Part shown: one piece after another, positions 1 through 64,000 of the stretch | Layout of the letters: every line of letters begins with the position of its first letter | Numbering within the stretch: the stretch's first letter is position 1 | Origin: Candidatus Thiothrix sulfatifontis | GTDB taxonomy: Bacteria; Pseudomonadota; Gammaproteobacteria; Thiotrichales; Thiotrichaceae | DNA length: 64,000 bases | Direction of reading: 5' to 3' | Assembly (NCBI GenBank): GCA_022828425.1 | Contig: CP094685.1 | Location: 2,542,001 to 2,606,000, forward strand | Program-made: the position numbers and the translations under genes | Notes under the pieces: generated by a model | What the model was told of the DNA's origin: nothing | What the model saw: the letters and a program-made list of their open reading frames with translations, nothing else | The model's database searches: none

Positions 1-2052
<2,052 letters not shown>

Positions 2053-2061
2053 AGGAACGGC

Positions 2062-2817
2062 GTGCTACCACGATCACTCAGCCTCACCTTACTCAATCCC
2101 ACTTGGTCGGAAGAACCTTTCCCACCCGTGGAAATGGCGTGGGAAGAACCCAACGGCTTGCTGGCAGTCGGCGGCGATTTAAGCATTGCCCGCCTGAAAA
2201 ATGCTTACCGGGCGGGGATCTTCCCTTGGTTTGGGCCGCGTGAACCGATCTACTGGTGGTCGCCCGACCCGCGCACGGTGTTGTTTCCGCACAAAATCCG
2301 CATGACCCGCAGTTTGCGTAAATCGTTACGCAACAAAGGTTATCGCATCAGCTTTGATACCTGCTTCTCCGACGTGGTAGAAGCCTGTGCCGCGCCGCGC
2401 TCTTACACAGCTGAAACTTGGATTACGCACGAAATGCACACCGCGTATTGCATGTTACACGCGCATGACATCGCGCATTCGGTGGAAGTGTGGAATCCGG
2501 CGGGTGAACTGGTTGGCGGCCTGTACGGTGTGACCACTGGCGGGGTATTCAGCGGCGAATCCATGTTCAGCCGTGAACCGGATACCTCCAAAATCGCAAT
2601 GGTGGCGCTGGCTTGGCATGTGCAGCACTGGGGCTTTGCGGTAATTGATTGCCAAATCGAAAATCCGCACTTAATGAGCATGGGCGCGGAAAATATTTCA
2701 CGCGCTGATTACTTGAAAATTTTGCACGCTAATTTACACGTTCCGCCACCGCGCTATTGGTTGGCGGACAACAGCGTCGATTTATCGCGCTGGCAAACGG
2801 AAACCGATCCCCGTTAA
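2062..2817 (+). CDS. aat: Leucyl/phenylalanyl-tRNA-protein transferase
   Basis: Transfers Leu or Phe from aminoacyl-tRNA to proteins with N-terminal Arg or Lys, marking them for ClpAP degradation (bacterial N-end rule). The 251-residue product shows the family signatures GLLAVGGDL, YRAGIFPWF, WWSPDPR, GGLYGV and FSGESMF. It begins with GTG, nine bases after the trxB stop, with AAGGAAC as ribosome site. Length is typical of the family. The gene is followed 23 bases later by the yceH-like gene. Confidence 0.96.
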   Translation: MLPRSLSLTLLNPTWSEEPFPPVEMAWEEPNGLLAVGGDLSIARLKNAYRAGIFPWFGPREPIYWWSPDPRTVLFPHKIRMTRSLRKSLRNKGYRISFDTCFSDVVEACAAPRSYTAETWITHEMHTAYCMLHAHDIAHSVEVWNPAGELVGGLYGVTTGGVFSGESMFSREPDTSKIAMVALAWHVQHWGFAVIDCQIENPHLMSMGAENISRADYLKILHANLHVPPPRYWLADNSVDLSRWQTETDPR

Positions 2818-2840
2818 TTCACACCACAGGGCTACGCATT

Positions 2841-3497
2841 ATGTTTGATGACGAACAACCCCGACCACCGTTTAGTGCCGAAGAACTACGCATTCTTGGC
2901 AGCTTAATGGAAAAACAACTCACCACTCCTGCCAGCTATCCGCTCACTTTTAACTCTCTAGCGGTGGCGTGCAACCAAAAAAGCAGCCGCGATCCCGTGA
3001 TGAATTTGACCGAAGGCGTGGTCGGACATACCGCCAAAGTGCTGGTCGAAGGTGGCTGGACTAACATCCAATACAGCGAACGCGCCCAACGGGTAGAGCA
3101 CAAAGTTGAGCGCAAACTCAAACTGAATCGCCAACAACAAGCGGTGCTGTGCGTATTATTACTGCGCCGCCCCCAAACCTTGAACGAAATCAAAACCCGC
3201 ACCGAACGCATGGCAGATTTTGCCAGCACCGACGAAATCCGCGAGATTTTGGAAGCGTGGATGGCACTCGACAAGCCTTTAGCGGTGCGTTTGCCTGCGG
3301 GTGGCGGACGGCGCGAAGACCGCTATTTTCATGCCCTTGGCACCGAAACGCTGGATGAATTGCACACCACCGAAGCCGCCAGCCCTGGCACTGCCACCCA
3401 CCACAGCAGTCCCCGCCAAGACCATTACGCACAATTAGAAGCACGGGTGGCAGAATTAGAAAAACGCCTCGCCGCCTTAGAAACACAATTGTACTGA
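2841..3497 (+). CDS. YceH / UPF0502 family protein
   Basis: A 218-residue member of the conserved YceH (UPF0502, DUF480) family, which has two winged-helix domains and no settled function. Recognised by LRILGSLMEKQLTTPASYPLT near the N-terminus and CNQKSSRDPVM shortly after. The second half has LLLRRPQTLNEI and the C-terminus is a coiled coil (VAELEKRLAALETQL). The ATG at 2841 matches the family start; an in-frame start within aat is possible but unlikely. It is the last gene before a palindromic repeat. Confidence 0.88.
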   Translation: MFDDEQPRPPFSAEELRILGSLMEKQLTTPASYPLTFNSLAVACNQKSSRDPVMNLTEGVVGHTAKVLVEGGWTNIQYSERAQRVEHKVERKLKLNRQQQAVLCVLLLRRPQTLNEIKTRTERMADFASTDEIREILEAWMALDKPLAVRLPAGGGRREDRYFHALGTETLDELHTTEAASPGTATHHSSPRQDHYAQLEARVAELEKRLAALETQLY

Positions 3498-3505
3498 CAA
3501 AAAAT

Positions 3506-3562
3506 GGGGCGTATGCAATACGCCCCTACGAAAACCCTTGTAAGGGCGTATTGCATACGCCC
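3506..3562. repeat. Palindromic repeat pair (GCGTATTGCATACGCC type)
   Basis: Two arms of GGGCGTATGCAATACGCCC and its reverse complement face each other across a short AT-rich spacer, just after the yceH stop. Each arm is itself nearly palindromic. The structure resembles REP/MITE-type intergenic repeats and could also act as a transcript end for the converging genes on either side. No transposase is nearby. Confidence 0.75.
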
Positions 3563-3591
3563 TCTTTGAAAAGTTATTTCGTGCACATTCC

Positions 3592-4041
3592 TTATTTTTT
3601 CTCAGGAGCAGGCACAGCGGCTTCGCCCACGGCTGGCGTGGCTTCGATCTTCACTTTCTCGACGTCGCCATCGCAATAGCTCCACTGGGCTTCCCAACGT
3701 GAAGGGAAACTTTTATCGAGGAACTTGATCTCGTAGCGCCCCCAATAACGGGTCATTTCACCGAAAATACCGGGGCGTTCCGTGGTGCATTCCACCTTGG
3801 CTTTCTTTTTTGCCCAGTAACCGTCATAGGTTCCACGGTTTTCGTACACTTTCGCCAAGCCTAAAATGTATACCACACCCGGATCTTCCGCAGGACCATA
3901 AGCAAATACAGCAGTTGGCCCGATTTCATCGGCATACACAATACGCCCAACGTTGCTGTTCCATACTTCGTCTGCCAGCGCACTACCACCAGTGGTGATC
4001 AGTGCTGCTAAGCCCAGCGCTTTCAATACGTTTAGTTTCAT
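3592..4041 (-). CDS. Hypothetical exported protein
   Basis: A 149-residue protein with a clear Sec signal peptide (MKLNVLKALGLAALITTGGSALA, cleavage expected after ALA). The mature part starts DEVWNSNVGRIVYADEIGPTAVF and has two cysteines (ECTTERPG and SYCDGDVEK) that could form a disulfide, and it ends in an acidic/proline tail. No family was recognised. It is likely periplasmic. It lies downstream of pepN on the same strand, with a 37-base gap that includes its own upstream region. Confidence 0.7.
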   Translation of the reverse strand: MKLNVLKALGLAALITTGGSALADEVWNSNVGRIVYADEIGPTAVFAYGPAEDPGVVYILGLAKVYENRGTYDGYWAKKKAKVECTTERPGIFGEMTRYWGRYEIKFLDKSFPSRWEAQWSYCDGDVEKVKIEATPAVGEAAVPAPEKK

Positions 4042-4078
4042 TCCATGCCCTCTCTATCATTGATGAACGGTCGCTGCA

Positions 4079-6694
4079 TCATACCAGACTCTTGCTCACG
4101 ATTTCATACACATCCCCCGACAAACCGCTGTGCGCTTTAATCTGCTCCAATTGGGCTTTCATGGCGGCGCTGCGGGTCGGCTCGTATTGCCGCCAGTTCA
4201 TTAGCGGGCGCACCATGCGTGAGGCGATTTGCGGGTTCATCGCATCCAATTCCAAGACGCGCTCGGTGAGAAAGGTGTAGCCGCTGCCATCTTGTGCGTG
4301 GAAATGCAGCGGGTTGCGCATTGCAAAACTGCCCACCAAGGCACGGACTTTGTTAGGGTTGCGGATGTCGAACAGCGCATGTTGCATCAGTGTTTGCACT
4401 TGTTGCAGCGTACCCGGTAACGACGAGGTAGCTTGCAAGCCGAACCATTTATCCATCACCAGCGGATCATGTTGCCAACGGTCGTGGAAATGTTGCAGCG
4501 CCTCTTCACGTTGCGGGCAGTCGATTTTGCTGAGTACCGCCAATGCCGCCATTGCGTCGGTCATATTGCCCGCATTGCGGTATTGCTGGAGGCAGGTATC
4601 GTAAATACCGTCATCCTGAATGCGCCCCAAATACGCCAAACAGACATTTTTCAAGCTGCGCCGCCCAATGCTCACCGCATCCGGGGAATAATCGCCCTGC
4701 CCTTGCGCGTGCAAATCGGCATACAGCGCTTCCAAATCCAACCGCAAGGCTTTCGCCAAGGTCGCGTGGATGAATTCGCGCACGGTATGAATCGCTTCGG
4801 GGTCGGAAGGGCGTGCCACTTCTGCGATGTCCGCCTCGGACGGTAACGTCATGGCTTCGGCACGCAAGGCATGATCCAAGGTGTTATCGGTGAGAATCGC
4901 CTGATACGCGCTGATGAATTCGTGTTCCAACCCAAAAGCAGCTTGCTGTTGCTGCGCATCCAGTAAGCTCAGAATGGTTTGCATCGCCAAGCGTTGCCCA
5001 GCATCCCAACGGTTGAAGGCATCACTGTCATGTTTCATCAAAAACACCAGTTCGGCGGTGGTGTACGGGTAGCTCAAGCGCACCGGGGCAGAAAAACCAC
5101 GCAACAACGAAGGCACGGGGCATTCCGCTACTTGCTCAAACGTAAACGACTGTTCAGCATCCGTCAGGCGTAACACTTGTGTGCCGATCAAGTCCTGTCC
5201 ATTGCTACCCAGTAAACCGACAGCTACCGGAATCAAAAACGGCAATTTCTCCGCCGCTTCCGGCGTCGCGGGGCAAAACTGGCTCAAGTGCAACGTACAC
5301 GTTTGCGCGGCAGCAGCGTAATCCATCGTCACCGCGACCTGTGGCGTTCCCGCCTGATCATACCAACGCTGAAACTGGCTCAAATCAACACCATTGGCAT
5401 CCGCCATTGCCGCGAGAAAGTTTTCGGTCGCCACCGCTTGCCCGTCATGGCGCTGAAAATACACATCCATGCCCTTGCGGAAACCGTCACGCCCCAGCAA
5501 AGTCTGGTACATGCGAACCACTTCCGCACCTTTTTCATAAACGGTCACGGTGTAGAAGTTATTGATTTCCATGTAAGATGCGGGACGAATCGGGTGTGCC
5601 ATCGGGCTGGCATCTTCCGCAAATTGATTGGTACGCAATAAACGCACGTCCTCAATGCGTTTCACCGGACGCGAATGCAGGTCAGAGGTGAATTCCTGAT
5701 CACGGAATACCGTCAAACCTTCCTTCAGCGACAATTGGAACCAATCGCGGCAAGTCACGCGATTGCCGGTCCAGTTATGGAAATACTCATGCCCGATCAC
5801 CGCTTCAATGCTGACATAATCCATATCCGTCGCGGTGGCAGGGCTGGCAAACACCAACTTGGAGTTGAATACGTTCAAGCCCTTGTTTTCCATTGCGCCC
5901 ATATTGAAGTCATCGACCGCCACGATCATGTAAATATCGAGGTCGTATTCCAAGCCGAAACGCTGTTCATCCCAGTGCATCGCCCGTTTCAGCGACTGCA
6001 TCGCGTGGTCGCATTTGTCGATATTGTGCGCTTCGGTATAGATGCGCAAAGTGACATCGCGCCCAGAACTCGTGGTGTAATGGTCTTCCACGTGCTGCAA
6101 ATCGCCCGCCACCAGCGCGAATAAATACGCGGGTTTGTGAAACGGATCTTCCCAACGCGCCCAATGCCGACCATCCGCCAACTCGCCGCTGCCAGTCAGA
6201 TTGCCGTTGGACAGCAGCACCGGATATTTCTGCTTATCCGCCAAAATTTGCGTGGTGAACACCGTCATCACATCCGGGCGATCGGGGTAATAGGTAATTT
6301 TGCGGAAACCTTGCGCTTCGCATTGCGTGCAGAAATTGCCGCTGGACTGGTACAAACCTTCCAACGAGGTATTTTTCTGCGGGTAAATGCGCGTCACGAT
6401 TTCCAGCGTACACAGTGCCGACACATTGTAAATGCTCATGCCGGTATCCGTGACCTGATAATCACTGGCTTGCAGCGGCAAACCATTCAAGCGGATTTCC
6501 AGCAATTCCAGCGCTTCGCCATAAAGTTCCAAGGGCGTATGCGCTGCAACGCCCGTTTCACGGCGGTAATTTGCCACACTGGTGACGCGGGTAGATGTTT
6601 CGCCCAATTCAAAGACTAACGACAACGCATCCACACGGTAGCTAGGCGCGGTATAGTCTTGTAAATAAACCGTTTTAGGTTGACCTTCTCTCAT
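4079..6694 (-). CDS. pepN: Aminopeptidase N (M1 family)
   Basis: Zinc aminopeptidase that releases N-terminal residues from peptides in the cytosol. The 871-residue length matches bacterial PepN. The exopeptidase motif GAMEN is at 266-270, the zinc motif HEYFH at 302-306, and the third zinc ligand E325 lies in LKEGLT. The C-terminal half is the helical ERAP1-like domain. The start ATG overlaps the stop of the upstream Nudix gene by four bases (ATGA), so translation is probably coupled. Confidence 0.97.
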   Translation of the reverse strand: MREGQPKTVYLQDYTAPSYRVDALSLVFELGETSTRVTSVANYRRETGVAAHTPLELYGEALELLEIRLNGLPLQASDYQVTDTGMSIYNVSALCTLEIVTRIYPQKNTSLEGLYQSSGNFCTQCEAQGFRKITYYPDRPDVMTVFTTQILADKQKYPVLLSNGNLTGSGELADGRHWARWEDPFHKPAYLFALVAGDLQHVEDHYTTSSGRDVTLRIYTEAHNIDKCDHAMQSLKRAMHWDEQRFGLEYDLDIYMIVAVDDFNMGAMENKGLNVFNSKLVFASPATATDMDYVSIEAVIGHEYFHNWTGNRVTCRDWFQLSLKEGLTVFRDQEFTSDLHSRPVKRIEDVRLLRTNQFAEDASPMAHPIRPASYMEINNFYTVTVYEKGAEVVRMYQTLLGRDGFRKGMDVYFQRHDGQAVATENFLAAMADANGVDLSQFQRWYDQAGTPQVAVTMDYAAAAQTCTLHLSQFCPATPEAAEKLPFLIPVAVGLLGSNGQDLIGTQVLRLTDAEQSFTFEQVAECPVPSLLRGFSAPVRLSYPYTTAELVFLMKHDSDAFNRWDAGQRLAMQTILSLLDAQQQQAAFGLEHEFISAYQAILTDNTLDHALRAEAMTLPSEADIAEVARPSDPEAIHTVREFIHATLAKALRLDLEALYADLHAQGQGDYSPDAVSIGRRSLKNVCLAYLGRIQDDGIYDTCLQQYRNAGNMTDAMAALAVLSKIDCPQREEALQHFHDRWQHDPLVMDKWFGLQATSSLPGTLQQVQTLMQHALFDIRNPNKVRALVGSFAMRNPLHFHAQDGSGYTFLTERVLELDAMNPQIASRMVRPLMNWRQYEPTRSAAMKAQLEQIKAHSGLSGDVYEIVSKSLV

Positions 6695-7563
6695 TTTTTT
6701 GTCTCTTTTGAATGACTAGCAGTGTATAACACATTGAGAATAGTAGCATATTCAGGATGTTGCGGTGAAATCATCCCCATGCGCAATAAAAGATCAATAT
6801 TAACCAAATTGCAGTTGTCTTTGAATTCTGTGGTGGTTTCGGTCAGCCGCGCAATCTCTACTAATGGCATCCGTTCAAACGCAATCACTTCGCCATCGGT
6901 ATTTTCCGGCACAAAATCTTCCGGCAACCACAAGTCATACACATAAATCGTGGAATTATCCAAACCACGCCAGCCTTCCTGCCGATACGGAATCGTTCGA
7001 ATCGCCAGTGCTTGTTGGGCAAGCTCGGCGGGAATATTGGCTTCTTCCTGCGATTCTTTAATGACATTTTCCAGCAAACCCAAGCCGACGGGTTGCCCGC
7101 CTGCCACCATTTGATCGAGCTTGCCCGGCCAAAAGGGTTTATCCAGTGAGCGCGTACCGACCCAAACCTCAATGCCCTGAGCGGTTTTCACCAAACCGTT
7201 GACGTGGATGCCAAAGGTTTTCACCCCAAAAAAATTGGTGGCAGCACGTTCGATTTCCAACTCGGCATGACCACCAAAGCTGTGCGTGATCGGGTAAGCT
7301 TCGGCAACCCAGGTATCAATCACGCCCTGTTGATGCAATGCCCACAACACCGGCGCAACCGCAGCGGTGCGCGTGGCGTAATCGGTCAGTTCAGGATTAA
7401 GCACCACCTGCGTATCCGTGACGCTGAAAATATCTGACCAGTGTGCCAAGTGTTCCGCAAAGTCGGGTTGCACTTGCCCGTACACGTTGTCGTCAATCAG
7501 CAGTTCGCGGTAATGGGTGGATTCAAAATTGTTGCAGGCACGAATACGCTCAAGGTAGCTCAT
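6691..7563 (-). CDS. DUF4743 / Nudix-type hydrolase
   Basis: A 290-residue protein of the YJR142W-like group, with an N-terminal DUF4743 region followed by a Nudix fold. The Nudix box is degenerate: the segment GLGLLENVIKESQEEANI keeps the EE pair but lacks the canonical first E and final G. Family members in eukaryotes act on damaged thiamine diphosphate derivatives; whether this one does is inference. It overlaps pepN by four bases and the upstream gene by 14, so it is the middle gene of a tight three-gene operon. Confidence 0.8.
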   Translation of the reverse strand: MSYLERIRACNNFESTHYRELLIDDNVYGQVQPDFAEHLAHWSDIFSVTDTQVVLNPELTDYATRTAAVAPVLWALHQQGVIDTWVAEAYPITHSFGGHAELEIERAATNFFGVKTFGIHVNGLVKTAQGIEVWVGTRSLDKPFWPGKLDQMVAGGQPVGLGLLENVIKESQEEANIPAELAQQALAIRTIPYRQEGWRGLDNSTIYVYDLWLPEDFVPENTDGEVIAFERMPLVEIARLTETTTEFKDNCNLVNIDLLLRMGMISPQHPEYATILNVLYTASHSKETKK

Positions 7564-8014
7564 GTTTATGTATCAGCGGTTGTTGTTCGGCAAATTTCGT
7601 CATGCTGGTATTCAACATCCAGCTTAACCAGAGTACAACCAGCAGCACCGCTACCGCAATGACTCGCCAAGTGCGCCGTGACAAATTGGACAATTGTTCG
7701 CAGTTTTGCATATCGAGGTACATGTCGCGTTCGACGTAGCCTTGCTGTTGGTTGAACTCGCTAAAGTCAATGGTAAAACTGTCGCCTGTATCGTGCAGCA
7801 ATAATTCGTCAACCAGCGGGATTTCGCGGGCGTAAATCGAACGCACCGAATCAACCAGCCCGGCATTATCCAACGTGGTCACGCCGTTGACTTTGCGTAA
7901 GCGTCCGTCGTCAGCATCGAGCAATTGCCATACCATCGAGCCTCTTTGCGGCGAAATAGCATTATGGGTAACAGACTGGATGGTATAGGTTTTTTTCATT
8001 GTTATGCGCCACAT
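7550..8014 (-). CDS. Hypothetical protein with C-terminal membrane anchor
   Basis: A 154-residue protein, or 149 if the internal ATG at 7999 (MKKTYTIQ) is used. About 110 soluble residues are followed by one hydrophobic helix (VIAVAVLLVVLWLSWML) and a short polar tail, so it looks like a tail-anchored or C-in/C-out membrane protein. No family was recognised. Neither start has a strong ribosome site. It overlaps the Nudix gene by 14 bases and probably heads the pepN operon. Confidence 0.65.
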   Translation of the reverse strand: MWRITMKKTYTIQSVTHNAISPQRGSMVWQLLDADDGRLRKVNGVTTLDNAGLVDSVRSIYAREIPLVDELLLHDTGDSFTIDFSEFNQQQGYVERDMYLDMQNCEQLSNLSRRTWRVIAVAVLLVVLWLSWMLNTSMTKFAEQQPLIHKHELP

Positions 8015-8055
8015 AGCGGGTAAATTGGCGCAAGCTTAGCACACGGTTTAGCGGC

Positions 8056-8298
8056 TTATGGCAAATTACGATGCGTGGCATCACAGAACGGCACATTCTG
8101 TGTATACTTGCACGCACATAACCCGTACTTTTTGCTTTCCGGCACGGTAAATTCCATTGGGGTAAAATCCGTCCCCTTGTGCGAACCGTCGCAAAATGGC
8201 TGATTAGCCGAACGCCCGCAGGTACACCACCAATAGCTTTTATCAGCTTCCAGTTCCACTAAACACGGTTTTTTCTGCGCAATAACGGGGTCACTCAT
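8056..8298 (-). CDS. Double-CDGSH iron-sulfur protein
   Basis: An 80-residue protein with two CDGSH-type [2Fe-2S] motifs: CTCGRSANQPFCDGSH in the first half and CACKYTQNVPFCDATH in the second. Each gives the 3-Cys/1-His ligand set of MitoNEET-like domains; the second has CDATH instead of CDGSH. The two-motif layout resembles mitochondrial CISD3 and many small bacterial proteins. The start overlaps the bioC stop by four bases (ATGA), so it is translated with bioC. Confidence 0.9.
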   Translation of the reverse strand: MSDPVIAQKKPCLVELEADKSYWWCTCGRSANQPFCDGSHKGTDFTPMEFTVPESKKYGLCACKYTQNVPFCDATHRNLP

Positions 8299-9164
8299 GA
8301 CTTACTCCTCATAATCGGAATGAATTTTTCAGGCAGTTTACTGGGCAACAGGGTTGGTGCCCAAGCGTGACCATACACCACTTCGTAGGTGGCGGGGTAA
8401 AGCCCGTTTTCCTGACGAAAGTATTCGTAGGCTTGCAGAAACGCCTGTAGGTGTGCTTTGCCGGTCAAGCCGTGATTGCGCCCGTGCGTGGCATTGTTTG
8501 CGCCAATGCTTTTCAGATCGTGCAGCAAGCCGCGCACATCGGTATAGGTCAGCGTGATGGTTTCCATATCCACTACCGGATCGCGAAAACCGGCCTGCAA
8601 CAGTGCGTCACCCACGTCGTGCATATCCACAAATTGGCTGGCGTGGGTGAAACCATCCACCCTGCCCCAACTGGCGCGTAATTCTTTCAAGGTATCCGGG
8701 CCGAAGGTGGCAAACATCAATAAACCGTTCGGTTTCAGCACTTGCACCCATTCGCCGAATACGGCGGGCAAGTCGTTACACCATTGCAGCATCAGGTTGG
8801 ATAGCAACATATCCGCGCATTGCGGCTGGAATGGCAAGTGATTGGCATCGGCGCACACGCCTTGCGGCTTGCGAAACCAACCGCCGCGTTGCCGGGTTTT
8901 TTGCACCATATTGACAGCGAGATCGATGCCGATAATGCGAGCTTTTTTGTAACGCTTGAGTAAATGTTCGCTGATTGCACCCGTGCCGCAACCGAGGTCG
9001 AGGACGGTTTCCGGCTGCATTTTGATGAAATCCAAACGTTCCAGCAGACGCTCGCCGATTTCACGTTGCAAGACTGCGTTGGCATCGTAAGTGTGCGCGG
9101 CGCGTTCAAAGCCTCGGCGGGTTTTGCGCTTATCCAGCAAATGGGGGTTAGTATCAGAGCGCAT
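8295..9164 (-). CDS. bioC: Malonyl-ACP O-methyltransferase
   Basis: Methylates malonyl-ACP with SAM to start pimeloyl synthesis for biotin. The 289-residue product begins with the family pattern KRKTRRGFERAAHTYD and has SAM motif VLDLGCGTGAISEHLL, an acidic loop GIDLA and CADANHLPF. The ATG at 9164 overlaps an orphan bioH-like stop codon (see the remnant at 9154-9207), which suggests that bioH once ran directly into bioC. The BioH esterase that removes the methyl ester later is encoded at 11009-11767. Confidence 0.93.
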   Translation of the reverse strand: MRSDTNPHLLDKRKTRRGFERAAHTYDANAVLQREIGERLLERLDFIKMQPETVLDLGCGTGAISEHLLKRYKKARIIGIDLAVNMVQKTRQRGGWFRKPQGVCADANHLPFQPQCADMLLSNLMLQWCNDLPAVFGEWVQVLKPNGLLMFATFGPDTLKELRASWGRVDGFTHASQFVDMHDVGDALLQAGFRDPVVDMETITLTYTDVRGLLHDLKSIGANNATHGRNHGLTGKAHLQAFLQAYEYFRQENGLYPATYEVVYGHAWAPTLLPSKLPEKFIPIMRSKS

Positions 9165-9207
9165 CCAGCAATGCCCCGCTATGTTCCATGAAAGTCTCCG
9201 GGTGGGT
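9154..9207 (-). pseudogene. Remnant of a bioH 3' end directly before bioC
   Basis: On the minus strand these 54 bases read THPETFMEHSGALLDAL followed by TGA. The intact bioH at 11009-11767 ends THPELFMEHIEAFLSGL followed by TAA. The two segments agree at 41 of 51 coding bases. The remnant stop lies within the first codons of bioC in another frame. It is best explained as the original 3' end of bioH, displaced when the intervening segment arrived. The remnant has no start codon or frame of its own. Confidence 0.8.
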
Positions 9208-9225
9208 AAGAGCGAGAATGCCTAA

Positions 9226-10458
9226 TCAGTTAGCATAAGCATCGGCGATAAATATATGGCAGCCTTCAACGCTGTTATCACAAGGGATACTATCCATAAA
9301 ATTTTGAACAGTGGATGGCTTTTGCCTTATTTGTGACAGGTATTTAAGTTGATCAATATAGCCTTGGAGTATTTTATTTCTAGCAATAATTTTCCGTGAA
9401 ACCTCAAGGTTTAACTTCTCTTCAGTGTCTACACCCTTGAGCTTAGACCATCGGAAACTTCTTTTCTGCGGCTGTCCTCGCAAGTGATCGAGAATACTTA
9501 TGCCCGCTGAGGAAGATTCAGCAAAATCAACCCACTCAATGACTTCTGCGGAATTGATATGCTGGACGTAATCTTTTGTCAGAAACCGCTGTGCATTATC
9601 GTTAATGACATGATTTTTAACGAACGCTCTGGACGAACTTTGCCATGTATTTTGTGCATCATGCAAATCGTTCAGCGCTTGATCGTACATATCCAGTTCT
9701 GCGGAACACAACGAATGCCCAATGGCTGTAATGGTGAAGTACTCTTCGGCTGCCATGAAAGAATATTCATTGCTACTGTCTGTCAGTAACATTTTATATT
9801 TTTCGTGAATTTCCCCGATCGTCTGCCTGCTACTGATTAACATCTGAAGCCTAGCGGCATGGTCTTCTACTTTATTTAATTCTCTGATGACTTTTAGTGC
9901 TGCGATTAACCTAGATCTTTCTTGTAGCTCAAGAAACGACTTGATGTATTTCACATCAGAGGCTACTTGTTGTAATTTTTCATCAATTTTATTGATTTTA
10001 TTGCTTAAAAACATAAATCCGGCAGAGCTAACAGCCAATGTCAAACCTGACAGCAACATGGACGCTTGCGCCAACTGAAGCAATTGGGTGACATTAGTGC
10101 TTATATGACCAACTTCAGTGCCGATAATACCCACATTCGCACTCATACGACCAACTTCAGCGCCGATAACACCAACATCCGTACCTATGCGACCAACTTC
10201 AGCACCGATAATACCAACATCCCCGCCGATACGATGCAGTTGATAGGTATTAACACCCGAAAGAAGCGTGTTCAGCGGCGAAGTGAAGGCTGATAAAATG
10301 TTGCTAGGCGTGGTGCTATTGACAAGATGCGCTAAAATTTGACCTTGTTCATTACGAACCACACCTCCGTAAACTTTATTTACACCGGCGAGTACCCCAA
10401 GCATCAAATTGTCTGGAATGGAACGGCTTAATACAAAACCTGCTAATTCTGAGATCAC
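9226..10458 (-). CDS. Heptad-repeat membrane protein of unknown function
   Basis: A 410-residue protein with no family recognised. Residues 1-75 are weakly hydrophobic, with NEQGQILAHLVN. At about 75-125 there are seven tandem heptads of the type IGAEVGR, likely a coiled coil or beta-helical stalk. A hydrophobic segment follows (SMLLSGLTLAVSSAGFMFL), then a second coiled coil (IDEKLQQVASDVKYIKSFL) and a long helical C-terminal domain. The heptads are also a 21-base tandem repeat in the DNA (about 10080-10235). Base composition is AT-rich compared with bioC and bioH. The plan (helical domain, hairpin, coiled coil) recalls pore-forming effectors, but this is only a resemblance. Confidence 0.75.
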   Translation of the reverse strand: MISELAGFVLSRSIPDNLMLGVLAGVNKVYGGVVRNEQGQILAHLVNSTTPSNILSAFTSPLNTLLSGVNTYQLHRIGGDVGIIGAEVGRIGTDVGVIGAEVGRMSANVGIIGTEVGHISTNVTQLLQLAQASMLLSGLTLAVSSAGFMFLSNKINKIDEKLQQVASDVKYIKSFLELQERSRLIAALKVIRELNKVEDHAARLQMLISSRQTIGEIHEKYKMLLTDSSNEYSFMAAEEYFTITAIGHSLCSAELDMYDQALNDLHDAQNTWQSSSRAFVKNHVINDNAQRFLTKDYVQHINSAEVIEWVDFAESSSAGISILDHLRGQPQKRSFRWSKLKGVDTEEKLNLEVSRKIIARNKILQGYIDQLKYLSQIRQKPSTVQNFMDSIPCDNSVEGCHIFIADAYAN

Positions 10459-10525
10459 GATGCTTCCTCAAAAAATTAATCCTAACGTTCTCTTGCGTTA
10501 TGCGGAGCGCAAGATTACTCATTTA

Positions 10526-10864
10526 TTAGGCTATTGCAAACCACTTAAGTTTTGCCACCCAAAATGTTATCAGTCTCCCGACCAAAAATGCGATGCAAAG
10601 TGGGACGACAAATTGATATAAAATGAATGCATCGCATTGTTCCAACACTAGGCTGGGGAGATAACCACGCAAGGCAACATAGATTAAAACCACCAAAAAT
10701 CCTATCGAATCGAGCAATACAGCAAGAATTATTCCCCACATTGAGAACCCGATAGAGAGGGCTAAGACTAACCCTGTGACTGCCGCACTTAAGATCATAC
10801 TGATGACAGCTACAAATTTATTGCCGGTGTGCCAGTAATACCAGTAGCTTTTTGGAATTTTCAC
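10526..10864 (-). CDS. Small integral membrane protein, unknown
   Basis: A 112-residue protein with three or four hydrophobic helices: FVAVISMILSAAVTGLVLALSI, WGIILAVLLDSIGFLVVLIYVAL and FVVPLCIAFLVGRLITFWVA. The N-terminus is MKIPKSYWYYWHTGNK. No family was recognised. It sits upstream of the heptad-repeat gene on the same strand, inside the AT-rich cassette, so the two may function together. Confidence 0.65.
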   Translation of the reverse strand: MKIPKSYWYYWHTGNKFVAVISMILSAAVTGLVLALSIGFSMWGIILAVLLDSIGFLVVLIYVALRGYLPSLVLEQCDAFILYQFVVPLCIAFLVGRLITFWVAKLKWFAIA

Positions 10865-11008
10865 GATCTTAATCCCTGTGATAGATTAATTTAATGAACA
10901 GGAAGATTCTATCTTTTTGCCAATGGTAATATGCTCAAGATTAATGCTTCTAATATTTTTTAGACGTGACCATCATCACTCTTTGATTGGTTTTCAACAA
11001 ATTGGGGA

Positions 11009-11767
11009 TTAAAGCCCACTCAGAAATGCCTCGATATGTTCCATGAAAAGCTCAGGGTGGGTCACGAAAGGTACATGCGCTGCACTGCCCAACACTGCAA
11101 TGTGCCGATAACCCATTTCCGGCAATGCGTCAGCGAGAGAAGCGGGTATCAGCTTGTCGAGCCTACCCAGCATCCACAGTGCGGGCTGGGTCACGGGCGT
11201 TTGCGAAAAGTCGGCGGTTTGCAGGATGGTTAAACCCTGTTCCAGCGCGGTAATGCTGGCGGGATGTTCCATAATACGCTCGCGCAAAGCATTCACCACG
11301 CGAGTATCAGTTTTGGTGCTAAGAAATTGCAGCGCGAAAAAGCGTTTCACCGTACCGAGGTAATCGGTTTGCAAGCTTCTGCCAAACAGCGCCAACAGGT
11401 CGGGGGATACACCGTGCGCCCAATCATTTTCTGCGACGAATTTAGGTGTGCTGGCAATCAAGATTAGCGCGGCAATCCGATCGGGCAAAGCGTGCGCCAA
11501 CCCTTGGGCAATGAGTCCGCCGAGTGACCAACCCATGACGATCGCATCTTGCGGAATGTGCGGGGCAAGTTGTGCCACCGCTTCCTCCAATGTTCCCAGC
11601 GACAAATGGTTGTTTGCGCCATGCCCCGGTAGGTCAATGCAAATGACTTGGGCATATTGCGCCAAGCTCGGCAATAGTGGTTGCCAGACGTGGCTGTTCA
11701 TCCCCCAGCCGTGGAGCAGAACTAACGGTTTGCCCTGCCCCGAATACTCAATAATATTTAGCTTCAA
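11009..11767 (-). CDS. bioH: Pimeloyl-ACP methyl ester carboxylesterase
   Basis: Alpha/beta hydrolase that removes the methyl ester from pimeloyl-ACP to end the BioC-BioH pathway. The 252-residue product has the oxyanion region LLHGWGMNSHVW, the nucleophile elbow GWSLGG (S81), a late Asp in GRLDKLIP and the catalytic His in SAAHVPF. The start is a TTG at 11767 with GGTGAG upstream, seven bases after the stop of the coiled-coil gene. Its last 17 codons are duplicated, in diverged form, next to bioC. Confidence 0.92.
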   Translation of the reverse strand: MKLNIIEYSGQGKPLVLLHGWGMNSHVWQPLLPSLAQYAQVICIDLPGHGANNHLSLGTLEEAVAQLAPHIPQDAIVMGWSLGGLIAQGLAHALPDRIAALILIASTPKFVAENDWAHGVSPDLLALFGRSLQTDYLGTVKRFFALQFLSTKTDTRVVNALRERIMEHPASITALEQGLTILQTADFSQTPVTQPALWMLGRLDKLIPASLADALPEMGYRHIAVLGSAAHVPFVTHPELFMEHIEAFLSGL

Positions 11768-11773
11768 TGATTC

Positions 11774-12844
11774 TCACCACTCCCACGGCATGAACGCCCG
11801 CATTCCTTTCATGGTAGGCGCAACCTCACCGCTCAAGCGGTTAACATCCTGACCTAAGTAAGCAACGTTCTGGTTCAATTGCTGAGTACTGTTCTGCATA
11901 CCCTGTACGTTTTGGGTCATCACCGCCATATTGCCGCTCATATCACGCACATCCGCCGCCATCGGCTGCATACTGGAAACAGAGGCAGACATGGTTTGGG
12001 TGTAGCCGGTGATGTCCTGCATTTGCGTGGACATATTGGCCATTGTGACAGTAATGCTGGTCATATTACTGCTCATGGAACTCATCGCTTTTTCCATGAC
12101 ATTCACCACATGCAACATATACATAGCCGCCAAACCCGCCAGCACGATGCCCGGTACACTCATCCAACGGGCGCGGCGGAAATTGCGTTCTTGGCGTTGG
12201 CGTTCGGTTTCAATGCGGGCTTCGTGTTCGTGTTGTTCCTGACGCATTTCTTCTTGCATCAGTTTTAGATGCCCCGTCAGCGATTGCAGCATTTTTTCTT
12301 GGCTTTGGTCACGCATCTGGCTGCTGTTCTGCATTTCCTGATACATATCCCGCATCCGCTGCGCCAGTGTATCCAACATTTCATCGTGGTGTGAGTCGCG
12401 CTCTTGATTGTCCTGCTGAATCTGTTCAAACGCACCACGCAAGCCTTGCAAGATATTTTCGCGCTGCTCTTCCTGCAAGGTAAAGCGCTTGCTAATGCTT
12501 TCCAGCAATTCCTGCGTCACGACGTTTTGCGCGTGTTCGCGCTGAGTCATGTTTTGCAGAATGTGTTCACGCTGTTCATCGTAAGCAGCGAAGCGGGCAC
12601 GAATACTGTCCAGCAATTCATGGGTAACGTTGTACTGAACCTGTTCCCGATCCTGAATGCTTTGCTGGATGCGCTCAAAAGTCGCCTCAATGTCCCCCGA
12701 CAATTGCTGCATAATGAGCTGCTGCTGTGCCGCTTGCTGGCGGGCTTCTTCCTGAATCTGCTCCAGCGTCATATCCAAAGCGTCTTCAGCCTTGTTAGGT
12801 ATATCAGTTGTCGGGCTATCCGCTATTTTCTGTTGGTCACTCAT
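11774..12844 (-). CDS. Coiled-coil membrane protein, unknown
   Basis: A 356-residue protein. Residues 20-225 form a long Gln/Glu-rich coiled coil with three related blocks of the type REHxQNxxTxELLxSIxxRF. A basic stretch and one hydrophobic helix follow (WMSVPGIVLAGLAAMYMLHVV). The C-terminal part is Met/Ser/Asn-rich with repeats such as MSSNMTSI, MSTQMQDI and MSGNMAVM. This suggests a cytoplasmic coiled coil anchored in the inner membrane with a periplasmic helical tail. No family was recognised. bioH begins seven bases downstream, so the two are probably cotranscribed. Confidence 0.75.
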   Translation of the reverse strand: MSDQQKIADSPTTDIPNKAEDALDMTLEQIQEEARQQAAQQQLIMQQLSGDIEATFERIQQSIQDREQVQYNVTHELLDSIRARFAAYDEQREHILQNMTQREHAQNVVTQELLESISKRFTLQEEQRENILQGLRGAFEQIQQDNQERDSHHDEMLDTLAQRMRDMYQEMQNSSQMRDQSQEKMLQSLTGHLKLMQEEMRQEQHEHEARIETERQRQERNFRRARWMSVPGIVLAGLAAMYMLHVVNVMEKAMSSMSSNMTSITVTMANMSTQMQDITGYTQTMSASVSSMQPMAADVRDMSGNMAVMTQNVQGMQNSTQQLNQNVAYLGQDVNRLSGEVAPTMKGMRAFMPWEW

Positions 12845-13009
12845 TTCTCTTTCCCCCTGCGCAAATCGTCTGGTATTAAAAGTTGGCTACTTTAGCATAG
12901 ATGGGCAACGAGACAATCAGGAGGAAACACGGCGGATGCTGACTGTATGCCCCCCTGCTTATCTGATAGCATTGCGACTTTACATAACAACGTTACACGG
13001 ATCTTCACC

Positions 13010-13627
13010 ATGGTCTATTTGCTGATTGCACTCGCTTACCTGCTCGGTTCCATTTCTGCCGCCATCATTACCTGCAAACTGATGGGCTTACCTGACCCGC
13101 GCACGGTGGGTTCCAACAACCCCGGCGCAACCAATGTCTTGCGCCACGGCGGTAAAAAAGCCGCTGCGATTACCTTGCTCGGTGATGGTTTAAAAGGCTT
13201 GATTCCGGTCTTAATCGGCAAAGCCTTGGGCGTGGATGAGACGGGGTTAATCTTGATCGGTATTGCCGCGTTTTTGGGGCATTTATACCCGGTATTCTAC
13301 GGTTTCAAAGGCGGTAAAGGCGTTGCCACCGCTATCGGCGTATTCCTCGGAGTGTATGTCTGGGGCGGCATAGCCTTCGTCGCAACCTGGTTGGTCATGG
13401 CGAAAGGCTTCAAAATTTCCTCACTCGCCGCGCTGATTGCTACCGCACTCTCACCTATTTACTTTTGGGTATTGAGTGACGGTAATGGCTGGCTGACGCT
13501 GGGCGTAACCTTCATAGCGATCATGATTTTCTGGCGGCACGAATCCAATATCCGCAACCTGCTATCAGGCAAGGAAGACAAGATTCAGTCCAAAGAAGGC
13601 GCAGAATCGGTAACAGACGAAGAGTAA
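13010..13627 (+). CDS. plsY: Acyl-phosphate:glycerol-3-phosphate acyltransferase
   Basis: Integral membrane enzyme that makes lysophosphatidate from acyl-phosphate and glycerol-3-phosphate. The 205-residue product shows the PlsY motifs GSNNPGATNVLR and GFKGGKGVATAIGV and five to six hydrophobic helices. The ATG at 13010 fits the family start (MVYLLIALAYLLGSI); a longer frame upstream lacks conservation. The C-terminal tail after HESNIRNLL is charged and a little longer than usual. Confidence 0.95.
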   Translation: MVYLLIALAYLLGSISAAIITCKLMGLPDPRTVGSNNPGATNVLRHGGKKAAAITLLGDGLKGLIPVLIGKALGVDETGLILIGIAAFLGHLYPVFYGFKGGKGVATAIGVFLGVYVWGGIAFVATWLVMAKGFKISSLAALIATALSPIYFWVLSDGNGWLTLGVTFIAIMIFWRHESNIRNLLSGKEDKIQSKEGAESVTDEE

Positions 13628-13630
13628 GCC

Positions 13631-14995
13631 TTACTCCTCACCGTCAACAAGACCGTATTTTTTCAGCTTACGCCACAACGACACGCGGTCAATCCCCAGA
13701 ATCTGCGCCGCCTTGGTGCGGTTGCCATCACAATGTTCCAGCACGTAGCGGATGTATTCCTCCTCGCGCTGCACCAGCGACGGCAATTCCGTCGGGGCTT
13801 CCGGCAAAGCATGAATCGCTTGCGCCGCCAAAGCCGCAGGCAATTCCGCCAGCGTCAATTCATTGCCACGCGCCAACGCCACGCCGCGCTCAATCAGGTT
13901 TTCCAGCTCGCGCACATTGCCGGGGTAATGATACCCCAACAACACCGACATAGCCGCCGGAGCAATATTTTCCACCTCGCGCCCCATGCGCAGCGCGTGT
14001 TTGCGCAAGAAAAAGAACGCCAGCAAGGGAATATCGTCGCGCCGTTCCACCAAGCTCGGCAAATGCAGCCCCACCACGTCCAGCCGGAAATACAAATCCT
14101 GCCGGAAACGCCCTGCCGCCACTTCCGCACGTAAATCGCGGTGGGTTGCGGTAATCAAACGCACATCCACTGGCACGGCGGTTTGCGCCCCCAAGCGTTG
14201 CACTTCGCGCTCTTGCACCACGCGCAGCAATTTCACCTGCATTGCCAGCGACATTTCGCCGATTTCATCCAGAAACAACGTGCCACCGTTGGCGGCTTCG
14301 ATCAAACCCGCCCGTGCCTCGCCCGCGCCGGTATACGCGCCTTTTTCATGCCCGAACAATTCATTTGCCAGCAAATCTTCCTGCAATGCGCCGCAATTCA
14401 CCCCGACGAATGCGCCTTGGCTGCGACGGCTGTGCTGATGCAGGTAACGCGCCAGCAATTCCTTGCCCGTACCGCTTTGCCCATTAATCAGCAAGGTAGT
14501 ATCGGTTGCCGCCACCTGTTGCGCCGTATCGAGCAAGCGCAACATCGCGGGATTTTGCGTCACCAATCCGGCATGGGTATGCAAACCGTTACTCACCTGC
14601 GCCCGCAAGCGGCGGTTTTCGCGCTTGAGCTGCACCAGTTGCAGCGCGTTTGCCACAATGCTACGCACTTCATCCAAACGGAACGGTTTGGCAACGTAGT
14701 GAAACGCGCCCGCTTTCATTGCTTCCACCGCCGAATCCAGCGTGCCATGCGCGGTAATTAACACCACCGCCATGTCAGGGTCGGTTTCCAACGCACGCTT
14801 GAGAATCGTCATGCCATCCACCCGTTCCATGCGCAAATCGGTCAGAATCAGCTCGAACGTTTGGGTTTGCAAGGCTTCCAAACCGCCCGTGCCGCTTTCG
14901 CGGGTGGTCACTTCGTAGCCGTTTTTGCGCAAGGCATAGGCCAGATTGCGTACTGCAATGGGTTCATCGTCGATGATTAGAATGCGTTCTTTCAC
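13631..14995 (-). CDS. NtrC-family sigma54-dependent response regulator
   Basis: A 454-residue activator. The receiver domain (1-120) has D9/D10, phospho-acceptor D53 in ILTDLRM and the conserved Lys in VAKPF. The AAA+ domain has Walker A GQSGTGKE and the sigma54 loop GAYTGA (Y variant of GAFTGA), then LFLDEIGEM. A Fis-type helix-turn-helix ends the protein (NRTKAAQILGIDRVSLWRKL). The GTG start overlaps the kinase stop (GTGA) and has GGAGG upstream; an upstream ATG lacks this. A near-perfect -24/-12 promoter 3.2 kb away (18187) is a plausible target. Confidence 0.93.
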   Translation of the reverse strand: MKERILIIDDEPIAVRNLAYALRKNGYEVTTRESGTGGLEALQTQTFELILTDLRMERVDGMTILKRALETDPDMAVVLITAHGTLDSAVEAMKAGAFHYVAKPFRLDEVRSIVANALQLVQLKRENRRLRAQVSNGLHTHAGLVTQNPAMLRLLDTAQQVAATDTTLLINGQSGTGKELLARYLHQHSRRSQGAFVGVNCGALQEDLLANELFGHEKGAYTGAGEARAGLIEAANGGTLFLDEIGEMSLAMQVKLLRVVQEREVQRLGAQTAVPVDVRLITATHRDLRAEVAAGRFRQDLYFRLDVVGLHLPSLVERRDDIPLLAFFFLRKHALRMGREVENIAPAAMSVLLGYHYPGNVRELENLIERGVALARGNELTLAELPAALAAQAIHALPEAPTELPSLVQREEEYIRYVLEHCDGNRTKAAQILGIDRVSLWRKLKKYGLVDGEE

Positions 14996-16458
14996 GGGTA
15001 ATGTCCTCCACATGGCAAGCGTAGCACCACCCGCGTGCCTTGCCCCGGCTGGCTGGCAATAGCGATGCAACCGTCATGTTCCTGAATAATTTCCTGCACA
15101 ATATACAGCCCCAGCCCCATGCCCTGACCGGGAGCGCGAGTGGTGTAAAACGGCTCAAACACCCGTGGCAATACTGCCGCCGGAATCCCCGCGCCATTGT
15201 CTTCAATACTGATTTCGATCATGGGTTGGCGTTGGCGCACCTGACAACCGAGTTCCCCTACCACCGTGGCATCCGGCGGTAACGGCGTACCCGACAAGCT
15301 GCATCCCTGAGCGCGAATATGCAGCGTCAGGTTCGTGCCGCTTTCCGCCGCATTGCGCAACAGGTTGATGAACACTTGCTGCAAACGTTGCGCATCAGCG
15401 AGCAGGGTTAAATCCAGTGGCACGTGGTTTTCGACTGTCGCTCCGGCTTTGCGCAAATGCCCGCGCAATAACAACAGGGTGCGTTCCAGCAAGTCGGCAA
15501 GGTTGACCGTTTCCAGATGCGGCTCTTGCCTGCGCCCGAAATCTTGCAGCGCATCGACAATGCGGCGGGCGCGTTCGGTTTCGCTGTCGATGGTGTGCGC
15601 CCATTCGCGCAAGGTGTCTGGCTCGGCACTGTCGAGTTCTTCCAGCAACAATTGGCTGGATGAGGAAATATTGGATAACGGATTGTTGAGTTCATGCGCC
15701 ACACCGGAGACCAACACCCCCAACGCGGCGAGTTTTTCGGACTGAATCAGGCGGCGGCGGCGGGCTTCAAGTTCGTCCAATAAACGGTTAAAGGCTTCGC
15801 GCAAACTGACCATTTCGGTGCTGCGAGCGCGGACATCCAGCCGCTCGAAATGCCCTTCCGCAATCGGGGTTAAATCTGCCATCAGACGTTTCATCGGGGT
15901 AATCACGGAACGATCCAGCAACCAGGCAATCAGCACCAGCAGCACGGACAAAATTCCCACCCCCAATACTTGCGCCCATTTCGCATCCGCAATGGCGGTG
16001 TTTAACAAGCTGCGTTCTTGCAGGGTGAGTGATTCCGCCAATTGCGAAGCCAAATGGCCTTGCGCACGGATGCTGCTTTCCAGCGTGCTATCAGCAGGCA
16101 AACGTTGCAGATGGTTGGCTAATAACTGGCGGTAGGTTTGTAAAATCGTCTGCAATTGCGAAATTTGCATCACATTACCCACTTCTGCAAGTGTCTGCGG
16201 GGAAGTCTGCAAGGTTTGCAAGGCGGTCGCCGCAAAGGTATCCGCTGCCTGACCCGCACTCGCATCTTGGTAGAGAAACAGATTTTTTTCCTCGCGACGC
16301 ATGTCCTGTATCGCGGTTTCCAACGTGGTGATGGTGATACCCTGCTCAACTTGACGTTCCAGAAACAGCAAGTCCAGAAACGCCAAGGCTGCTACCCCAA
16401 CCACCAAGACAGCGAGGGAGGAGAACGCGAAAGTAATTTTACGGTGAATACTGATCAT
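14992..16458 (-). CDS. Sensor histidine kinase
   Basis: A 488-residue inner-membrane kinase that should phosphorylate the response regulator it overlaps by four bases. A transmembrane helix (about 8-32) is followed by a 130-residue helical periplasmic sensor, a second helix (162-184), HAMP, and a HisKA domain with H255 in GVAHELNNPL. The ATPase domain has the N box INLLRNAAES, the G1 box EDNGAGIP and the G2 box GMGLGL. The signal is not evident. It is divergent from the beta carbonic anhydrase, with a shared operator-like region immediately upstream of its start. Confidence 0.93.
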   Translation of the reverse strand: MISIHRKITFAFSSLAVLVVGVAALAFLDLLFLERQVEQGITITTLETAIQDMRREEKNLFLYQDASAGQAADTFAATALQTLQTSPQTLAEVGNVMQISQLQTILQTYRQLLANHLQRLPADSTLESSIRAQGHLASQLAESLTLQERSLLNTAIADAKWAQVLGVGILSVLLVLIAWLLDRSVITPMKRLMADLTPIAEGHFERLDVRARSTEMVSLREAFNRLLDELEARRRRLIQSEKLAALGVLVSGVAHELNNPLSNISSSSQLLLEELDSAEPDTLREWAHTIDSETERARRIVDALQDFGRRQEPHLETVNLADLLERTLLLLRGHLRKAGATVENHVPLDLTLLADAQRLQQVFINLLRNAAESGTNLTLHIRAQGCSLSGTPLPPDATVVGELGCQVRQRQPMIEISIEDNGAGIPAAVLPRVFEPFYTTRAPGQGMGLGLYIVQEIIQEHDGCIAIASQPGQGTRVVLRLPCGGHYP

Positions 16459-16463
16459 GGCAC

Positions 16464-16500
16464 TATTTCAATCTGAAACGGGGTGTTGCATTGTGTAACA
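16464..16500. promoter_or_regulatory. Tandem 17-bp dyads before beta carbonic anhydrase / kinase
   Basis: Two copies of the pattern TGTTKCA-N3-TGHAACA: TATTTCA-ATC-TGAAACG at 16464-16480 and TGTTGCA-TTG-TGTAACA at 16484-16500. Their centres are 20 bp apart (two helical turns). They lie about 89 and 69 bp before the predicted start of transcription of the carbonic anhydrase gene, and just before the kinase start codon on the other strand. The same pattern recurs at 17997-18033, 18095-18111 and 20252-20289. Confidence 0.7.
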
Positions 16501-16525
16501 TGAAAGACTTCTGTCACGCAATCCT

Positions 16526-16554
16526 TTGAAAACCGGATGCGTACTCTTTACTAT
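16526..16554 (+). promoter_or_regulatory. Predicted sigma70 promoter of the beta carbonic anhydrase gene
   Basis: TTGAAA at 16526-16531 and TACTAT at 16549-16554 are separated by 17 bases, giving a start near 16561. The dyads upstream then lie at about -69 and -89, the same geometry as at the divergent iota-type gene. Confidence 0.55.
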
Positions 16555-16577
16555 CAAACATTCGTGTTTTAGGGAAA

Positions 16578-17219
16578 ATGATCATGCCAAATAAACAAAG
16601 CAACTTGAGCGGGGCGGAAGCACTCGCCCGTTTACAAGAAGGCAATCAACGTTTTGCCAACAATGTGCGCAGTCTGGATACTTTATTAAGCCACACGCAA
16701 CGCGCCAGCCTGACCGAGGGACAAAACCCGTTTGCGATTATTCTGGGCTGTTCGGATTCGCGGGTTCCGGCGGAATTGGTGTTCGACCAAGGTTTCGGCT
16801 CGCTGTTTGTGATTCGGGTCGCGGGGAATATTGTCGCGCCTTCACAAATCGGCAGCGTGGAATTTGCCGCCACCCAATACAACACGCGGCTGGTGGTGGT
16901 GCTGGGGCATACGCAATGTGGGGCAGTGGCTGCCACTATCGACGAATTGCGCCATAACTTGCAAAGTCCGTCCCGCAACCAACGCTCTATCGTCGAACGC
17001 ATTGCCCCCGCCGTTGCCACCTTAATGGAAACGCCGTTGCGCGATGATCCCGAAGCCCTGATGAAACACGCAGTACGCGCCAATATTCGTGCTGCCACCA
17101 GTCATTTGCGCCACGGTTCGGAAATTCTGGAAAACCTGATTGCGAATGAAGGTTTGCTGGTGGTGAGTGCGGAATATTCGTTAGAGACGGGTAAAGTCGA
17201 GTTTTTTGACGTGCCGTAA
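16578..17219 (+). CDS. Beta-class carbonic anhydrase
   Basis: Interconverts CO2 and bicarbonate. The 213-residue product has the zinc and catalytic set CSDSR (C58, D60, R62) and HTQCGA (H111, C114), plus the typical VIRVAGNI. No signal peptide is seen, so it is cytosolic. Two ATGs lie six bases apart (16578 and 16584); AGGGA is spaced better for the second. It converges with the iota-type gene, 44 bases downstream. Context suggests a role in supplying inorganic carbon along with the SulP transporters. Confidence 0.96.
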   Translation: MIMPNKQSNLSGAEALARLQEGNQRFANNVRSLDTLLSHTQRASLTEGQNPFAIILGCSDSRVPAELVFDQGFGSLFVIRVAGNIVAPSQIGSVEFAATQYNTRLVVVLGHTQCGAVAATIDELRHNLQSPSRNQRSIVERIAPAVATLMETPLRDDPEALMKHAVRANIRAATSHLRHGSEILENLIANEGLLVVSAEYSLETGKVEFFDVP

Positions 17220-17263
17220 CGTGTGGGAAACGTGGTTTTGCATCCCGTTTCCCACCGCTGCTT

Positions 17264-17908
17264 TTAATGTTCGGGGTGGTAAGGCAATGAAGAGTGATGC
17301 AGGAAGATTTTCAGATGCCCGTCCGCTTTGTCACGTTTGTAACCAAAGGTATATTCCACCTTGGTTTCTTTGCCGGTGGCGGCATCGGTGAAGTAATAAT
17401 TGCCCATCGCTTCTGCGGTGTCTTGGTTGATCGCGATCGCATCGTTTTCAAAACGTACTTTTGACCAGGGTTGCAGGGCAAAGCCGTGGTCTTCGGTTTC
17501 TTTGCCTTTGACGAAATACGACAGGGCTTCATCCTTGGTTTCACGAAACTGGTCTTCAGCCGCTTTGGTGGGCTTGAACAATACTGTGCCATCACTAAAC
17601 GTGTACAGTTGGTCGAGGAGTTTGCTGGTTATCGCTTGATAATCGCCTTTTTCCTGATAGGTTTTGCCAATCGTGACAATGCCATCACCCCACGCTTGTT
17701 GTGCGGCTTGCACATCCTGCTCAGTAATCGGGGCAACCACAGGTGCAGGCGTTGCAATGGGTGCTATTGGGGCAAGAGGTGCGGTGGGCGCAACCGGCGC
17801 GACGGGAGCAGTGAGTGGCGTACTGGATTCCGCCAGCGCAACATTACCTACCACAAAACTCATGCCACTCAGTAAGCACATTGCCCATAAACCTTGTTTC
17901 ATCATCAT
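17264..17908 (-). CDS. Putative iota-class carbonic anhydrase, exported
   Basis: A 214-residue protein with a signal peptide (cleavage after VALA), an Ala/Pro-rich linker and a SnoaL/NTF2-like domain. The domain has features remembered from diatom and bacterial iota carbonic anhydrases: AQQAWGDGIVTIG, TVLFKPT, ALSYFV, FALQPWSKVRFEN, MGNYYFT, YTFGYKR and the C-terminal HHSSLP. That class can work without metal. The assignment rests on motif recall, not a search. Export suggests periplasmic CO2/bicarbonate conversion, complementary to the cytosolic beta enzyme beside it. The fallback name is SnoaL-like protein. Confidence 0.8.
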   Translation of the reverse strand: MMMKQGLWAMCLLSGMSFVVGNVALAESSTPLTAPVAPVAPTAPLAPIAPIATPAPVVAPITEQDVQAAQQAWGDGIVTIGKTYQEKGDYQAITSKLLDQLYTFSDGTVLFKPTKAAEDQFRETKDEALSYFVKGKETEDHGFALQPWSKVRFENDAIAINQDTAEAMGNYYFTDAATGKETKVEYTFGYKRDKADGHLKIFLHHSSLPYHPEH

Positions 17909-17943
17909 GCAAACTCTCCTTATCTGGTAAAAATCACGCCGCT

Positions 17944-17972
17944 ATACTATCAATAAAATTAGGGGTATACAG
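17944..17972 (-). promoter_or_regulatory. Predicted sigma70 promoter of the iota-type gene
   Basis: On the minus strand CTGTAT (17967-17972) and TAGTAT (17944-17949) are 17 bases apart, giving a start near 17937. The -35 is weak, as expected for an activated promoter. The tandem dyads upstream then lie at about -68 and -88. Confidence 0.45.
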
Positions 17973-17996
17973 CCTGCCCGAAAGGAAGAGCTATGG

Positions 17997-18033
17997 CGTT
18001 TCAGACTGAAACTGAGTGTTTCACTATGCAACA
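17997..18033. promoter_or_regulatory. Tandem 17-bp dyads before the iota-type gene
   Basis: CGTTTCA-GAC-TGAAACT at 17997-18013 and TGTTTCA-CTA-TGCAACA at 18017-18033, centres 20 bp apart. Arrangement and spacing match 16464-16500. The core TTKCA-N3-TGHAA also fits the T-N11-A pattern of LysR-type regulators. Confidence 0.7.
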
Positions 18034-18094
18034 CCAGCAGCTTTGCAAATAATAACGCTTAAATACAATGACTTATAAAAATCCATCAAAACCC

Positions 18095-18111
18095 CGTTGC
18101 AAACTGTAACA
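18095..18111. promoter_or_regulatory. Single 17-bp dyad upstream of the sigma54 promoter
   Basis: CGTTGCA-AAC-TGTAACA is one more copy of the shared dyad, centred about 110 bp before the predicted sigma54 transcription start. That is a normal distance for an enhancer site bound by an NtrC-type activator. Confidence 0.6.
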
Positions 18112-18186
18112 GCAGGCACGGCGGTATCACTCAGCAGATTTCAGGTTTATCGTTAAATAACAGTTAGTTAAACATCATCAAAAGGC

Positions 18187-18202
18187 TGGCACGCCGCTTG
18201 CT
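18187..18202 (+). promoter_or_regulatory. Sigma54 (-24/-12) promoter of the SulP1 unit
   Basis: TGGCACG-CCGC-TTGCT matches the RpoN consensus TGGCACG-N4-TTGCW in full, with the GG (18188-18189) and GC (18200-18201) separated by the required 10 bases. It would start transcription near 18213, 33 bases before the small upstream gene. An NtrC-family regulator is encoded 3.2 kb away. Confidence 0.85.
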
Positions 18203-18245
18203 ATAGAACTGGAAAATACTATTCTTAACCAAGGAAACCCTTCTC

Positions 18246-18449
18246 ATGAACCATTTATCGGCTGCACTGAAAACCATCCTCAACGGGCTGGCGATGCAAT
18301 ACGAAGGCGAATTGCTGACGACACAAGAGAAAAAAGCCAACCTGCAACGGGTACTGACAGAAATTGAACGCGAAAAACAAGAGGCGCAAGCTACCGCCAA
18401 CAACACAGCCACTTCAACCTTCTCTGATATGGCCTTACACGCCAAGTGA
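18246..18449 (+). CDS. Small helical protein encoded ahead of SulP1
   Basis: A 67-residue, mostly helical protein rich in Glu, Lys and Ala, without a membrane segment and with no family recognised. AAGGAAA precedes the ATG at a good distance. Its stop lies six bases before the SulP1 ATG, so the two are translated from one message made by the sigma54 promoter. It could be a regulatory partner of the transporter; that is inference. Confidence 0.65.
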   Translation: MNHLSAALKTILNGLAMQYEGELLTTQEKKANLQRVLTEIEREKQEAQATANNTATSTFSDMALHAK

Positions 18450-18454
18450 GTATC

Positions 18455-20236
18455 ATGAGCGTTCAAGCACTTCCCTCCTACTGGACATGGCTGCTGCCAT
18501 TCCTCAACTGGTTGCCTAAAATTAATGGGCGTGACCTGCGGGCTGATTTCATTGCCGGTTTGACCGGGGCTATCGTGGTACTGCCGCAAGGGGTGGCGTT
18601 TGCCACCATCGCGGGGATGCCGCCGCAATACGGTTTGTATGCGGGCATGATCCCCGCGATTATTGCCGCGCTGTTTGGTTCCTCGCGCCATCTGGTATCG
18701 GGGCCAACCACGGCGGCTTCGGTGGTGTTGTTTTCGGCATTATCCATCCATGCCATCCCCGGTAGCCCGGATTATGTCACGCTGGCCTTGACCCTGACGT
18801 TCATGGTGGGGGTGTTTGAACTGGTACTAGGGCTGGCACGCATGGGCGCGTTGGTCAATTTCATTTCGCACGCCGTGGTGGTCGGCTTCACTGCTGGCGC
18901 GGCTATTTTGATTGCAGCCAAGCAATTGAAGTATTTTTTCGGGGTGGACATGGATAACGGCGGGAATTTGACCGAACTGTTATTCCGGTTTACGCAACAT
19001 CTGGACGGCATTAACGCCTATGCGGTCTTGATTGCTGTCGTCACCCTGCTCAGTGGCATGGCGACTAAACGCTGGTTGAAACGTGTGCCTTACATGGTGG
19101 TGGCTATTCTGGTGGGTAGCTTGCTCAGTGTTGGCTTGAATGCGTGGTTAGGCACAGATATTACGCATATCGCGACGGTTGGTGCATTGCCGGATTCTTT
19201 CCCGCCTTTATCTGCGCCGGTGTTGACGCTGGAAAATATTAAAATGCTGGCTCCTGCTGCCTTGGCAGTCACGCTGTTTGCCTTGACCGAAGCGGTATCC
19301 ATTGGGCGGGCAATGGCGGCACGCGGCGGCTACAGCATCAACGGCAATCAGGAATTTATTGGGCAAGGTTTATCCAATCTTGCCGGGGCATTTTTCTCCG
19401 GCTACGTTTCGACCGGCTCATTTAACCGCACAGGTGTCAACTACGAATCCGGCGCGAAAACCCCGATGGCGGCAGTATTTGCAGGATTATTGCTGATATT
19501 TGTGGTGGTGCTGGTTGCGCCTTACGCCGCGTATTTACCCAAAGCAGCAATGGCTGGCGTGCTGTTCTTAGTCGCGTGGGGCTTGATCGACTGGCATGAA
19601 ATCCGTGAGATTATCAACTTCTCGAAACGCGAAACGGTGGTATTAGCCGTCACGTTCTTTAGTGCGCTGTTCCTTGATTTGGAATTTGCCATCTTCCTCG
19701 GCGTGATGCTGTCCTTGGTGTTGTATCTGGAAAAAGTTTCCAAACCGCGCATCCTGACCCGCACGCCTGATAAGAATTTGCCCAACCATGCCTTTTCCAC
19801 TGACCCGGATTTACCCCAATGCCAGCAAGTGCGCTTTGTGGGGGTTGAAGGTTCGCTGTTTTTTGGTTCGGTGAATCACATGGAGGAAACGTTCGGCAAA
19901 ATCCGCGTAGAACACCCACAGCAAAAACACCTTGCCGTGATTTGCGAAGGCATCAACTTTGCCGATTTGCAGGGCAGTCACGCGCTGTACAAGGAAGCCA
20001 AACAACGGCAAGCCGATGACGGCAATTTGTACCTGATCAATGTCAAGGAAGGGTTGTGGGATGCGCTGGAAGCCTGCGAATGTTTTGACAAGGAAGGCGC
20101 ACGCAATGTGTTCCAGTCCAAGTCCGCCGCAATCCACGCGATTTACCAAAAGCTGGATAAAAGCCTGTGTGAAGGTTGTACCACTCACTTGTTCAAAGAA
20201 TGTTCTGGTACGGTGGTGACTCACGCCAAGTCATAA
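18455..20236 (+). CDS. SulP-family anion transporter (putative bicarbonate), copy 1
   Basis: A 593-residue inner-membrane transporter. The SLC26/SulP signature is clear: PQGVAFATIAGMPPQYGLYAG followed by LVSGPTTAASVV, then about 12 hydrophobic segments and a cytosolic STAS domain (from about residue 450). The tail has an uncommon cysteine cluster (LCEGCTTHLFKEC) that is shared with the second copy. SulP proteins carry sulfate or, as in cyanobacterial BicA, bicarbonate. Two carbonic anhydrase genes next door make bicarbonate the likelier substrate. An alternative GTG start is at 18446. Confidence 0.9.
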   Translation: MSVQALPSYWTWLLPFLNWLPKINGRDLRADFIAGLTGAIVVLPQGVAFATIAGMPPQYGLYAGMIPAIIAALFGSSRHLVSGPTTAASVVLFSALSIHAIPGSPDYVTLALTLTFMVGVFELVLGLARMGALVNFISHAVVVGFTAGAAILIAAKQLKYFFGVDMDNGGNLTELLFRFTQHLDGINAYAVLIAVVTLLSGMATKRWLKRVPYMVVAILVGSLLSVGLNAWLGTDITHIATVGALPDSFPPLSAPVLTLENIKMLAPAALAVTLFALTEAVSIGRAMAARGGYSINGNQEFIGQGLSNLAGAFFSGYVSTGSFNRTGVNYESGAKTPMAAVFAGLLLIFVVVLVAPYAAYLPKAAMAGVLFLVAWGLIDWHEIREIINFSKRETVVLAVTFFSALFLDLEFAIFLGVMLSLVLYLEKVSKPRILTRTPDKNLPNHAFSTDPDLPQCQQVRFVGVEGSLFFGSVNHMEETFGKIRVEHPQQKHLAVICEGINFADLQGSHALYKEAKQRQADDGNLYLINVKEGLWDALEACECFDKEGARNVFQSKSAAIHAIYQKLDKSLCEGCTTHLFKECSGTVVTHAKS

Positions 20237-20251
20237 GGTTGCCCAGATCAC

Positions 20252-20289
20252 TGTTTCAGTTTGCAACACTCAAGTTGCAGACTGAAACA
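20252..20289. promoter_or_regulatory. Tandem 17-bp dyads before SulP2
   Basis: TGTTTCA-GTT-TGCAACA at 20252-20268 and AGTTGCA-GAC-TGAAACA at 20273-20289, centres 21 bp apart. They lie in the 163-base gap between the two transporter genes. A weak promoter (TTTACC at 20311, AT-rich -10 near 20335) would place them at about -66 and -87. Confidence 0.7.
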
Positions 20290-20399
20290 CGAGGCAGTAT
20301 TTACTGCGACTTTACCCCATAATGATTTCACGCAATTAATTAGCACTCACTAATGCTGTAACATGTTCGGCTTATTTCGGGTATGCACAGAGTGAGCGC

Positions 20400-22145
20400 A
20401 TGAAACAATTTTTCTTCCCCTTTCTCGTCTGGCTGGGCTTAGTCAATCGCGAATCACTGAAAGCCGATTTCTTGGCGGGCTTAACTGGCGCAGTCGTGGT
20501 GTTGCCACAAGGGGTCGCGTTTGCGGCGATTGCAGGCTTGCCGCCGGAATACGGTTTGTACACGGCAATGGTCACACCGATTATTGCGGGCTTGTTTGGC
20601 TCATCCTTGCATCTGGTATCCGGCCCCACCACTGCGATTTCCTTGGTAGTATTTTCCACCATCAGCCGTTATGCCGAACCGGGGTCGGAACAATTTATTC
20701 AAATGGTGTTGACGCTGACCTTCCTCGCAGGGGTTTACCAGTTGGTGTTCGGCTTGATGCGCTTGGGTATGTTGGTGAACTTTGTATCGCATACCGTGGT
20801 GATCGGTTTTACGGCTGGGGCAGCGATTCTGATTGCCACCAGCCAAATCAAATACGTGACCGGCATCCCCATTCCCAAAGGCGAATCGTTCCTGCATACG
20901 TGGGCAGATGTGGGCATTGGTATTGGTGAAACCAACCTGTACATTCTGGCAATTGCCGGTTTCACCATGCTGTCAGCCCTGTTGCTGAAACGTTACTTAC
21001 CCAAAATGCCGCACCTGTTATTTGGCATGATTATGGGCAGTCTTGCCAGTATCGCCATCGGTGGTGCGGCACACGGTCTTACTTACGTGGGTGAAATCAA
21101 AGGGCAATTGCCGCCATTCTCGATGCCCGACTTTTCCTTAGCCTCGTTGAAACAACTCGCATCCGGCGCATTCGCTGTCGCCTTGCTGGGGCTGATTGAG
21201 GCGGTGTCGATTGCCCGCTCGATTGCTACCAAATCCCAGCAACGTCTGGATGGCAATCAGGAATTCGTTGGGCAAGGTTTGTCGAATATTGCAGGCAGTT
21301 TCTTATCCAGCTACGCCGGTTCTGGCTCGTTTACCCGTTCGGGGATTAACTATTCTGCCGGGGCAAGAACGCCGTTGTCGGCGGTATTTGCAGCGATTTT
21401 ACTGGCAATCATCGTGTTGCTGGTTGCACCGTTAGCGGCGTATTTGCCGGTCGCAGCAATGGGCGGCATCATTATGTTGGTCGCCTACAACCTGATCGAC
21501 TTTCACCATATCAAGCACATTTTGCACAGCAGCAGGACTGAAACTTCGATCCTTGCCACCACGTTTTTCGCCACACTGTTCATGGAGCTGGAATTCGCCA
21601 TTTACATGGGCGTGTTGCTGTCGTTGATCATTTTCCTGATGCGCACGTCGATGCCAAACATTGTGGATTTAGCCCCGAACCCCGCCGAACCGCGCCACAA
21701 GTTTGCTGAAGTCAGCGAATACGGGCTGAAAGAATGCCCGCAATTGAAATTGGTGCGGGTGGATATGTCGATCTATTTTGGTTCACTCGACAAAGTACAG
21801 CGCGAACTGGCTTGCATTGCCGAACGCCAACACATTAAGCATGTCCTGATCGTGGGGGAAAGCATCAACTTCATCGACCTTGCCGGGGCAGAAATGCTGA
21901 TTCAGGAAGCCAAACGCTTGAAATCCATCGGTGGCGGTTTGTATTTGCAAGGCGCGAAAAGCAAAGTCTACGATTTTATGGATAGAATTGATTTCGTCGA
22001 AGATTTCGGCGCAGGCAATGTGTTTTCCAGCAAAGAAGCTGCCTTGCAATCGCTGACCAAGCGGCTGGATTACAGCATTTGTGCGACTTGCGACAAGCGT
22101 ATTTTCCGCGAATGTGCGAAGTTACCGGGCGCAAAAACGGTTTAA
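20400..22145 (+). CDS. SulP-family anion transporter (putative bicarbonate), copy 2
   Basis: A 581-residue paralogue of the preceding transporter, with the same signature (PQGVAFAAIAGLPPEYGLYTA, LVSGPTTAISLV), about 12 membrane segments and a C-terminal STAS domain. The tail again has clustered cysteines (ICATCDKRIFREC). It has its own upstream dyads, so it is likely controlled separately from copy 1. Its stop overlaps the recD stop by three bases on the opposite strand. Sulfate transport cannot be excluded from sequence alone. Confidence 0.9.
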   Translation: MKQFFFPFLVWLGLVNRESLKADFLAGLTGAVVVLPQGVAFAAIAGLPPEYGLYTAMVTPIIAGLFGSSLHLVSGPTTAISLVVFSTISRYAEPGSEQFIQMVLTLTFLAGVYQLVFGLMRLGMLVNFVSHTVVIGFTAGAAILIATSQIKYVTGIPIPKGESFLHTWADVGIGIGETNLYILAIAGFTMLSALLLKRYLPKMPHLLFGMIMGSLASIAIGGAAHGLTYVGEIKGQLPPFSMPDFSLASLKQLASGAFAVALLGLIEAVSIARSIATKSQQRLDGNQEFVGQGLSNIAGSFLSSYAGSGSFTRSGINYSAGARTPLSAVFAAILLAIIVLLVAPLAAYLPVAAMGGIIMLVAYNLIDFHHIKHILHSSRTETSILATTFFATLFMELEFAIYMGVLLSLIIFLMRTSMPNIVDLAPNPAEPRHKFAEVSEYGLKECPQLKLVRVDMSIYFGSLDKVQRELACIAERQHIKHVLIVGESINFIDLAGAEMLIQEAKRLKSIGGGLYLQGAKSKVYDFMDRIDFVEDFGAGNVFSSKEAALQSLTKRLDYSICATCDKRIFRECAKLPGAKTV

Positions 22146-23689
22146 GCCTGCAAGCGTTCCTGCAACTGTGACGACGGTGGCGTTACCGTGCGTAACGCCT
22201 TACCCAACATGGCACGGCTGGCGAGAATGTGAATCCCCTGCTTCGCCCGCGTCACTGCCGTATACAGCAATTCGCGCCCCAGCAACGGCAAATCATCCAT
22301 TTCCGGCAAGACCAACAACACCCGCGTAAATTCCGAGCCTTGGCTCTTGTGAATCGTCATTGCCCACGCGGTTTCATGCGCAGGCAAACGGATCGGCGCA
22401 ATTGCGCGGTAATTCCCCGCCTCACCCGTCGGAAACCACACCCGCAAATCACCGTTGGCATCCGGCAGGGCAATCCCAATATCGCCGTTGAACAAATTCT
22501 GACGGTAATCGTTTTGCGTCACCATGACCGGCCGTCCCACGTACCAGGGGCGTTGCGCCCCCGTGTGAACAGGCAATACTCGCTGCATCACGCCATCGAC
22601 CCAGCCGTTGAGGGTTTCCACCCCCTGCCGCCCTTGCCGCAACGGAGTCAGGATGCGCAATGCATTAAACGTATTGAAAATTGCCTCGACCGCGCCGGTT
22701 TTGACCGCTGCGATATAATCCTGCCAACCATGCCGCAACCATGCCGCATCCAAGCCTGCTTGTGATTCATCCAAAGTCACGTCGGCAAAATCGGCGGAAG
22801 CCAACACCGCCAACAACCGCGCTTCATCCGCTTCACGAATCGCCTGCGCCAATTGCCCCACGCCATCCGCCGCGCTGAAGCGGTAGCTGGTTTGCAACAG
22901 CGTCATCTGCGCGGCTAACGCCCCCCCACTGCACAAATCGCGGAAAATCGACCCGGTTTCCACCGACGCCAATTGATCTTTATCGCCCAGCAAAATCAGC
23001 TTGGCTGACGGCGGCACGGCTTCAAACAAATGCGTCATTAAGGAAATGTCGATCATCGACGCTTCATCCACAATCACCGCATCGGCTGCCAAAGGGTTAT
23101 GCACCCCGTGCCGAAATCCGACGCGATTGGGAATGAACCCCAGCAAACGGTGCAAAGTGCTGGATTGCTCCGGCATTGCGCACGTAATCTGTTCGCGCTG
23201 ACGGGTGTGACGAATCGACTCCTGCATTCGCATCGCTGCCTTGCCCGTCGGTGCTGCCAGCAAAATCCGCGTCGGTGACACGCCACTGGCGATAAAATCC
23301 GCCAGAATGCGCGTCACGGTGGTGGTTTTGCCGGTTCCCGGCCCCCCGGAAATAATCAGCAGCGAATTATCACGCCTCCGGGTTTGAATGCATTCCGTCA
23401 GCCGCTGTTCATAGTGCCAATAGCGATACAGCCAGACATGGGTATCGCTTAAAATCAAGGGTTTGTAATCCCCCTCCCGCCCGACGACAGGAGAGTTCTG
23501 CAAGGTTCCCCAATCCACATCCGGCAACGCCGCACGCGGCACAGCAATCACGCCCTCACGGGTATGCGCACTCACTTGCCGCACCAGCGTTGCCAGGTCT
23601 CGCGTGCTGGAAGAACCACCATCCAGCCGTTTCAGCAAACTGGCAAGCTGTTCATCCAGCGGATGGGAAACAGAGGGCGCTAACAGCAT
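22142..23689 (-). CDS. recD: Exodeoxyribonuclease V alpha subunit (RecD)
   Basis: SF1B helicase subunit of RecBCD, which processes double-strand ends. The 515-residue product has Walker A GGPGTGKTTT, LLAAPTGKAAMRMQE, the DEAS Walker B in IVDEASMID, and motif VI TAVTRAKQGIHI. It is about 90 residues shorter than the E. coli protein, mainly at the N-terminus. recB and recC are not beside it here. The start shares one base with the galU stop (TAATG). Confidence 0.92.
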   Translation of the reverse strand: MLLAPSVSHPLDEQLASLLKRLDGGSSSTRDLATLVRQVSAHTREGVIAVPRAALPDVDWGTLQNSPVVGREGDYKPLILSDTHVWLYRYWHYEQRLTECIQTRRRDNSLLIISGGPGTGKTTTVTRILADFIASGVSPTRILLAAPTGKAAMRMQESIRHTRQREQITCAMPEQSSTLHRLLGFIPNRVGFRHGVHNPLAADAVIVDEASMIDISLMTHLFEAVPPSAKLILLGDKDQLASVETGSIFRDLCSGGALAAQMTLLQTSYRFSAADGVGQLAQAIREADEARLLAVLASADFADVTLDESQAGLDAAWLRHGWQDYIAAVKTGAVEAIFNTFNALRILTPLRQGRQGVETLNGWVDGVMQRVLPVHTGAQRPWYVGRPVMVTQNDYRQNLFNGDIGIALPDANGDLRVWFPTGEAGNYRAIAPIRLPAHETAWAMTIHKSQGSEFTRVLLVLPEMDDLPLLGRELLYTAVTRAKQGIHILASRAMLGKALRTVTPPSSQLQERLQA

Positions 23690-24594
23690 TACAGCGCTTT
23701 CACGTGCTCTTTCAGGAAGGCATTGAAACGCTTACCAATTTCTGTGTGACGTGAGGCGTATTCAATATTCGCCATCATGTAACCCATTTTAGAACCGCAA
23801 TCGTGGCTTTTGCCGGTAATGTGAAAAGCATTGACTTGGTATTCACGCATCAATAAGCCGATGGTATCGGTGAGCTGAATTTCATCCCCAGCGCCCAGCG
23901 GCGTGCGCTTCAGCCAGCCCCAAATGTGCGGCGACAACACATAACGCCCGACCACCGCCAAATTGGAAGGCGATTCCTTGATTTCAGGCTTTTCGACAAT
24001 CGCATTCATCGCCACCGACTCGCCTTGTGCGAGCGTGTGTCCGTTAATATCAACGATACCGTAAGACGATACTTTGTCCATCGGCACAGGTTCAACCATG
24101 ATTTGGCTGTAGCCGGTTTCATCGTAAAGCTCCAGCATCGCCGACAAGTTATCCTTGCTCAAATCACTGGCTGCGTCATCAATCAGCACATCCGGCAAGA
24201 CCACCGCACACGGCTCATTCCCCACAATCGGATGCGCACACATAATCGCGTGCCCCAAGCCTTTCGCCTGCCCTTGGCGGACGTGCATAATCGTGACATC
24301 ACGCGGGCAAATCGAACGCACTTCATCCAACAACTGACGCTTGACGCGTTTTTCCAGCATGGTTTCCAGCTCGAAACTGGTGTCGAAATGGTTTTCGATG
24401 GAATTTTTACTGGAATGCGTCACCAGCACGATTTCCTTAATACCCGCCGCCACGCATTCATTCACCACGTATTGGATCAAGGGTTTGTCAACAATCGGCA
24501 GCATTTCTTTCGGGATCGCTTTGGTGGCGGGCAACATGCGCGTACCCAGACCAGCAACCGGAATCACCGCCTTGCGGACTTTATGTTTATTCAT
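23689..24594 (-). CDS. galU: UTP-glucose-1-phosphate uridylyltransferase
   Basis: Makes UDP-glucose for cell-surface polysaccharides. The 301-residue product has [23 protein letters not shown] (nucleotide-binding), the sugar-site region VVLPDVLID and VEKPE. An in-frame TTG two codons upstream (24600) is better spaced from AAAGGA; the ATG at 24594 is kept as the conventional start. The stop overlaps the recD start. Confidence 0.95.
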
Positions 24595-24779
24595 GAACAA
24601 GGTTTCCTTTGAAATCTATCAATTATAACTATCATTATTTTATCACTCTTCTGGCGATGCAATGTCAAAAATTATTACCTGACGACCAATACACTAGCGG
24701 CGGCGTGACTTCAACGCTTTGTCTACAAAAACAAATAAAAACTTCACTTTTTCACCTATTATGTTAGTATTTACAAAAA

Positions 24780-24793
24780 GATTGTCAACAATC
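24780..24793. promoter_or_regulatory. Operator-like palindrome before the GntR gene
   Basis: GATTGT-CA-ACAATC, 16 bases before the regulator's start codon. The core TTGTCAACAA resembles the TTGT-N2/3-ACAA sites of FCD-type GntR regulators, so the neighbouring regulator probably controls itself and the prp genes through it. Confidence 0.55.
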
Positions 24794-24808
24794 ACCGAGA
24801 ACAACACC

Positions 24809-25528
24809 ATGTTAGCACTACACACACCGGAAGGAACACTGGCGGATGTGGCTTCGACGAAATTAACGCAAGCCATTATCACGGGTGAACTCCTTCAAGG
24901 ACAAAAATTAAACGAAGCAGAGTTGGCAGAACGTTACGGCATCGGGCGCGGCCCCTTACGCGAAGCCTTACGCCAACTCGAAGGAATGCGCCTAGTTAAA
25001 CGTATACCACATGCCGGAGCGCGTGTCGTGATGCTTGATCGCGACATGATGGCTGATTTGTACGCCGTGCGCGAAGCCCTCGAAGGCATGGCTTGCCGCA
25101 CCGCTGCGTTGCGCATGACGGACGCGGAAATTGAAACGTTACGGCTATTGCTCGAAAAACACGCCGAGCAAATCGAAGCCACCGATGGGCAGATTTACGT
25201 CCAAAGCGAAGGCGATTTCGACTTTCATTACCAGATCGCGCTGGGGAGCCGTAACCAGATGTTGATCGACCTGCTGGCAGGTGAGTTGTACCAATTGTTG
25301 CGCATGTGCCGTTACCGCACCAGCCGACTTTCCGCACGCACTCGCCCTGCCCTGCAACAGCACCGCCATATCGTCGATGCGCTAACGGCGCGTGACGGCG
25401 AATTGGCGGAAATTCTCATGCGTCGCCATATCAGCGGTGCATGGAAAAGTATTAGTCAAATGATGGATGAGGAACATGACAGCAAACCAAAACTTATCAC
25501 CCGGTCAAAAACTGCGTCAGGCAGTTAA
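24809..25528 (+). CDS. GntR-family (FCD) regulator of the methylcitrate operon
   Basis: A 239-residue regulator. The N-terminal winged helix has [36 protein letters not shown], and the C-terminal FCD ligand domain has [18 protein letters not shown] and a late His-rich [10 protein letters not shown]. It directly precedes prpB and overlaps it by about 53 bases, so it is the first gene of the operon. GntR regulators take this place in other methylcitrate operons where E. coli uses a sigma54 PrpR. The ligand is presumably 2-methylcitrate or 2-methylisocitrate (inference). Confidence 0.88.
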
Positions 25529-26372
25529 AGACAATGCCCCCCTGCAAGTCGTCGGGGCAGTCACTGCTAACAGTGCCATCATTGCGGAAAAGGTCGGGCA
25601 CAAAGCCCTGTACCTGTCCGGCGGTGGTGTCGCTGCCTCCTCATTAGGCATTCCCGACCTAGGCATTACCACCCTGCACGACGTGTTGGAAGATGCCAAA
25701 CGCATTACTGCCGTGACTTCTGCACCACTGCTAGTTGACATCGACACTGGTTGGGGCGGCACCTTCAACATTGCCCGCGCTACTCGCGAAATGATCCAAG
25801 CAGGCGTAGCTGGTTTCCATATCGAAGACCAAGTAATGCAAAAGCGTTGCGGTCATCGCCCCAATAAAGCGATTGTTTCGCTGCAAGAAATGGTCGATCG
25901 CGTGAAATCCGCCGTTGATGCACGTACCGATGCCAGCTTTGTGATCATGGCGCGTACCGATGCACTCGCGGTGGAAGGGATGCAATCCGCTATCGACCGC
26001 GCCATGGCGTGTGTGGAAGCCGGTGCAGACATGATCTTCCCCGAAGCCATGAACAAGCTCGAACAGTACGCGGAATTTACCAAGGTGATTAAAGTGCCCG
26101 TATTGGCAAACATCACCGAATTCGGCGCAACACCGCTGTACACCACGGCGGAACTGGCGGCGGTTGGCGTGCAACTGGTGCTATACCCACTGAGCGCCTT
26201 CCGCGCCATGTGCAAAGCCGCTGAAAACGTTTACACCCACCTGCTGCAAGACGGTTCGCAACAGAACGTGATCGACACCATGCAGACCCGCATGGAACTG
26301 TACGACACCATCGGCTACCACGCTTTCGAGCAGAAACTGGATCAATTGTTTGCCGAAAAAGGCGCGGAATAA
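25476..26372 (+). CDS. prpB: 2-methylisocitrate lyase
   Basis: Cleaves 2-methylisocitrate to pyruvate and succinate, the last step of propionate breakdown. The 298-residue product has the superfamily motif KRCGHRPNK with the catalytic Cys, [18 protein letters not shown] and DIDTGWGG. The ATG at 25476 has GAGGA close upstream; an ATG nine bases earlier is also in frame. It starts inside the regulator gene, which suggests coupled translation. Confidence 0.96.
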
Positions 26373-26386
26373 GGAGAATAGAGAGT

Positions 26387-27535
26387 ATGTCAGAGCAAAT
26401 TTTACCTAAAGCAAAAAAATCCGTCGCCCTGTCCGGCACTGCCGCAGGCAATACCGCCATCTGTACTGTTGGTCGCACCGGCAATGACCTGCACTACCGT
26501 GGCTATGACATCCTCGACTTCGCCGAACAAGCCGAGTTTGAGGAAATTGCCCACCTGATCGTGCATGGCAAACTGCCAAATGCGTCTGAACTAAAAGCGT
26601 ACAAGCGCAAGCTGAAATCACTGCGCGGCTTGCCGATGCCTGTCAAACAAGCCCTCGAAGCACTGCCACCCTCCACCCACCCGATGGATGTGATGCGTAC
26701 TGGCTGTTCCGTGCTCGGCGCATGTATGCCAGAAAAAGAACATCACCCTGCCGCCGATGCCCGCAATATTATCGACCGTATGATGGCAAGTTTCGGTTCA
26801 ATGCTGCTGTACTGGTATCACTACGCCATCAACGGCAAAGTGATCGAAGTCGAAACCGACGACGAAACCGTCGGCGGGCATTTCCTGCACCTGCTGCACG
26901 GCGAAACGCCTAGCGAATCGTGGGTACGGGCAATGCACACCTCGCTGATTCTGTACGCAGAGCACGAATTCAACGCCTCCACTTTCGCCGCCCGCGTCAT
27001 TGCTGGCACAAATTCCGATATGTATTCCTGCATCACGGGTGCAATCGGCGCATTGCGTGGCCCCAAACACGGCGGCGCAAACGAAGAAGCACAACGCATC
27101 CAAACTCGCTACAACAGTGCCGACGCAGCCGAAGCCGACATTCGCGAGCGCGTTGCCCGCAAGGAAATCGTCATCGGTTTTGGGCATCCGGTATACACCA
27201 TTGCTGACCCGCGCAACGAAGTCATCAAGCGTGTCGCCAAAGGGCTGGCACAAGAAAATGGTGACATGAAAATGTTCGACATCGCCGCACGGCTGGAAAG
27301 CACGATGTGGGAATTGAAAAAAATGTTCCCGAATCTGGACTGGTTCTCGGCGGTTTCCTACGGGCAAATGGGCGTGCCGACCGATATGTTTACGCCGATT
27401 TTCGTGATTTCCCGCGTGACGGGCTGGGGTGCGCATGTCATTGAACAGCGCGAAGACGGCAAGATCATTCGGCCTAGTGCGAATTATGTGGGGCCAGAAA
27501 ATCTGGTGTTTGCGCCGTTGGCAGAGCGGGATTAA
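26387..27535 (+). CDS. prpC: 2-methylcitrate synthase
   Basis: Condenses propionyl-CoA and oxaloacetate. The 382-residue product has the citrate synthase fold with the active-site region GPKHGGANE, the catalytic motif [14 protein letters not shown] and the late [14 protein letters not shown]. The placement between prpB and acnD indicates methylcitrate rather than citrate synthase. AAGGAG lies ten bases before the ATG. Confidence 0.96.
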
Positions 27536-27544
27536 GAGATAACT

Positions 27545-30145
27545 ATGAACACCGAATACCGTAAACCATTATGCGGCACGAACCTCGATTATTTCGACAC
27601 CCGCGCCGCCATCGAAGCCATTCAACCGGGCAGCTACGAAACCCTGCCGTACACATCGCGTGTATTGGCAGAACAACTGGTACGCCGTTGCGAACCCGAC
27701 ATGCTGACTGACTCACTCAAGCAGCTCATCGAAGGCAAACAAGACCTCGATTTCCCGTGGTATCCCGCCCGCGTCGTCTGCCACGACATCCTCGGTCAAA
27801 CCGCACTGGTAGACTTAGCAGGCCTGCGTGACGCAATCGCCGACCAAGGCGGCGACCCTGCGAAAGTAAACCCCGTCGTACCCACGCAATTAATTGTTGA
27901 CCACTCGCTGGCAGTCGAATGCGGTGGTTTCGACCCCGATGCGTTCGCCAAAAACCGCGCCATCGAAGACCGCCGCAACGAAGACCGTTTCCACTTCATC
28001 GAGTGGACGAAAACTGCCTTCAAAAACGTGGACGTAATCCCCGCAGGCAATGGCATCATGCACCAGATCAACTTGGAGAAAATGTCTCCGGTGATTCAAG
28101 CGCGTGACGGCGTTGCATTCCCGGATACCTGCGTCGGCACTGACTCGCACACCCCACACGTTGACGCACTCGGCGTTATCGCCATCGGTGTCGGTGGTCT
28201 GGAAGCCGAAACCGTCATGTTGGGTCTGCCTTCCATGATGCGCCTGCCGGACATTATCGGCGTGAAACTGACTGGCAAACGTCAAGCGGGCATCACCGCC
28301 ACCGACATCGTGCTGGCGATCACCGAATTCCTGCGCAAAGAACGGGTGGTGTCGGCTTGGCTGGAATTCTTCGGCGAAGGGGCGAAAAACCTCACCATCG
28401 GCGACCGTGCCACCATTTCCAATATGACCCCAGAATTCGGCGCGTCGGCGGGCATGTTCTACATCGACGAACAAACCATCGACTACCTGAAACTGACCGG
28501 GCGCGAACCTGAGCAAGTCGCACTGGTTGAAAACTACGCCAAAACCACAGGCTTGTGGGCAGACGCACTGGTGAACGCAAAATACCCGCGTGTACTGGAA
28601 TTCGACCTGTCTACCGTGGTGCGTAACATGGCGGGGCCTTCCAACCCGCACCGTCGCTTGCCAACGTCTGACTTGGCGGAACGTGGTATTGCGGTGAATC
28701 TGGCAGCAGCACAAGCCGAAGAAGCTGAAGGCAAAATGCCGGATGGCGCGGTCATCATTGCCGCGATTACGTCTTGCACCAACACCTCCAACCCGCGCAA
28801 CGTGGTTGCCGCCGCTTTGCTGGCACGCAATGCCAACAAGCTGGGTCTGGTACGCAAACCGTGGGTCAAAACCTCCTTCGCACCCGGTTCTAAAGTTGCC
28901 GAGCTGTACCTGAAAGAAGCGGGTTTACTGACGGAACTGGAACAACTGGGCTTCGGTATCGTCGGTTTCGCTTGCACCACCTGTAACGGTATGTCGGGCG
29001 CACTCGATCCGGTTATCCAACAAGAAATCATCGACCGCGACTTGTACGCGACCGCTGTATTGTCGGGCAACCGTAACTTCGATGGTCGTATCCACCCGTA
29101 TGCCAAGCAAGCGTTCCTCGCATCCCCACCGTTGGTGGTGGCTTACGCGATTGCAGGCACAATCCGTTTCGACATCGAAAAAGATGTGCTGGGTACGGAC
29201 AAAGATGGCAACCCCATCACGCTCAAAGACATCTGGCCTGCTGACGAAGAAATCGACGCCATCGTTGCTGCCAGCGTTAAGCCTGAACAGTTCAAGCAAA
29301 TCTACATACCCATGTTTGATTTGGGTGTGATCGAACAGGCGAAAAGCCCGTTGTACGACTGGCGACCCATGTCCACCTACATCCGCCGCCCTCCGTATTG
29401 GGAAGGTGCATTGGCAGGTGAACGCACCTTGAAAGGAATGCTGCCGCTGGCTGTATTGCCCGACAATATCACCACTGACCACTTGTCGCCGTCCAATGCG
29501 ATCATGCTGAACAGTGCGGCGGGTGAATACCTGCACAAAATGGGCTTGCCGGAAGAAGACTTCAACTCTTACGCCACCCACCGTGGCGACCACTTGACCG
29601 CACAACGCGCTACCTTCGCCAACCCCAAGCTGATCAATGAAATGGCAGTCGTGGATGGTCAAGTCAAGCAAGGTTCCTTAGCGCGTGTGGAGCCAGAAGG
29701 CCAAGTCATGCGGATGTGGGAAGCCATCGAAACCTACATGGAACGCAAGCAACCACTGATCATTATCGCGGGCGCGGACTACGGTCAAGGTTCAAGCCGT
29801 GACTGGGCGGCTAAGGGCGTTCGTTTGGCAGGTGTTGAAGCCATCGTTGCCGAAGGTTTCGAGCGCATCCACCGTACCAACTTGGTCGGTATGGGCGTAT
29901 TACCGCTGGAATTCAAAGCGGGCGAAACGCGCAAGACTTACGCCATCGACGGCACAGAAAGCTATGACGTGGAAGGTGAGATTTCCCCGCGTGCAACGCT
30001 AACCGTGGTCATGCACCGCAGAAACGGCGAAACCGTGCGAATTCCTGTGACTTGCCGTCTGGATACCGCAGCGGAAGTTCGCGTGTACAACGCGGGCGGT
30101 GTGTTGCAACGTTTTGCGCAGGATTTTTTGGAAGGAGCGGCGTAA
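27545..30145 (+). CDS. acnD: Fe-S 2-methylcitrate dehydratase (AcnD type)
   Basis: Dehydrates 2-methylcitrate to 2-methylaconitate, which PrpF then isomerises. The 866-residue aconitase-like protein has CVGTDSHTPHVDALG, the cluster ligands in ITSCTNTSNP and ACTTCNGMSG, and the C-terminal swivel motif GADYGQGSSRDWAAKG. Length matches AcnD rather than the shorter PrpD. The presence of prpF downstream agrees, since AcnD depends on it. Confidence 0.95.
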   Translation: MNTEYRKPLCGTNLDYFDTRAAIEAIQPGSYETLPYTSRVLAEQLVRRCEPDMLTDSLKQLIEGKQDLDFPWYPARVVCHDILGQTALVDLAGLRDAIADQGGDPAKVNPVVPTQLIVDHSLAVECGGFDPDAFAKNRAIEDRRNEDRFHFIEWTKTAFKNVDVIPAGNGIMHQINLEKMSPVIQARDGVAFPDTCVGTDSHTPHVDALGVIAIGVGGLEAETVMLGLPSMMRLPDIIGVKLTGKRQAGITATDIVLAITEFLRKERVVSAWLEFFGEGAKNLTIGDRATISNMTPEFGASAGMFYIDEQTIDYLKLTGREPEQVALVENYAKTTGLWADALVNAKYPRVLEFDLSTVVRNMAGPSNPHRRLPTSDLAERGIAVNLAAAQAEEAEGKMPDGAVIIAAITSCTNTSNPRNVVAAALLARNANKLGLVRKPWVKTSFAPGSKVAELYLKEAGLLTELEQLGFGIVGFACTTCNGMSGALDPVIQQEIIDRDLYATAVLSGNRNFDGRIHPYAKQAFLASPPLVVAYAIAGTIRFDIEKDVLGTDKDGNPITLKDIWPADEEIDAIVAASVKPEQFKQIYIPMFDLGVIEQAKSPLYDWRPMSTYIRRPPYWEGALAGERTLKGMLPLAVLPDNITTDHLSPSNAIMLNSAAGEYLHKMGLPEEDFNSYATHRGDHLTAQRATFANPKLINEMAVVDGQVKQGSLARVEPEGQVMRMWEAIETYMERKQPLIIIAGADYGQGSSRDWAAKGVRLAGVEAIVAEGFERIHRTNLVGMGVLPLEFKAGETRKTYAIDGTESYDVEGEISPRATLTVVMHRRNGETVRIPVTCRLDTAAEVRVYNAGGVLQRFAQDFLEGAA

Positions 30146-30148
30146 AGA

Positions 30149-30249
30149 CCCTCACCCCCAGCCCCCTCTCCCAGAGGTAGAGGGGGAGCAAGATAATGAC
30201 CTCTTCTCTTAGCCCCTCTACCTCTGGGAGAGGGGTTGGGGTGAGGGAA
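30149..30249. repeat. Long inverted repeat (CCCTCACCCC...GGGGTGAGGG)
   Basis: The acnD-prpF gap is filled by an imperfect inverted repeat with arms beginning CCCTCACCCCCAGCCCC and ending GGGGTTGGGGTGAGGG; the inner parts contain two copies of a CTCCCAGAGGTAGAGGGG-like palindrome. It is a MITE-like, non-coding element that could fold into a strong hairpin in the operon transcript. A partial relative lies at 48320-48378. Confidence 0.75.
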
Positions 30250-30273
30250 AACGATTAACAGGAAAGGATAATT

Positions 30274-31452
30274 ATGTCCCACGTCCCACAAATCAAAATC
30301 CCCGCTACGTACATGCGTGGCGGCACATCCAAGGGTGTGTTTTTCAACCTGACCGACTTACCGGAAGTGGCACAAGTACCGGGTGCAGCGCGTGACGCAA
30401 TCCTGTTGCGCGTGATCGGCAGTCCCGACCCTTACGGCAAGCAAACCGACGGCATGGGCGGCGCGACTTCCAGCACCAGCAAAACCGTGATTCTGGCGAA
30501 AAGCGAACAGCCCGACCATGACGTGGATTACCTGTTTGGGCAGGTTGCCATCGACAAAGCGTTCGTGGACTGGAGCGGCAACTGCGGCAATTTAACCGCA
30601 GCGGTTGGCTCTTTCGCCATCAATAATGGCTTGGTGGATGCCGAACGCGTCCCGCAAAACGGCATTGCCGTGGTACGCATCTGGCAGAAAAACATCCAGA
30701 AAACCATTATCGCTAACGTGCCAATGACCAATGGCGAAGTGCAGGAAACCGGCGATTTCGAGCTGGATGGCGTGACCTTCCCGGCGGCTGAAGTGCAGGT
30801 GGAATTCATCAGCCCGGTGGATGCCACTGACGCGATGTTCCCCACTGGCAATCTGGTGGATGAACTGGACGTGCCGGGTGTTGGCACATTCCAAGCCACC
30901 ATGATCAATGCCGGTATCCCGACGGTGTTTTTGAACGCGGCAGACATTGGTTACACCGGCTGCGAATTGCAGGAAGCCATCAACGGCGACCCAAAAGCAC
31001 TGGCGATGTTTGAAACCATCCGTGCTTACGGTGCGGTGAAAATGGGCTTGATTACGGACGTGGCGGAAGCGGCAGGTCGTCAGCACACGCCTAAAGTCGC
31101 GTTTGTGGGCAAACCAGAAGCTTACGTGTCATCCAGTGGCAAGCAGATCAAGGCGACTGACATTGATTTGAACGTTCGCGCCTTGTCGATGGGCAAATTG
31201 CACCACGCGATGATGGGTACGGCTGCGGTGGCGATTGGCACGGCAGCGGCGATTCCCGGCACATTGGTCAACCTCGCTGCGGGCGGTGGTGATCGCAGTG
31301 TTGTGACCTTCGGACACCCTTCCGGTACGTTGAAAGTGGGCGCAGCCGCTAACGCAACCAACGGTGACTGGAAAGTGGAAAAAGTCGTAATGAGCCGCAG
31401 TGCGCGGGTGTTGATGGAAGGCTGGGTACGCATTCCGGGCGATAGTTTTTAA
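30274..31452 (+). CDS. prpF: 2-methylaconitate cis-trans isomerase
   Basis: Converts the AcnD product into the isomer usable by aconitase. The 392-residue protein has the PrpF start KIPATYMRGGTSKGVFF, GGATSSTSKTVI, DWSGNCGNL with the Cys-Gly-Asn active site, and the late FGHPSGTL. AAAGGA precedes the ATG. The upstream inverted repeat separates it from acnD but the order fits one operon. Confidence 0.96.
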   Translation: MSHVPQIKIPATYMRGGTSKGVFFNLTDLPEVAQVPGAARDAILLRVIGSPDPYGKQTDGMGGATSSTSKTVILAKSEQPDHDVDYLFGQVAIDKAFVDWSGNCGNLTAAVGSFAINNGLVDAERVPQNGIAVVRIWQKNIQKTIIANVPMTNGEVQETGDFELDGVTFPAAEVQVEFISPVDATDAMFPTGNLVDELDVPGVGTFQATMINAGIPTVFLNAADIGYTGCELQEAINGDPKALAMFETIRAYGAVKMGLITDVAEAAGRQHTPKVAFVGKPEAYVSSSGKQIKATDIDLNVRALSMGKLHHAMMGTAAVAIGTAAAIPGTLVNLAAGGGDRSVVTFGHPSGTLKVGAAANATNGDWKVEKVVMSRSARVLMEGWVRIPGDSF

Positions 31453-31473
31453 GTTTGAGAGGAGGAGATTACA

Positions 31474-33363
31474 ATGAGTTACCAAGCAGAATACGACCGC
31501 TCGATGAACGATCCAGAAGGTTTCTGGAAAGAGAAAGCCGATAATCTGAAGTGGTTCAAAGCCCCTGAGAAAATCCTGTCGCAAGACGAACACGGCATTT
31601 TCCATTGGTTTGCCGATGGTGAAATGAACACCGCGTACATGGCGCTGGATTACCACGTTGAAAACGGGCGTGGCGATCAAGTGGCGATCATTTACGACTC
31701 ACCGGTTACTGATACCAAGAAAACCTACACCTATACCGAATTGCGCGATGCAGTCGCTAAAGCGGCGGGTATGTTGGCAGGTTTGGGCGTGGAAAAAGGC
31801 GACCGCGTTATCATTTACATGCCGATGATCCCTGAAGCGGTCATCAGCATGTTGGCAACGGCGCGTTTGGGTGCCATCCATTCCGTGGTGTTTGGTGGGT
31901 TTGCTGCACCGGAATTAGCACAGCGGATCGAAGACGCGCAACCGAAAGTGATGATTTCTGCCTCTTGCGGGATCGAAATCAAGCGCGTAATTGAGTACAA
32001 ACCACTGCTCGACAAAGCGATTGATTTGTCTGCACACAAGCCGCAAAGCTGCATTATTTTCCAACGTCCGCAAGCCACTTCTCCGCTGATTGCAGGGCGT
32101 GACTACGAATGGGATGCGTTGATGGCAACGGCTACTCCGGCGGATTGCGTCCCCGTGAAAGGCACTGACCCGCTGTACATCCTCTACACGTCTGGCACGA
32201 CTGGCAAGCCTAAGGGCGTGGTGCGTGAGAATGGTGGTCATGCGGTCGCGCTGAACTACAGTATGCAGGCGATTTACAACATGAACCCCGGCGATGTGTT
32301 CTGGGCTGCGTCTGACGTGGGCTGGGTAGTGGGTCACTCGTACATTGTGTACGCGCCGTTGCTGCGCGGTTGCACCACGATTGTGTACGAAGGCAAGCCA
32401 GTCATGACCCCGGATGCGGGTGCATTCTGGCGCATTACCGAAGAATACGGTGTGAAAGGCTTGTTCTCTGCCCCGACCGCGTTCCGTGCCATCAAGAAAG
32501 ATGACCCGAATGCGGAGCTGATCAAGCAATACGATACCAGCAGCTTGCTGACCATCTTCTCGGCGGGTGAACGCCTTGATCCACCGACCCAAGAGTGGAT
32601 GATGGAAAAAACCGGCAAGCCCGTGATTGACCATTGGTGGCAAACTGAAACGGGTTGGGGCATTACTGCCAACCTGCAAGGTGTTGAGCCAATGCCAGTC
32701 AAGCTGGGTTCTTCTACCATGCCGACCCCCGGTTTCAACGTACAGATTCTGGACGAAAACGGGCAGGTGTTGGGCAGAAATGAACAGGGTTACATTGCGC
32801 TGAAATTGCCATTGCCACCGAGCTGTTTGGCAATGATTTGGGGCGATGTGGAGAAGTTCAAACAGAGCTATCTGCAAACCTTTGATGGTTATTATGCCAG
32901 CGGCGACGGTGGCTACATTGACGAAGATGGCTATGTATTCGTCATGGGTCGTGTGGATGACGTGATGAACGTGGCGGGGCATCGTCTGTCTACTGGCGAG
33001 ATGGAAGAAGTCGTGGGTGGGCATCCGTCTGTTGCCGAGTGCGCGGTTATTGCACGCGATGATGACCTGAAAGGGCAATTGCCAATGGGTCTGGTGGTGC
33101 TGAAAACGGGTGCGGACATCGACGAGGAAACCTTGTCGAAGGAACTGACGCAGATGATCCGCAGTGCGATTGGCGCAATTGCTTGCTACAAAGAAACGCA
33201 CATTGTGAAGCGTTTGCCGAAAACCCGTTCGGGCAAAACCTTGCGCAAGAGCTTGCGCCAGATGGTGAATGGACAGCCGTATGTGGTGCCTTCCACCATT
33301 GATGACGTGACGATTATGCCGGAGATTGAGGCGTTGTTGCGGGAGAAGGGTGTGATCGCCTGA
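31474..33363 (+). CDS. prpE: Propionyl-CoA synthetase
   Basis: Activates propionate to propionyl-CoA through an acyl-adenylate. The 629-residue AMP-forming synthetase has YTSGTTGKPKGV, the WWQTETGWG adenine motif, DGYYASGDGG and the regulatory acetylation site PKTRSGKTLRK. The N-terminus YDRSMNDPEGFW is typical of PrpE, and operon position supports propionate over acetate. A strong GGAGGAG site precedes the ATG. The operon ends in a hairpin terminator. Confidence 0.93.
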   Translation: MSYQAEYDRSMNDPEGFWKEKADNLKWFKAPEKILSQDEHGIFHWFADGEMNTAYMALDYHVENGRGDQVAIIYDSPVTDTKKTYTYTELRDAVAKAAGMLAGLGVEKGDRVIIYMPMIPEAVISMLATARLGAIHSVVFGGFAAPELAQRIEDAQPKVMISASCGIEIKRVIEYKPLLDKAIDLSAHKPQSCIIFQRPQATSPLIAGRDYEWDALMATATPADCVPVKGTDPLYILYTSGTTGKPKGVVRENGGHAVALNYSMQAIYNMNPGDVFWAASDVGWVVGHSYIVYAPLLRGCTTIVYEGKPVMTPDAGAFWRITEEYGVKGLFSAPTAFRAIKKDDPNAELIKQYDTSSLLTIFSAGERLDPPTQEWMMEKTGKPVIDHWWQTETGWGITANLQGVEPMPVKLGSSTMPTPGFNVQILDENGQVLGRNEQGYIALKLPLPPSCLAMIWGDVEKFKQSYLQTFDGYYASGDGGYIDEDGYVFVMGRVDDVMNVAGHRLSTGEMEEVVGGHPSVAECAVIARDDDLKGQLPMGLVVLKTGADIDEETLSKELTQMIRSAIGAIACYKETHIVKRLPKTRSGKTLRKSLRQMVNGQPYVVPSTIDDVTIMPEIEALLREKGVIA

Positions 33364-33371
33364 TAACTTAA

Positions 33372-33403
33372 AAAGCCGCCTCTGTCATTTCAGAGGTGGC
33401 TTT
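33372..33403. terminator. Bidirectional terminator between prpE and the DUF1016 gene
   Basis: AAAGCCGCCTCTG and CAGAGGTGGCTTT form a 13-bp stem with a 6-base loop; A-rich and T-rich flanks allow use in both directions. The stop codon of the converging gene lies in the loop. Confidence 0.85.
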
Positions 33404-34518
33404 GGCAAAGCCAACTTATCCAATTCACGGCGTAACTCTTGCTGCAACTGTTCTTCCGTGGGCAGATGCAGTTGATAGCGACTGGCGAAAATTTGCTGGT
33501 TATGATCACCCAATACATAGCGCACCACGGCATCATTTTTCTCGCTGCATAGAATCAAGCCAATCGTGGGGTTGTCATCGGCATTGGCAATGTCATGGTC
33601 ATAATAATTCACGTAGAGCTGCATCTGCCCTAGGTCTGCGTGATTTAACTTGCCCAGTTTCAGGTCAATAACGACGTAACATTTCAGTTTGACGTGGTAA
33701 AACACCATATCGGGGTAGAAATGGTCGCCATCCAGCGTTAGGCGTACTTGCCGCCCGACAAAAGCAAAACCACTGCCCAGTTCCAGCAAGAAATCCTGCA
33801 ATTGCGACAATAGGGCTTGCTCCAATTGGCTTTCCTGCCATTGGGAGGCTTCGGGCAAGTCGAGGAATTCCAGCACATACGGGTCTTTGATCACATCGAG
33901 TGGACGGGTAGCCAGCAAACCTTGATTCGCCAGTTGCATGACTCCTTCTTTGTCACGGCTTTTCAGCAGGCGGTCGAACAGTAGGGAGCTGATTTGACGT
34001 TCCAGTTGCCGCGCTGACCAGCCGTTACGGATGGTTTCAATTTCGTAAAACTGGCGGGCTTCTTGTCGCTCAATTTTCAGTAAGATGCGGTAGTGCGTCC
34101 ATGACAGCCCGGTGTGGAGTTTTCCCGGTTGCCAATCCGCCTCCTGAACGGGTGTTGTGACTCCCACAGAAATAACACGCGCTGCGTGTTGAATCTCCAT
34201 GAGGGTGGGGTAAGCGAGAAAAAATGCCCGCATGTATTGCAAGGCACTCACCGAAAATCCGCTGCCGTATTCGTCTGTCAGTTGTTGGGAGAGGGATTTC
34301 AACAGGGCTTTGCCATAGGTTGCCCGCTGTTCGCCGCCTTGTTCGGCTTCGACAATCTGTTTACCGATTAGCCAGTTGGCGCACACATGAGCCGAGTTGA
34401 CGGAACGGATGGCTTGTTGGCGAGAAGCTTCCCAGATGTCACGGATACGCGCCATTAAGTCGGTGTCGGGGGTTGTTTCCGTTGGCATGGCGTGATTTTT
34501 TTTGTCCATTTTAAGCAT
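33385..34518 (-). CDS. DUF1016 / PDDEXK nuclease family protein (YhcG-like)
   Basis: A 377-residue protein with an N-terminal DUF1016 helical domain (about 20-180; motifs SVNSAHVCANWLIGKQIVEAEQ and FSVSALQYMRAFF). The C-terminal PDDEXK nuclease domain (about 200-350) has GDHFYPDMVFYHVKLKCYVVIDLK, where the D and the D-x-K supply the nuclease signature. Such proteins often accompany type I restriction loci, as here with hsdM on the other strand. Two starts (34518, 34509) are possible; neither has a good ribosome site. Confidence 0.88.
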   Translation of the reverse strand: MLKMDKKNHAMPTETTPDTDLMARIRDIWEASRQQAIRSVNSAHVCANWLIGKQIVEAEQGGEQRATYGKALLKSLSQQLTDEYGSGFSVSALQYMRAFFLAYPTLMEIQHAARVISVGVTTPVQEADWQPGKLHTGLSWTHYRILLKIERQEARQFYEIETIRNGWSARQLERQISSLLFDRLLKSRDKEGVMQLANQGLLATRPLDVIKDPYVLEFLDLPEASQWQESQLEQALLSQLQDFLLELGSGFAFVGRQVRLTLDGDHFYPDMVFYHVKLKCYVVIDLKLGKLNHADLGQMQLYVNYYDHDIANADDNPTIGLILCSEKNDAVVRYVLGDHNQQIFASRYQLHLPTEEQLQQELRRELDKLALPKPPLK

Positions 34519-34658
34519 CCATTGTGTTACTGGTTACTGGAAGAGTATACACGGCTCACCGACCTTTCCGTAAAGTTGCCGGAGCGTAGCCGCAGGGAAC
34601 ACGCTATAATCCGCACCCTCTCTTCATTTCGGCACAGGCCAACAAGGATGCTTACCCT

Positions 34659-36173
34659 ATGATCACGGGCGAACTCAAATCCAAAATCGACAAAATCTGG
34701 GACACGATGTGGTCAGGCGGTATTTCCAACCCGCTGGTGGTGATTGAACAACTTACCTACCTGCTGTTTATCAAGCGGCTGGATGAGTTGCACACCCTCA
34801 AGGAAAAACAGGCTAACCGTACCCGCAAACCGCTGGAAAATCCGATTTTCAGTGAGGAACAAGCCGCGTTGCGCTGGTCGCGTTTCAAAGACATGAATGC
34901 TGATGTGATGTTCGCCACCGTGCGCGATCAGGTGTTTCCTTTCATCAAAACGCTGGGGCAGAACACGGCGGATGCAGAAGCCACGCAAAACACCTACAGC
35001 CAGCACATGAAGGATGCCATGTTTACCATGCCATCACCGCGTGTGTTGTCGAACGTGGTGGATCAGCTTGATAGCATCGACATGAGTGATGCCGATACCA
35101 AAGGCGATTTGTACGAATACATGCTGGGCAAAATTGCCAGTGCGGGGCAAAACGGGCAGTTCCGCACCCCGCGCCATATCATCAAGCTGATGGTGGATAT
35201 GACCGCGCCTACGCCACAAGATGCGATTTGTGACCCAGCGTGTGGGACGGCGGGATTTCTGGTAGCGGCGGCGGAATATATGCAAGCGCATCACCGCACT
35301 GAGATTTACCGCGATGCGAACAGCACCAAACGTTACATCGAAGACACCTTTTTCGGCTTTGATTTTGATAACACCATGTTGCGGATTGGTAGCATGAATA
35401 TGCTGCTGCATGGGGTGGATAACCCGGATATTCGTTATAAGGATTCACTGGCGGAACGCGGCGACAATGAAGGCGATGACAGCGAAACTTATTCGTTGAT
35501 TCTGGCGAATCCGCCGTTTGCGGGCAGTCTGGATTATGAATCCACTGCGAAAGATTTACAGCGGATGGTGAAAACCAAAAAGACCGAATTGCTGTTTATT
35601 GCGTTGTTTTTGCGGCTGTTGCAAACCGGCGGGCGGGCGGCGGTGATTGTGCCGGATGGCGTGCTGTTTGGTTCGAGTAATGCGCATAAGGCATTGCGGG
35701 AAATGATTGTGGAAAAGCACAAGCTGGATGGGATTGTGTCGATGCCGTCGGGAGTGTTTAAGCCGTATGCGGGGGTCTCGACCGCGATTTTATTCTTTAC
35801 CAAAACCAACAAAGGCGGCACGGATAAGGTTTGGTTTTACGATATGCAGGCGGATGGGTTCTCGCTGGATGACAAGCGCAATCCGCAGCCGGACAAGTCC
35901 GATTTGCCGGATATTTTACAGCGGTGGAAGAATGTTCCCTTCGACTCCGCTCAGGGAACGGGGGAAGCATTGCGTCTGCGCACCGATAAAAGTTTCTTCG
36001 TTCCCAAGGCAGAAATCGCCGCGAATGACTACGACCTGTCGATCAACCGCTACAAAGAAGTGAAACACGAAAAAGTCACGTATGACGCGCCGAAAATAAT
36101 ACTCGAACGCTTGGCAAAACTCGAAGAAGAAATTACCAAGGGTCAAAAGACACTGAGGGAGCTAATCGGATGA
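34659..36173 (+). CDS. hsdM: Type I restriction-modification methylase subunit
   Basis: N6-adenine methyltransferase subunit of a type I system. The 504-residue product has the N-terminal helical domain (IWDTMWSGGISNPLVVIEQLTYLLFIKRLDE), SAM motif DPACGTAGFLVAA and catalytic NPPF. Near residue 430 a palindromic repeat is inserted in frame (VPFDSAQG), between the methylase core and the conserved SFFVPKAEI. A perfect TATAAT at 34605 could be its -10. The stop overlaps the hsdS start (ATGA). Confidence 0.95.
   Translation: MITGELKSKIDKIWDTMWSGGISNPLVVIEQLTYLLFIKRLDELHTLKEKQANRTRKPLENPIFSEEQAALRWSRFKDMNADVMFATVRDQVFPFIKTLGQNTADAEATQNTYSQHMKDAMFTMPSPRVLSNVVDQLDSIDMSDADTKGDLYEYMLGKIASAGQNGQFRTPRHIIKLMVDMTAPTPQDAICDPACGTAGFLVAAAEYMQAHHRTEIYRDANSTKRYIEDTFFGFDFDNTMLRIGSMNMLLHGVDNPDIRYKDSLAERGDNEGDDSETYSLILANPPFAGSLDYESTAKDLQRMVKTKKTELLFIALFLRLLQTGGRAAVIVPDGVLFGSSNAHKALREMIVEKHKLDGIVSMPSGVFKPYAGVSTAILFFTKTNKGGTDKVWFYDMQADGFSLDDKRNPQPDKSDLPDILQRWKNVPFDSAQGTGEALRLRTDKSFFVPKAEIAANDYDLSINRYKEVKHEKVTYDAPKIILERLAKLEEEITKGQKTLRELIG
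35934..35959. repeat. Palindromic repeat inside hsdM
   Basis: Core CTTCGACTCCGCTCAG flanked by complementary GTTCC/GGAAC arms. It is read in frame as PFDSAQG. One of a set of such repeats between 35.9 and 52.9 kb. Confidence 0.85.
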
Positions 36174-37330
36174 AGTTGCATAGTGTTCCTTTAGAAGATT
36201 TGTCTGTAAAACGAGGTGGTTCTGTAAATCCAGAAAAATTTCCAGATGAAACATTTGAGCTATTTAGCATTCCAGCATTTGACACTGGCAAAGCAGAAGT
36301 ATGTAAAGGAAAAGAAATAGGGTCTGCAAAAAAGTGTGTTGAGCCTAATGATGTCTTATTATCAAGAATTGTCCCTCATATCCGTAGAAGCTGGGTAGTT
36401 GGAGAGTCACTTGGCTATCGTCAAATAGCATCCGGGGAATGGATACAATTTAGAAGTGATAATGTATTTCCTCAATACTTGAAATACTTTCTTATTTCCG
36501 ACCCTTTCCATAAACTTTTCATGAGTACTGTTTCAGGCGTTGGTGGTTCGCTACTAAGAGCAAGACCCTCAGAAGTATATAAAATTGAAATCCCGCTCCC
36601 GCCTCTCCCCGAACAAAAACGCATCGCCGCTATTCTCGATGCTGCCGATGCTTTGCGTACTCAACGCCGCCAGTCCATTGCGGAACTGGATTTGCTGCTG
36701 CAATCGACGTTTTTGGAAATGTTTGGCGATCCGGTGGAGAATCCGAAGGGGTGGGATGTTGTCAAAATTGAGGATGTTACTCAAAGTCGACTAGGAAAAA
36801 TGCTCGATAAAGGGAAAGAGTCCAGTGATGAACAATATCCTTATTTAGCTAATTTTAATGTTCAATGGGGGAAGATTGAGCTAAGTGAACTACGCTGCAT
36901 GAATTTTAATAAATTAGATCGAGAAGAATTCAGCCTTTGCAATGGAGATTTATTGATTTGTGAAGGCGGAGAGGTAGGTCGTGCTGCAATATGGCGACAA
37001 GAAGGTAAAGAGATTTTTTTCCAAAAGGCACTGCATCGAGTTAGAGTTAATAAGTCACTAACCACACCTGAATACATCCAGCGATATTTTTGGAGTATGG
37101 CAAAAAATGGAGGATTTGATTCTTTCGCGAACTCAGCAACAATTCCTCACCTTACCGGTGTCAAATTGAAGAACCTACCTTTACCACTTCCCCCATTGGA
37201 TAAACAGGAAAAATTCGCAGAAATAGTCGAATCCATCGAAGCACAAAAAGAGCGGTTACAAGCACATTTAACCGAACTAGATACCCTCTTCGCCTCACTC
37301 CAACAACGCGCATTCAACGGCGAACTGTGA
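36170..37330 (+). CDS. hsdS: Type I restriction specificity subunit
   Basis: Determines the DNA sequence recognised by the complex. The 386-residue protein has two target-recognition domains, each followed by a conserved helical spacer: IEIPLPPLPEQKRIAAILDAADALR at about 140-165 and NLPLPLPPLDKQEKFAEIVESIEAQ near the end. The recognition domains are much more AT-rich than the spacers and hsdM, as is usual where target domains are exchanged. The two domains are of similar size, implying a bipartite target. Confidence 0.93.
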   Translation: MKLHSVPLEDLSVKRGGSVNPEKFPDETFELFSIPAFDTGKAEVCKGKEIGSAKKCVEPNDVLLSRIVPHIRRSWVVGESLGYRQIASGEWIQFRSDNVFPQYLKYFLISDPFHKLFMSTVSGVGGSLLRARPSEVYKIEIPLPPLPEQKRIAAILDAADALRTQRRQSIAELDLLLQSTFLEMFGDPVENPKGWDVVKIEDVTQSRLGKMLDKGKESSDEQYPYLANFNVQWGKIELSELRCMNFNKLDREEFSLCNGDLLICEGGEVGRAAIWRQEGKEIFFQKALHRVRVNKSLTTPEYIQRYFWSMAKNGGFDSFANSATIPHLTGVKLKNLPLPLPPLDKQEKFAEIVESIEAQKERLQAHLTELDTLFASLQQRAFNGEL

Positions 37331-37335
37331 CCACC

Positions 37336-37393
37336 GCCTTCGACTCCGCTCAGGCTACGGAGTCGCGCCCGTTGGCTGAGCGTAGTCGAAGCC
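37336..37393. repeat. Composite palindromic repeat after hsdS
   Basis: Two opposed copies of the CTTCGACTMCGCTCAG core (37336-37355 and 37374-37393) separated by CTACGGAGTCGCGCCCGTT. The same composite is found at 37652-37725. The left part supplies the stop codon and last residues of the DUF433 gene on the minus strand. Confidence 0.85.
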
Positions 37394-37594
37394 AATTGCA
37401 AGGCACGCGGGAATATCCTCAGCTTCCAAGGATGGATGCTGGCGCAAAATCTCGCTGACGCTTTCCCCTGCACTCAAGTAGTCCAATATGGTATGTACCG
37501 TAATCCGCTTGCCACGGATGGTTGGCTTGCCATTGCACACATCAGGGTCAATGCTTACCCTGCCGTAAAGGTAACGAACGTTTTCCAGTGTCAT
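37355..37594 (-). CDS. DUF433 family protein (antitoxin-like)
   Basis: A 79-residue protein of the DUF433 family, a small wHTH-type fold usually found as an antitoxin. The core IDPDVCNGKPTIRGKRITVHTILDYLSAGES is characteristic. The last residues, GFDYAQPTGATP, are encoded by the inserted palindromic repeat, which has replaced the native C-terminus. No matching intact PIN/DUF5615 toxin follows, so the gene may be an orphan. Confidence 0.8.
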   Translation of the reverse strand: MTLENVRYLYGRVSIDPDVCNGKPTIRGKRITVHTILDYLSAGESVSEILRQHPSLEAEDIPACLAIGFDYAQPTGATP

Positions 37595-37651
37595 ATTCTG
37601 TACTCCTGCTATCTGATACCCAGATTGTAACACAAGCGAGGATAACGCAAT

Positions 37652-37725
37652 GTTCCCTTCGATTACGCTCAGGCTACGGAGTCGCGCCCGTTGGCTGAGC
37701 GGAGTCGAAGGCAGTCGAAGCCAAC
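37652..37725. repeat. Second composite palindromic repeat
   Basis: Near-copy of 37336-37393: a CTTCGATTACGCTCAG core, the spacer CTACGGAGTCGCGCCCGTT, an opposed CTGAGCGGAGTCGAAG core, and a short extra partial copy at the right end. It stands between the DUF433 gene and the decayed DUF3368 gene. Confidence 0.85.
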
Positions 37726-37731
37726 CAAAAA

Positions 37732-37993
37732 CTAACCTTCGTCCGCCAATAGTTTCGCCTGCTGAATCAACGCAGGCGCAAGGCGGTAATCGTGTGCGAG
37801 CATATTATCCAACAGGCTGCTGATTTCTGGGATCAGCCCCGCCTGCTTTGCTTTGAGCAATAATGTGCGTACTGGGCAGCAAAGCCCACAATACGATGCG
37901 TATTTCCGTGTAAAGCTGATGCAATAGCGGTAAATGATTGAGTTTGGCAAGAATCACCAGCGGCCCCGTATCCGCAACGATCAATAGGCTCAT
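37732..37993 (-). pseudogene. Decayed DUF3368 (PIN-like) toxin gene
   Basis: The first frame gives MSLLIVADTGPLVILAKLNHLPLLHQLYTEI, the N-terminus of a DUF3368/VapC-like nuclease with its first acidic residue. The second frame gives LLLKAKQAGLIPEISSLLDNMLAHDYRL, the family's C-terminus. The middle of the protein (about 90-100 residues, including the other catalytic acids) is missing and the two ends are out of frame. The start overlaps the antitoxin stop by four bases, as in intact pairs. It is almost certainly inactive. Confidence 0.8.
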
Positions 37994-38316
37994 AGGCTCG
38001 CAACCCGCAATTCATCTTCCAATTCTTCTGGCGGATAATCAACCACAGCAATACCCATACGGCTCAGGTGTTCACTGAACAATACATAAGGCATTCCGGC
38101 AATTTTGGCTGCTTTGCCTAAAGAGAGGATACCTTCCTTGAACAGGTATTCCGCTAACGCAACTTTAATGCCGCTATCCAGTAGCGCGGCGGTAAAGGGC
38201 AAAGCCACCAAAATGGGTTCACCACGTTTGGTAATCAAAGAAGCTCGCCCCGCTTCCGCTTCGCGGCTTAACTCCCCACTCTTTTCACGCAAGTCACGGA
38301 TGGAAAAGGTTTGCAT
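37990..38316 (-). CDS. Phd-like/UPF0175 fused antitoxin
   Basis: A 108-residue protein. The first 55 residues resemble a Phd-type antitoxin (FSIRDLREKSGELSREAEAGRASLITKRGEPILVALPF). The second half is a UPF0175 helix-turn-helix (LAEYLFKEGILSLGKAAKIAGMPYVLFSEHL). UPF0175 and DUF3368 form a toxin-antitoxin pair, and the truncated toxin follows immediately. The antitoxin is intact although its partner is not. Confidence 0.82.
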   Translation of the reverse strand: MQTFSIRDLREKSGELSREAEAGRASLITKRGEPILVALPFTAALLDSGIKVALAEYLFKEGILSLGKAAKIAGMPYVLFSEHLSRMGIAVVDYPPEELEDELRVASL

Positions 38317-38473
38317 GGCTGATAACTCCCGTTTTTATGTTACCCATTATGGTAGCACATCCGAATCTTGCCAACCCAAAACAGTGCTGGCTCCCTCAGA
38401 GCAATCTTTCATCTAAGCGAATAAGTGGTATTATCTGCCCATCATTCATTTTGCTTGCTGTCAGGGCTATCAC

Positions 38474-41400
38474 ATGAGCAACTTCGCCTTTCTGCCGAAT
38501 CAGTTTCAAGACTTCAAACAAGCGGCACAAAAAGCCGAAAGCCACATCCACGGCGACCCACGCGCCGCCTGTTTCCATGCGCGTTTCGCCCTCGAAGCCG
38601 CTGTGCATTGGCTTTACCGCTACGACAACACCCTGCGGATGCCCTACGACCACTCGCTCAATAGCCTGTTACACGAGCCGGATTTTCAAAACCTACTTCC
38701 ACAGCAACTCTTTCACAAAGCAAAGGCAATCCAACGCATTGGCAACCAAGCCGTGCATAACCCCGCGCCCGTCCGCCCACTCGACGCGCTGCAAATGGTC
38801 AAAGAATTGCACCATATCGCCTACTGGCTGACCCGCAACTACACGCGCCCCCTACCGCCCAGCATCGACTGGGATGATGCACTCGTCCCGCGCCCCCTTT
38901 CCCCCGATGCGGTTGTGCCACGCAAGCAACTCGAAGCACTGGAAAAACAGCTTGCCACCGAAAGTGAAAAAGCCCTCAAACAACAGCAAGCCGCCGATGC
39001 GCTCAATCAAGAGCTGCAAACCCTGCGCCAGCAACTCGCCGACCTGCACCAACAAGCCGCGCAACAAACCGATACCCACGACTATTCCGAAGCCGAAACC
39101 CGCACTTACCTGATCGACGTGGAAATTCACCGCGCCGGATGGTCGCTAAACCAAAAGCGCGACCGTGAATATAAAGTGGTAGGTATGGCTTCGACTACGC
39201 TCAGCCAACGCGAAGACCGTTACCTGCCAGCAGGCACAACCCGTTCCCTGAGCGTAGCCGAAGGGAATCAAGGCTTAGGCTACGCTGACTATGTATTGTG
39301 GGGTGACGACGGCAAACCTTTGGCAGTGATTGAAGCCAAACGCACCACCGCTGACCCTGCAAAAGGGCAACAGCAAGCCAAGCTCTACGCCGATTGTTTG
39401 GAGCAAATGCACGGTCAACGCCCGATCATTTACTACACCAACGGTTATGACACATGGCTATGGGATGACACCCAATACCCGCCGCGTCAGGTCAGTGGTT
39501 TCTACAATAAAGCTGCTCTGAGCAGCCTGATCTTACGCCGCAGCAACCGCCAGCCACTCGATACCAAGCTGGTGAATGCAGAAATTGCCGGGCGTTATTA
39601 CCAAAAACGCGCCATTGGTAGCATCTGTAAACAATTTTCCCAGTCACGCCGTAAAGCCTTGCTGGTCATGGCAACCGGCACAGGCAAAACCCGCACCGCG
39701 ATTGCGCTGGTCGACGCGTTACAACGTGCCAACTGGATCAAACGTGTGCTGTTTCTGGCAGACCGCGTATCACTGGTGAAACAGACCGCCAATGCCTTCA
39801 AAAAGCACTTGCCCGATTCCAGCCCTGTCAATCTGGTCACAGAAAAAGACACCGAAGGGCGCGTGTACGTTTGCACCTACCCCACCATGATGGGGCTGAT
39901 TAACGAAACCCAAGGCAAGAGTGGCGAGGCACGTTTCGGGGTGGGCTATTTCGACCTGATTATCATCGACGAAGCCCACCGCTCGGTGTATCAGAAATAC
40001 CGTTCCATTTTCAGCTACTTCGATAGCCTGCTGGTCGGTTTGACCGCCACCCCGCGTGAACAGGTGGATAAAAATACCTATGAACTGTTCGAGTTGGAAC
40101 CGGGTGTGCCGACTGATGCGTATGAACTGGAAAAGGCGATACGGGACGAGTTTTTAGTGCGCCCCAAAGTGGAACAAGTGAATCTGCGTTTCCCGCGTGA
40201 CGGCATTGATTACGACTCGCTGTCAGATGAAGAAAAAGAAGAATGGGAGAGCACCGACTGGGGCGATAATGCGGATGGCAGTGAGCGTATGCCCAAAAAA
40301 GTGAATGCCACCGCCATTAATCAGTGGCTATTCAATATCGACACCGCCGACAAGGTACTCAAACACCTGATGGAGCATGGGCATAAAGTCGCAGGCGGTG
40401 ATCGTCTCGGTAAGACCATTATTTTTGCCCGTTCCCACAAACACGCGCAATTCATTGAGTCACGCTTCAATCACCACTACCCCGAACACGCAGGCCATTT
40501 TGCCCGCATTATCGACAATGAAGTGAAATACGCCCAAAGCCTGATTGACGATTTCTCGGTGGTAGATAAAGCCCCGCACATTGCCATTTCGGTGGATATG
40601 CTCGACACCGGGATTGATGTGCCGGAAGTGCTGAATCTGGTGTTTTTCAAACCCGTTTACTCACGCATTAAATTCTGGCAAATGATCGGACGTGGTACGC
40701 GCCTATGCCCGGATGTATTCGCGCCGGGTGAAGACAAACAGGATTTCCGCATTTTTGATTTCTGTTTCAATTTCGATTTCTTCCGCGAAAAACCGCAAGG
40801 CATTGAAGCGGGGACCAGTGCTTCATTAGGTTCACGCCTGTTTCAAACGCGGGTGCAATTGCTGGCGGCATTGCAGGCTGCGGCTGGTTCTGAAGTTGGC
40901 TTCGACTACGCTCAGCCAACGGAGAAGGGTCGTTCCCTGAGCGGAGTCGAAGGGAACATCGCCGAAGGGAACACCTCGCTGCTCAATACCTTGAAAAATG
41001 GGCTATTCAATGCCGTTGCTGCCATGAACCGCGATAATTTCATCGTGCGCCAACATACCCGTGCGGTAGAGCGTTTTCAGGAACGTGCCAATTGGGACAA
41101 ACTCAGCGAGGAAGATTGCCAAACCTTGCACCAACAACTGGCGCAGTTACCTTTCCAGCCAGAAGCCGATGACGTTGAATCACGCATGTTCGATCTCAAC
41201 GTATTGCGGATGCAAGTCGCCCTGCTGCAAGGCGATGCCCGAACCTTTGAAACCCATCGCCGCAAAGTGTTGGACATTGCCGCACGACTGGAAGAAAAAA
41301 CCAATATCCCCGCTGTCAAAACACAAATCAGCTATTTGCAAGCCTTGCAGGAACCAACGTTTTGGGAAGGTACTAACGCTGACATTCTCGAAGATTTGCG

Positions 41401-42013
41401 CTTGCGCCTACGTGCGCTCGTGCCATTCATTGACAAACGAGAGCGCAAGATTGTCTACACCAACTTCAAAGACGAGATTCTGGACATCAAAAAGGATGCG
41501 CCCTTTGACATGCCGAAAATGACCAGTACCCAGTACGATAAAAAGGTCAAAGATTACTTGCGCTCCCATCTGGATAGCCTTGTGATTCATCGGTTACGCA
41601 CCAACAAGGCACTGACTGAAACCGATTTGCAAGGCTTGGCAACCACCTTGATCCAAATTGGTGAAGATGAAGGGAATGCCTTATTTTCGGATTTATTAGC
41701 CCGCCATGAAGCCCCTTCGCTCCCGCATTTCGTGCGTAGTATGGTGGGAATGGATCACAGCGCAGCACACGAAGCCTTTTCACAATTCCTGCATGACAAA
41801 AGCCTGACCCCAGCACAAATACGCTTCATTGAAATGATCATCGAACAACTGACCGCTCGCGGGATTATGGAAGCCAGCGCACTGTATGAAGCACCCTTTA
41901 CCAGCTTACACTCAGGCGGCCCCGATGCACTGTTTGCGGGTAAGGATAACGTGATCGACGGCTTGTTTGATGCGCTGGAGAATACCACCCCAAAAATTCA
42001 GAAAGCTGCTTAA
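38474..42013 (+). CDS. hsdR: Type I restriction endonuclease subunit R
   Basis: ATP-dependent translocase/nuclease of the type I system, 1179 residues. An N-terminal DUF4145-like domain (FPNQ-FQDFKQAAQKAES) and coiled coil precede the nuclease core (YADYVLWGDDGKPLAVIEAKR, with D and E-x-K). The motor has MATGTGKTRTA, DEAHRS, LTATPR and IGRGTRLCPD. Two pairs of palindromic repeats are inserted in frame (about residues 240-262 and 808-830). The first pair lies directly before the nuclease strand, so an effect on folding is conceivable. hsdMS lie 1.1 kb upstream, separated by toxin-antitoxin genes. Confidence 0.94.
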   Translation: MSNFAFLPNQFQDFKQAAQKAESHIHGDPRAACFHARFALEAAVHWLYRYDNTLRMPYDHSLNSLLHEPDFQNLLPQQLFHKAKAIQRIGNQAVHNPAPVRPLDALQMVKELHHIAYWLTRNYTRPLPPSIDWDDALVPRPLSPDAVVPRKQLEALEKQLATESEKALKQQQAADALNQELQTLRQQLADLHQQAAQQTDTHDYSEAETRTYLIDVEIHRAGWSLNQKRDREYKVVGMASTTLSQREDRYLPAGTTRSLSVAEGNQGLGYADYVLWGDDGKPLAVIEAKRTTADPAKGQQQAKLYADCLEQMHGQRPIIYYTNGYDTWLWDDTQYPPRQVSGFYNKAALSSLILRRSNRQPLDTKLVNAEIAGRYYQKRAIGSICKQFSQSRRKALLVMATGTGKTRTAIALVDALQRANWIKRVLFLADRVSLVKQTANAFKKHLPDSSPVNLVTEKDTEGRVYVCTYPTMMGLINETQGKSGEARFGVGYFDLIIIDEAHRSVYQKYRSIFSYFDSLLVGLTATPREQVDKNTYELFELEPGVPTDAYELEKAIRDEFLVRPKVEQVNLRFPRDGIDYDSLSDEEKEEWESTDWGDNADGSERMPKKVNATAINQWLFNIDTADKVLKHLMEHGHKVAGGDRLGKTIIFARSHKHAQFIESRFNHHYPEHAGHFARIIDNEVKYAQSLIDDFSVVDKAPHIAISVDMLDTGIDVPEVLNLVFFKPVYSRIKFWQMIGRGTRLCPDVFAPGEDKQDFRIFDFCFNFDFFREKPQGIEAGTSASLGSRLFQTRVQLLAALQAAAGSEVGFDYAQPTEKGRSLSGVEGNIAEGNTSLLNTLKNGLFNAVAAMNRDNFIVRQHTRAVERFQERANWDKLSEEDCQTLHQQLAQLPFQPEADDVESRMFDLNVLRMQVALLQGDARTFETHRRKVLDIAARLEEKTNIPAVKTQISYLQALQEPTFWEGTNADILEDLRLRLRALVPFIDKRERKIVYTNFKDEILDIKKDAPFDMPKMTSTQYDKKVKDYLRSHLDSLVIHRLRTNKALTETDLQGLATTLIQIGEDEGNALFSDLLARHEAPSLPHFVRSMVGMDHSAAHEAFSQFLHDKSLTPAQIRFIEMIIEQLTARGIMEASALYEAPFTSLHSGGPDALFAGKDNVIDGLFDALENTTPKIQKAA
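39187..39267. repeat. Pair of palindromic repeats inside hsdR (5' part)
   Basis: GGCTTCGACTACGCTCAGCC at 39187-39206 and an opposed copy with core CTGAGCGTAGCCGAAG and TTCC/GGAA arms at 39244-39267. Both are read in frame (ASTTLSQ and RSLSVAEGN). Confidence 0.85.
40896..40957. repeat. Pair of palindromic repeats inside hsdR (3' part)
   Basis: An outer TTGG/CCAA-armed copy at 40896-40919 (read GFDYAQP) and an opposed GTTCC/GGAAC-armed copy at 40932-40957 (read RSLSGVEGN). A further fragment, GCCGAAGGGAAC, follows at once. Confidence 0.85.
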
Positions 42014-42092
42014 GAATCAAACTCCACACAAGAAACTAGCCCCGCCCTCGCCAAATTGCTATGTTGTGCTAATGAAATCAGGAGAATCCTCT

Positions 42093-42869
42093 ATGCCAAC
42101 AGCGCCCCTTACCGCCAAGCCGCAACCACCCGCCCCCAACGAATGCTGCGAAAGCGGTTGTGACCCCTGCGTGTGGGACATTTACCGCACCGAATTACAG
42201 CAATGGGAGACACAATGTTTACCTGCTGTCGAAGTTGAACCGACCTCCCATGCTACTGCTGCGGTCATCTGGCTGCACGGTTTGGGCGCGGATGGGCACG
42301 ATTTTGTGCCGATTATTCCCGAACTGGGTTTGCCGCCTGCTCATGGGATTCGTTTCATTTTTCCACACGCGCCGGAGTTGCCCGTGACCGTCAACGGCGG
42401 TTATGTGATGCCCGCATGGTATGACATTTTGGAAATCGACCTCGACCGCAAGGTGGATGTGGCGCAATTGCAAGCATCCGCCCGCGAAGTGGGCAAGCTG
42501 ATTGAGCGCGAAATCGCACGCGGCATTCCCAGCGAACGCATTGTAATCGCGGGCTTTTCGCAAGGCGGCGCGGTGGCGTATCAGGCCGCATTGAGCTACC
42601 CCAAACCGCTGGCGGGCTTGCTGGCACTGTCGACGTATTTTGCTACGGTGGATACGGTTGTGTTGGATGCAGCGAATGCGCAATTGCCGATACACATTTT
42701 CCACGGCAAGCAGGACACGATTGTGCCGGATTTGCTGGCGCACAAGGCGTATGGCTGGCTGAGTGAGCGCGGGTACGCTCCGGCGTATTCAGAATATCCG
42801 CTGGGGCATAATGTGTTTGCGGAGGAGATTGCGGAAGTGGGTCGGTGTTTGCGGGCGTGGCTGAAGTGA
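42093..42869 (+). CDS. OXR-like domain fused to a carboxylesterase
   Basis: A 258-residue fusion. Residues 1-40 contain a small oxidoreductase-like (PF09791-type) segment: PPAPNECCESGCDPCVWDIY followed by ELQQW, with four cysteines. The rest is a phospholipase/carboxylesterase of the EstB/ApeH type: IWLHGLGADGHDF, the nucleophile elbow GFSQGG, then late Asp (KQDTIVP) and His (GHNVF). No signal peptide is seen. GGAG lies before the ATG at 42093. The small Cys domain is usually a separate protein, so the fusion is notable. Confidence 0.85.
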   Translation: MPTAPLTAKPQPPAPNECCESGCDPCVWDIYRTELQQWETQCLPAVEVEPTSHATAAVIWLHGLGADGHDFVPIIPELGLPPAHGIRFIFPHAPELPVTVNGGYVMPAWYDILEIDLDRKVDVAQLQASAREVGKLIEREIARGIPSERIVIAGFSQGGAVAYQAALSYPKPLAGLLALSTYFATVDTVVLDAANAQLPIHIFHGKQDTIVPDLLAHKAYGWLSERGYAPAYSEYPLGHNVFAEEIAEVGRCLRAWLK

Positions 42870-42878
42870 GATAATTAA

Positions 42879-43061
42879 TTAAGAAGATTTTCTCCAGAAT
42901 TTTTTCTCACAGTCATGGCAATAACAAAGTTTTTTGTTAGGGTGAAAGAGTTTTTGCCACCATGAACGATGTCGGAAAAATATTATGGTACTTTCACAAT
43001 AAGGACAACGAACAGAAGCATCTGCTTTACCATTGGCAGGTGTTACTACTACAGCATTCAT
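42879..43061 (-). CDS. Small zinc-ribbon protein
   Basis: A 60-residue protein with two Cys pairs, CPYC and CHDC, spaced like a zinc ribbon, and a basic, aromatic centre (IIFFRHRSWWQKLFHPNKKLCYC). AGGA lies seven bases before the ATG. It may bind zinc or nucleic acid; no family name was recognised. It converges with the esterase gene. Confidence 0.65.
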   Translation of the reverse strand: MNAVVVTPANGKADASVRCPYCESTIIFFRHRSWWQKLFHPNKKLCYCHDCEKKFWRKSS

Positions 43062-43283
43062 GGCTTATCCTCTCGCAATGATAAGTTTAGATAACATTGA
43101 TGATTGTACACTAATAATTACACAAGTTACAACAGCCAACCAATAATATTAACTAATGCTTAATAAAAAACAGAATGTAATCAGTATATTTGAGATTTTC
43201 CATACCTGACGATAATTAGTCCATTCAACGCCTGCGTAGATGCTCTATGCTTGCCGTATCCACATTGCCAGAAGGATTGACAC

Positions 43284-43907
43284 ATGGGCATGTTCGACTC
43301 ACTGATGATCAAAATCAACGACCGCGACATTGAGCTGCAAACCAAACGCTTTGAAAACATGCTGGGGCGTTACCACCCTGGTGATGCGGTTTGCGGTGCG
43401 CCGGGCGGTATTGGCATCTATTTCGACGCGGTAGAACTGGATGCCGACGGCAGACATGCTTATCAGGATGACAAGATTGCTGCCCGTTACACGGTGTTTG
43501 TGGTGCTGGTGCATGGCATTTTCACCGAATATGAGGTCATGGATGGCGCATGGGAACGTGAAGCCATCGAACGCCGCGTCTGTGAGTTGAAAGACTTGTG
43601 GGGCGATACTGCCCGCGTCACGCTGCGCTGGATTGAATTTTTGCGTAACGCTCAGGATGAAAAAGCCCGCTTGCGCGGTTGCATTAATCGCAGCTTGTCG
43701 GTGATTGACCATGCACGGCGGTTGCGGGCAGGTGAGGATATGACTGGCAAATTTTCGGCACTCTTCATGAGTGAGGAAGACAAGCGGCTGGATGCTGGGG
43801 AAGAGGTATTGGATGTGCTGGAATCGGTGCTGAAAAAGCCGGAAGCAGGTAGATTTTGGGGGTGTTCGCAGCAAGAGCGGGATGCGTTGGAGGATTATCG
43901 GTTATAA
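43284..43907 (+). CDS. Hypothetical cytosolic protein
   Basis: A 207-residue protein beginning MGMFDSLMIKINDRDIELQTKRFENML. Similar MGMFD starts occur in short uncharacterised proteins, but no domain was recognised. The N-terminal half looks beta-rich (IGIYFDAVELDADGRHAY), the C-terminal half helical and acidic. AAGGA precedes the ATG. The 222-base region upstream is AT-rich and has no other gene. Confidence 0.65.
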   Translation: MGMFDSLMIKINDRDIELQTKRFENMLGRYHPGDAVCGAPGGIGIYFDAVELDADGRHAYQDDKIAARYTVFVVLVHGIFTEYEVMDGAWEREAIERRVCELKDLWGDTARVTLRWIEFLRNAQDEKARLRGCINRSLSVIDHARRLRAGEDMTGKFSALFMSEEDKRLDAGEEVLDVLESVLKKPEAGRFWGCSQQERDALEDYRL

Positions 43908-43987
43908 CCCTTATTTGGCATAGCCGATGGGCAAAAGCAGGCGTTTTTGCTAAAGTCAAAGCTGATTATTGAGAAAGTACCCATACC

Positions 43988-44404
43988 ATGCCAGCCAGAG
44001 ACATCTATCACGACTCCGTAAAACACGCCTTGGAAAAAGGCGGCTGGAACGTCACGGATGACCCGTTTCTGTTACGCGCTGGTGCAATCTCCATGTACGT
44101 AGATTTGGGGGCAGAACGTTTGCTCGCAGCGACAAAAAATGAGGAAAAAATCGCGGTAGAGATTAAATGCTTCTTACGAGCCTCTGATATTTCAGAATTC
44201 CATGCTGCACTGGGTCAATTCATGAACTATCGCCTAGCTCTGAGCAAGCAAGAACCTGACCGCGTGCTTTATCTCGCTGTGCCTGCTGACACTTACGATT
44301 CATTTTTCACGCAACCGTTTATTCAGGATGTACTTCACCAGTATCAAGTTAAACTGATTGTATTCAAACCGGATCAAGAGGTTATCTCACAATGGATAAG
44401 TTAA
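43988..44404 (+). CDS. xisH: XisH family protein (PDDEXK-like)
   Basis: A 138-residue XisH protein, recognised by MPARDIYHDSVKHALEKGGWNVTDDP, IAVEIKCFLRASDISEFHAALGQFMNYR and LYLAVPADTYDSFF. The E-x-K and early acidic residues fit a restriction-endonuclease-like fold. XisH and XisI were named as factors for excision of the cyanobacterial fdxN element, but they occur far more widely, often near mobile or toxin-antitoxin genes. It overlaps xisI by 13 bases. Confidence 0.93.
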   Translation: MPARDIYHDSVKHALEKGGWNVTDDPFLLRAGAISMYVDLGAERLLAATKNEEKIAVEIKCFLRASDISEFHAALGQFMNYRLALSKQEPDRVLYLAVPADTYDSFFTQPFIQDVLHQYQVKLIVFKPDQEVISQWIS

Positions 44405-44727
44405 TACTGTATCGCCAAGCCATCAAGAATCTGCTGAAGGAGTACGCCGACCTCTCCGCTGCTGACAAAGATGTGGATACGCAACTGCTGTTTGATGAAC
44501 AGCATGACCATTACCAATTGATGCACGTTGGCTGGAAAAATGGGCATCGTATTTACGGTTCAGTCATCCATTTGGATTTGATCAACGGGAAAGTGTGGCT
44601 ACAACACAATGGTACTGAGGGCGATATTGCCCAAGAATTGATGGATCTCGGTGTGGCACGGGGGGATATTGTGCTGGGTTTCCGTTCGCCTGCGGTGCGG
44701 GTGCATACGGGGTATGCGGTGGCTTAA
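44392..44727 (+). CDS. xisI: XisI family protein
   Basis: A 111-residue XisI protein, the usual partner of XisH. Recognised by QLLFDEQHDHYQLMHVGW, IYGSVIHLDLINGKVWLQHNGTE and the C-terminal GVARGDIVLGFRSPAVR with HTGYAVA. AGAGG precedes the start, which lies inside xisH. The stop overlaps the end of the broken gene on the other strand. Confidence 0.93.
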   Translation: MDKLILYRQAIKNLLKEYADLSAADKDVDTQLLFDEQHDHYQLMHVGWKNGHRIYGSVIHLDLINGKVWLQHNGTEGDIAQELMDLGVARGDIVLGFRSPAVRVHTGYAVA

Positions 44728-45260
44728 CGCTTTATGGGGCAATCATCGAATATTGACTTGAGTCGTTGCGCGTGGGCTTTAAACAAGCGCATCTGGTGTT
44801 CTAATTTCATGCAGTAATCCAGTTCCATTTGTTCTTCGGGCGAAAGGCTCGTGTTTTTGAGCTTTTGGATTCAGTCGCCGACTCTCTGCCCCAACATGGC
44901 GGCTTCTTCGGCATCTTGTTCGTCGTACCAGCGTTGCAACTGCGCACGTTCCTCGTCTGACAGCGGCAAACCGCGTGTGGCGCTATCGTGCAGTGCCTTT
45001 CCCAGATCATCCGCGACACGTTGTCCGGCTACAGTCTGCAAATCTTCAAGCACCGAGTCATCCGATACCTGAAAACCTACGCCGAAATGCTCTTGTAGGC
45101 GGTACAAGAATTCATTGAAACTCAGATCGGCAAGCTCGGCAGCAGCGACAAAGCTGACTTTATGTGCGAAGTACAAACCAGCAGCGAGAAAGAAAGCGGC
45201 TGCATTGTCGCCTAGCGGTTCGAGGATCTCCTCAAATTCCGGCTTCAGTTGTAGTTGCAT
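44724..45260 (-). pseudogene. UPF0175-like antitoxin gene with in-frame stop
   Basis: The frame runs for 178 codons but has TGA at 44871-44873. The first 129 residues include FLAAGLYFAHKVSFVAAAELADLSFNEFLYRLQEHFGV, a UPF0175-like helix-turn-helix, then LSDEERAQLQRWYDEQDAEEAAML. After the TGA the frame continues with LSPEEQMELDYCMKLEHQMRLFKAHAQRL, which resembles the normal end of such proteins. One base change (CGA to TGA) would explain it. The 129-residue product may still be made. The stop lies against xisI. Confidence 0.65.
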
Positions 45261-45468
45261 GGTTGGCTATTCCACTATTGTTACCTGACAAAAGGATAGC
45301 AGTTCCGAACGATCCGTATCCCGATTTTCACTGAGACAACCTAAAGCTCTAATTTAAATAACAATTCAAACAAGTTACAACAAATCCACAAAATATCCGC
45401 ACCAACGCAATACCACCCTAATATGCTAAACTACCAAGCTATTGATACTCACAGGAAGAGCCATAGCA

Positions 45469-46764
45469 ATGACCCTCGCAACGAATCTGGATGAAGTGTA
45501 CCGCGCCTGCGACCCCGACAAGCCTCTCAGTGCGTTAGATGAGCGTTATGTAGACTTAGCTGAAGTACGTGGTACGAAAGTCATTGCTACCACCATCGCA
45601 CGACGCATCGAACGCTGCAATGATGGTCAGTTTTACCAACAATTGTTCACTGGGCATCGTGGTAGTGGCAAGTCCACTGAATTGTTGCGATTGAAAAAGG
45701 AATTGCAAAGCCGCAACTTCTTTGCCATTTACATTGATGTTGAGGAGCTACTTGACCTTGCCGACCTCGACTATTTGGATGTGTTATTAAGCATTGCCAA
45801 GCAAACAGAAGAAGAGTTACGTAAAAGTGACATCGCATTAAACGATGAATTATTGGAAAATCTCGGCAAATGGTTTGAAGAAAAAATCATCGAAAACGGT
45901 CAATCAAACGAACTGTCTGCTGGACTCAAAACACAGATAGAAGCTGAAGCAAAAATTCCATTTTTTGCCAAATTAATGGCAAGCCTTACCGCAGAAATTA
46001 AAACAGCCAGTAGTCGCCGTATTACCACACGCCAAAAGTTGGAACGTGAACAAGCTGTCTTTATTGAGCGTCTTAACTTTTTGTTGTTGGATGCCCGCTC
46101 TAAAGTACAAAAACGTGGGCATAAAGATATTGTCCTGATCGTTGATGGCTTGGAAAAAATACACTATCGCATTCTTGATGACAAGCAATCCAGCCATGCA
46201 CATTTATTCGTTGTTCATGCCGAACAATTGAAAGCACCACGTTGCCACATTGTTTACACCATGCCGATTTCCTTGGCTTTTAACGCTAATCTTGGCAATG
46301 ACTTTGATGATGTCCAATTATTGCCAATGGTCAAAATGAATGATCAAGGCATCGCCTGTTTAGGTGAAGTGGTAGCACGGCGCGTCGATGTTGCCGCCAC
46401 GTTTGAACAAACCAATGTCATTAATGAATTGGCGCAACTCAGTGGTGGCGTTATGCGTGATTTGATGCGTTTGATACGACTCTCAACGGATACCGACGAA
46501 GCCAAAATTGGTGCGTCTGAAATCGAGTATGCCAAGAAAGCCCTTATCCGTGAGTATGATCGCCTATTACGTGATGACGAATTTGAGAAACTGGCGTGGG
46601 TACGTGCCAATCGTCGCGTCACGGGTGATGAAAGCTATGCTCGCTTATTAAATCTACGACTGATTCTCGAATACCAAAATGGGGGACGTTGGGCCGATGT
46701 ACACCCGGCAGTGATGCAAATTCCGTGGGTAGAAAAACGGTTGCAAAATGAAACTAGCGAGTGA
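45469..46764 (+). CDS. AAA/STAND-like ATPase, first gene of an uncharacterised pair
   Basis: A 431-residue P-loop ATPase. Walker A is GHRGSGKST (62-70), Walker B IVLIVDGLEKI (about 211), followed by a sensor-like YTMPISLAF and a helical region with LAQLSGGVMRDLMRLIRL as in Orc/STAND-type ATPases, then a likely winged helix near the C-terminus. The start at 45469 follows AGGAAGAG; an earlier in-frame ATG has no such site. It overlaps the TPR gene by 17 bases, so they form a unit. No family with a known role was recognised; location in a restriction and toxin-antitoxin region suggests defence. Confidence 0.8.
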   Translation: MTLATNLDEVYRACDPDKPLSALDERYVDLAEVRGTKVIATTIARRIERCNDGQFYQQLFTGHRGSGKSTELLRLKKELQSRNFFAIYIDVEELLDLADLDYLDVLLSIAKQTEEELRKSDIALNDELLENLGKWFEEKIIENGQSNELSAGLKTQIEAEAKIPFFAKLMASLTAEIKTASSRRITTRQKLEREQAVFIERLNFLLLDARSKVQKRGHKDIVLIVDGLEKIHYRILDDKQSSHAHLFVVHAEQLKAPRCHIVYTMPISLAFNANLGNDFDDVQLLPMVKMNDQGIACLGEVVARRVDVAATFEQTNVINELAQLSGGVMRDLMRLIRLSTDTDEAKIGASEIEYAKKALIREYDRLLRDDEFEKLAWVRANRRVTGDESYARLLNLRLILEYQNGGRWADVHPAVMQIPWVEKRLQNETSE

Positions 46765-48319
46765 AACCGACCTGTACGAACGCTACCCCGACTTGTCACG
46801 TTTGGCAAAAGCGTTACAACGGGCAAAGGGTGATTTTGCGTTGTTTTTTGTGGAATGCAATGTCACTACATTACGTCGTGAACTCTCTCATTCACTGGCT
46901 ACCCGCTTACAGCCTTTGCCGATTGAAGTTGATTTAAATACCTTTGGGGGTGATCTCCAGCACATTCCGTTAGATGAGTTACTGGTTGCCCGTGTTCAAG
47001 ATACTCCCAATGATGCGGTTATTTTCCTGTTCGGATTAGAGCAATTGCTACCAACACAATCTGCTGAGCGCTTACGTGCCACGGTACAACAACTGAATTG
47101 GCGCAGAAGTTTTTTCTCCCAGTTAAAACGCCCATTAGTTATCTGGCTTCCCCAATATGCGTTGAATTTACTATCAGAGAAGACACCTGATTTCTATGAT
47201 TGGTACAGTGGCGTATTTGTTTTTCCTGCTGATAAAAATACATTACAACAAGCAGAACAAAATACTTTCCAACAAATATCAGAGCAAGGGATTCATTCTG
47301 GCAATCGTTCAAGTATTACCGAAAAGAAACAATGGCTACATACTCTCAGAAGTTTATTGGAAGAACACACCACCCCTGATTCAATTCGTAGCAATTTATT
47401 AGTAAATATTGCGTACTTACATAATTCACTAGGTAACTACGGACAGGCGTTAAACTATTACCAAGAAGCCCTCGCCATTCAACAGGAAATCAGTGACAAA
47501 TCCGCCGAAGGCACTAATCTCAACAATATCTCTCAAATCTATCAAGTACGCGGCGACTATGACACTGCTCTCGACTTGTTGAATAAATCACTCGCCATTC
47601 AACAGAATATCGGCGACAAATTCGGCGAAGGCAATACTCTCAACAATATTTCTCAAATCTATCAAATACGCGGCGACTACAACACCGCTCTTGACTTCTT
47701 GAATAAATCATTCACTATAAGACAGGAAATCGGTGACAAATCCGGCGAAAGTAATACCCTCAACAATATGGCAACAAATGCCTACGCACGCGGCGACTAC
47801 GACACCGCTCTTGACTTCTTGAATAAGTCACACGTCATTCAACAGGAAATCGGTGACAAATCCGCCGAAGGCACTATCCTCAACAATATTTCTCAAATTT
47901 TCAACACACGTGGCGACTACGACACCGCTTTAGACTTATTGAATAAGTCGCTCGCCATTCAACAGGAAATCGGTGACAAATCCGGTGAAAGTACTACCTT
48001 TAACAATATCGCGCAAATACTCAAGGCACGTGGTGACTATGATACCGCTCTCGACTTCCTCAATAAGTCACTCGCCATTCAACAGGAAACTGGCAACGTC
48101 ACAGGATTATGTACCACCTTATTTAATATAGGGCATATTCACCTTCAAAATGGAAAAGCAGCAGAAGCCGTACAAGCATGGGTAGCGGCTTATGGGCTTG
48201 CCAAAAAAATGAATCTCGCCCAAGAACTGGAAGCGTTGGAAAACTTAGCAGGGAATCTCGGTTTAAAAGGCGGGTTGCAAGGCTGGGAAATGCTGGCGCA
48301 GCAGATAAACAAAGCATAA
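46748..48319 (+). CDS. TPR (kinesin-light-chain-like) protein, partner of the ATPase
   Basis: A 523-residue protein in two parts. Residues 1-175 form an alpha/beta domain (FALFFVECN, NDAVIFLFGLEQLL, RPLVIWLPQYALNLL) resembling a P-loop-like or effector-associated domain without a Walker A. A linker follows, then seven TPR units of 40 residues, six nearly identical (GDYDTALDLLNKSLAIQQEI, GDKSGE...LNNISQI). The repeats are mirrored in the DNA as 120-bp units. Such fresh tandem repeats can change in number by recombination. Inferred role: ligand or protein sensing for the ATPase. Confidence 0.8.
   Translation: MKLASETDLYERYPDLSRLAKALQRAKGDFALFFVECNVTTLRRELSHSLATRLQPLPIEVDLNTFGGDLQHIPLDELLVARVQDTPNDAVIFLFGLEQLLPTQSAERLRATVQQLNWRRSFFSQLKRPLVIWLPQYALNLLSEKTPDFYDWYSGVFVFPADKNTLQQAEQNTFQQISEQGIHSGNRSSITEKKQWLHTLRSLLEEHTTPDSIRSNLLVNIAYLHNSLGNYGQALNYYQEALAIQQEISDKSAEGTNLNNISQIYQVRGDYDTALDLLNKSLAIQQNIGDKFGEGNTLNNISQIYQIRGDYNTALDFLNKSFTIRQEIGDKSGESNTLNNMATNAYARGDYDTALDFLNKSHVIQQEIGDKSAEGTILNNISQIFNTRGDYDTALDLLNKSLAIQQEIGDKSGESTTFNNIAQILKARGDYDTALDFLNKSLAIQQETGNVTGLCTTLFNIGHIHLQNGKAAEAVQAWVAAYGLAKKMNLAQELEALENLAGNLGLKGGLQGWEMLAQQINKA
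47432..48151 (+). repeat. Six 120-bp tandem repeats coding for TPR units
   Basis: Units begin at 47432, 47552, 47672, 47792, 47912 and 48032, each starting near GGCGACTAYGACACYGCTCT. The first and last units are more diverged than the middle ones. All keep frame. Confidence 0.9.
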
Positions 48320-48378
48320 ATCCCCTCTTGTCCCTCCTCTACCGCTTGGCGGGAGAGGGGGCTAGGGGGTGAGGGTCT
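48320..48378. repeat. Partial CCCTC/GAGGG repeat
   Basis: TCCCCTCTTGTCCCTCCTC and GGGAGAGGGGGCTAGGGGG followed by TGAGGG form an imperfect hairpin between two converging genes. It resembles half of the 30149-30249 element and may also end transcription. Confidence 0.6.
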
Positions 48379-51243
<2,865 letters not shown>

Positions 51244-51258
51244 GGTATCTGCCTTTAA

Positions 51259-51645
51259 TTACTCGTCACATTCCGCTTTGTATGCTTCCGCATCCATCAA
51301 TTCGCCCAGCGCATCTTCGTCATCCACACGCATGGTGAATAACCAACCGTCACCGTAAGGGTCGGAATTGATCAACTCAGGCGAATCTTGCACCGCTTCA
51401 TTGCTTTCAAGGATGACACCGGGGACAGGCGCGTAAATATCAGAAGCCGCTTTCACCGATTCCGCGACCGCGCAACCGTCTTCTGCACCGAATTCAGTGC
51501 CAACTTCAGGCAAATCAACGTGTACCAAGTCACCCAGCAACTCTTGCGCGTGATCAGTAATCCCAACAGTCACCGTGCCGTCGCCGTTGTCGCGTACCCA
51601 CTCGTGGGATTTGGTGTATTTCAAATCGGATGGAACATTGCTCAT
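51259..51645 (-). CDS. gcvH: Glycine cleavage system H protein
   Basis: Lipoyl carrier of the glycine cleavage system. The 128-residue product has the lipoylated Lys in [16 protein letters not shown], together with [12 protein letters not shown] and [18 protein letters not shown] precedes the ATG. It lies between gcvT and gcvP with short gaps (17 and 15 bases), so it shares the riboswitch-controlled message. Confidence 0.97.
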
Positions 51646-51662
51646 AAATAACTCCTAAAAAC

Positions 51663-52745
51663 TTAATTTAAAACAGATTTGCCATTGCGGGCGAACACGG
51701 GTTTCACCACTTTAGCAGGGTGCAATTTGCCGCGAATATCGACCTCGCAAGTCTCGCCGCAGCTTGCTGGCACACGCGCCAGCGCAATCGCTACGCCGAG
51801 TGTAGGCGAAAATGTGCCGCTGGTGGTTTCGCCGTCACCACCATTGCATACCACTTTCATGTGACTGCGCAATACGCCCTTACCTTCCAGCACCAGCCCG
51901 ACGAACTTTTGCGGAATACCGGCGGCTTTTTGTGCTTCCAACGCGCTGCGCCCGATAAAGTCGCGGTCTTCCGGCTGCCAACCGATTGTCCAGCCCAAAC
52001 CCGACACTAAGGGTGAAGTGGTTTCGTCCATGTCCGTGCCATACAGGTTCATGCCTGCTTCTAGGCGCAAGGTATCGCGTGCGCCCAAACCAATTGGCTT
52101 GATGCCAGCAGCCAACAATGCATCCCAGACTTTGTGCGCTTGTTCGTTGGGGAACATCATTTCAAAGCCGTCTTCACCCGTGTAACCCGTGCGGGCAATG
52201 AACCAGTCGTTGACGAATGCACCGTAGAAGGTTTTCAGCGGCTCAACGATAGCCACTTCATCCGCTGGCATAATGCCCAGCACTTTGGCGCGTGCATTCG
52301 GGCCTTGTGCCGCGATCATGGAAAGGTCGTCACGTTCGGTCAGGGTAGCGTCGAAAGCGGCAATTTGTTTTTGCATCCACGCAATGTCTTTATCGCGTGT
52401 ACCAGCGTTGACGACGATGCGCCATTGGGTTTCGGTGATGAAATACACGATCAAATCATCAATCACCGTGCCTTCAGGGGTCAACATGCAGCTATACAGT
52501 GCCTTACCGGAATCTTTCAGCTTATCAACGTTATTGGCGAGCAGGTAGTGCAAAAAGGCTTTGGATTGCGCCCCCACGAGGTCGAGGATGACCATGTGCG
52601 ATACGTCAAACATGCCCGCATCATTGCGGACTTGGTGGTGTTCTTGCAGTTGTGAGCCGTAGTGAATGGGCATTTCCCAGCCCGCGAAATCGACCATTTT
52701 CGCACCGGATTCAAGGTGCTTGGCGTAAAGTGCAGTACGTTGCAT
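51663..52745 (-). CDS. gcvT: Glycine cleavage system T protein (aminomethyltransferase)
   Basis: Moves the methylene group from aminomethyl-GcvH to tetrahydrofolate and releases ammonia. The 360-residue product starts [27 protein letters not shown] and has MFDVSHM, the [11 protein letters not shown] folate-site region and [14 protein letters not shown]. It is the first gene of the operon and begins 27 bases after the riboswitch terminator. Confidence 0.97.
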
Positions 52746-52771
52746 TAGGATTCTTCCAGTTTAACAGGCAC

Positions 52772-52807
52772 AAAAAAAGGGCGGCAGACCGCGTGAGTCT
52801 GCCGCCC
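52772..52807 (-). terminator. Riboswitch expression-platform terminator
   Basis: On the minus strand GGGCGGCAGAC and GTCTGCCGCCC form an 11-bp GC-rich stem with a 7-base loop, followed by TTTTTTT. It directly follows aptamer 2 and precedes gcvT, so glycine binding probably decides whether transcription continues. Confidence 0.92.
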
Positions 52808-53010
52808 CTCTGTCCGTTTACCTGAGAGATTCCCACTGTGCCTTCGACTACGCTCAGGCAACGTGGTTACTACCCTTCGGTGAGTGCGTCCGCACTGCTC
52901 TCCAGAGTCAGATCTAGTACTGCCAGTCCTTTTGCCTGAGCGTTTCCGGGCGGAATTGCGCCTTCGGCGGTTGCGGCAACCTTGCGGTGTGCAACGCTCT
53001 CCTGCCAGTG
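52807..53010 (-). ncRNA. Tandem glycine riboswitch
   Basis: On the minus strand two glycine aptamers follow one another. Aptamer 1 (about 53009-52920) runs from GGCAGGAGAGCG to GCTCAGGCAAAAGGACTGGCAG. Aptamer 2 (about 52908-52807) runs from CTCTGGAGAGCAG through CACCGAAGGG to TCTCTCAGGTAAACGGACAGAG. The two GGAGAG and CTCAGG/AAAGGAC elements are the conserved binding-core parts. It lies ahead of gcvTHP, the classic target. In such leaders glycine normally turns the operon on. A palindromic repeat has replaced the variable stem of aptamer 2. Confidence 0.93.
52839..52860. repeat. Palindromic repeat within riboswitch aptamer 2
   Basis: Core CTTCGACTACGCTCAG with TGC/GCA arms occupies the variable helix between the CACCGAAGGG core and TCTCTCAGG. 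The hairpin it forms may serve as the normal peripheral stem. Confidence 0.8.
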
Positions 53011-53100
53011 TTTACTGAATACGAATGATTGTAGCGGATGCAGTGCAGCAACTAAAGCACCATTTACGCTTGACTATCAAAATGCGCCTACTTTAGCAGC

Positions 53101-53316
53101 TCAATGTTCTGCCATTGACGTAATGCCAGTTTGCCGCCCCTGCTTATCATAGTTGTACAATAACAAGCCTTTCTGCACGCTAATGCTCTGAGCGTCATAC
53201 GCCTTCAAACCATCAGTAGGCAAGCGACTGGGCGCTGAAATGGAGGTCACTGCTTCGCCGTTTTGGTCGTAAATGTAGATTAATGTGCCACGCTGAACAG
53301 CTTTGCTAATAGCCAT
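53101..53316 (-). CDS. Small repeat protein, unknown
   Basis: A 71-residue protein with two related beta-hairpin-like motifs: RGTLIYIYDQNGEAVTSI in the first half and KGLLLYNYDKQGRQTGIT in the second. No family was recognised; there is no signal peptide or membrane segment. GGGAGA lies six bases before the ATG. It stands alone between the riboswitch and the YceI gene. Confidence 0.65.
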   Translation of the reverse strand: MAISKAVQRGTLIYIYDQNGEAVTSISAPSRLPTDGLKAYDAQSISVQKGLLLYNYDKQGRQTGITSMAEH

Positions 53317-53407
53317 ACGGTATCTCCCTATGTGGTATCGTTATTTCGTTAAAATTTTAAGTCATTCTATCTCTTGCGATAGGGTAACATATAACCCTTC
53401 TTGATAA

Positions 53408-53421
53408 TTGACTTAAATCAA
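53408..53421. promoter_or_regulatory. FNR/Anr-like box
   Basis: TTGAC-TTAA-ATCAA differs from the FNR consensus TTGAT-N4-ATCAA at one base. It lies in the 221-base gap between the small repeat gene and the YceI gene; which of them it would control is not clear, because no convincing -10 fits at the expected distance. Confidence 0.4.
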
Positions 53422-53537
53422 GTAAGGTTCTCTGGAGGGTAAAAACCCATGCAGTTACCGCAGTATATCCGACCAACGGCGCTATTCAGTTAAGCTGCAA
53501 GCAAGTCGATTTTAACCATTCACAGGAAAAACCAGTT

Positions 53538-54116
53538 ATGCAAGGTCTGCTACCTTTTATCTGCAAAACTACGCTCAGTTTCGCGCTACTTTCTGGCACT
53601 GCTTTAGCGGATTGGGTGCTCGACAATCAGCAATCGGCACTGCATTTCGTTTCCATTAAAAAAGATCACATTGCCGAAACCCACACGTTCAAAACCCTCT
53701 CTGGTACGATTACCAAGGCGGGACAAGGTTCGTTAAGCGTTGATTTAGCTAGTGTCAGCACCAATATCGACATTCGCGATCAACGGATGCGCGAACAATT
53801 GTTTGACACCAAAAAATTTACCCACGCGAATATCCGCGTCGATTTGAGCAAAACCGGCGTAAAACCCGGCATCCAAACCCTCAATGTCACCTTGGACTTG
53901 CATGGTGTGAAAAAGGAAATCCCCGCTACCGTGGCGATCACCGAAGTCGGTGACACCGTTCAAATCACCACAGTTGCCCCGATTGTATTGAATGCGGCTG
54001 ATTTTGATTTGGCGGCTGGCGTAACCGCTTTGCGCGAAATAGCGGCTCTTCCCAGCATCAGCAATGCCGTACCCGTTACCTTTTTCTTAAGCTTTGTGAA
54101 ACAAGCAGCGGGCTAA
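53538..54116 (+). CDS. YceI family periplasmic protein
   Basis: A 192-residue YceI-like lipocalin-fold protein with a signal peptide ending GTALA. Family features include SALHFVSIKKDHIAETHTFKTLSGTI, IDIRDQRMREQLFDTKKFTHANI and DLHGVKKEIPA. Members bind isoprenoid-like lipids; the ligand here is unknown. AGGA precedes the ATG. It converges on pqiC with a four-base overlap of the ends. Confidence 0.92.
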   Translation: MQGLLPFICKTTLSFALLSGTALADWVLDNQQSALHFVSIKKDHIAETHTFKTLSGTITKAGQGSLSVDLASVSTNIDIRDQRMREQLFDTKKFTHANIRVDLSKTGVKPGIQTLNVTLDLHGVKKEIPATVAITEVGDTVQITTVAPIVLNAADFDLAAGVTALREIAALPSISNAVPVTFFLSFVKQAAG

Positions 54117-54691
54117 TACGCGGCTAAGCGCTGCACGATCTGCTTGGCTAAATCCGCCAACAACCCGCTTTGCGCTTTCACCAGCCCCGTCACCCCCGCT
54201 TCTAGGGTCTGACGGGTCAACAGTATCGGCTCAGTTGTGAGAATCTTGCCATCACTGCCTGCCTGAAGTTGCCACACACCACGCAGCCACGCGCTGCCGC
54301 TGGGTGTGCCGTCGAACTGATCGAGCTTAACCACCACCTGGTACTGCGGCGTCTGACTGAGTTCCCACGGCACGCTTTGCACGCGTGTACTGGGCAAACG
54401 GCTTTGCAACTGTTGGGTCAACGTGCGCAGGAATTCATCTTCCAATTGCCCGCCCCACAAGTGCGTATCGGATACTTCCAGCGTCGTTGCATCTTTGCGG
54501 ATGACCATGCCCTCACGATCCAGCAATGTCGGCAACGTAATCGGGCCAACTCCCACGCTATTGATTGCTGAAGTCACCACTGGCAGCGCTGCACTGCCCG
54601 TATCCATTGACAGCGTGTGATATTGCGTAGGCGTGTTCGCACAAGCGCTTAATGCCACCATTATTAAGCCACCTAACCATCGTCTCATCAT
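54113..54691 (-). CDS. pqiC: PqiC-like outer-membrane lipoprotein
   Basis: A 192-residue lipoprotein (lipobox LSAC, mature Cys near residue 17) of the PqiC/YmbA (DUF330) family. It contains VGVGPITLPTLLDREGMVIR and LWGGQLEDEFLRTLTQQLQSRLP. PqiC anchors the PqiB needle to the outer membrane in the PqiABC lipid-transport system. Its start shares a base with the pqiB stop (TAATG), so the operon is tightly coupled. Confidence 0.93.
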   Translation of the reverse strand: MMRRWLGGLIMVALSACANTPTQYHTLSMDTGSAALPVVTSAINSVGVGPITLPTLLDREGMVIRKDATTLEVSDTHLWGGQLEDEFLRTLTQQLQSRLPSTRVQSVPWELSQTPQYQVVVKLDQFDGTPSGSAWLRGVWQLQAGSDGKILTTEPILLTRQTLEAGVTGLVKAQSGLLADLAKQIVQRLAAY

Positions 54692-56355
54692 TATTCTCCT
54701 TGTTTACCGCGTAGCAATGAACTGGGTTGGCGTTGCAATGTTTCAGTCAAACTGCGCAAAGCACGCGAAGCAGCGGTCACTTCTTCCAACATTTCTTGCA
54801 ATTGCTGTTGCGTTGGGGAGTTTTGCGCAGTCAAACGGTCAATCTGCACCATTGAGCCTTGAATTCTCTGCATGGTATTACTCAAATCCTGACTGATTTT
54901 ATTGACATCATTGGTGACACTGGGCAGGGTATTTTTATCTACCGTATTAAGCATTTCTTTAGCGGCCTTCACCGCTTGTTCTGCTTCTAATAATACTTTA
55001 TTGAGGCTGTCTACGGTTTTATCCAATTTACCGCTACTCACCAGTTTATTAATGCCATCCAAGGTTTCATCAAGGCTTATCATAATTTCGGTGGCTAAGA
55101 AAGGCAGTTCTTCAAACGCTGTGCCAATGGTTGGGAATTCACTGTAAAATTGTGTGGCTTTAATGGCGGCAGCGGGCGGATTTGTTTCCATGCTCAGTGT
55201 AATCACTTTCTGCCCCGTTAAAAAACTCACGGTATCCAATTTAGCGCGCATTCCTTTTTCCACCAATTGACGCATAGCAGCCTCACCTGTTTCTTTAGTA
55301 AGAGACTCATCAAAATATTGCGGTTGAATCGATACCAATACCGGAACGCGTACCGCCAATGAATCGGTATCCATATTCACGTCAATCTTTTCGACCTGCC
55401 CAATCGGAATACCTTGAAACTCTACCGCCGAACCCACGCGCATACCGCGCACCGAACCATCAAAATACATAACGTAATACAATCTGGTGGCGTACTGCTT
55501 TTTCCGCGAATCCGCATAATTGCGATACAACACAAAAGTATCACCTTGTTTACTCACGTCTCCACCGGCAATCCCGGTCGGCGTTTCAAATGCAATTCCC
55601 CCGATTAACACAGAAATCAGCGATTCCATCCGAAACTCTGCCCCGGTCGAATTCATATTAAGTTCAACCCCACTGGCATTCCAAAAACGCGTGTTTTCAT
55701 GCACGTATTGAAAATAAGGCGCCCGTACAAACACCTCCAATTGCACGCGGTCTTGATTATTCAATAATTCGTAATCAATCACTTCACCAACTTGCAACTG
55801 TTTATAAAATACGGGCGCTCCCACATCCATTGAACCCAAAGAATCCGAGATTAAGAAAAAACGCTTACCGTCTTCTGCCGGTGCAATCACCGGCGGGCGT
55901 TCCGCGCCTTTATAAAAACTCTGGTCGTCGTTATCAGTTCCCGGATCCATGCCAATGTAAGAACCGGAAAACAAGGTACTCAAACCCGACACCCCGGAAC
56001 GGTTTACACGCGGGCGAACCACCCAAAAACTCGCATCACTGCCCAAATGTCGCCCAATTTCCTTATTCAATTCAATCATGGCTTCGATGTATTTCAGTTC
56101 ATTGTCCAATTTGAGTTTTTTGACTTTGCCAACGGTGACAGCGCGATAACGCACTTCGGTTTTACCCGGCTCAATGCCTTCTGCGCTAGAAAATTGCACG
56201 GTGACAGTCGGCCCACGCTCATACCAGGCTTGAAACAATAACCAAAAACCGATCAATAAGGCCGCCAACGGAATTAACCACACTGGCGAAGGCCAGCGCT
56301 GCTCGCGCAATTCCACATCCGGCAACGTATTATCCAGCCCATTGTTGTCATTCAT
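54691..56355 (-). CDS. pqiB: PqiB, MCE-domain lipid-transport tunnel
   Basis: A 554-residue membrane-anchored protein with one N-terminal helix (WPSPVWLIPLAALLIGFWLLF) and three MCE domains, each opening with a motif like VTVQFSSAEGIEPGKTEVRYRAVTVG. The C-terminal part is a long coiled coil. In E. coli PqiB hexamers stack into a tube across the periplasm. The start overlaps the upstream pqiA stop (ATGA). Confidence 0.95.
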   Translation of the reverse strand: MNDNNGLDNTLPDVELREQRWPSPVWLIPLAALLIGFWLLFQAWYERGPTVTVQFSSAEGIEPGKTEVRYRAVTVGKVKKLKLDNELKYIEAMIELNKEIGRHLGSDASFWVVRPRVNRSGVSGLSTLFSGSYIGMDPGTDNDDQSFYKGAERPPVIAPAEDGKRFFLISDSLGSMDVGAPVFYKQLQVGEVIDYELLNNQDRVQLEVFVRAPYFQYVHENTRFWNASGVELNMNSTGAEFRMESLISVLIGGIAFETPTGIAGGDVSKQGDTFVLYRNYADSRKKQYATRLYYVMYFDGSVRGMRVGSAVEFQGIPIGQVEKIDVNMDTDSLAVRVPVLVSIQPQYFDESLTKETGEAAMRQLVEKGMRAKLDTVSFLTGQKVITLSMETNPPAAAIKATQFYSEFPTIGTAFEELPFLATEIMISLDETLDGINKLVSSGKLDKTVDSLNKVLLEAEQAVKAAKEMLNTVDKNTLPSVTNDVNKISQDLSNTMQRIQGSMVQIDRLTAQNSPTQQQLQEMLEEVTAASRALRSLTETLQRQPSSLLRGKQGE

Positions 56356-56984
56356 TGTTGCCGTTCCCCTTGCCGAACAATATCCCAGATCAAGTGCTCA
56401 TCCAAAGTACGCGCCGCCAGCATGGTCAATACCACCACGGCTGCAAACGACAAACTGCCCAAGTTTGCATCAACCCGCGCCAGATTCCCGAATTGTACCA
56501 ACCCGGTTAAAATCGCAATCACGAACACATCCACCATTGACCAACGCCCCACGTATTCCGTGATCCGATACAAGCGCATTCGGTCGTGTTGCCGCCAGTG
56601 TGAACGCCGCTGAATACTGATCAACAAAAAACTCAACGTAAACAGTTTCAATAAGGGCACCACAATACTCGCCACAAAAACAATCAATGCCAACGGCCAT
56701 TGCCCGGCTTCCAACAAATGGTACACGCCGGTAATAATCGTATCCGGTTGCCCTGCCCCCAACATATACACACTCATGATCGGCAACAAGTTGGCTGGAA
56801 TATACAGAATAGCCGCTGCAATCAGCAATGCCCAAGTGACTTCGACACTGTTGGAATGCTGCGGAAATGCCATTCGCGCCCCACAACGCGGGCAATGCAT
56901 CACATCAAAACGTTTTAATTGCTTAGGCGCATGGCTCAAGCCACTGCACACACGGCATTGCAGCAAAACCCCATTCTCAACCAT
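56352..56984 (-). CDS. pqiA: PqiA-type membrane protein, second half
   Basis: A 210-residue protein with a zinc ribbon (CRVC near residue 10, CPRC near 34) and four transmembrane helices. It corresponds to one half of E. coli PqiA, which is a single protein of about 417 residues with two such halves. Characteristic segments are LLPIMSVYMLG and the VGRWSMVDVFVIAILTGLVQFG helix. It overlaps the first-half gene by eight bases. Confidence 0.92.
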   Translation of the reverse strand: MVENGVLLQCRVCSGLSHAPKQLKRFDVMHCPRCGARMAFPQHSNSVEVTWALLIAAAILYIPANLLPIMSVYMLGAGQPDTIITGVYHLLEAGQWPLALIVFVASIVVPLLKLFTLSFLLISIQRRSHWRQHDRMRLYRITEYVGRWSMVDVFVIAILTGLVQFGNLARVDANLGSLSFAAVVVLTMLAARTLDEHLIWDIVRQGERQQ

Positions 56985-57588
56985 GCTTTTTTCCCAATGC
57001 CCGCCACACAGTGAAAGGATCCAATAATGCGGTGGCCGCAGCCATCGTAAAAACTAGCCCGGCGAATGACCAAAAAGCAGCCCCTACAATCAACGTAGCC
57101 AAATCACCCAGTTTCACCACGGCTACCAGCACCCCTAGCATGAAGACTTCCAGCATTCCCCAAGGCTTAAATTCACGCATCCAACGGAATAAAAAAATTG
57201 CCATCTCCGGCTGCCAACGATAGCGCACAGTCAACACCACCACCAGCAGCGTCAGCAATTCAAACAAAGGAAAAACAATAATATTGAGAACAATTAACCC
57301 TGCTACGATCGGATAGCCCTGATTCCAAAACGCCAGACTCGCCCCCAGCAAATGCAGCTCTTGCTCTGCTCCCTGTGCGCGAAGACCTAACAAGGGGAAC
57401 CCATTCGTCAATACGAATAAAATTAGCCCGGCAATGGTTAGTGCCAGCACCGAATCCAACATGTTCGGGCGATTGCGGTATAGCACCGCCCCACAACGGC
57501 TGCAATTAGCGATTTTGCCCGACGCAATAATTCGGTAACGGTGTAATTGACCGCATTCTTGGCAGGCAATCGGCTCGGCTTCTGGCAT
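56977..57588 (-). CDS. pqiA: PqiA-type membrane protein, first half
   Basis: A 203-residue protein with a zinc ribbon (CQECGQLHRYR, CSRCGAVLY) and four helices, including FPLLGLRAQG and PWGMLEVFMLGVLVAVVKLG. With the next gene it makes up a complete PqiA. It is the first gene of the pqi operon. The split in two genes also occurs in some other proteobacteria. Confidence 0.92.
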   Translation of the reverse strand: MPEAEPIACQECGQLHRYRIIASGKIANCSRCGAVLYRNRPNMLDSVLALTIAGLILFVLTNGFPLLGLRAQGAEQELHLLGASLAFWNQGYPIVAGLIVLNIIVFPLFELLTLLVVVLTVRYRWQPEMAIFLFRWMREFKPWGMLEVFMLGVLVAVVKLGDLATLIVGAAFWSFAGLVFTMAAATALLDPFTVWRALGKKHG

Positions 57589-57627
57589 GATGATTAATGA
57601 TCAGCATAAAAATCTTGGTGTATTGTA

Positions 57628-58518
57628 TCATTCTTGCAATAGCCCAAGATACTTCAGCAACGCATCGCTCAACTTACCGGCTGCCACTTGATCAAATCCC
57701 GCAAACATTGGGTTGGTATTAATCTCCAAAAACTGCCATTCGCCGGTATGCGGATCGGTTTTGAAGTCTGCCGCAGCGAAATCCAGCCCCAAATGGTCTG
57801 ACAAGCAGGTGAGTTTTTCCACCAAATCAGCGGGAACCTCCACCTCGGTCATGCGGGTCGCGGATGACGTGCGATAATCCAACACATCGGAAACAATTTT
57901 GAACCCAAACCACGTATTGCCCACACGAAACACGCGGAGTTCCGGCTGTTCCAAACGCTGCTGCACAATCTGTGGGTAAGACAAACGGTTGTTCAAACGC
58001 TCTGCAAACGGTTCCAATGGCACACAATACGCTCCCCCTGTGACGGGCTTGGTAATCCACGCCCCGCTGTCACCTAACGCATTCATGGCAGGAATATCGT
58101 TGCTGACATAGGTTTGCGCCACCTTGAAACCTCGCTCCAGCGCCAAACGTAGCACATACGGCTTATTGACAGTACCGCACGACTGGAATCTGCGATTGCA
58201 CAAACGAATAGCCGGTGATGCCAGTAACCAACCGGAAACTGCCGCGTACCATTCGTGGGCAACAACATTATCTTGCGCATCCTTACTTTTTAGGTAAGCG
58301 AACACATCCTGACGAATAAAAGCAGCACTCACCGTCACCACCTCGCCCTCATTCAGCAATTGATTGCGCTGAATATCCCAATGCAAACGCGGCAAACCGG
58401 CTTGCCCAGTGAGCAGGCATTGCACAGGAATGCCATGCAATGCCGCGCGTTTCAACAACCGCATCAACTGTGGGTCGGTATCCCCCCCGGCAATCATCAA
58501 GCAGGTTGTTTGGATCAT
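57628..58518 (-). CDS. ATP-grasp family enzyme (peptide-ligase-like)
   Basis: A 296-residue protein of the RimK/MvdD-like ATP-grasp type. Visible are a Lys-bearing strand GAWITKPVTGGAYCVPLE and the metal/ATP-binding end LDFAAADFKTDPHTGEWQFLEINTNPMFAGFD, with D, E and N ligands. Such enzymes make peptide or ester bonds, for instance in microviridin-type peptides. Its start shares one base with the stop of the DUF6174-like gene (TAATG), so that protein is the first candidate for a substrate or partner. The reaction is inferred. Confidence 0.82.
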   Translation of the reverse strand: MIQTTCLMIAGGDTDPQLMRLLKRAALHGIPVQCLLTGQAGLPRLHWDIQRNQLLNEGEVVTVSAAFIRQDVFAYLKSKDAQDNVVAHEWYAAVSGWLLASPAIRLCNRRFQSCGTVNKPYVLRLALERGFKVAQTYVSNDIPAMNALGDSGAWITKPVTGGAYCVPLEPFAERLNNRLSYPQIVQQRLEQPELRVFRVGNTWFGFKIVSDVLDYRTSSATRMTEVEVPADLVEKLTCLSDHLGLDFAAADFKTDPHTGEWQFLEINTNPMFAGFDQVAAGKLSDALLKYLGLLQE

Positions 58519-59459
58519 TATTTAATCGGTAGTACTTGAGGTGGCAAGATTTCAGTAGGTGGGCAATAATTACCTTCTTCGCCACACGCCAGCGTCGTAA
58601 ACGTTGGCTCAGGCTGGAAATTGGAAATCGTGTAACCCATCTCCTCATCCGCTATTTGGAAACTTTGATCAATATAAATCGACGTTGGCAGACCGTATTG
58701 CTTGTCATAACTCACATCGACCTTAGCCGCACCGCTCTTGATGCCTTGCTCCACCAAATTAAACACACCGTCCGCATTCAAATTGTAAACAGACTGTTTA
58801 TTCGTCTTGCGATCATCCGGCAGCAGCTCACCCGTATCGGCATACGTAGCCTTAGCCACACTCCCATCGCGTACTTCAATATTAATTGGGCGGATAGCGT
58901 CACCACGGCAGAAGCAATTGCGTTGCAAGGTAAATGAATAATCTTGAATATCCAGCGAGTTCCACTTTTTGCGGTTCGCATCCAAGTGCTGCTGTGCATC
59001 TGAACCGCCAGTGCCACCGGCATTGATTGCTTTCACATCCTGCTGTGTCAATTTTTTCCGCGAAATTTCACCGCCTGTAATGCCGCCCGAAATAACCAGC
59101 GTATCGCCCGCGCTGAGCTTGCCGTCTTTCTTGCTGTCCAACACTTCGTAGCTCATTGCACTGCCAACATTGAAACGTTCGCGCACGGCTTTATCTTGTT
59201 GCGAGGTTAATTGCAACGGCTTCGGCTGTGGTTTGGTTGGCGGCTCAGTCGGCGGCAACTTGCAACTAATCAACTCAATCATGTTCATCACAAGCTTGAT
59301 TAGTGCCTCCTTATCGGCATGACTGCCGTTGCCAAACGGGTTGTTATCTGACTTGCTTTGAATGGACTTCACCGCATCGCCAAGCGCAGTGGTTACTGCT
59401 GTCAGTGTAGCGGTAGACTCGGTTGTTTTGGTTCCACTGCCCTGTGTTATGCCTGTCAT
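58518..59459 (-). CDS. DUF6174-like protein with EF-hand-like segment
   Basis: A 313-residue protein without signal peptide. The N-terminus (1-80) is Thr/Ser-rich and ends in a Pro-rich linker. A middle segment DSKKDGKLSAGDTLVISGG looks like a calcium loop. At about 165-240 a DUF6174-like domain starts W-x5-IQDYSFTLQRNCFCRGD and continues PINIEVRDGSVAKATYADTGE. A C-terminal tail has CGEEGNYCPP. The start at 59459 has AGGAG eight bases upstream; a longer frame is open but lacks one. Coupled to the ATP-grasp gene. Confidence 0.75.
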   Translation of the reverse strand: MTGITQGSGTKTTESTATLTAVTTALGDAVKSIQSKSDNNPFGNGSHADKEALIKLVMNMIELISCKLPPTEPPTKPQPKPLQLTSQQDKAVRERFNVGSAMSYEVLDSKKDGKLSAGDTLVISGGITGGEISRKKLTQQDVKAINAGGTGGSDAQQHLDANRKKWNSLDIQDYSFTLQRNCFCRGDAIRPINIEVRDGSVAKATYADTGELLPDDRKTNKQSVYNLNADGVFNLVEQGIKSGAAKVDVSYDKQYGLPTSIYIDQSFQIADEEMGYTISNFQPEPTFTTLACGEEGNYCPPTEILPPQVLPIK

Positions 59460-59663
59460 CTTGAATTCTCCTGTGCTGGTGTGTATGCCTGATTTAGCGC
59501 TTACCATTTTTCACGTCCACACGCCAAGCACCGACCACCTTCGGACAAACAGACATTTTCTCCGTATGAGCGGTAAGGCTAGGCGCGACACTTGAACCCG
59601 TCGCCAATATGCTTTACAACACTGGTTAGTCTCGATTTTGCATCAACCGCTTTTGGAGGACAC

Positions 59664-61841
59664 ATGGCAACCCGCGAAGAACTCAGCCCACAAGCCGCCG
59701 CCTGCAACGACGCAGCCTCATACGCCGCCCTTGCTAAACAAGCTGCCGCCGCACCCGCCGATTTGGACTACGCCAAAGAATTACTGGCGAAAGGCGAATC
59801 CAACTGCTCCTTCCCCGCGCATTACGTCGCGGTTGCCGAAGGTTATGTAGCGACGGGTGATCATGACAAAGCCGCCGAACTGTACGACGAAGCCGCCAAT
59901 AGCTGCTTTGATGCCAAAGAAAAAGCCGAAACCGGCTATAGCATTGCCAAATTCCTCGGCGACCGCGACAAAGGCCGCGCCTTGTTAGAAGAAGCCATCA
60001 GCGAAACCACCAATACCACCGAATTGCTGTCTTACGCCGGTTACGTGCAAGACGCGCTGCAAGACAACGCCCTTGCCAACAAGCTGTTCGGCAAAGTCAC
60101 TGTCAACTGCAAAAGCATTGCCGACTACCAGAAACTCGCGACCGACATTAAAAACAGCGGCAACCCCACCACCGCACTGATGGTCTTCAAAAAAGCTGCA
60201 CCCTCCAGCAGCGAAACGGCCGATGTCGTCACTTTCGCGAAAGGTTTGAAAGACCTGTTCGGCGATGACAAAGAGGTTGCCGCAACGTTGGCTGATGCCG
60301 AAAGTAACTGCATGTTCCCCGCGCAATTCGTGGTGCTCGCAGGCGGTTTCATGAACCTGCTCGGCGATAAAGACAAAGCCGAAGACTTACTGGAACAAGG
60401 CAAAAACTTCGCGATGAGCGGTGAAGAAAATCTCGACCTTGCCACGGGTTACGCCAACTTGCTGGGCGACCAAGCCACCGCTAAAGACATGTACGGCGTT
60501 GCCCTGAACGAATTCAGCGGCAAAGAAGACTTGCTGAAACTCGCCAGTGCCGTTGCCGCCAACATGGATGACAAAACCATTGCAGGCAAAGCTTACGACA
60601 AACTCGCCAGCAAACTCAGCACGCCTACCGATTTGGCAATGTTGGCAAAAGCCGTCAACGATAACCTCGGTGACAAAGACCGCGTTGCCAGCATTTACGC
60701 TGCTGCGGAAAGCAAAGCCACTAACGCTGCCGCCTTGGTATCACTCGCAGGCGAAGTCAACGCCAACCTGCAAGACCCTGCCAAAACCAACGCGCTGTAC
60801 GCCAAAGCGGTGGACGCTTGCAAAGTTTACACTGACGCAACCAGCATCCTCGAAGCACTGGCGAAAAACCCAGCCGATGCCGCACTCGCCGCCACATCCC
60901 TGCAAAAAGCACTGGAGCTGACCGACACCAACGCACAAGTATTAGATGTAGCGCAACGCGCCCAAAAACTGACACCGGGCGACGCTACTGTCGTCATCCA
61001 AGCCCTCGACAAAGCCGAAGCCAACGTCAGCTCCCTCGACGAAATGCGCAAACTCGCAAACGCATCCAAGCAATTGCTGGCGGATGATGCCGAGCGCAAC
61101 GACCGCATTAGCGGGAAACTGCTCAAGCGTGAAGCCAGCCAAGCGCGTTACACCGAATTCCAAAATCAGGAAAAAACCCTGACGCGCCCCAACCAATTCA
61201 TTGCACTGGCAAACGCGGTGGTCGAAGAACTGGAAGACACGTCCTACGCCAGCCAATTGCTGACCACGGCGGAAGAAAAGATGCAGCAAGCAGGCACCTT
61301 CAGCTTCGCCGCTTATCAGCCGCTAATCGTCGCGGTTGGCAATCTGGTGAAAGACAAAGCATGGCTGGCACGCTTGCTGGATCTAGCCGCCACCCATAGC
61401 AATACGTTTGCAGCCGTGCGCAACCTCGGCGAAACCGTCAGCAAGCAACTCAGCGACACCGAATTTGGCAAAACTTGGACACAACAATTCTACGCCGCAC
61501 AACTGGCAAAGCTGGATGCCAGCAACGCCAGCACTTTCGAGTACAACAAACTCGCCAAAGCCGTGAAAGAGCATTTGGATGACGACGCGCAAGCACAAAT
61601 GATTTTGGATAAAGGCGAAGCCAAAGCTCAAAACCATTTCCACTTTGCGTACATGGCAGAACTGGCGCAAAAATGGGGCAATAGCAGCAAAGCCGAAAGC
61701 TTGTACGCCAAAGCCACCGCCGCGTGCCAAGATGCCAGCCAGCAACGTGAATTGGCGGATTTGATGCGTAAAGCGGGCGTGGTTAGCACACTGGCGCAAG
61801 CCGCAACGCCAAGTCAGGGTGGCAAAGGCATTTACTGGTAA
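59664..61841 (+). CDS. Large helical-repeat protein, unknown
   Basis: A 725-residue, Ala/Lys/Asp-rich protein made almost wholly of helical hairpins of about 33-36 residues (examples: YVATGDHDKAAELYDEAA, LLGDKDKAEDLLEQGK, NLGDKDRVASIYAAAE). The pattern is TPR/SEL1-like with poor match to the exact TPR consensus. There is no signal peptide. GGAGGA precedes the ATG. The C1A protease gene follows 40 bases later, so they likely work together; the ATP-grasp pair is divergent. Confidence 0.8.
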   Translation: MATREELSPQAAACNDAASYAALAKQAAAAPADLDYAKELLAKGESNCSFPAHYVAVAEGYVATGDHDKAAELYDEAANSCFDAKEKAETGYSIAKFLGDRDKGRALLEEAISETTNTTELLSYAGYVQDALQDNALANKLFGKVTVNCKSIADYQKLATDIKNSGNPTTALMVFKKAAPSSSETADVVTFAKGLKDLFGDDKEVAATLADAESNCMFPAQFVVLAGGFMNLLGDKDKAEDLLEQGKNFAMSGEENLDLATGYANLLGDQATAKDMYGVALNEFSGKEDLLKLASAVAANMDDKTIAGKAYDKLASKLSTPTDLAMLAKAVNDNLGDKDRVASIYAAAESKATNAAALVSLAGEVNANLQDPAKTNALYAKAVDACKVYTDATSILEALAKNPADAALAATSLQKALELTDTNAQVLDVAQRAQKLTPGDATVVIQALDKAEANVSSLDEMRKLANASKQLLADDAERNDRISGKLLKREASQARYTEFQNQEKTLTRPNQFIALANAVVEELEDTSYASQLLTTAEEKMQQAGTFSFAAYQPLIVAVGNLVKDKAWLARLLDLAATHSNTFAAVRNLGETVSKQLSDTEFGKTWTQQFYAAQLAKLDASNASTFEYNKLAKAVKEHLDDDAQAQMILDKGEAKAQNHFHFAYMAELAQKWGNSSKAESLYAKATAACQDASQQRELADLMRKAGVVSTLAQAATPSQGGKGIYW

Positions 61842-61881
61842 ACAGCATGATGAACACATTGTGCCGTGAGGCATTGCGCTC

Positions 61882-63258
61882 ATGAAACCCCGTAGCCATC
61901 GAATTGGCGGCTGCCGGGTTGGGGCTGTCCCCACGGATGCCAAACGCCGTAAAATTGGCCGTTCTGCCGCGAAACCGTTGCCCGCTAAAGTTGACCTACG
62001 TCCGTATTTGACTGAGGTTGAGGAACAAGTGGGCAACAGTTGCGTGGCAAATGCGTGCGCGGGTGCGTATGAATACTTGGCTAAACGTCATTTGGGGGAA
62101 TCCGCTGATGTCAGTCGCTTGTTTATTTATTACAACGCTCGCTATGAAGACGATGACATCGAGAATGACGACGGCACATCCATGCAGTCGGCGATTGAAG
62201 GATTAAAGAAGTACGGTGCGTGCCACGAAAATTTGTGGCCTAACGACACAGACTACATTACCGAAGAACCGGCGGCGGAAGCCTATGAACACGCCGCCAA
62301 TTTCAAAATCGCTGAAGCCGAATACGTCGAAACAGATTTGGATTTGTATCGTCACACCTTGGCAGAAGGCTATCCCATTGCGTTTTGTCTGAACACTTTC
62401 TCTTCGTTTGATGAAGCAACCGACAACCGTGGGCGCGTCCCCTTACCAAAAAAGACCGAGCAGGTACGCGAAGAACACGGCTGGCACGCCATGCTTTGTG
62501 TTGGCTATTTAGACAAAGATAAGATGTTCATCGTGCGTAATTCCTGGGGAAATGCATGGGGGGATCGTGGCTATTGCTACATTCCCTATAAATATGTGAT
62601 TCACGCTGAACTCAACGGACATGATACTTGGGTCGTCAAAGCGGTTGAGGACTTGGATTTTAATGCTGACATTGAATCCGAAGATGACAGCTCTTACTTT
62701 GCCGAAGATGGCGCAATCCAACTGTTCGATTTCTATGTTGCCACGGACGCGGTTGAGGATTTTTCTACAGCATTGGAGGCATTGTGTGAACAATATGCCA
62801 ATGCGGAAGCCTTCTATTTTGACTACGAAGAAAGTGAAGAAGATGGCGTCACCTACGCCATTATCAGCAACTTCGACATCTCGTTGGATGACCCTGAAAC
62901 GTTCTTGGAAGCGCTGGATACGTTGTGCAACGAATGGGCAGACGCTGAAAATTACGCTTTCAGCATAGAAGGTTACGACGATGACGATAGCGAAGCCGCC
63001 GCCGCACTGACGTTAAGTGATTTCTATATCTACACCGACAACGCTGAAACCGTCGCCGCAAAAATTGAAAAATTATGCGCCAAACACACGACTGACGATG
63101 ATTACACGCTTGAATGGGAAGAGAGCGAGGATGAAAACGGTGCTTACCTTGGATTTTCAACCTTTGAAATCACGCCAAATGATGAAGAAGCATTTTTAGC
63201 CGCACTGGAAACACTTTGCGAAAAACTGTCCAACGATAACGGTTATAACTGGGAATAA
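61882..63258 (+). CDS. Papain-type (C1A) cysteine protease with acidic repeat domain
   Basis: A 458-residue protein. The protease domain (about 35-250) has VDLR-PYLTEVEEQ, catalytic C54 in QVGNSCVANA with oxyanion Q49, H202 in HGWHAML and N220 in VRNSWGNAWGDRGY. There is no signal peptide and little room for a propeptide, suggesting a cytosolic enzyme. Residues 275-455 contain four acidic repeats of about 45 residues (for example NFDISLDDPETFLEALDTLC), each with a conserved Cys. The helicase gene starts on its stop codon (TAATG). Confidence 0.87.
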   Translation: MKPRSHRIGGCRVGAVPTDAKRRKIGRSAAKPLPAKVDLRPYLTEVEEQVGNSCVANACAGAYEYLAKRHLGESADVSRLFIYYNARYEDDDIENDDGTSMQSAIEGLKKYGACHENLWPNDTDYITEEPAAEAYEHAANFKIAEAEYVETDLDLYRHTLAEGYPIAFCLNTFSSFDEATDNRGRVPLPKKTEQVREEHGWHAMLCVGYLDKDKMFIVRNSWGNAWGDRGYCYIPYKYVIHAELNGHDTWVVKAVEDLDFNADIESEDDSSYFAEDGAIQLFDFYVATDAVEDFSTALEALCEQYANAEAFYFDYEESEEDGVTYAIISNFDISLDDPETFLEALDTLCNEWADAENYAFSIEGYDDDDSEAAAALTLSDFYIYTDNAETVAAKIEKLCAKHTTDDDYTLEWEESEDENGAYLGFSTFEITPNDEEAFLAALETLCEKLSNDNGYNWE

Positions 63259-64000
63259 TGCAGATACTACTTTATAACGAACTGAATCCTGACAAAATCA
63301 CCGGCTTCCGCAAATGGCGCTCTTTCATCGAAGCCGATGATCTCAAGTCCGCTGACGTCAAAAAAATCGGTGACAACTTATACCGAGCGCGGCTCAACCG
63401 CAGCGACCGTTTGCTGCTGGCTTTTTACAACTACCAAGATCAACGTTACGCATTGGTGCTGGAATACCTCAAAAGCCACGATTACGCCGGTTCACGCTTC
63501 CTCAGTCACGGCGCGGTCATCGACGAAGACAAAATTCCCGCACTCGAACACGCCCCCGACGACACCCCCAACCTTGCTTACGTCAACACCCAACACGGGC
63601 GTTTCAATCTGTTGGATAAAATCATTTCGTTTGACGACACCCAGCAAGCCGTTTTCGAGCTACCGCCACCGCTGGTGATCATTGGTTCGGCAGGCAGTGG
63701 CAAAACCGCTTTGACGCTGGAAAAGCTCAAAGCCTGCCCCGGCGATGTCTTATACGTCACCCTATCGCCGTATCTGGTGAAAAATTCCCGCGACCTGTAT
63801 TACGCCCACGGCTACGAAAACGCGCAACAACACGTCGATTTCCTCTCCTTCCAAGAATTTCTCGAAAGCATCCAAGTCCCAGGCGGCAAACCGCTTCATT
63901 TCCGCGAATTTGCGCAGTGGTTCAGCCGTTTACCGCGCACGCCCATTAAAGATGCACACAAATTGTTCGAGGAATTCAAAGGGGTCATTACCGGCCCTTC
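63258..64000 (+). CDS. RelE-like/UvrD-type helicase (cut by window edge)
   Basis: The frame is open from ATG 63258 to the right edge (247 codons). Residues 35-80 (KIGDNLYRARLNRSDRLLLAFY, ALVLEYLKSHDY) resemble a RelE/ParE toxin fold. From about 125 a superfamily 1 helicase begins: FDDTQQAVFELPPPLVIIGSAGSGKT (Q motif and Walker A). The motor core and its end lie outside the window. The start overlaps the protease stop, so the two proteins are made together. Confidence 0.8.
   Translation, partial: MQILLYNELNPDKITGFRKWRSFIEADDLKSADVKKIGDNLYRARLNRSDRLLLAFYNYQDQRYALVLEYLKSHDYAGSRFLSHGAVIDEDKIPALEHAPDDTPNLAYVNTQHGRFNLLDKIISFDDTQQAVFELPPPLVIIGSAGSGKTALTLEKLKACPGDVLYVTLSPYLVKNSRDLYYAHGYENAQQHVDFLSFQEFLESIQVPGGKPLHFREFAQWFSRLPRTPIKDAHKLFEEFKGVITGP

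Follow-up and report, generated by a model that had tools for sequence, protein, structure and literature searches.

Tandem dyads at a SulP transporter and carbonic anhydrase locus as probable enhancer sites of an adjacent NtrC-type regulator

The known control of bacterial inorganic-carbon uptake runs mostly through LysR-type regulators. Among these, CbbR, CcmR and CmpR govern genes of carbon fixation and uptake, in which they match the system proposed here; they belong to a different protein family, act at sigma-70 promoters and sense metabolites rather than being informed via a membrane kinase. Closer in appearance is a system of Desulfovibrio vulgaris, where DVU3303-DVU3305 are described as a REC-Lon protein, a kinase and a sigma-54 response regulator that act on DVU3302-DVU3298, an operon encoding membrane and UspA-type proteins (Rajeev 2011, PMC3333781; Kazakov 2015, PMC4641369). 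In the same species DVU0110, DVUA0057, DVU0539 and DVU0946 are given as sigma-54 regulators of TSUP/PSE permeases (Kazakov 2015, PMC4641369). On the side of the transporters, Escherichia coli lacking carbonic anhydrase grew at low CO2 with the SulP-CS of Thiomicrospira pelophila, and the paper contains none of the words regulator, two-component, NtrC, LysR or histidine kinase (PMC12628692). Among the literature matches listed, titles and abstract openings held no sigma-54 or NtrC-type regulator of SulP or carbonic anhydrase genes.

The locus considered here lies in a window of 64 kb, the whole stretch of DNA that was analysed (Table 1). Likened by description, it shares with DVU3303-DVU3305 a kinase and a sigma-54 response regulator beside the controlled operon, and the likeness extends to related loci with REC-Lon genes by the kinase (L120, L122) or about 3.6 kb off (L130). 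It differs in that no REC-Lon protein was found among the window neighbours scanned with Pfam and NCBIfam, that the targets would be SulP transporters and carbonic anhydrases, and that the small protein lacks the Usp-like part of its family. By this analogy, the kinase/regulator family resembles the Desulfovibrio system. With the four permease regulators, again compared by description, the common trait is two-component sigma-54 control of anion-permease operons, whereas the targets there concern lactate and biofilm. The likeness to T. pelophila SulP-CS is one of gene neighbourhood: there, and likewise in the relative L117, a member of the SulP family lies close to carboxysome genes.

Table 1. 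Coordinates of the genes, dyads and promoter of the locus within the 64-kb window.
Feature	Position	Strand	Basis or remark
NtrC-type response regulator	13631..14995	-	receiver, sigma-54 AAA+ with GAYTGA, Fis-type HTH, helix LGIDRVSLWRKLKKYG
Membrane histidine kinase	14992..16458	-	Pfam HisKA, HATPase_c; family alignments; all-helical sensor region (model)
Dyad 1	16464..16480	.	kinase-proximal, centre 13 bp from kinase ATG
Dyad 2	16484..16500	.	kinase-proximal, centre 33 bp from kinase ATG
Beta carbonic anhydrase	16578..17219	+	Pfam Pro_CA, E 1.4e-36
Iota-type carbonic-anhydrase-like protein	17264..17908	-	NCBIfam metal-independent carbonic anhydrase
Dyad 3	17997..18013	.	putative enhancer of sigma-54 promoter
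Dyad 4	18017..18033	.	putative enhancer of sigma-54 promoter
Dyad 5	18095..18111	.	promoter-proximal putative enhancer site
Sigma-54 promoter -24/-12, TGGCACGCCGCTTGCT	18187..18202	+	pattern match and conservation in relatives
67-aa ORF	18246..18449	+	short form of family with Usp-like C-terminal part
SulP1 transporter	18446..20236	+	Sulfate_transp and STAS; TIGR00815 399 bits, cut-off 380
Dyad 6	20252..20268	.	upstream of SulP2
Dyad 7	20273..20289	.	upstream of SulP2
SulP2 transporter	20400..22145	+	Sulfate_transp and STAS; TIGR00815 389 bits, cut-off 380

The regulator possesses all three parts expected of an NtrC-type protein (Pfam Response_reg, 1.1e-27; Sigma54_activat, 2.4e-68; HTH_8, 2.2e-14), its recognition helix is conserved in relatives, and the genome contains rpoN. 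Its loop motif reads GAFTGA or GAYTGA in 12 of 13 aligned relatives, L115 having EAFTGA. The sensor region of the kinase gave only weak matches to solved structures by sequence (best E 0.0018, a designed protein), and its model (best Foldseek E 0.013; Z at most 13.9) is no more like the four-helix ligand-binding domains of PcaY_PP, McpS, NarQ and QseE than any helical bundle would be; in a whole-kinase fold search the matches were taken up by kinase cores. No plasmid match for the kinase was found, and Rfam families are absent from 13000-23000.

The seven dyads are real. The first-pass annotation had placed TGTTKCA-N3-TGHAACA at all seven positions, and both the coordinates and the spacing of 20, 20 and 21 bp between the centres of the tandem pairs proved correct; the pattern itself is exact at 16484, 18017 and 20252 only, with one mismatch at 18095 and 20273 and two at 16464 and 17997. 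A symmetric weight matrix made from the seven dyads and scanned over the window returns, at 20 bits or more, exactly these sites, against a mean of 0.02 and a maximum of 1 in 60 dinucleotide shuffles, and leave-one-out scores range from 17.4 to 24.2 bits. The core GTTKCA-N3-TGMAAC has eight exact occurrences in the 3.69-Mb genome, four of them in this locus, and with one mismatch allowed it gives 69 forward matches versus 29 for a reversed control pattern. The 20-bp tandem pair (up to three mismatches) is found at two places genome-wide, both here, with one for the reversed control. Of 27 genomic places of RTTKCANNNTGHAAY, 20 fall outside the locus; 14 of those were inspected and 12 proved to lie within open reading frames. 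Of the other two, that at 724112 is a convergent 21-bp palindrome that resembles a terminator hairpin, and that at 812408 is intergenic (18.2 bits) and is not accompanied by a sigma-54 element. An abundance of dyads throughout the genome, named in advance as the result that would speak against a regulon, was thus not seen.

The middle cluster of dyads (17997, 18017 and 18095) faces a perfect sigma-54 promoter that was overlooked in the first-pass annotation and reads into the 67-aa ORF and SulP1; it is the sole match in the window to the sigma-54 pattern with at most one mismatch, where 0.77 would be expected. Judged from sequence and conservation, the cluster is a predicted three-dyad enhancer of this promoter. 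In 12 of 12 kinase-bearing genomes of the genus, one or more dyads precede a sigma-54 element, behind which the small ORF or SulP1 follows, with the exception that no such gene stands downstream in G052, and in G062 and G052 the cluster and promoter are kept where the iota-type gene is absent. The earlier argument from equal geometry at three sigma-70 promoters does not survive, because the conserved partner of the middle cluster is the sigma-54 promoter, which points in the opposite direction. As to the sigma-70 promoters themselves, a scan of 16300-20500 returned eight sites versus 3.7 (sd 1.5) in shuffles and recovered the one before the beta carbonic anhydrase (TTGAAA-17-TACTAT, 16526-16554, 9/12), whereas those claimed for the iota-type gene and SulP2 are absent from it.

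These results bear on an alternative in which the dyads are bound by a LysR protein of the CbbR or CcmR kind, acting on three sigma-70 promoters as an activator from positions near -68/-88. The 9/12 site does lie at the proper distance before the beta carbonic anhydrase, and the palindromes conform to T-N11-A, although this is all that the dyads offer a LysR protein and any such palindrome would give it. Against it stand the absence of two of its three proposed promoters from the scan, the sigma-54 nature of the promoter that accompanies the middle cluster in relatives, and the way in which the dyads follow the kinase, the regulator and its recognition helix. No LysR model appeared among the Pfam and NCBIfam matches of the scanned window proteins. 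We consider this explanation very improbable, and of the two candidate regulators first suggested the NtrC-type protein is favored.

Within the genus, 11 of 16 genomes contain the regulator orthologue (751-773 bits, against 438 for the next match), and the same 11 have SulP1 (at least 80%). Each of the 20 close tandem pairs (zero or one mismatch) belongs to a kinase or SulP locus in a genome that has the kinase, and none is found in the four kinase-less ones, of which G053 retains decayed remnants of both beta carbonic anhydrase dyads and G054 has one site of 15.3 bits, 279 bp ahead of that gene. Outside the genus we sampled 14 class loci, 32 named loci and 36 control kinases, with thresholds (dyad 14 bits; sigma-54 15/17) that were set after first looks at the loci and applied equally to shuffles and controls. 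A dyad lies upstream of the same-family kinase in 11 of the 14 class loci (0.09 expected) and 14 of the 32 named loci (0.10 expected), and upstream of none of the 36 control kinases; dyad and sigma-54 element stand in order in nine of the 14 and eight of the 32 (about 0 expected). No dyad of at least 14 bits was found at three class loci and 18 named loci. Loci whose regulator has the helix LGIDRVSLWR carry dyads in 27 of 38 cases, leaving 11 with the helix and no dyad, versus one of nine where the helix is lacking. Because the dyads track the presence of the kinase and regulator and the recognition helix, we take them to be, most likely, sites of this regulator. Helical phasing of the distances between dyad and promoter, which by eye fell near 75, 86 and 98 bp, was discarded as not significant (P 0.30 for all 20 values; 0.18 without L108).

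The two outer pairs are less straightforward. It is possible, at somewhat less than even chances, that only the middle cluster activates, and that the pairs at the beta carbonic anhydrase and SulP2 are feedback or repressor sites, or leftovers of promoter duplication that have no activating role. A sigma-54 element was sought at both pairs and none was found, the kinase-proximal pair lies 5 bp from the kinase ATG, and a duplicated promoter region is present in G048. Conversely, the SulP2 pair is preserved almost letter for letter in five of five linked copies, though these come from close relatives; SulP2 orthologues elsewhere have dyads in none of six cases, four of them in kinase-bearing genomes. 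The kinase-adjoining pair is kept in G048, G057, G058 and G059 though no divergent carbonic anhydrase is found there, and it is therefore primarily a kinase-proximal site.

Taken as a whole, the best explanation, in which we have good confidence, is that the dyads serve the adjacent NtrC-type regulator as enhancer sites and that the system probably serves the uptake of inorganic carbon. In this model, the membrane kinase would phosphorylate the response regulator, which, bound at 17997, 18017 and 18095, would activate sigma-54 RNA polymerase at 18187-18202 for expression of the 67-aa ORF and SulP1. The pair at 16464/16484 would most likely place the regulator's own operon under its control, together with, in the case of this clade, the divergent beta carbonic anhydrase, and the pair at 20252/20273 may draw SulP2 into the regulon. 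The first-pass annotation is thereby confirmed in part as to its observations and supported in part as to their interpretation, its single regulon joining carbonic anhydrases and SulP transporters being upheld.

The transported ion would be bicarbonate. The beta carbonic anhydrase is well above its gathering cut-off (126.5 bits; cut-off 25.7), and the iota-type protein is related to its family but below the cut-off (135 bits, E 2.2e-39, versus 350), while the 67-aa ORF has no match in Pfam or NCBIfam. Both SulP proteins exceed the "sulfate permease" cut-off and remain far under that of NCBIfam BicA (184 and 198 bits; cut-off 880). This last result would also suit a regulon, with regulator and sites as proposed, for another anion or general stress (sulfate, sulfite, carboxylate or pH), in which the carbonic anhydrases would balance pH and not act in carbon fixation. 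At related loci one finds permeases other than SulP (TauE/SafE or CitMHS) or a Usp protein, and the closest-looking Desulfovibrio system is reportedly a general stress system that rises at high pH and heat (PMC3333781). We nevertheless regard such a role as less likely than carbon uptake: the locus contains two carbonic anhydrase genes, a beta carbonic anhydrase stands directly downstream of SulP1 in G050, G057 and G058, L111 and L117 have RuBisCO genes in the vicinity of their SulP locus, the latter also with csoS2, and DabA adjoins a kinase paralogue in G049.

A broader proposal, tentative and in our estimate somewhat short of an even chance, is that a membrane kinase which senses bicarbonate, or an anion standing proxy for it, outside the cell works with an NtrC-type regulator to run a sigma-54 carbon-concentrating regulon of gammaproteobacteria of the sulfur-oxidizing type, in which SulP transporters, carbonic anhydrases and, via the kinase copy of G049/G060, a [NiFe] hydrogenase operon share one dyad. 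CO2 concentration would then be controlled by a route without LysR proteins, one that had been recruited from a more ancient permease/Usp stress system. If true, two-component sigma-54 control linked with SulP transporters and carbonic anhydrases, with RuBisCO or carboxysome genes nearby in relatives, would make the sensing of inorganic-carbon supply by such autotrophs directly testable, and the combined signature of dyad and helix may be used to assign the genes that this regulator family controls across many genomes of uncultured organisms.

All seven dyads lie where the first-pass annotation had placed them, and its pattern TGTTKCA-N3-TGHAACA is exact at three of them, with one mismatch at two and two mismatches at two. 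With a symmetric weight matrix built from the seven, these are the only sites in the window of at least 20 bits, compared with a mean of 0.02 in 60 dinucleotide shuffles of the window. An eighth window site scores 16.2 bits and lies where an open reading frame ends (46739-46755); it is probably a chance match. Across the 3.69-Mb genome the exact core GTTKCA-N3-TGMAAC occurs at 8 places, 4 of these at this locus, and with one mismatch allowed the forward core matches 69 times and the reversed pattern 29 times. The genome-wide scan that the first-pass annotation had advised as a check came out in its favor: tandem pairs of 20 bp with up to three mismatches occur at two places, both at this locus, which also holds 7 of the 27 places matching a looser pattern, and 12 of the 14 others inspected fall within open reading frames. 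Elsewhere in the genome, an intergenic dyad scoring 18.2 bits (L067; G000:C1:812408-812422), without a sigma-54 element, is a possible further target of the regulon.

Features of the dyad locus, from left to right (window positions)
Feature	Position	Strand	Remarks
NtrC-type response regulator	13631-14995	-	Left of dyad 1; receiver, sigma-54 AAA+ domain (GAYTGA), Fis-type HTH
Membrane histidine kinase	14992-16458	-	Left of dyad 1
Kinase-proximal pair	16464, 16484		Dyads 1 and 2
Beta carbonic anhydrase (beta-CA)	16578-17219	+	Right of dyad 1
Iota-type carbonic-anhydrase-like gene	17264-17908	-	Divergent; score under its model's cut-off
Middle cluster	17997, 18017, 18095		Three dyads
Sigma-54 element	18187-18202		
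67-aa ORF	18246-18449	+	
SulP1	18446-20236	+	
SulP2 pair	20252, 20273		
SulP2	20400-22145	+	

When at most one mismatch is allowed, a single place in the window fits the sigma-54 consensus; this sequence, TGGCACGCCGCTTGCT, was overlooked in the first-pass annotation. As 0.77 such matches are expected by chance in 64 kb, a single one is unremarkable alone; it is the position and conservation of this predicted element, rather than its bare occurrence, that are remarkable. The genome contains rpoN (487 bits, cut-off 277). No sigma-54 element was visible at the beta-CA pair or the SulP2 pair. The end of dyad 1 lies 5 bp ahead of the ATG of the kinase gene, and a Shine-Dalgarno sequence is not evident there (16459-16480). 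In a helical N-terminal stretch the 67-aa ORF resembles proteins of 160-200 aa in relatives (L049:2661-3257; L117:5698-6288), and the C-terminal part of those proteins looks Usp-like; neither the ORF nor any tested relative has a Pfam match.

Within the genus, the kinase is found in 12 of 16 genomes and the regulator in 11 (751-773 bits; next best match 438), and the same 11 carry SulP1 at no less than 80% identity. G052, the remaining genome with the kinase, lacks a SulP1 of this identity, and its contig ends inside the kinase gene. In all 12 kinase-bearing genomes at least one dyad stands ahead of a sigma-54 element (scoring at least 15 on a scale with a maximum of 17). One dyad alone remains so placed in G051, where the middle-cluster tandem pair is missing and an insertion of about 1.6 kb (L046:9571-11149) splits the kinase gene. 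Kinase and SulP1 adjoin directly in four genomes (G048, G057, G058, G059), with the order kinase, pair, third dyad, sigma-54 element, small ORF, SulP1; the pair centers lie 13-18 and 33-38 bp ahead of the kinase ATG, the third dyad 77-79 bp further, and the sigma-54 element about 85 bp from the third dyad's center. In the window's clade, carbonic anhydrase genes stand between kinase and SulP1, with a pair on each side. Because G062 and G052 retain the middle cluster where the iota-type gene is absent, we assign this cluster to the predicted sigma-54 promoter and not to the iota-type gene. G048 also has a second copy of the entire enhancer and sigma-54 promoter region with a small ORF (L042:372-2731), preceding another SulP (29% to SulP1).

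The genus has 20 tandem pairs with at most one mismatch, every one of them at a kinase or SulP locus. They are spread over 11 of the 12 kinase-bearing genomes (the exception, G050, has a lower-scoring 19-bp pair) and are absent from all four kinase-less ones. Beta-CA is preceded by a pair in all seven genomes where it is divergent from the kinase, in none of three where it directly follows SulP1, and in none of three kinase-less genomes; SulP2 has one at 5/5 linked and 0/6 unlinked copies, four of the latter in kinase-bearing genomes. Kinase-less G054 has one 15.3-bit site 279 bp upstream of beta-CA. G053, with beta-CA and neither kinase nor regulator, keeps both dyads at the aligned place as degenerate remains (the better one 11.4 bits).

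The kinase family search covered 369 genomes of the class, and outside the genus 14 match with at least 333 bits, 13 of them over the full length and G187 as two pieces; the tier below these, at 187 bits, covers the kinase core. In the 600 bp that precede the kinase start, a dyad of at least 14 bits is present in 11 of these 14 loci (0.09 expected from shuffles), two dyads in nine, and dyad plus sigma-54 element in the expected order in nine (about 0 expected). L106, L115 and L116 have no dyad upstream of the kinase; in L116 the sequence available there spans only about 200 bases. Named genomes held at least 80 kinase loci; among the matches listed we scored the 32 that begin within the first 8 residues and are not cut short, leaving out class-set duplicates L129 and L142 and 46 others. 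Among these, 14 have a dyad (0.10 expected), eight have two, and eight have dyad plus promoter; 36 other kinases, taken as controls, have neither a dyad nor the combination. Outside the training set, 44 dyads from 23 loci give the consensus TGTTGCA-N3-TGCAACA with an A/T-rich middle.

Of the 47 loci examined, counting that of the window, 38 have the recognition-helix signature LGIDRVSLWR, and dyads accompany it in 27 of the 38, versus one of the nine loci without it (a pattern search found no helix within 3.7 kb in seven of the nine). Taken with the co-occurrence seen across the genus, this association of dyads and signature makes the response regulator the candidate dyad-binding protein. As 11 signature-bearing loci have no dyad, some lineages have sites of different position or sequence, or the sites lie elsewhere. 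The first-pass annotation had proposed a single regulon with sigma70 promoters under either a LysR-type or the NtrC-type regulator; the regulon holds and its sites are sound, but the predicted promoter type is sigma-54 and the regulator favored is the NtrC-type response regulator.

A SulP gene lies past the sigma-54 side in 8 of the 14 class loci (L108-L114, L117; Pfam run on L113), and CitMHS permeases occupy that place in L104, by likeness in L105 and L107, and in the named locus L118. TauE/SafE permeases occur in named loci L125 and L130, the latter also with a Usp protein. In L111 and L117 the SulP locus has RuBisCO large-subunit genes nearby, accompanied in L117 by the RuBisCO small subunit and csoS2. 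A kinase paralogue (72-73%) with no adjoining regulator lies beside [NiFe] hydrogenase operon genes in two genomes, G049 and G060, the large subunit being seen in G049 only. The paralogue is divergent from these genes, with a dyad pair between (L041:5513-9884; L043:6791-8916); a sigma-54 element accompanies the pair in G049 (L041) only. On the paralogue's other side, G049 has a gene for DabA, a probable inorganic-carbon transporter subunit. It is possible that the regulon extends to hydrogen metabolism. The G049 SulP locus (L051:4881-6315) has the regulator, the kinase gene being missing between regulator and dyads, and the single kinase copy in this genome is the one at the hydrogenase locus; because of this arrangement, both loci may belong to one pathway.

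We propose that the kinase would most likely phosphorylate the regulator upon a signal from outside the cell. The kinase's all-helical region, with E57 and Y109 fully conserved and R54, R55, N59 and R131 almost fully conserved, would read this signal, at a guess an anion, given the charged residue set. At the dyads, the regulator would act through putative enhancer binding, opening the sigma-54 promoter that serves the 67-aa ORF and SulP1. The position of one pair, 5 bp from the start of the kinase gene, suggests that the kinase operon is under feedback control. From the carbonic anhydrases here and the RuBisCO, carboxysome and DabA neighbors in relatives, we infer that the transported ion is bicarbonate. 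SulP1 and SulP2 both score far under the BicA cut-off. The T. pelophila SulP near carboxysomes transports DIC, and the available text of that paper contains none of the searched regulator words (PMC12628692).

The available text of Kazakov 2015 (PMC4641369) describes sigma-54 regulons including TSUP and PSE permeases, with motif groups in which 9, 11 or 12 bp separate a TGT from an ACA half site; the window dyad is TGT-N11-ACA. According to the available text of Rajeev 2011 (PMC3333781), DVU3303-3305 comprises a REC-Lon protein, a kinase and a sigma-54 regulator; the system targets genes of UspA-type and membrane proteins, and orthologues occur in Thermodesulfovibrio, Thioalkalivibrio and Dechloromonas. 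Since REC-Lon genes lie by the kinase in related loci L120 and L122, and about 3.6 kb off in L130, the window system, likened by description, is probably a branch of this family that lacks both REC-Lon and the Usp part and has recruited SulP and carbonic anhydrase genes as its targets.
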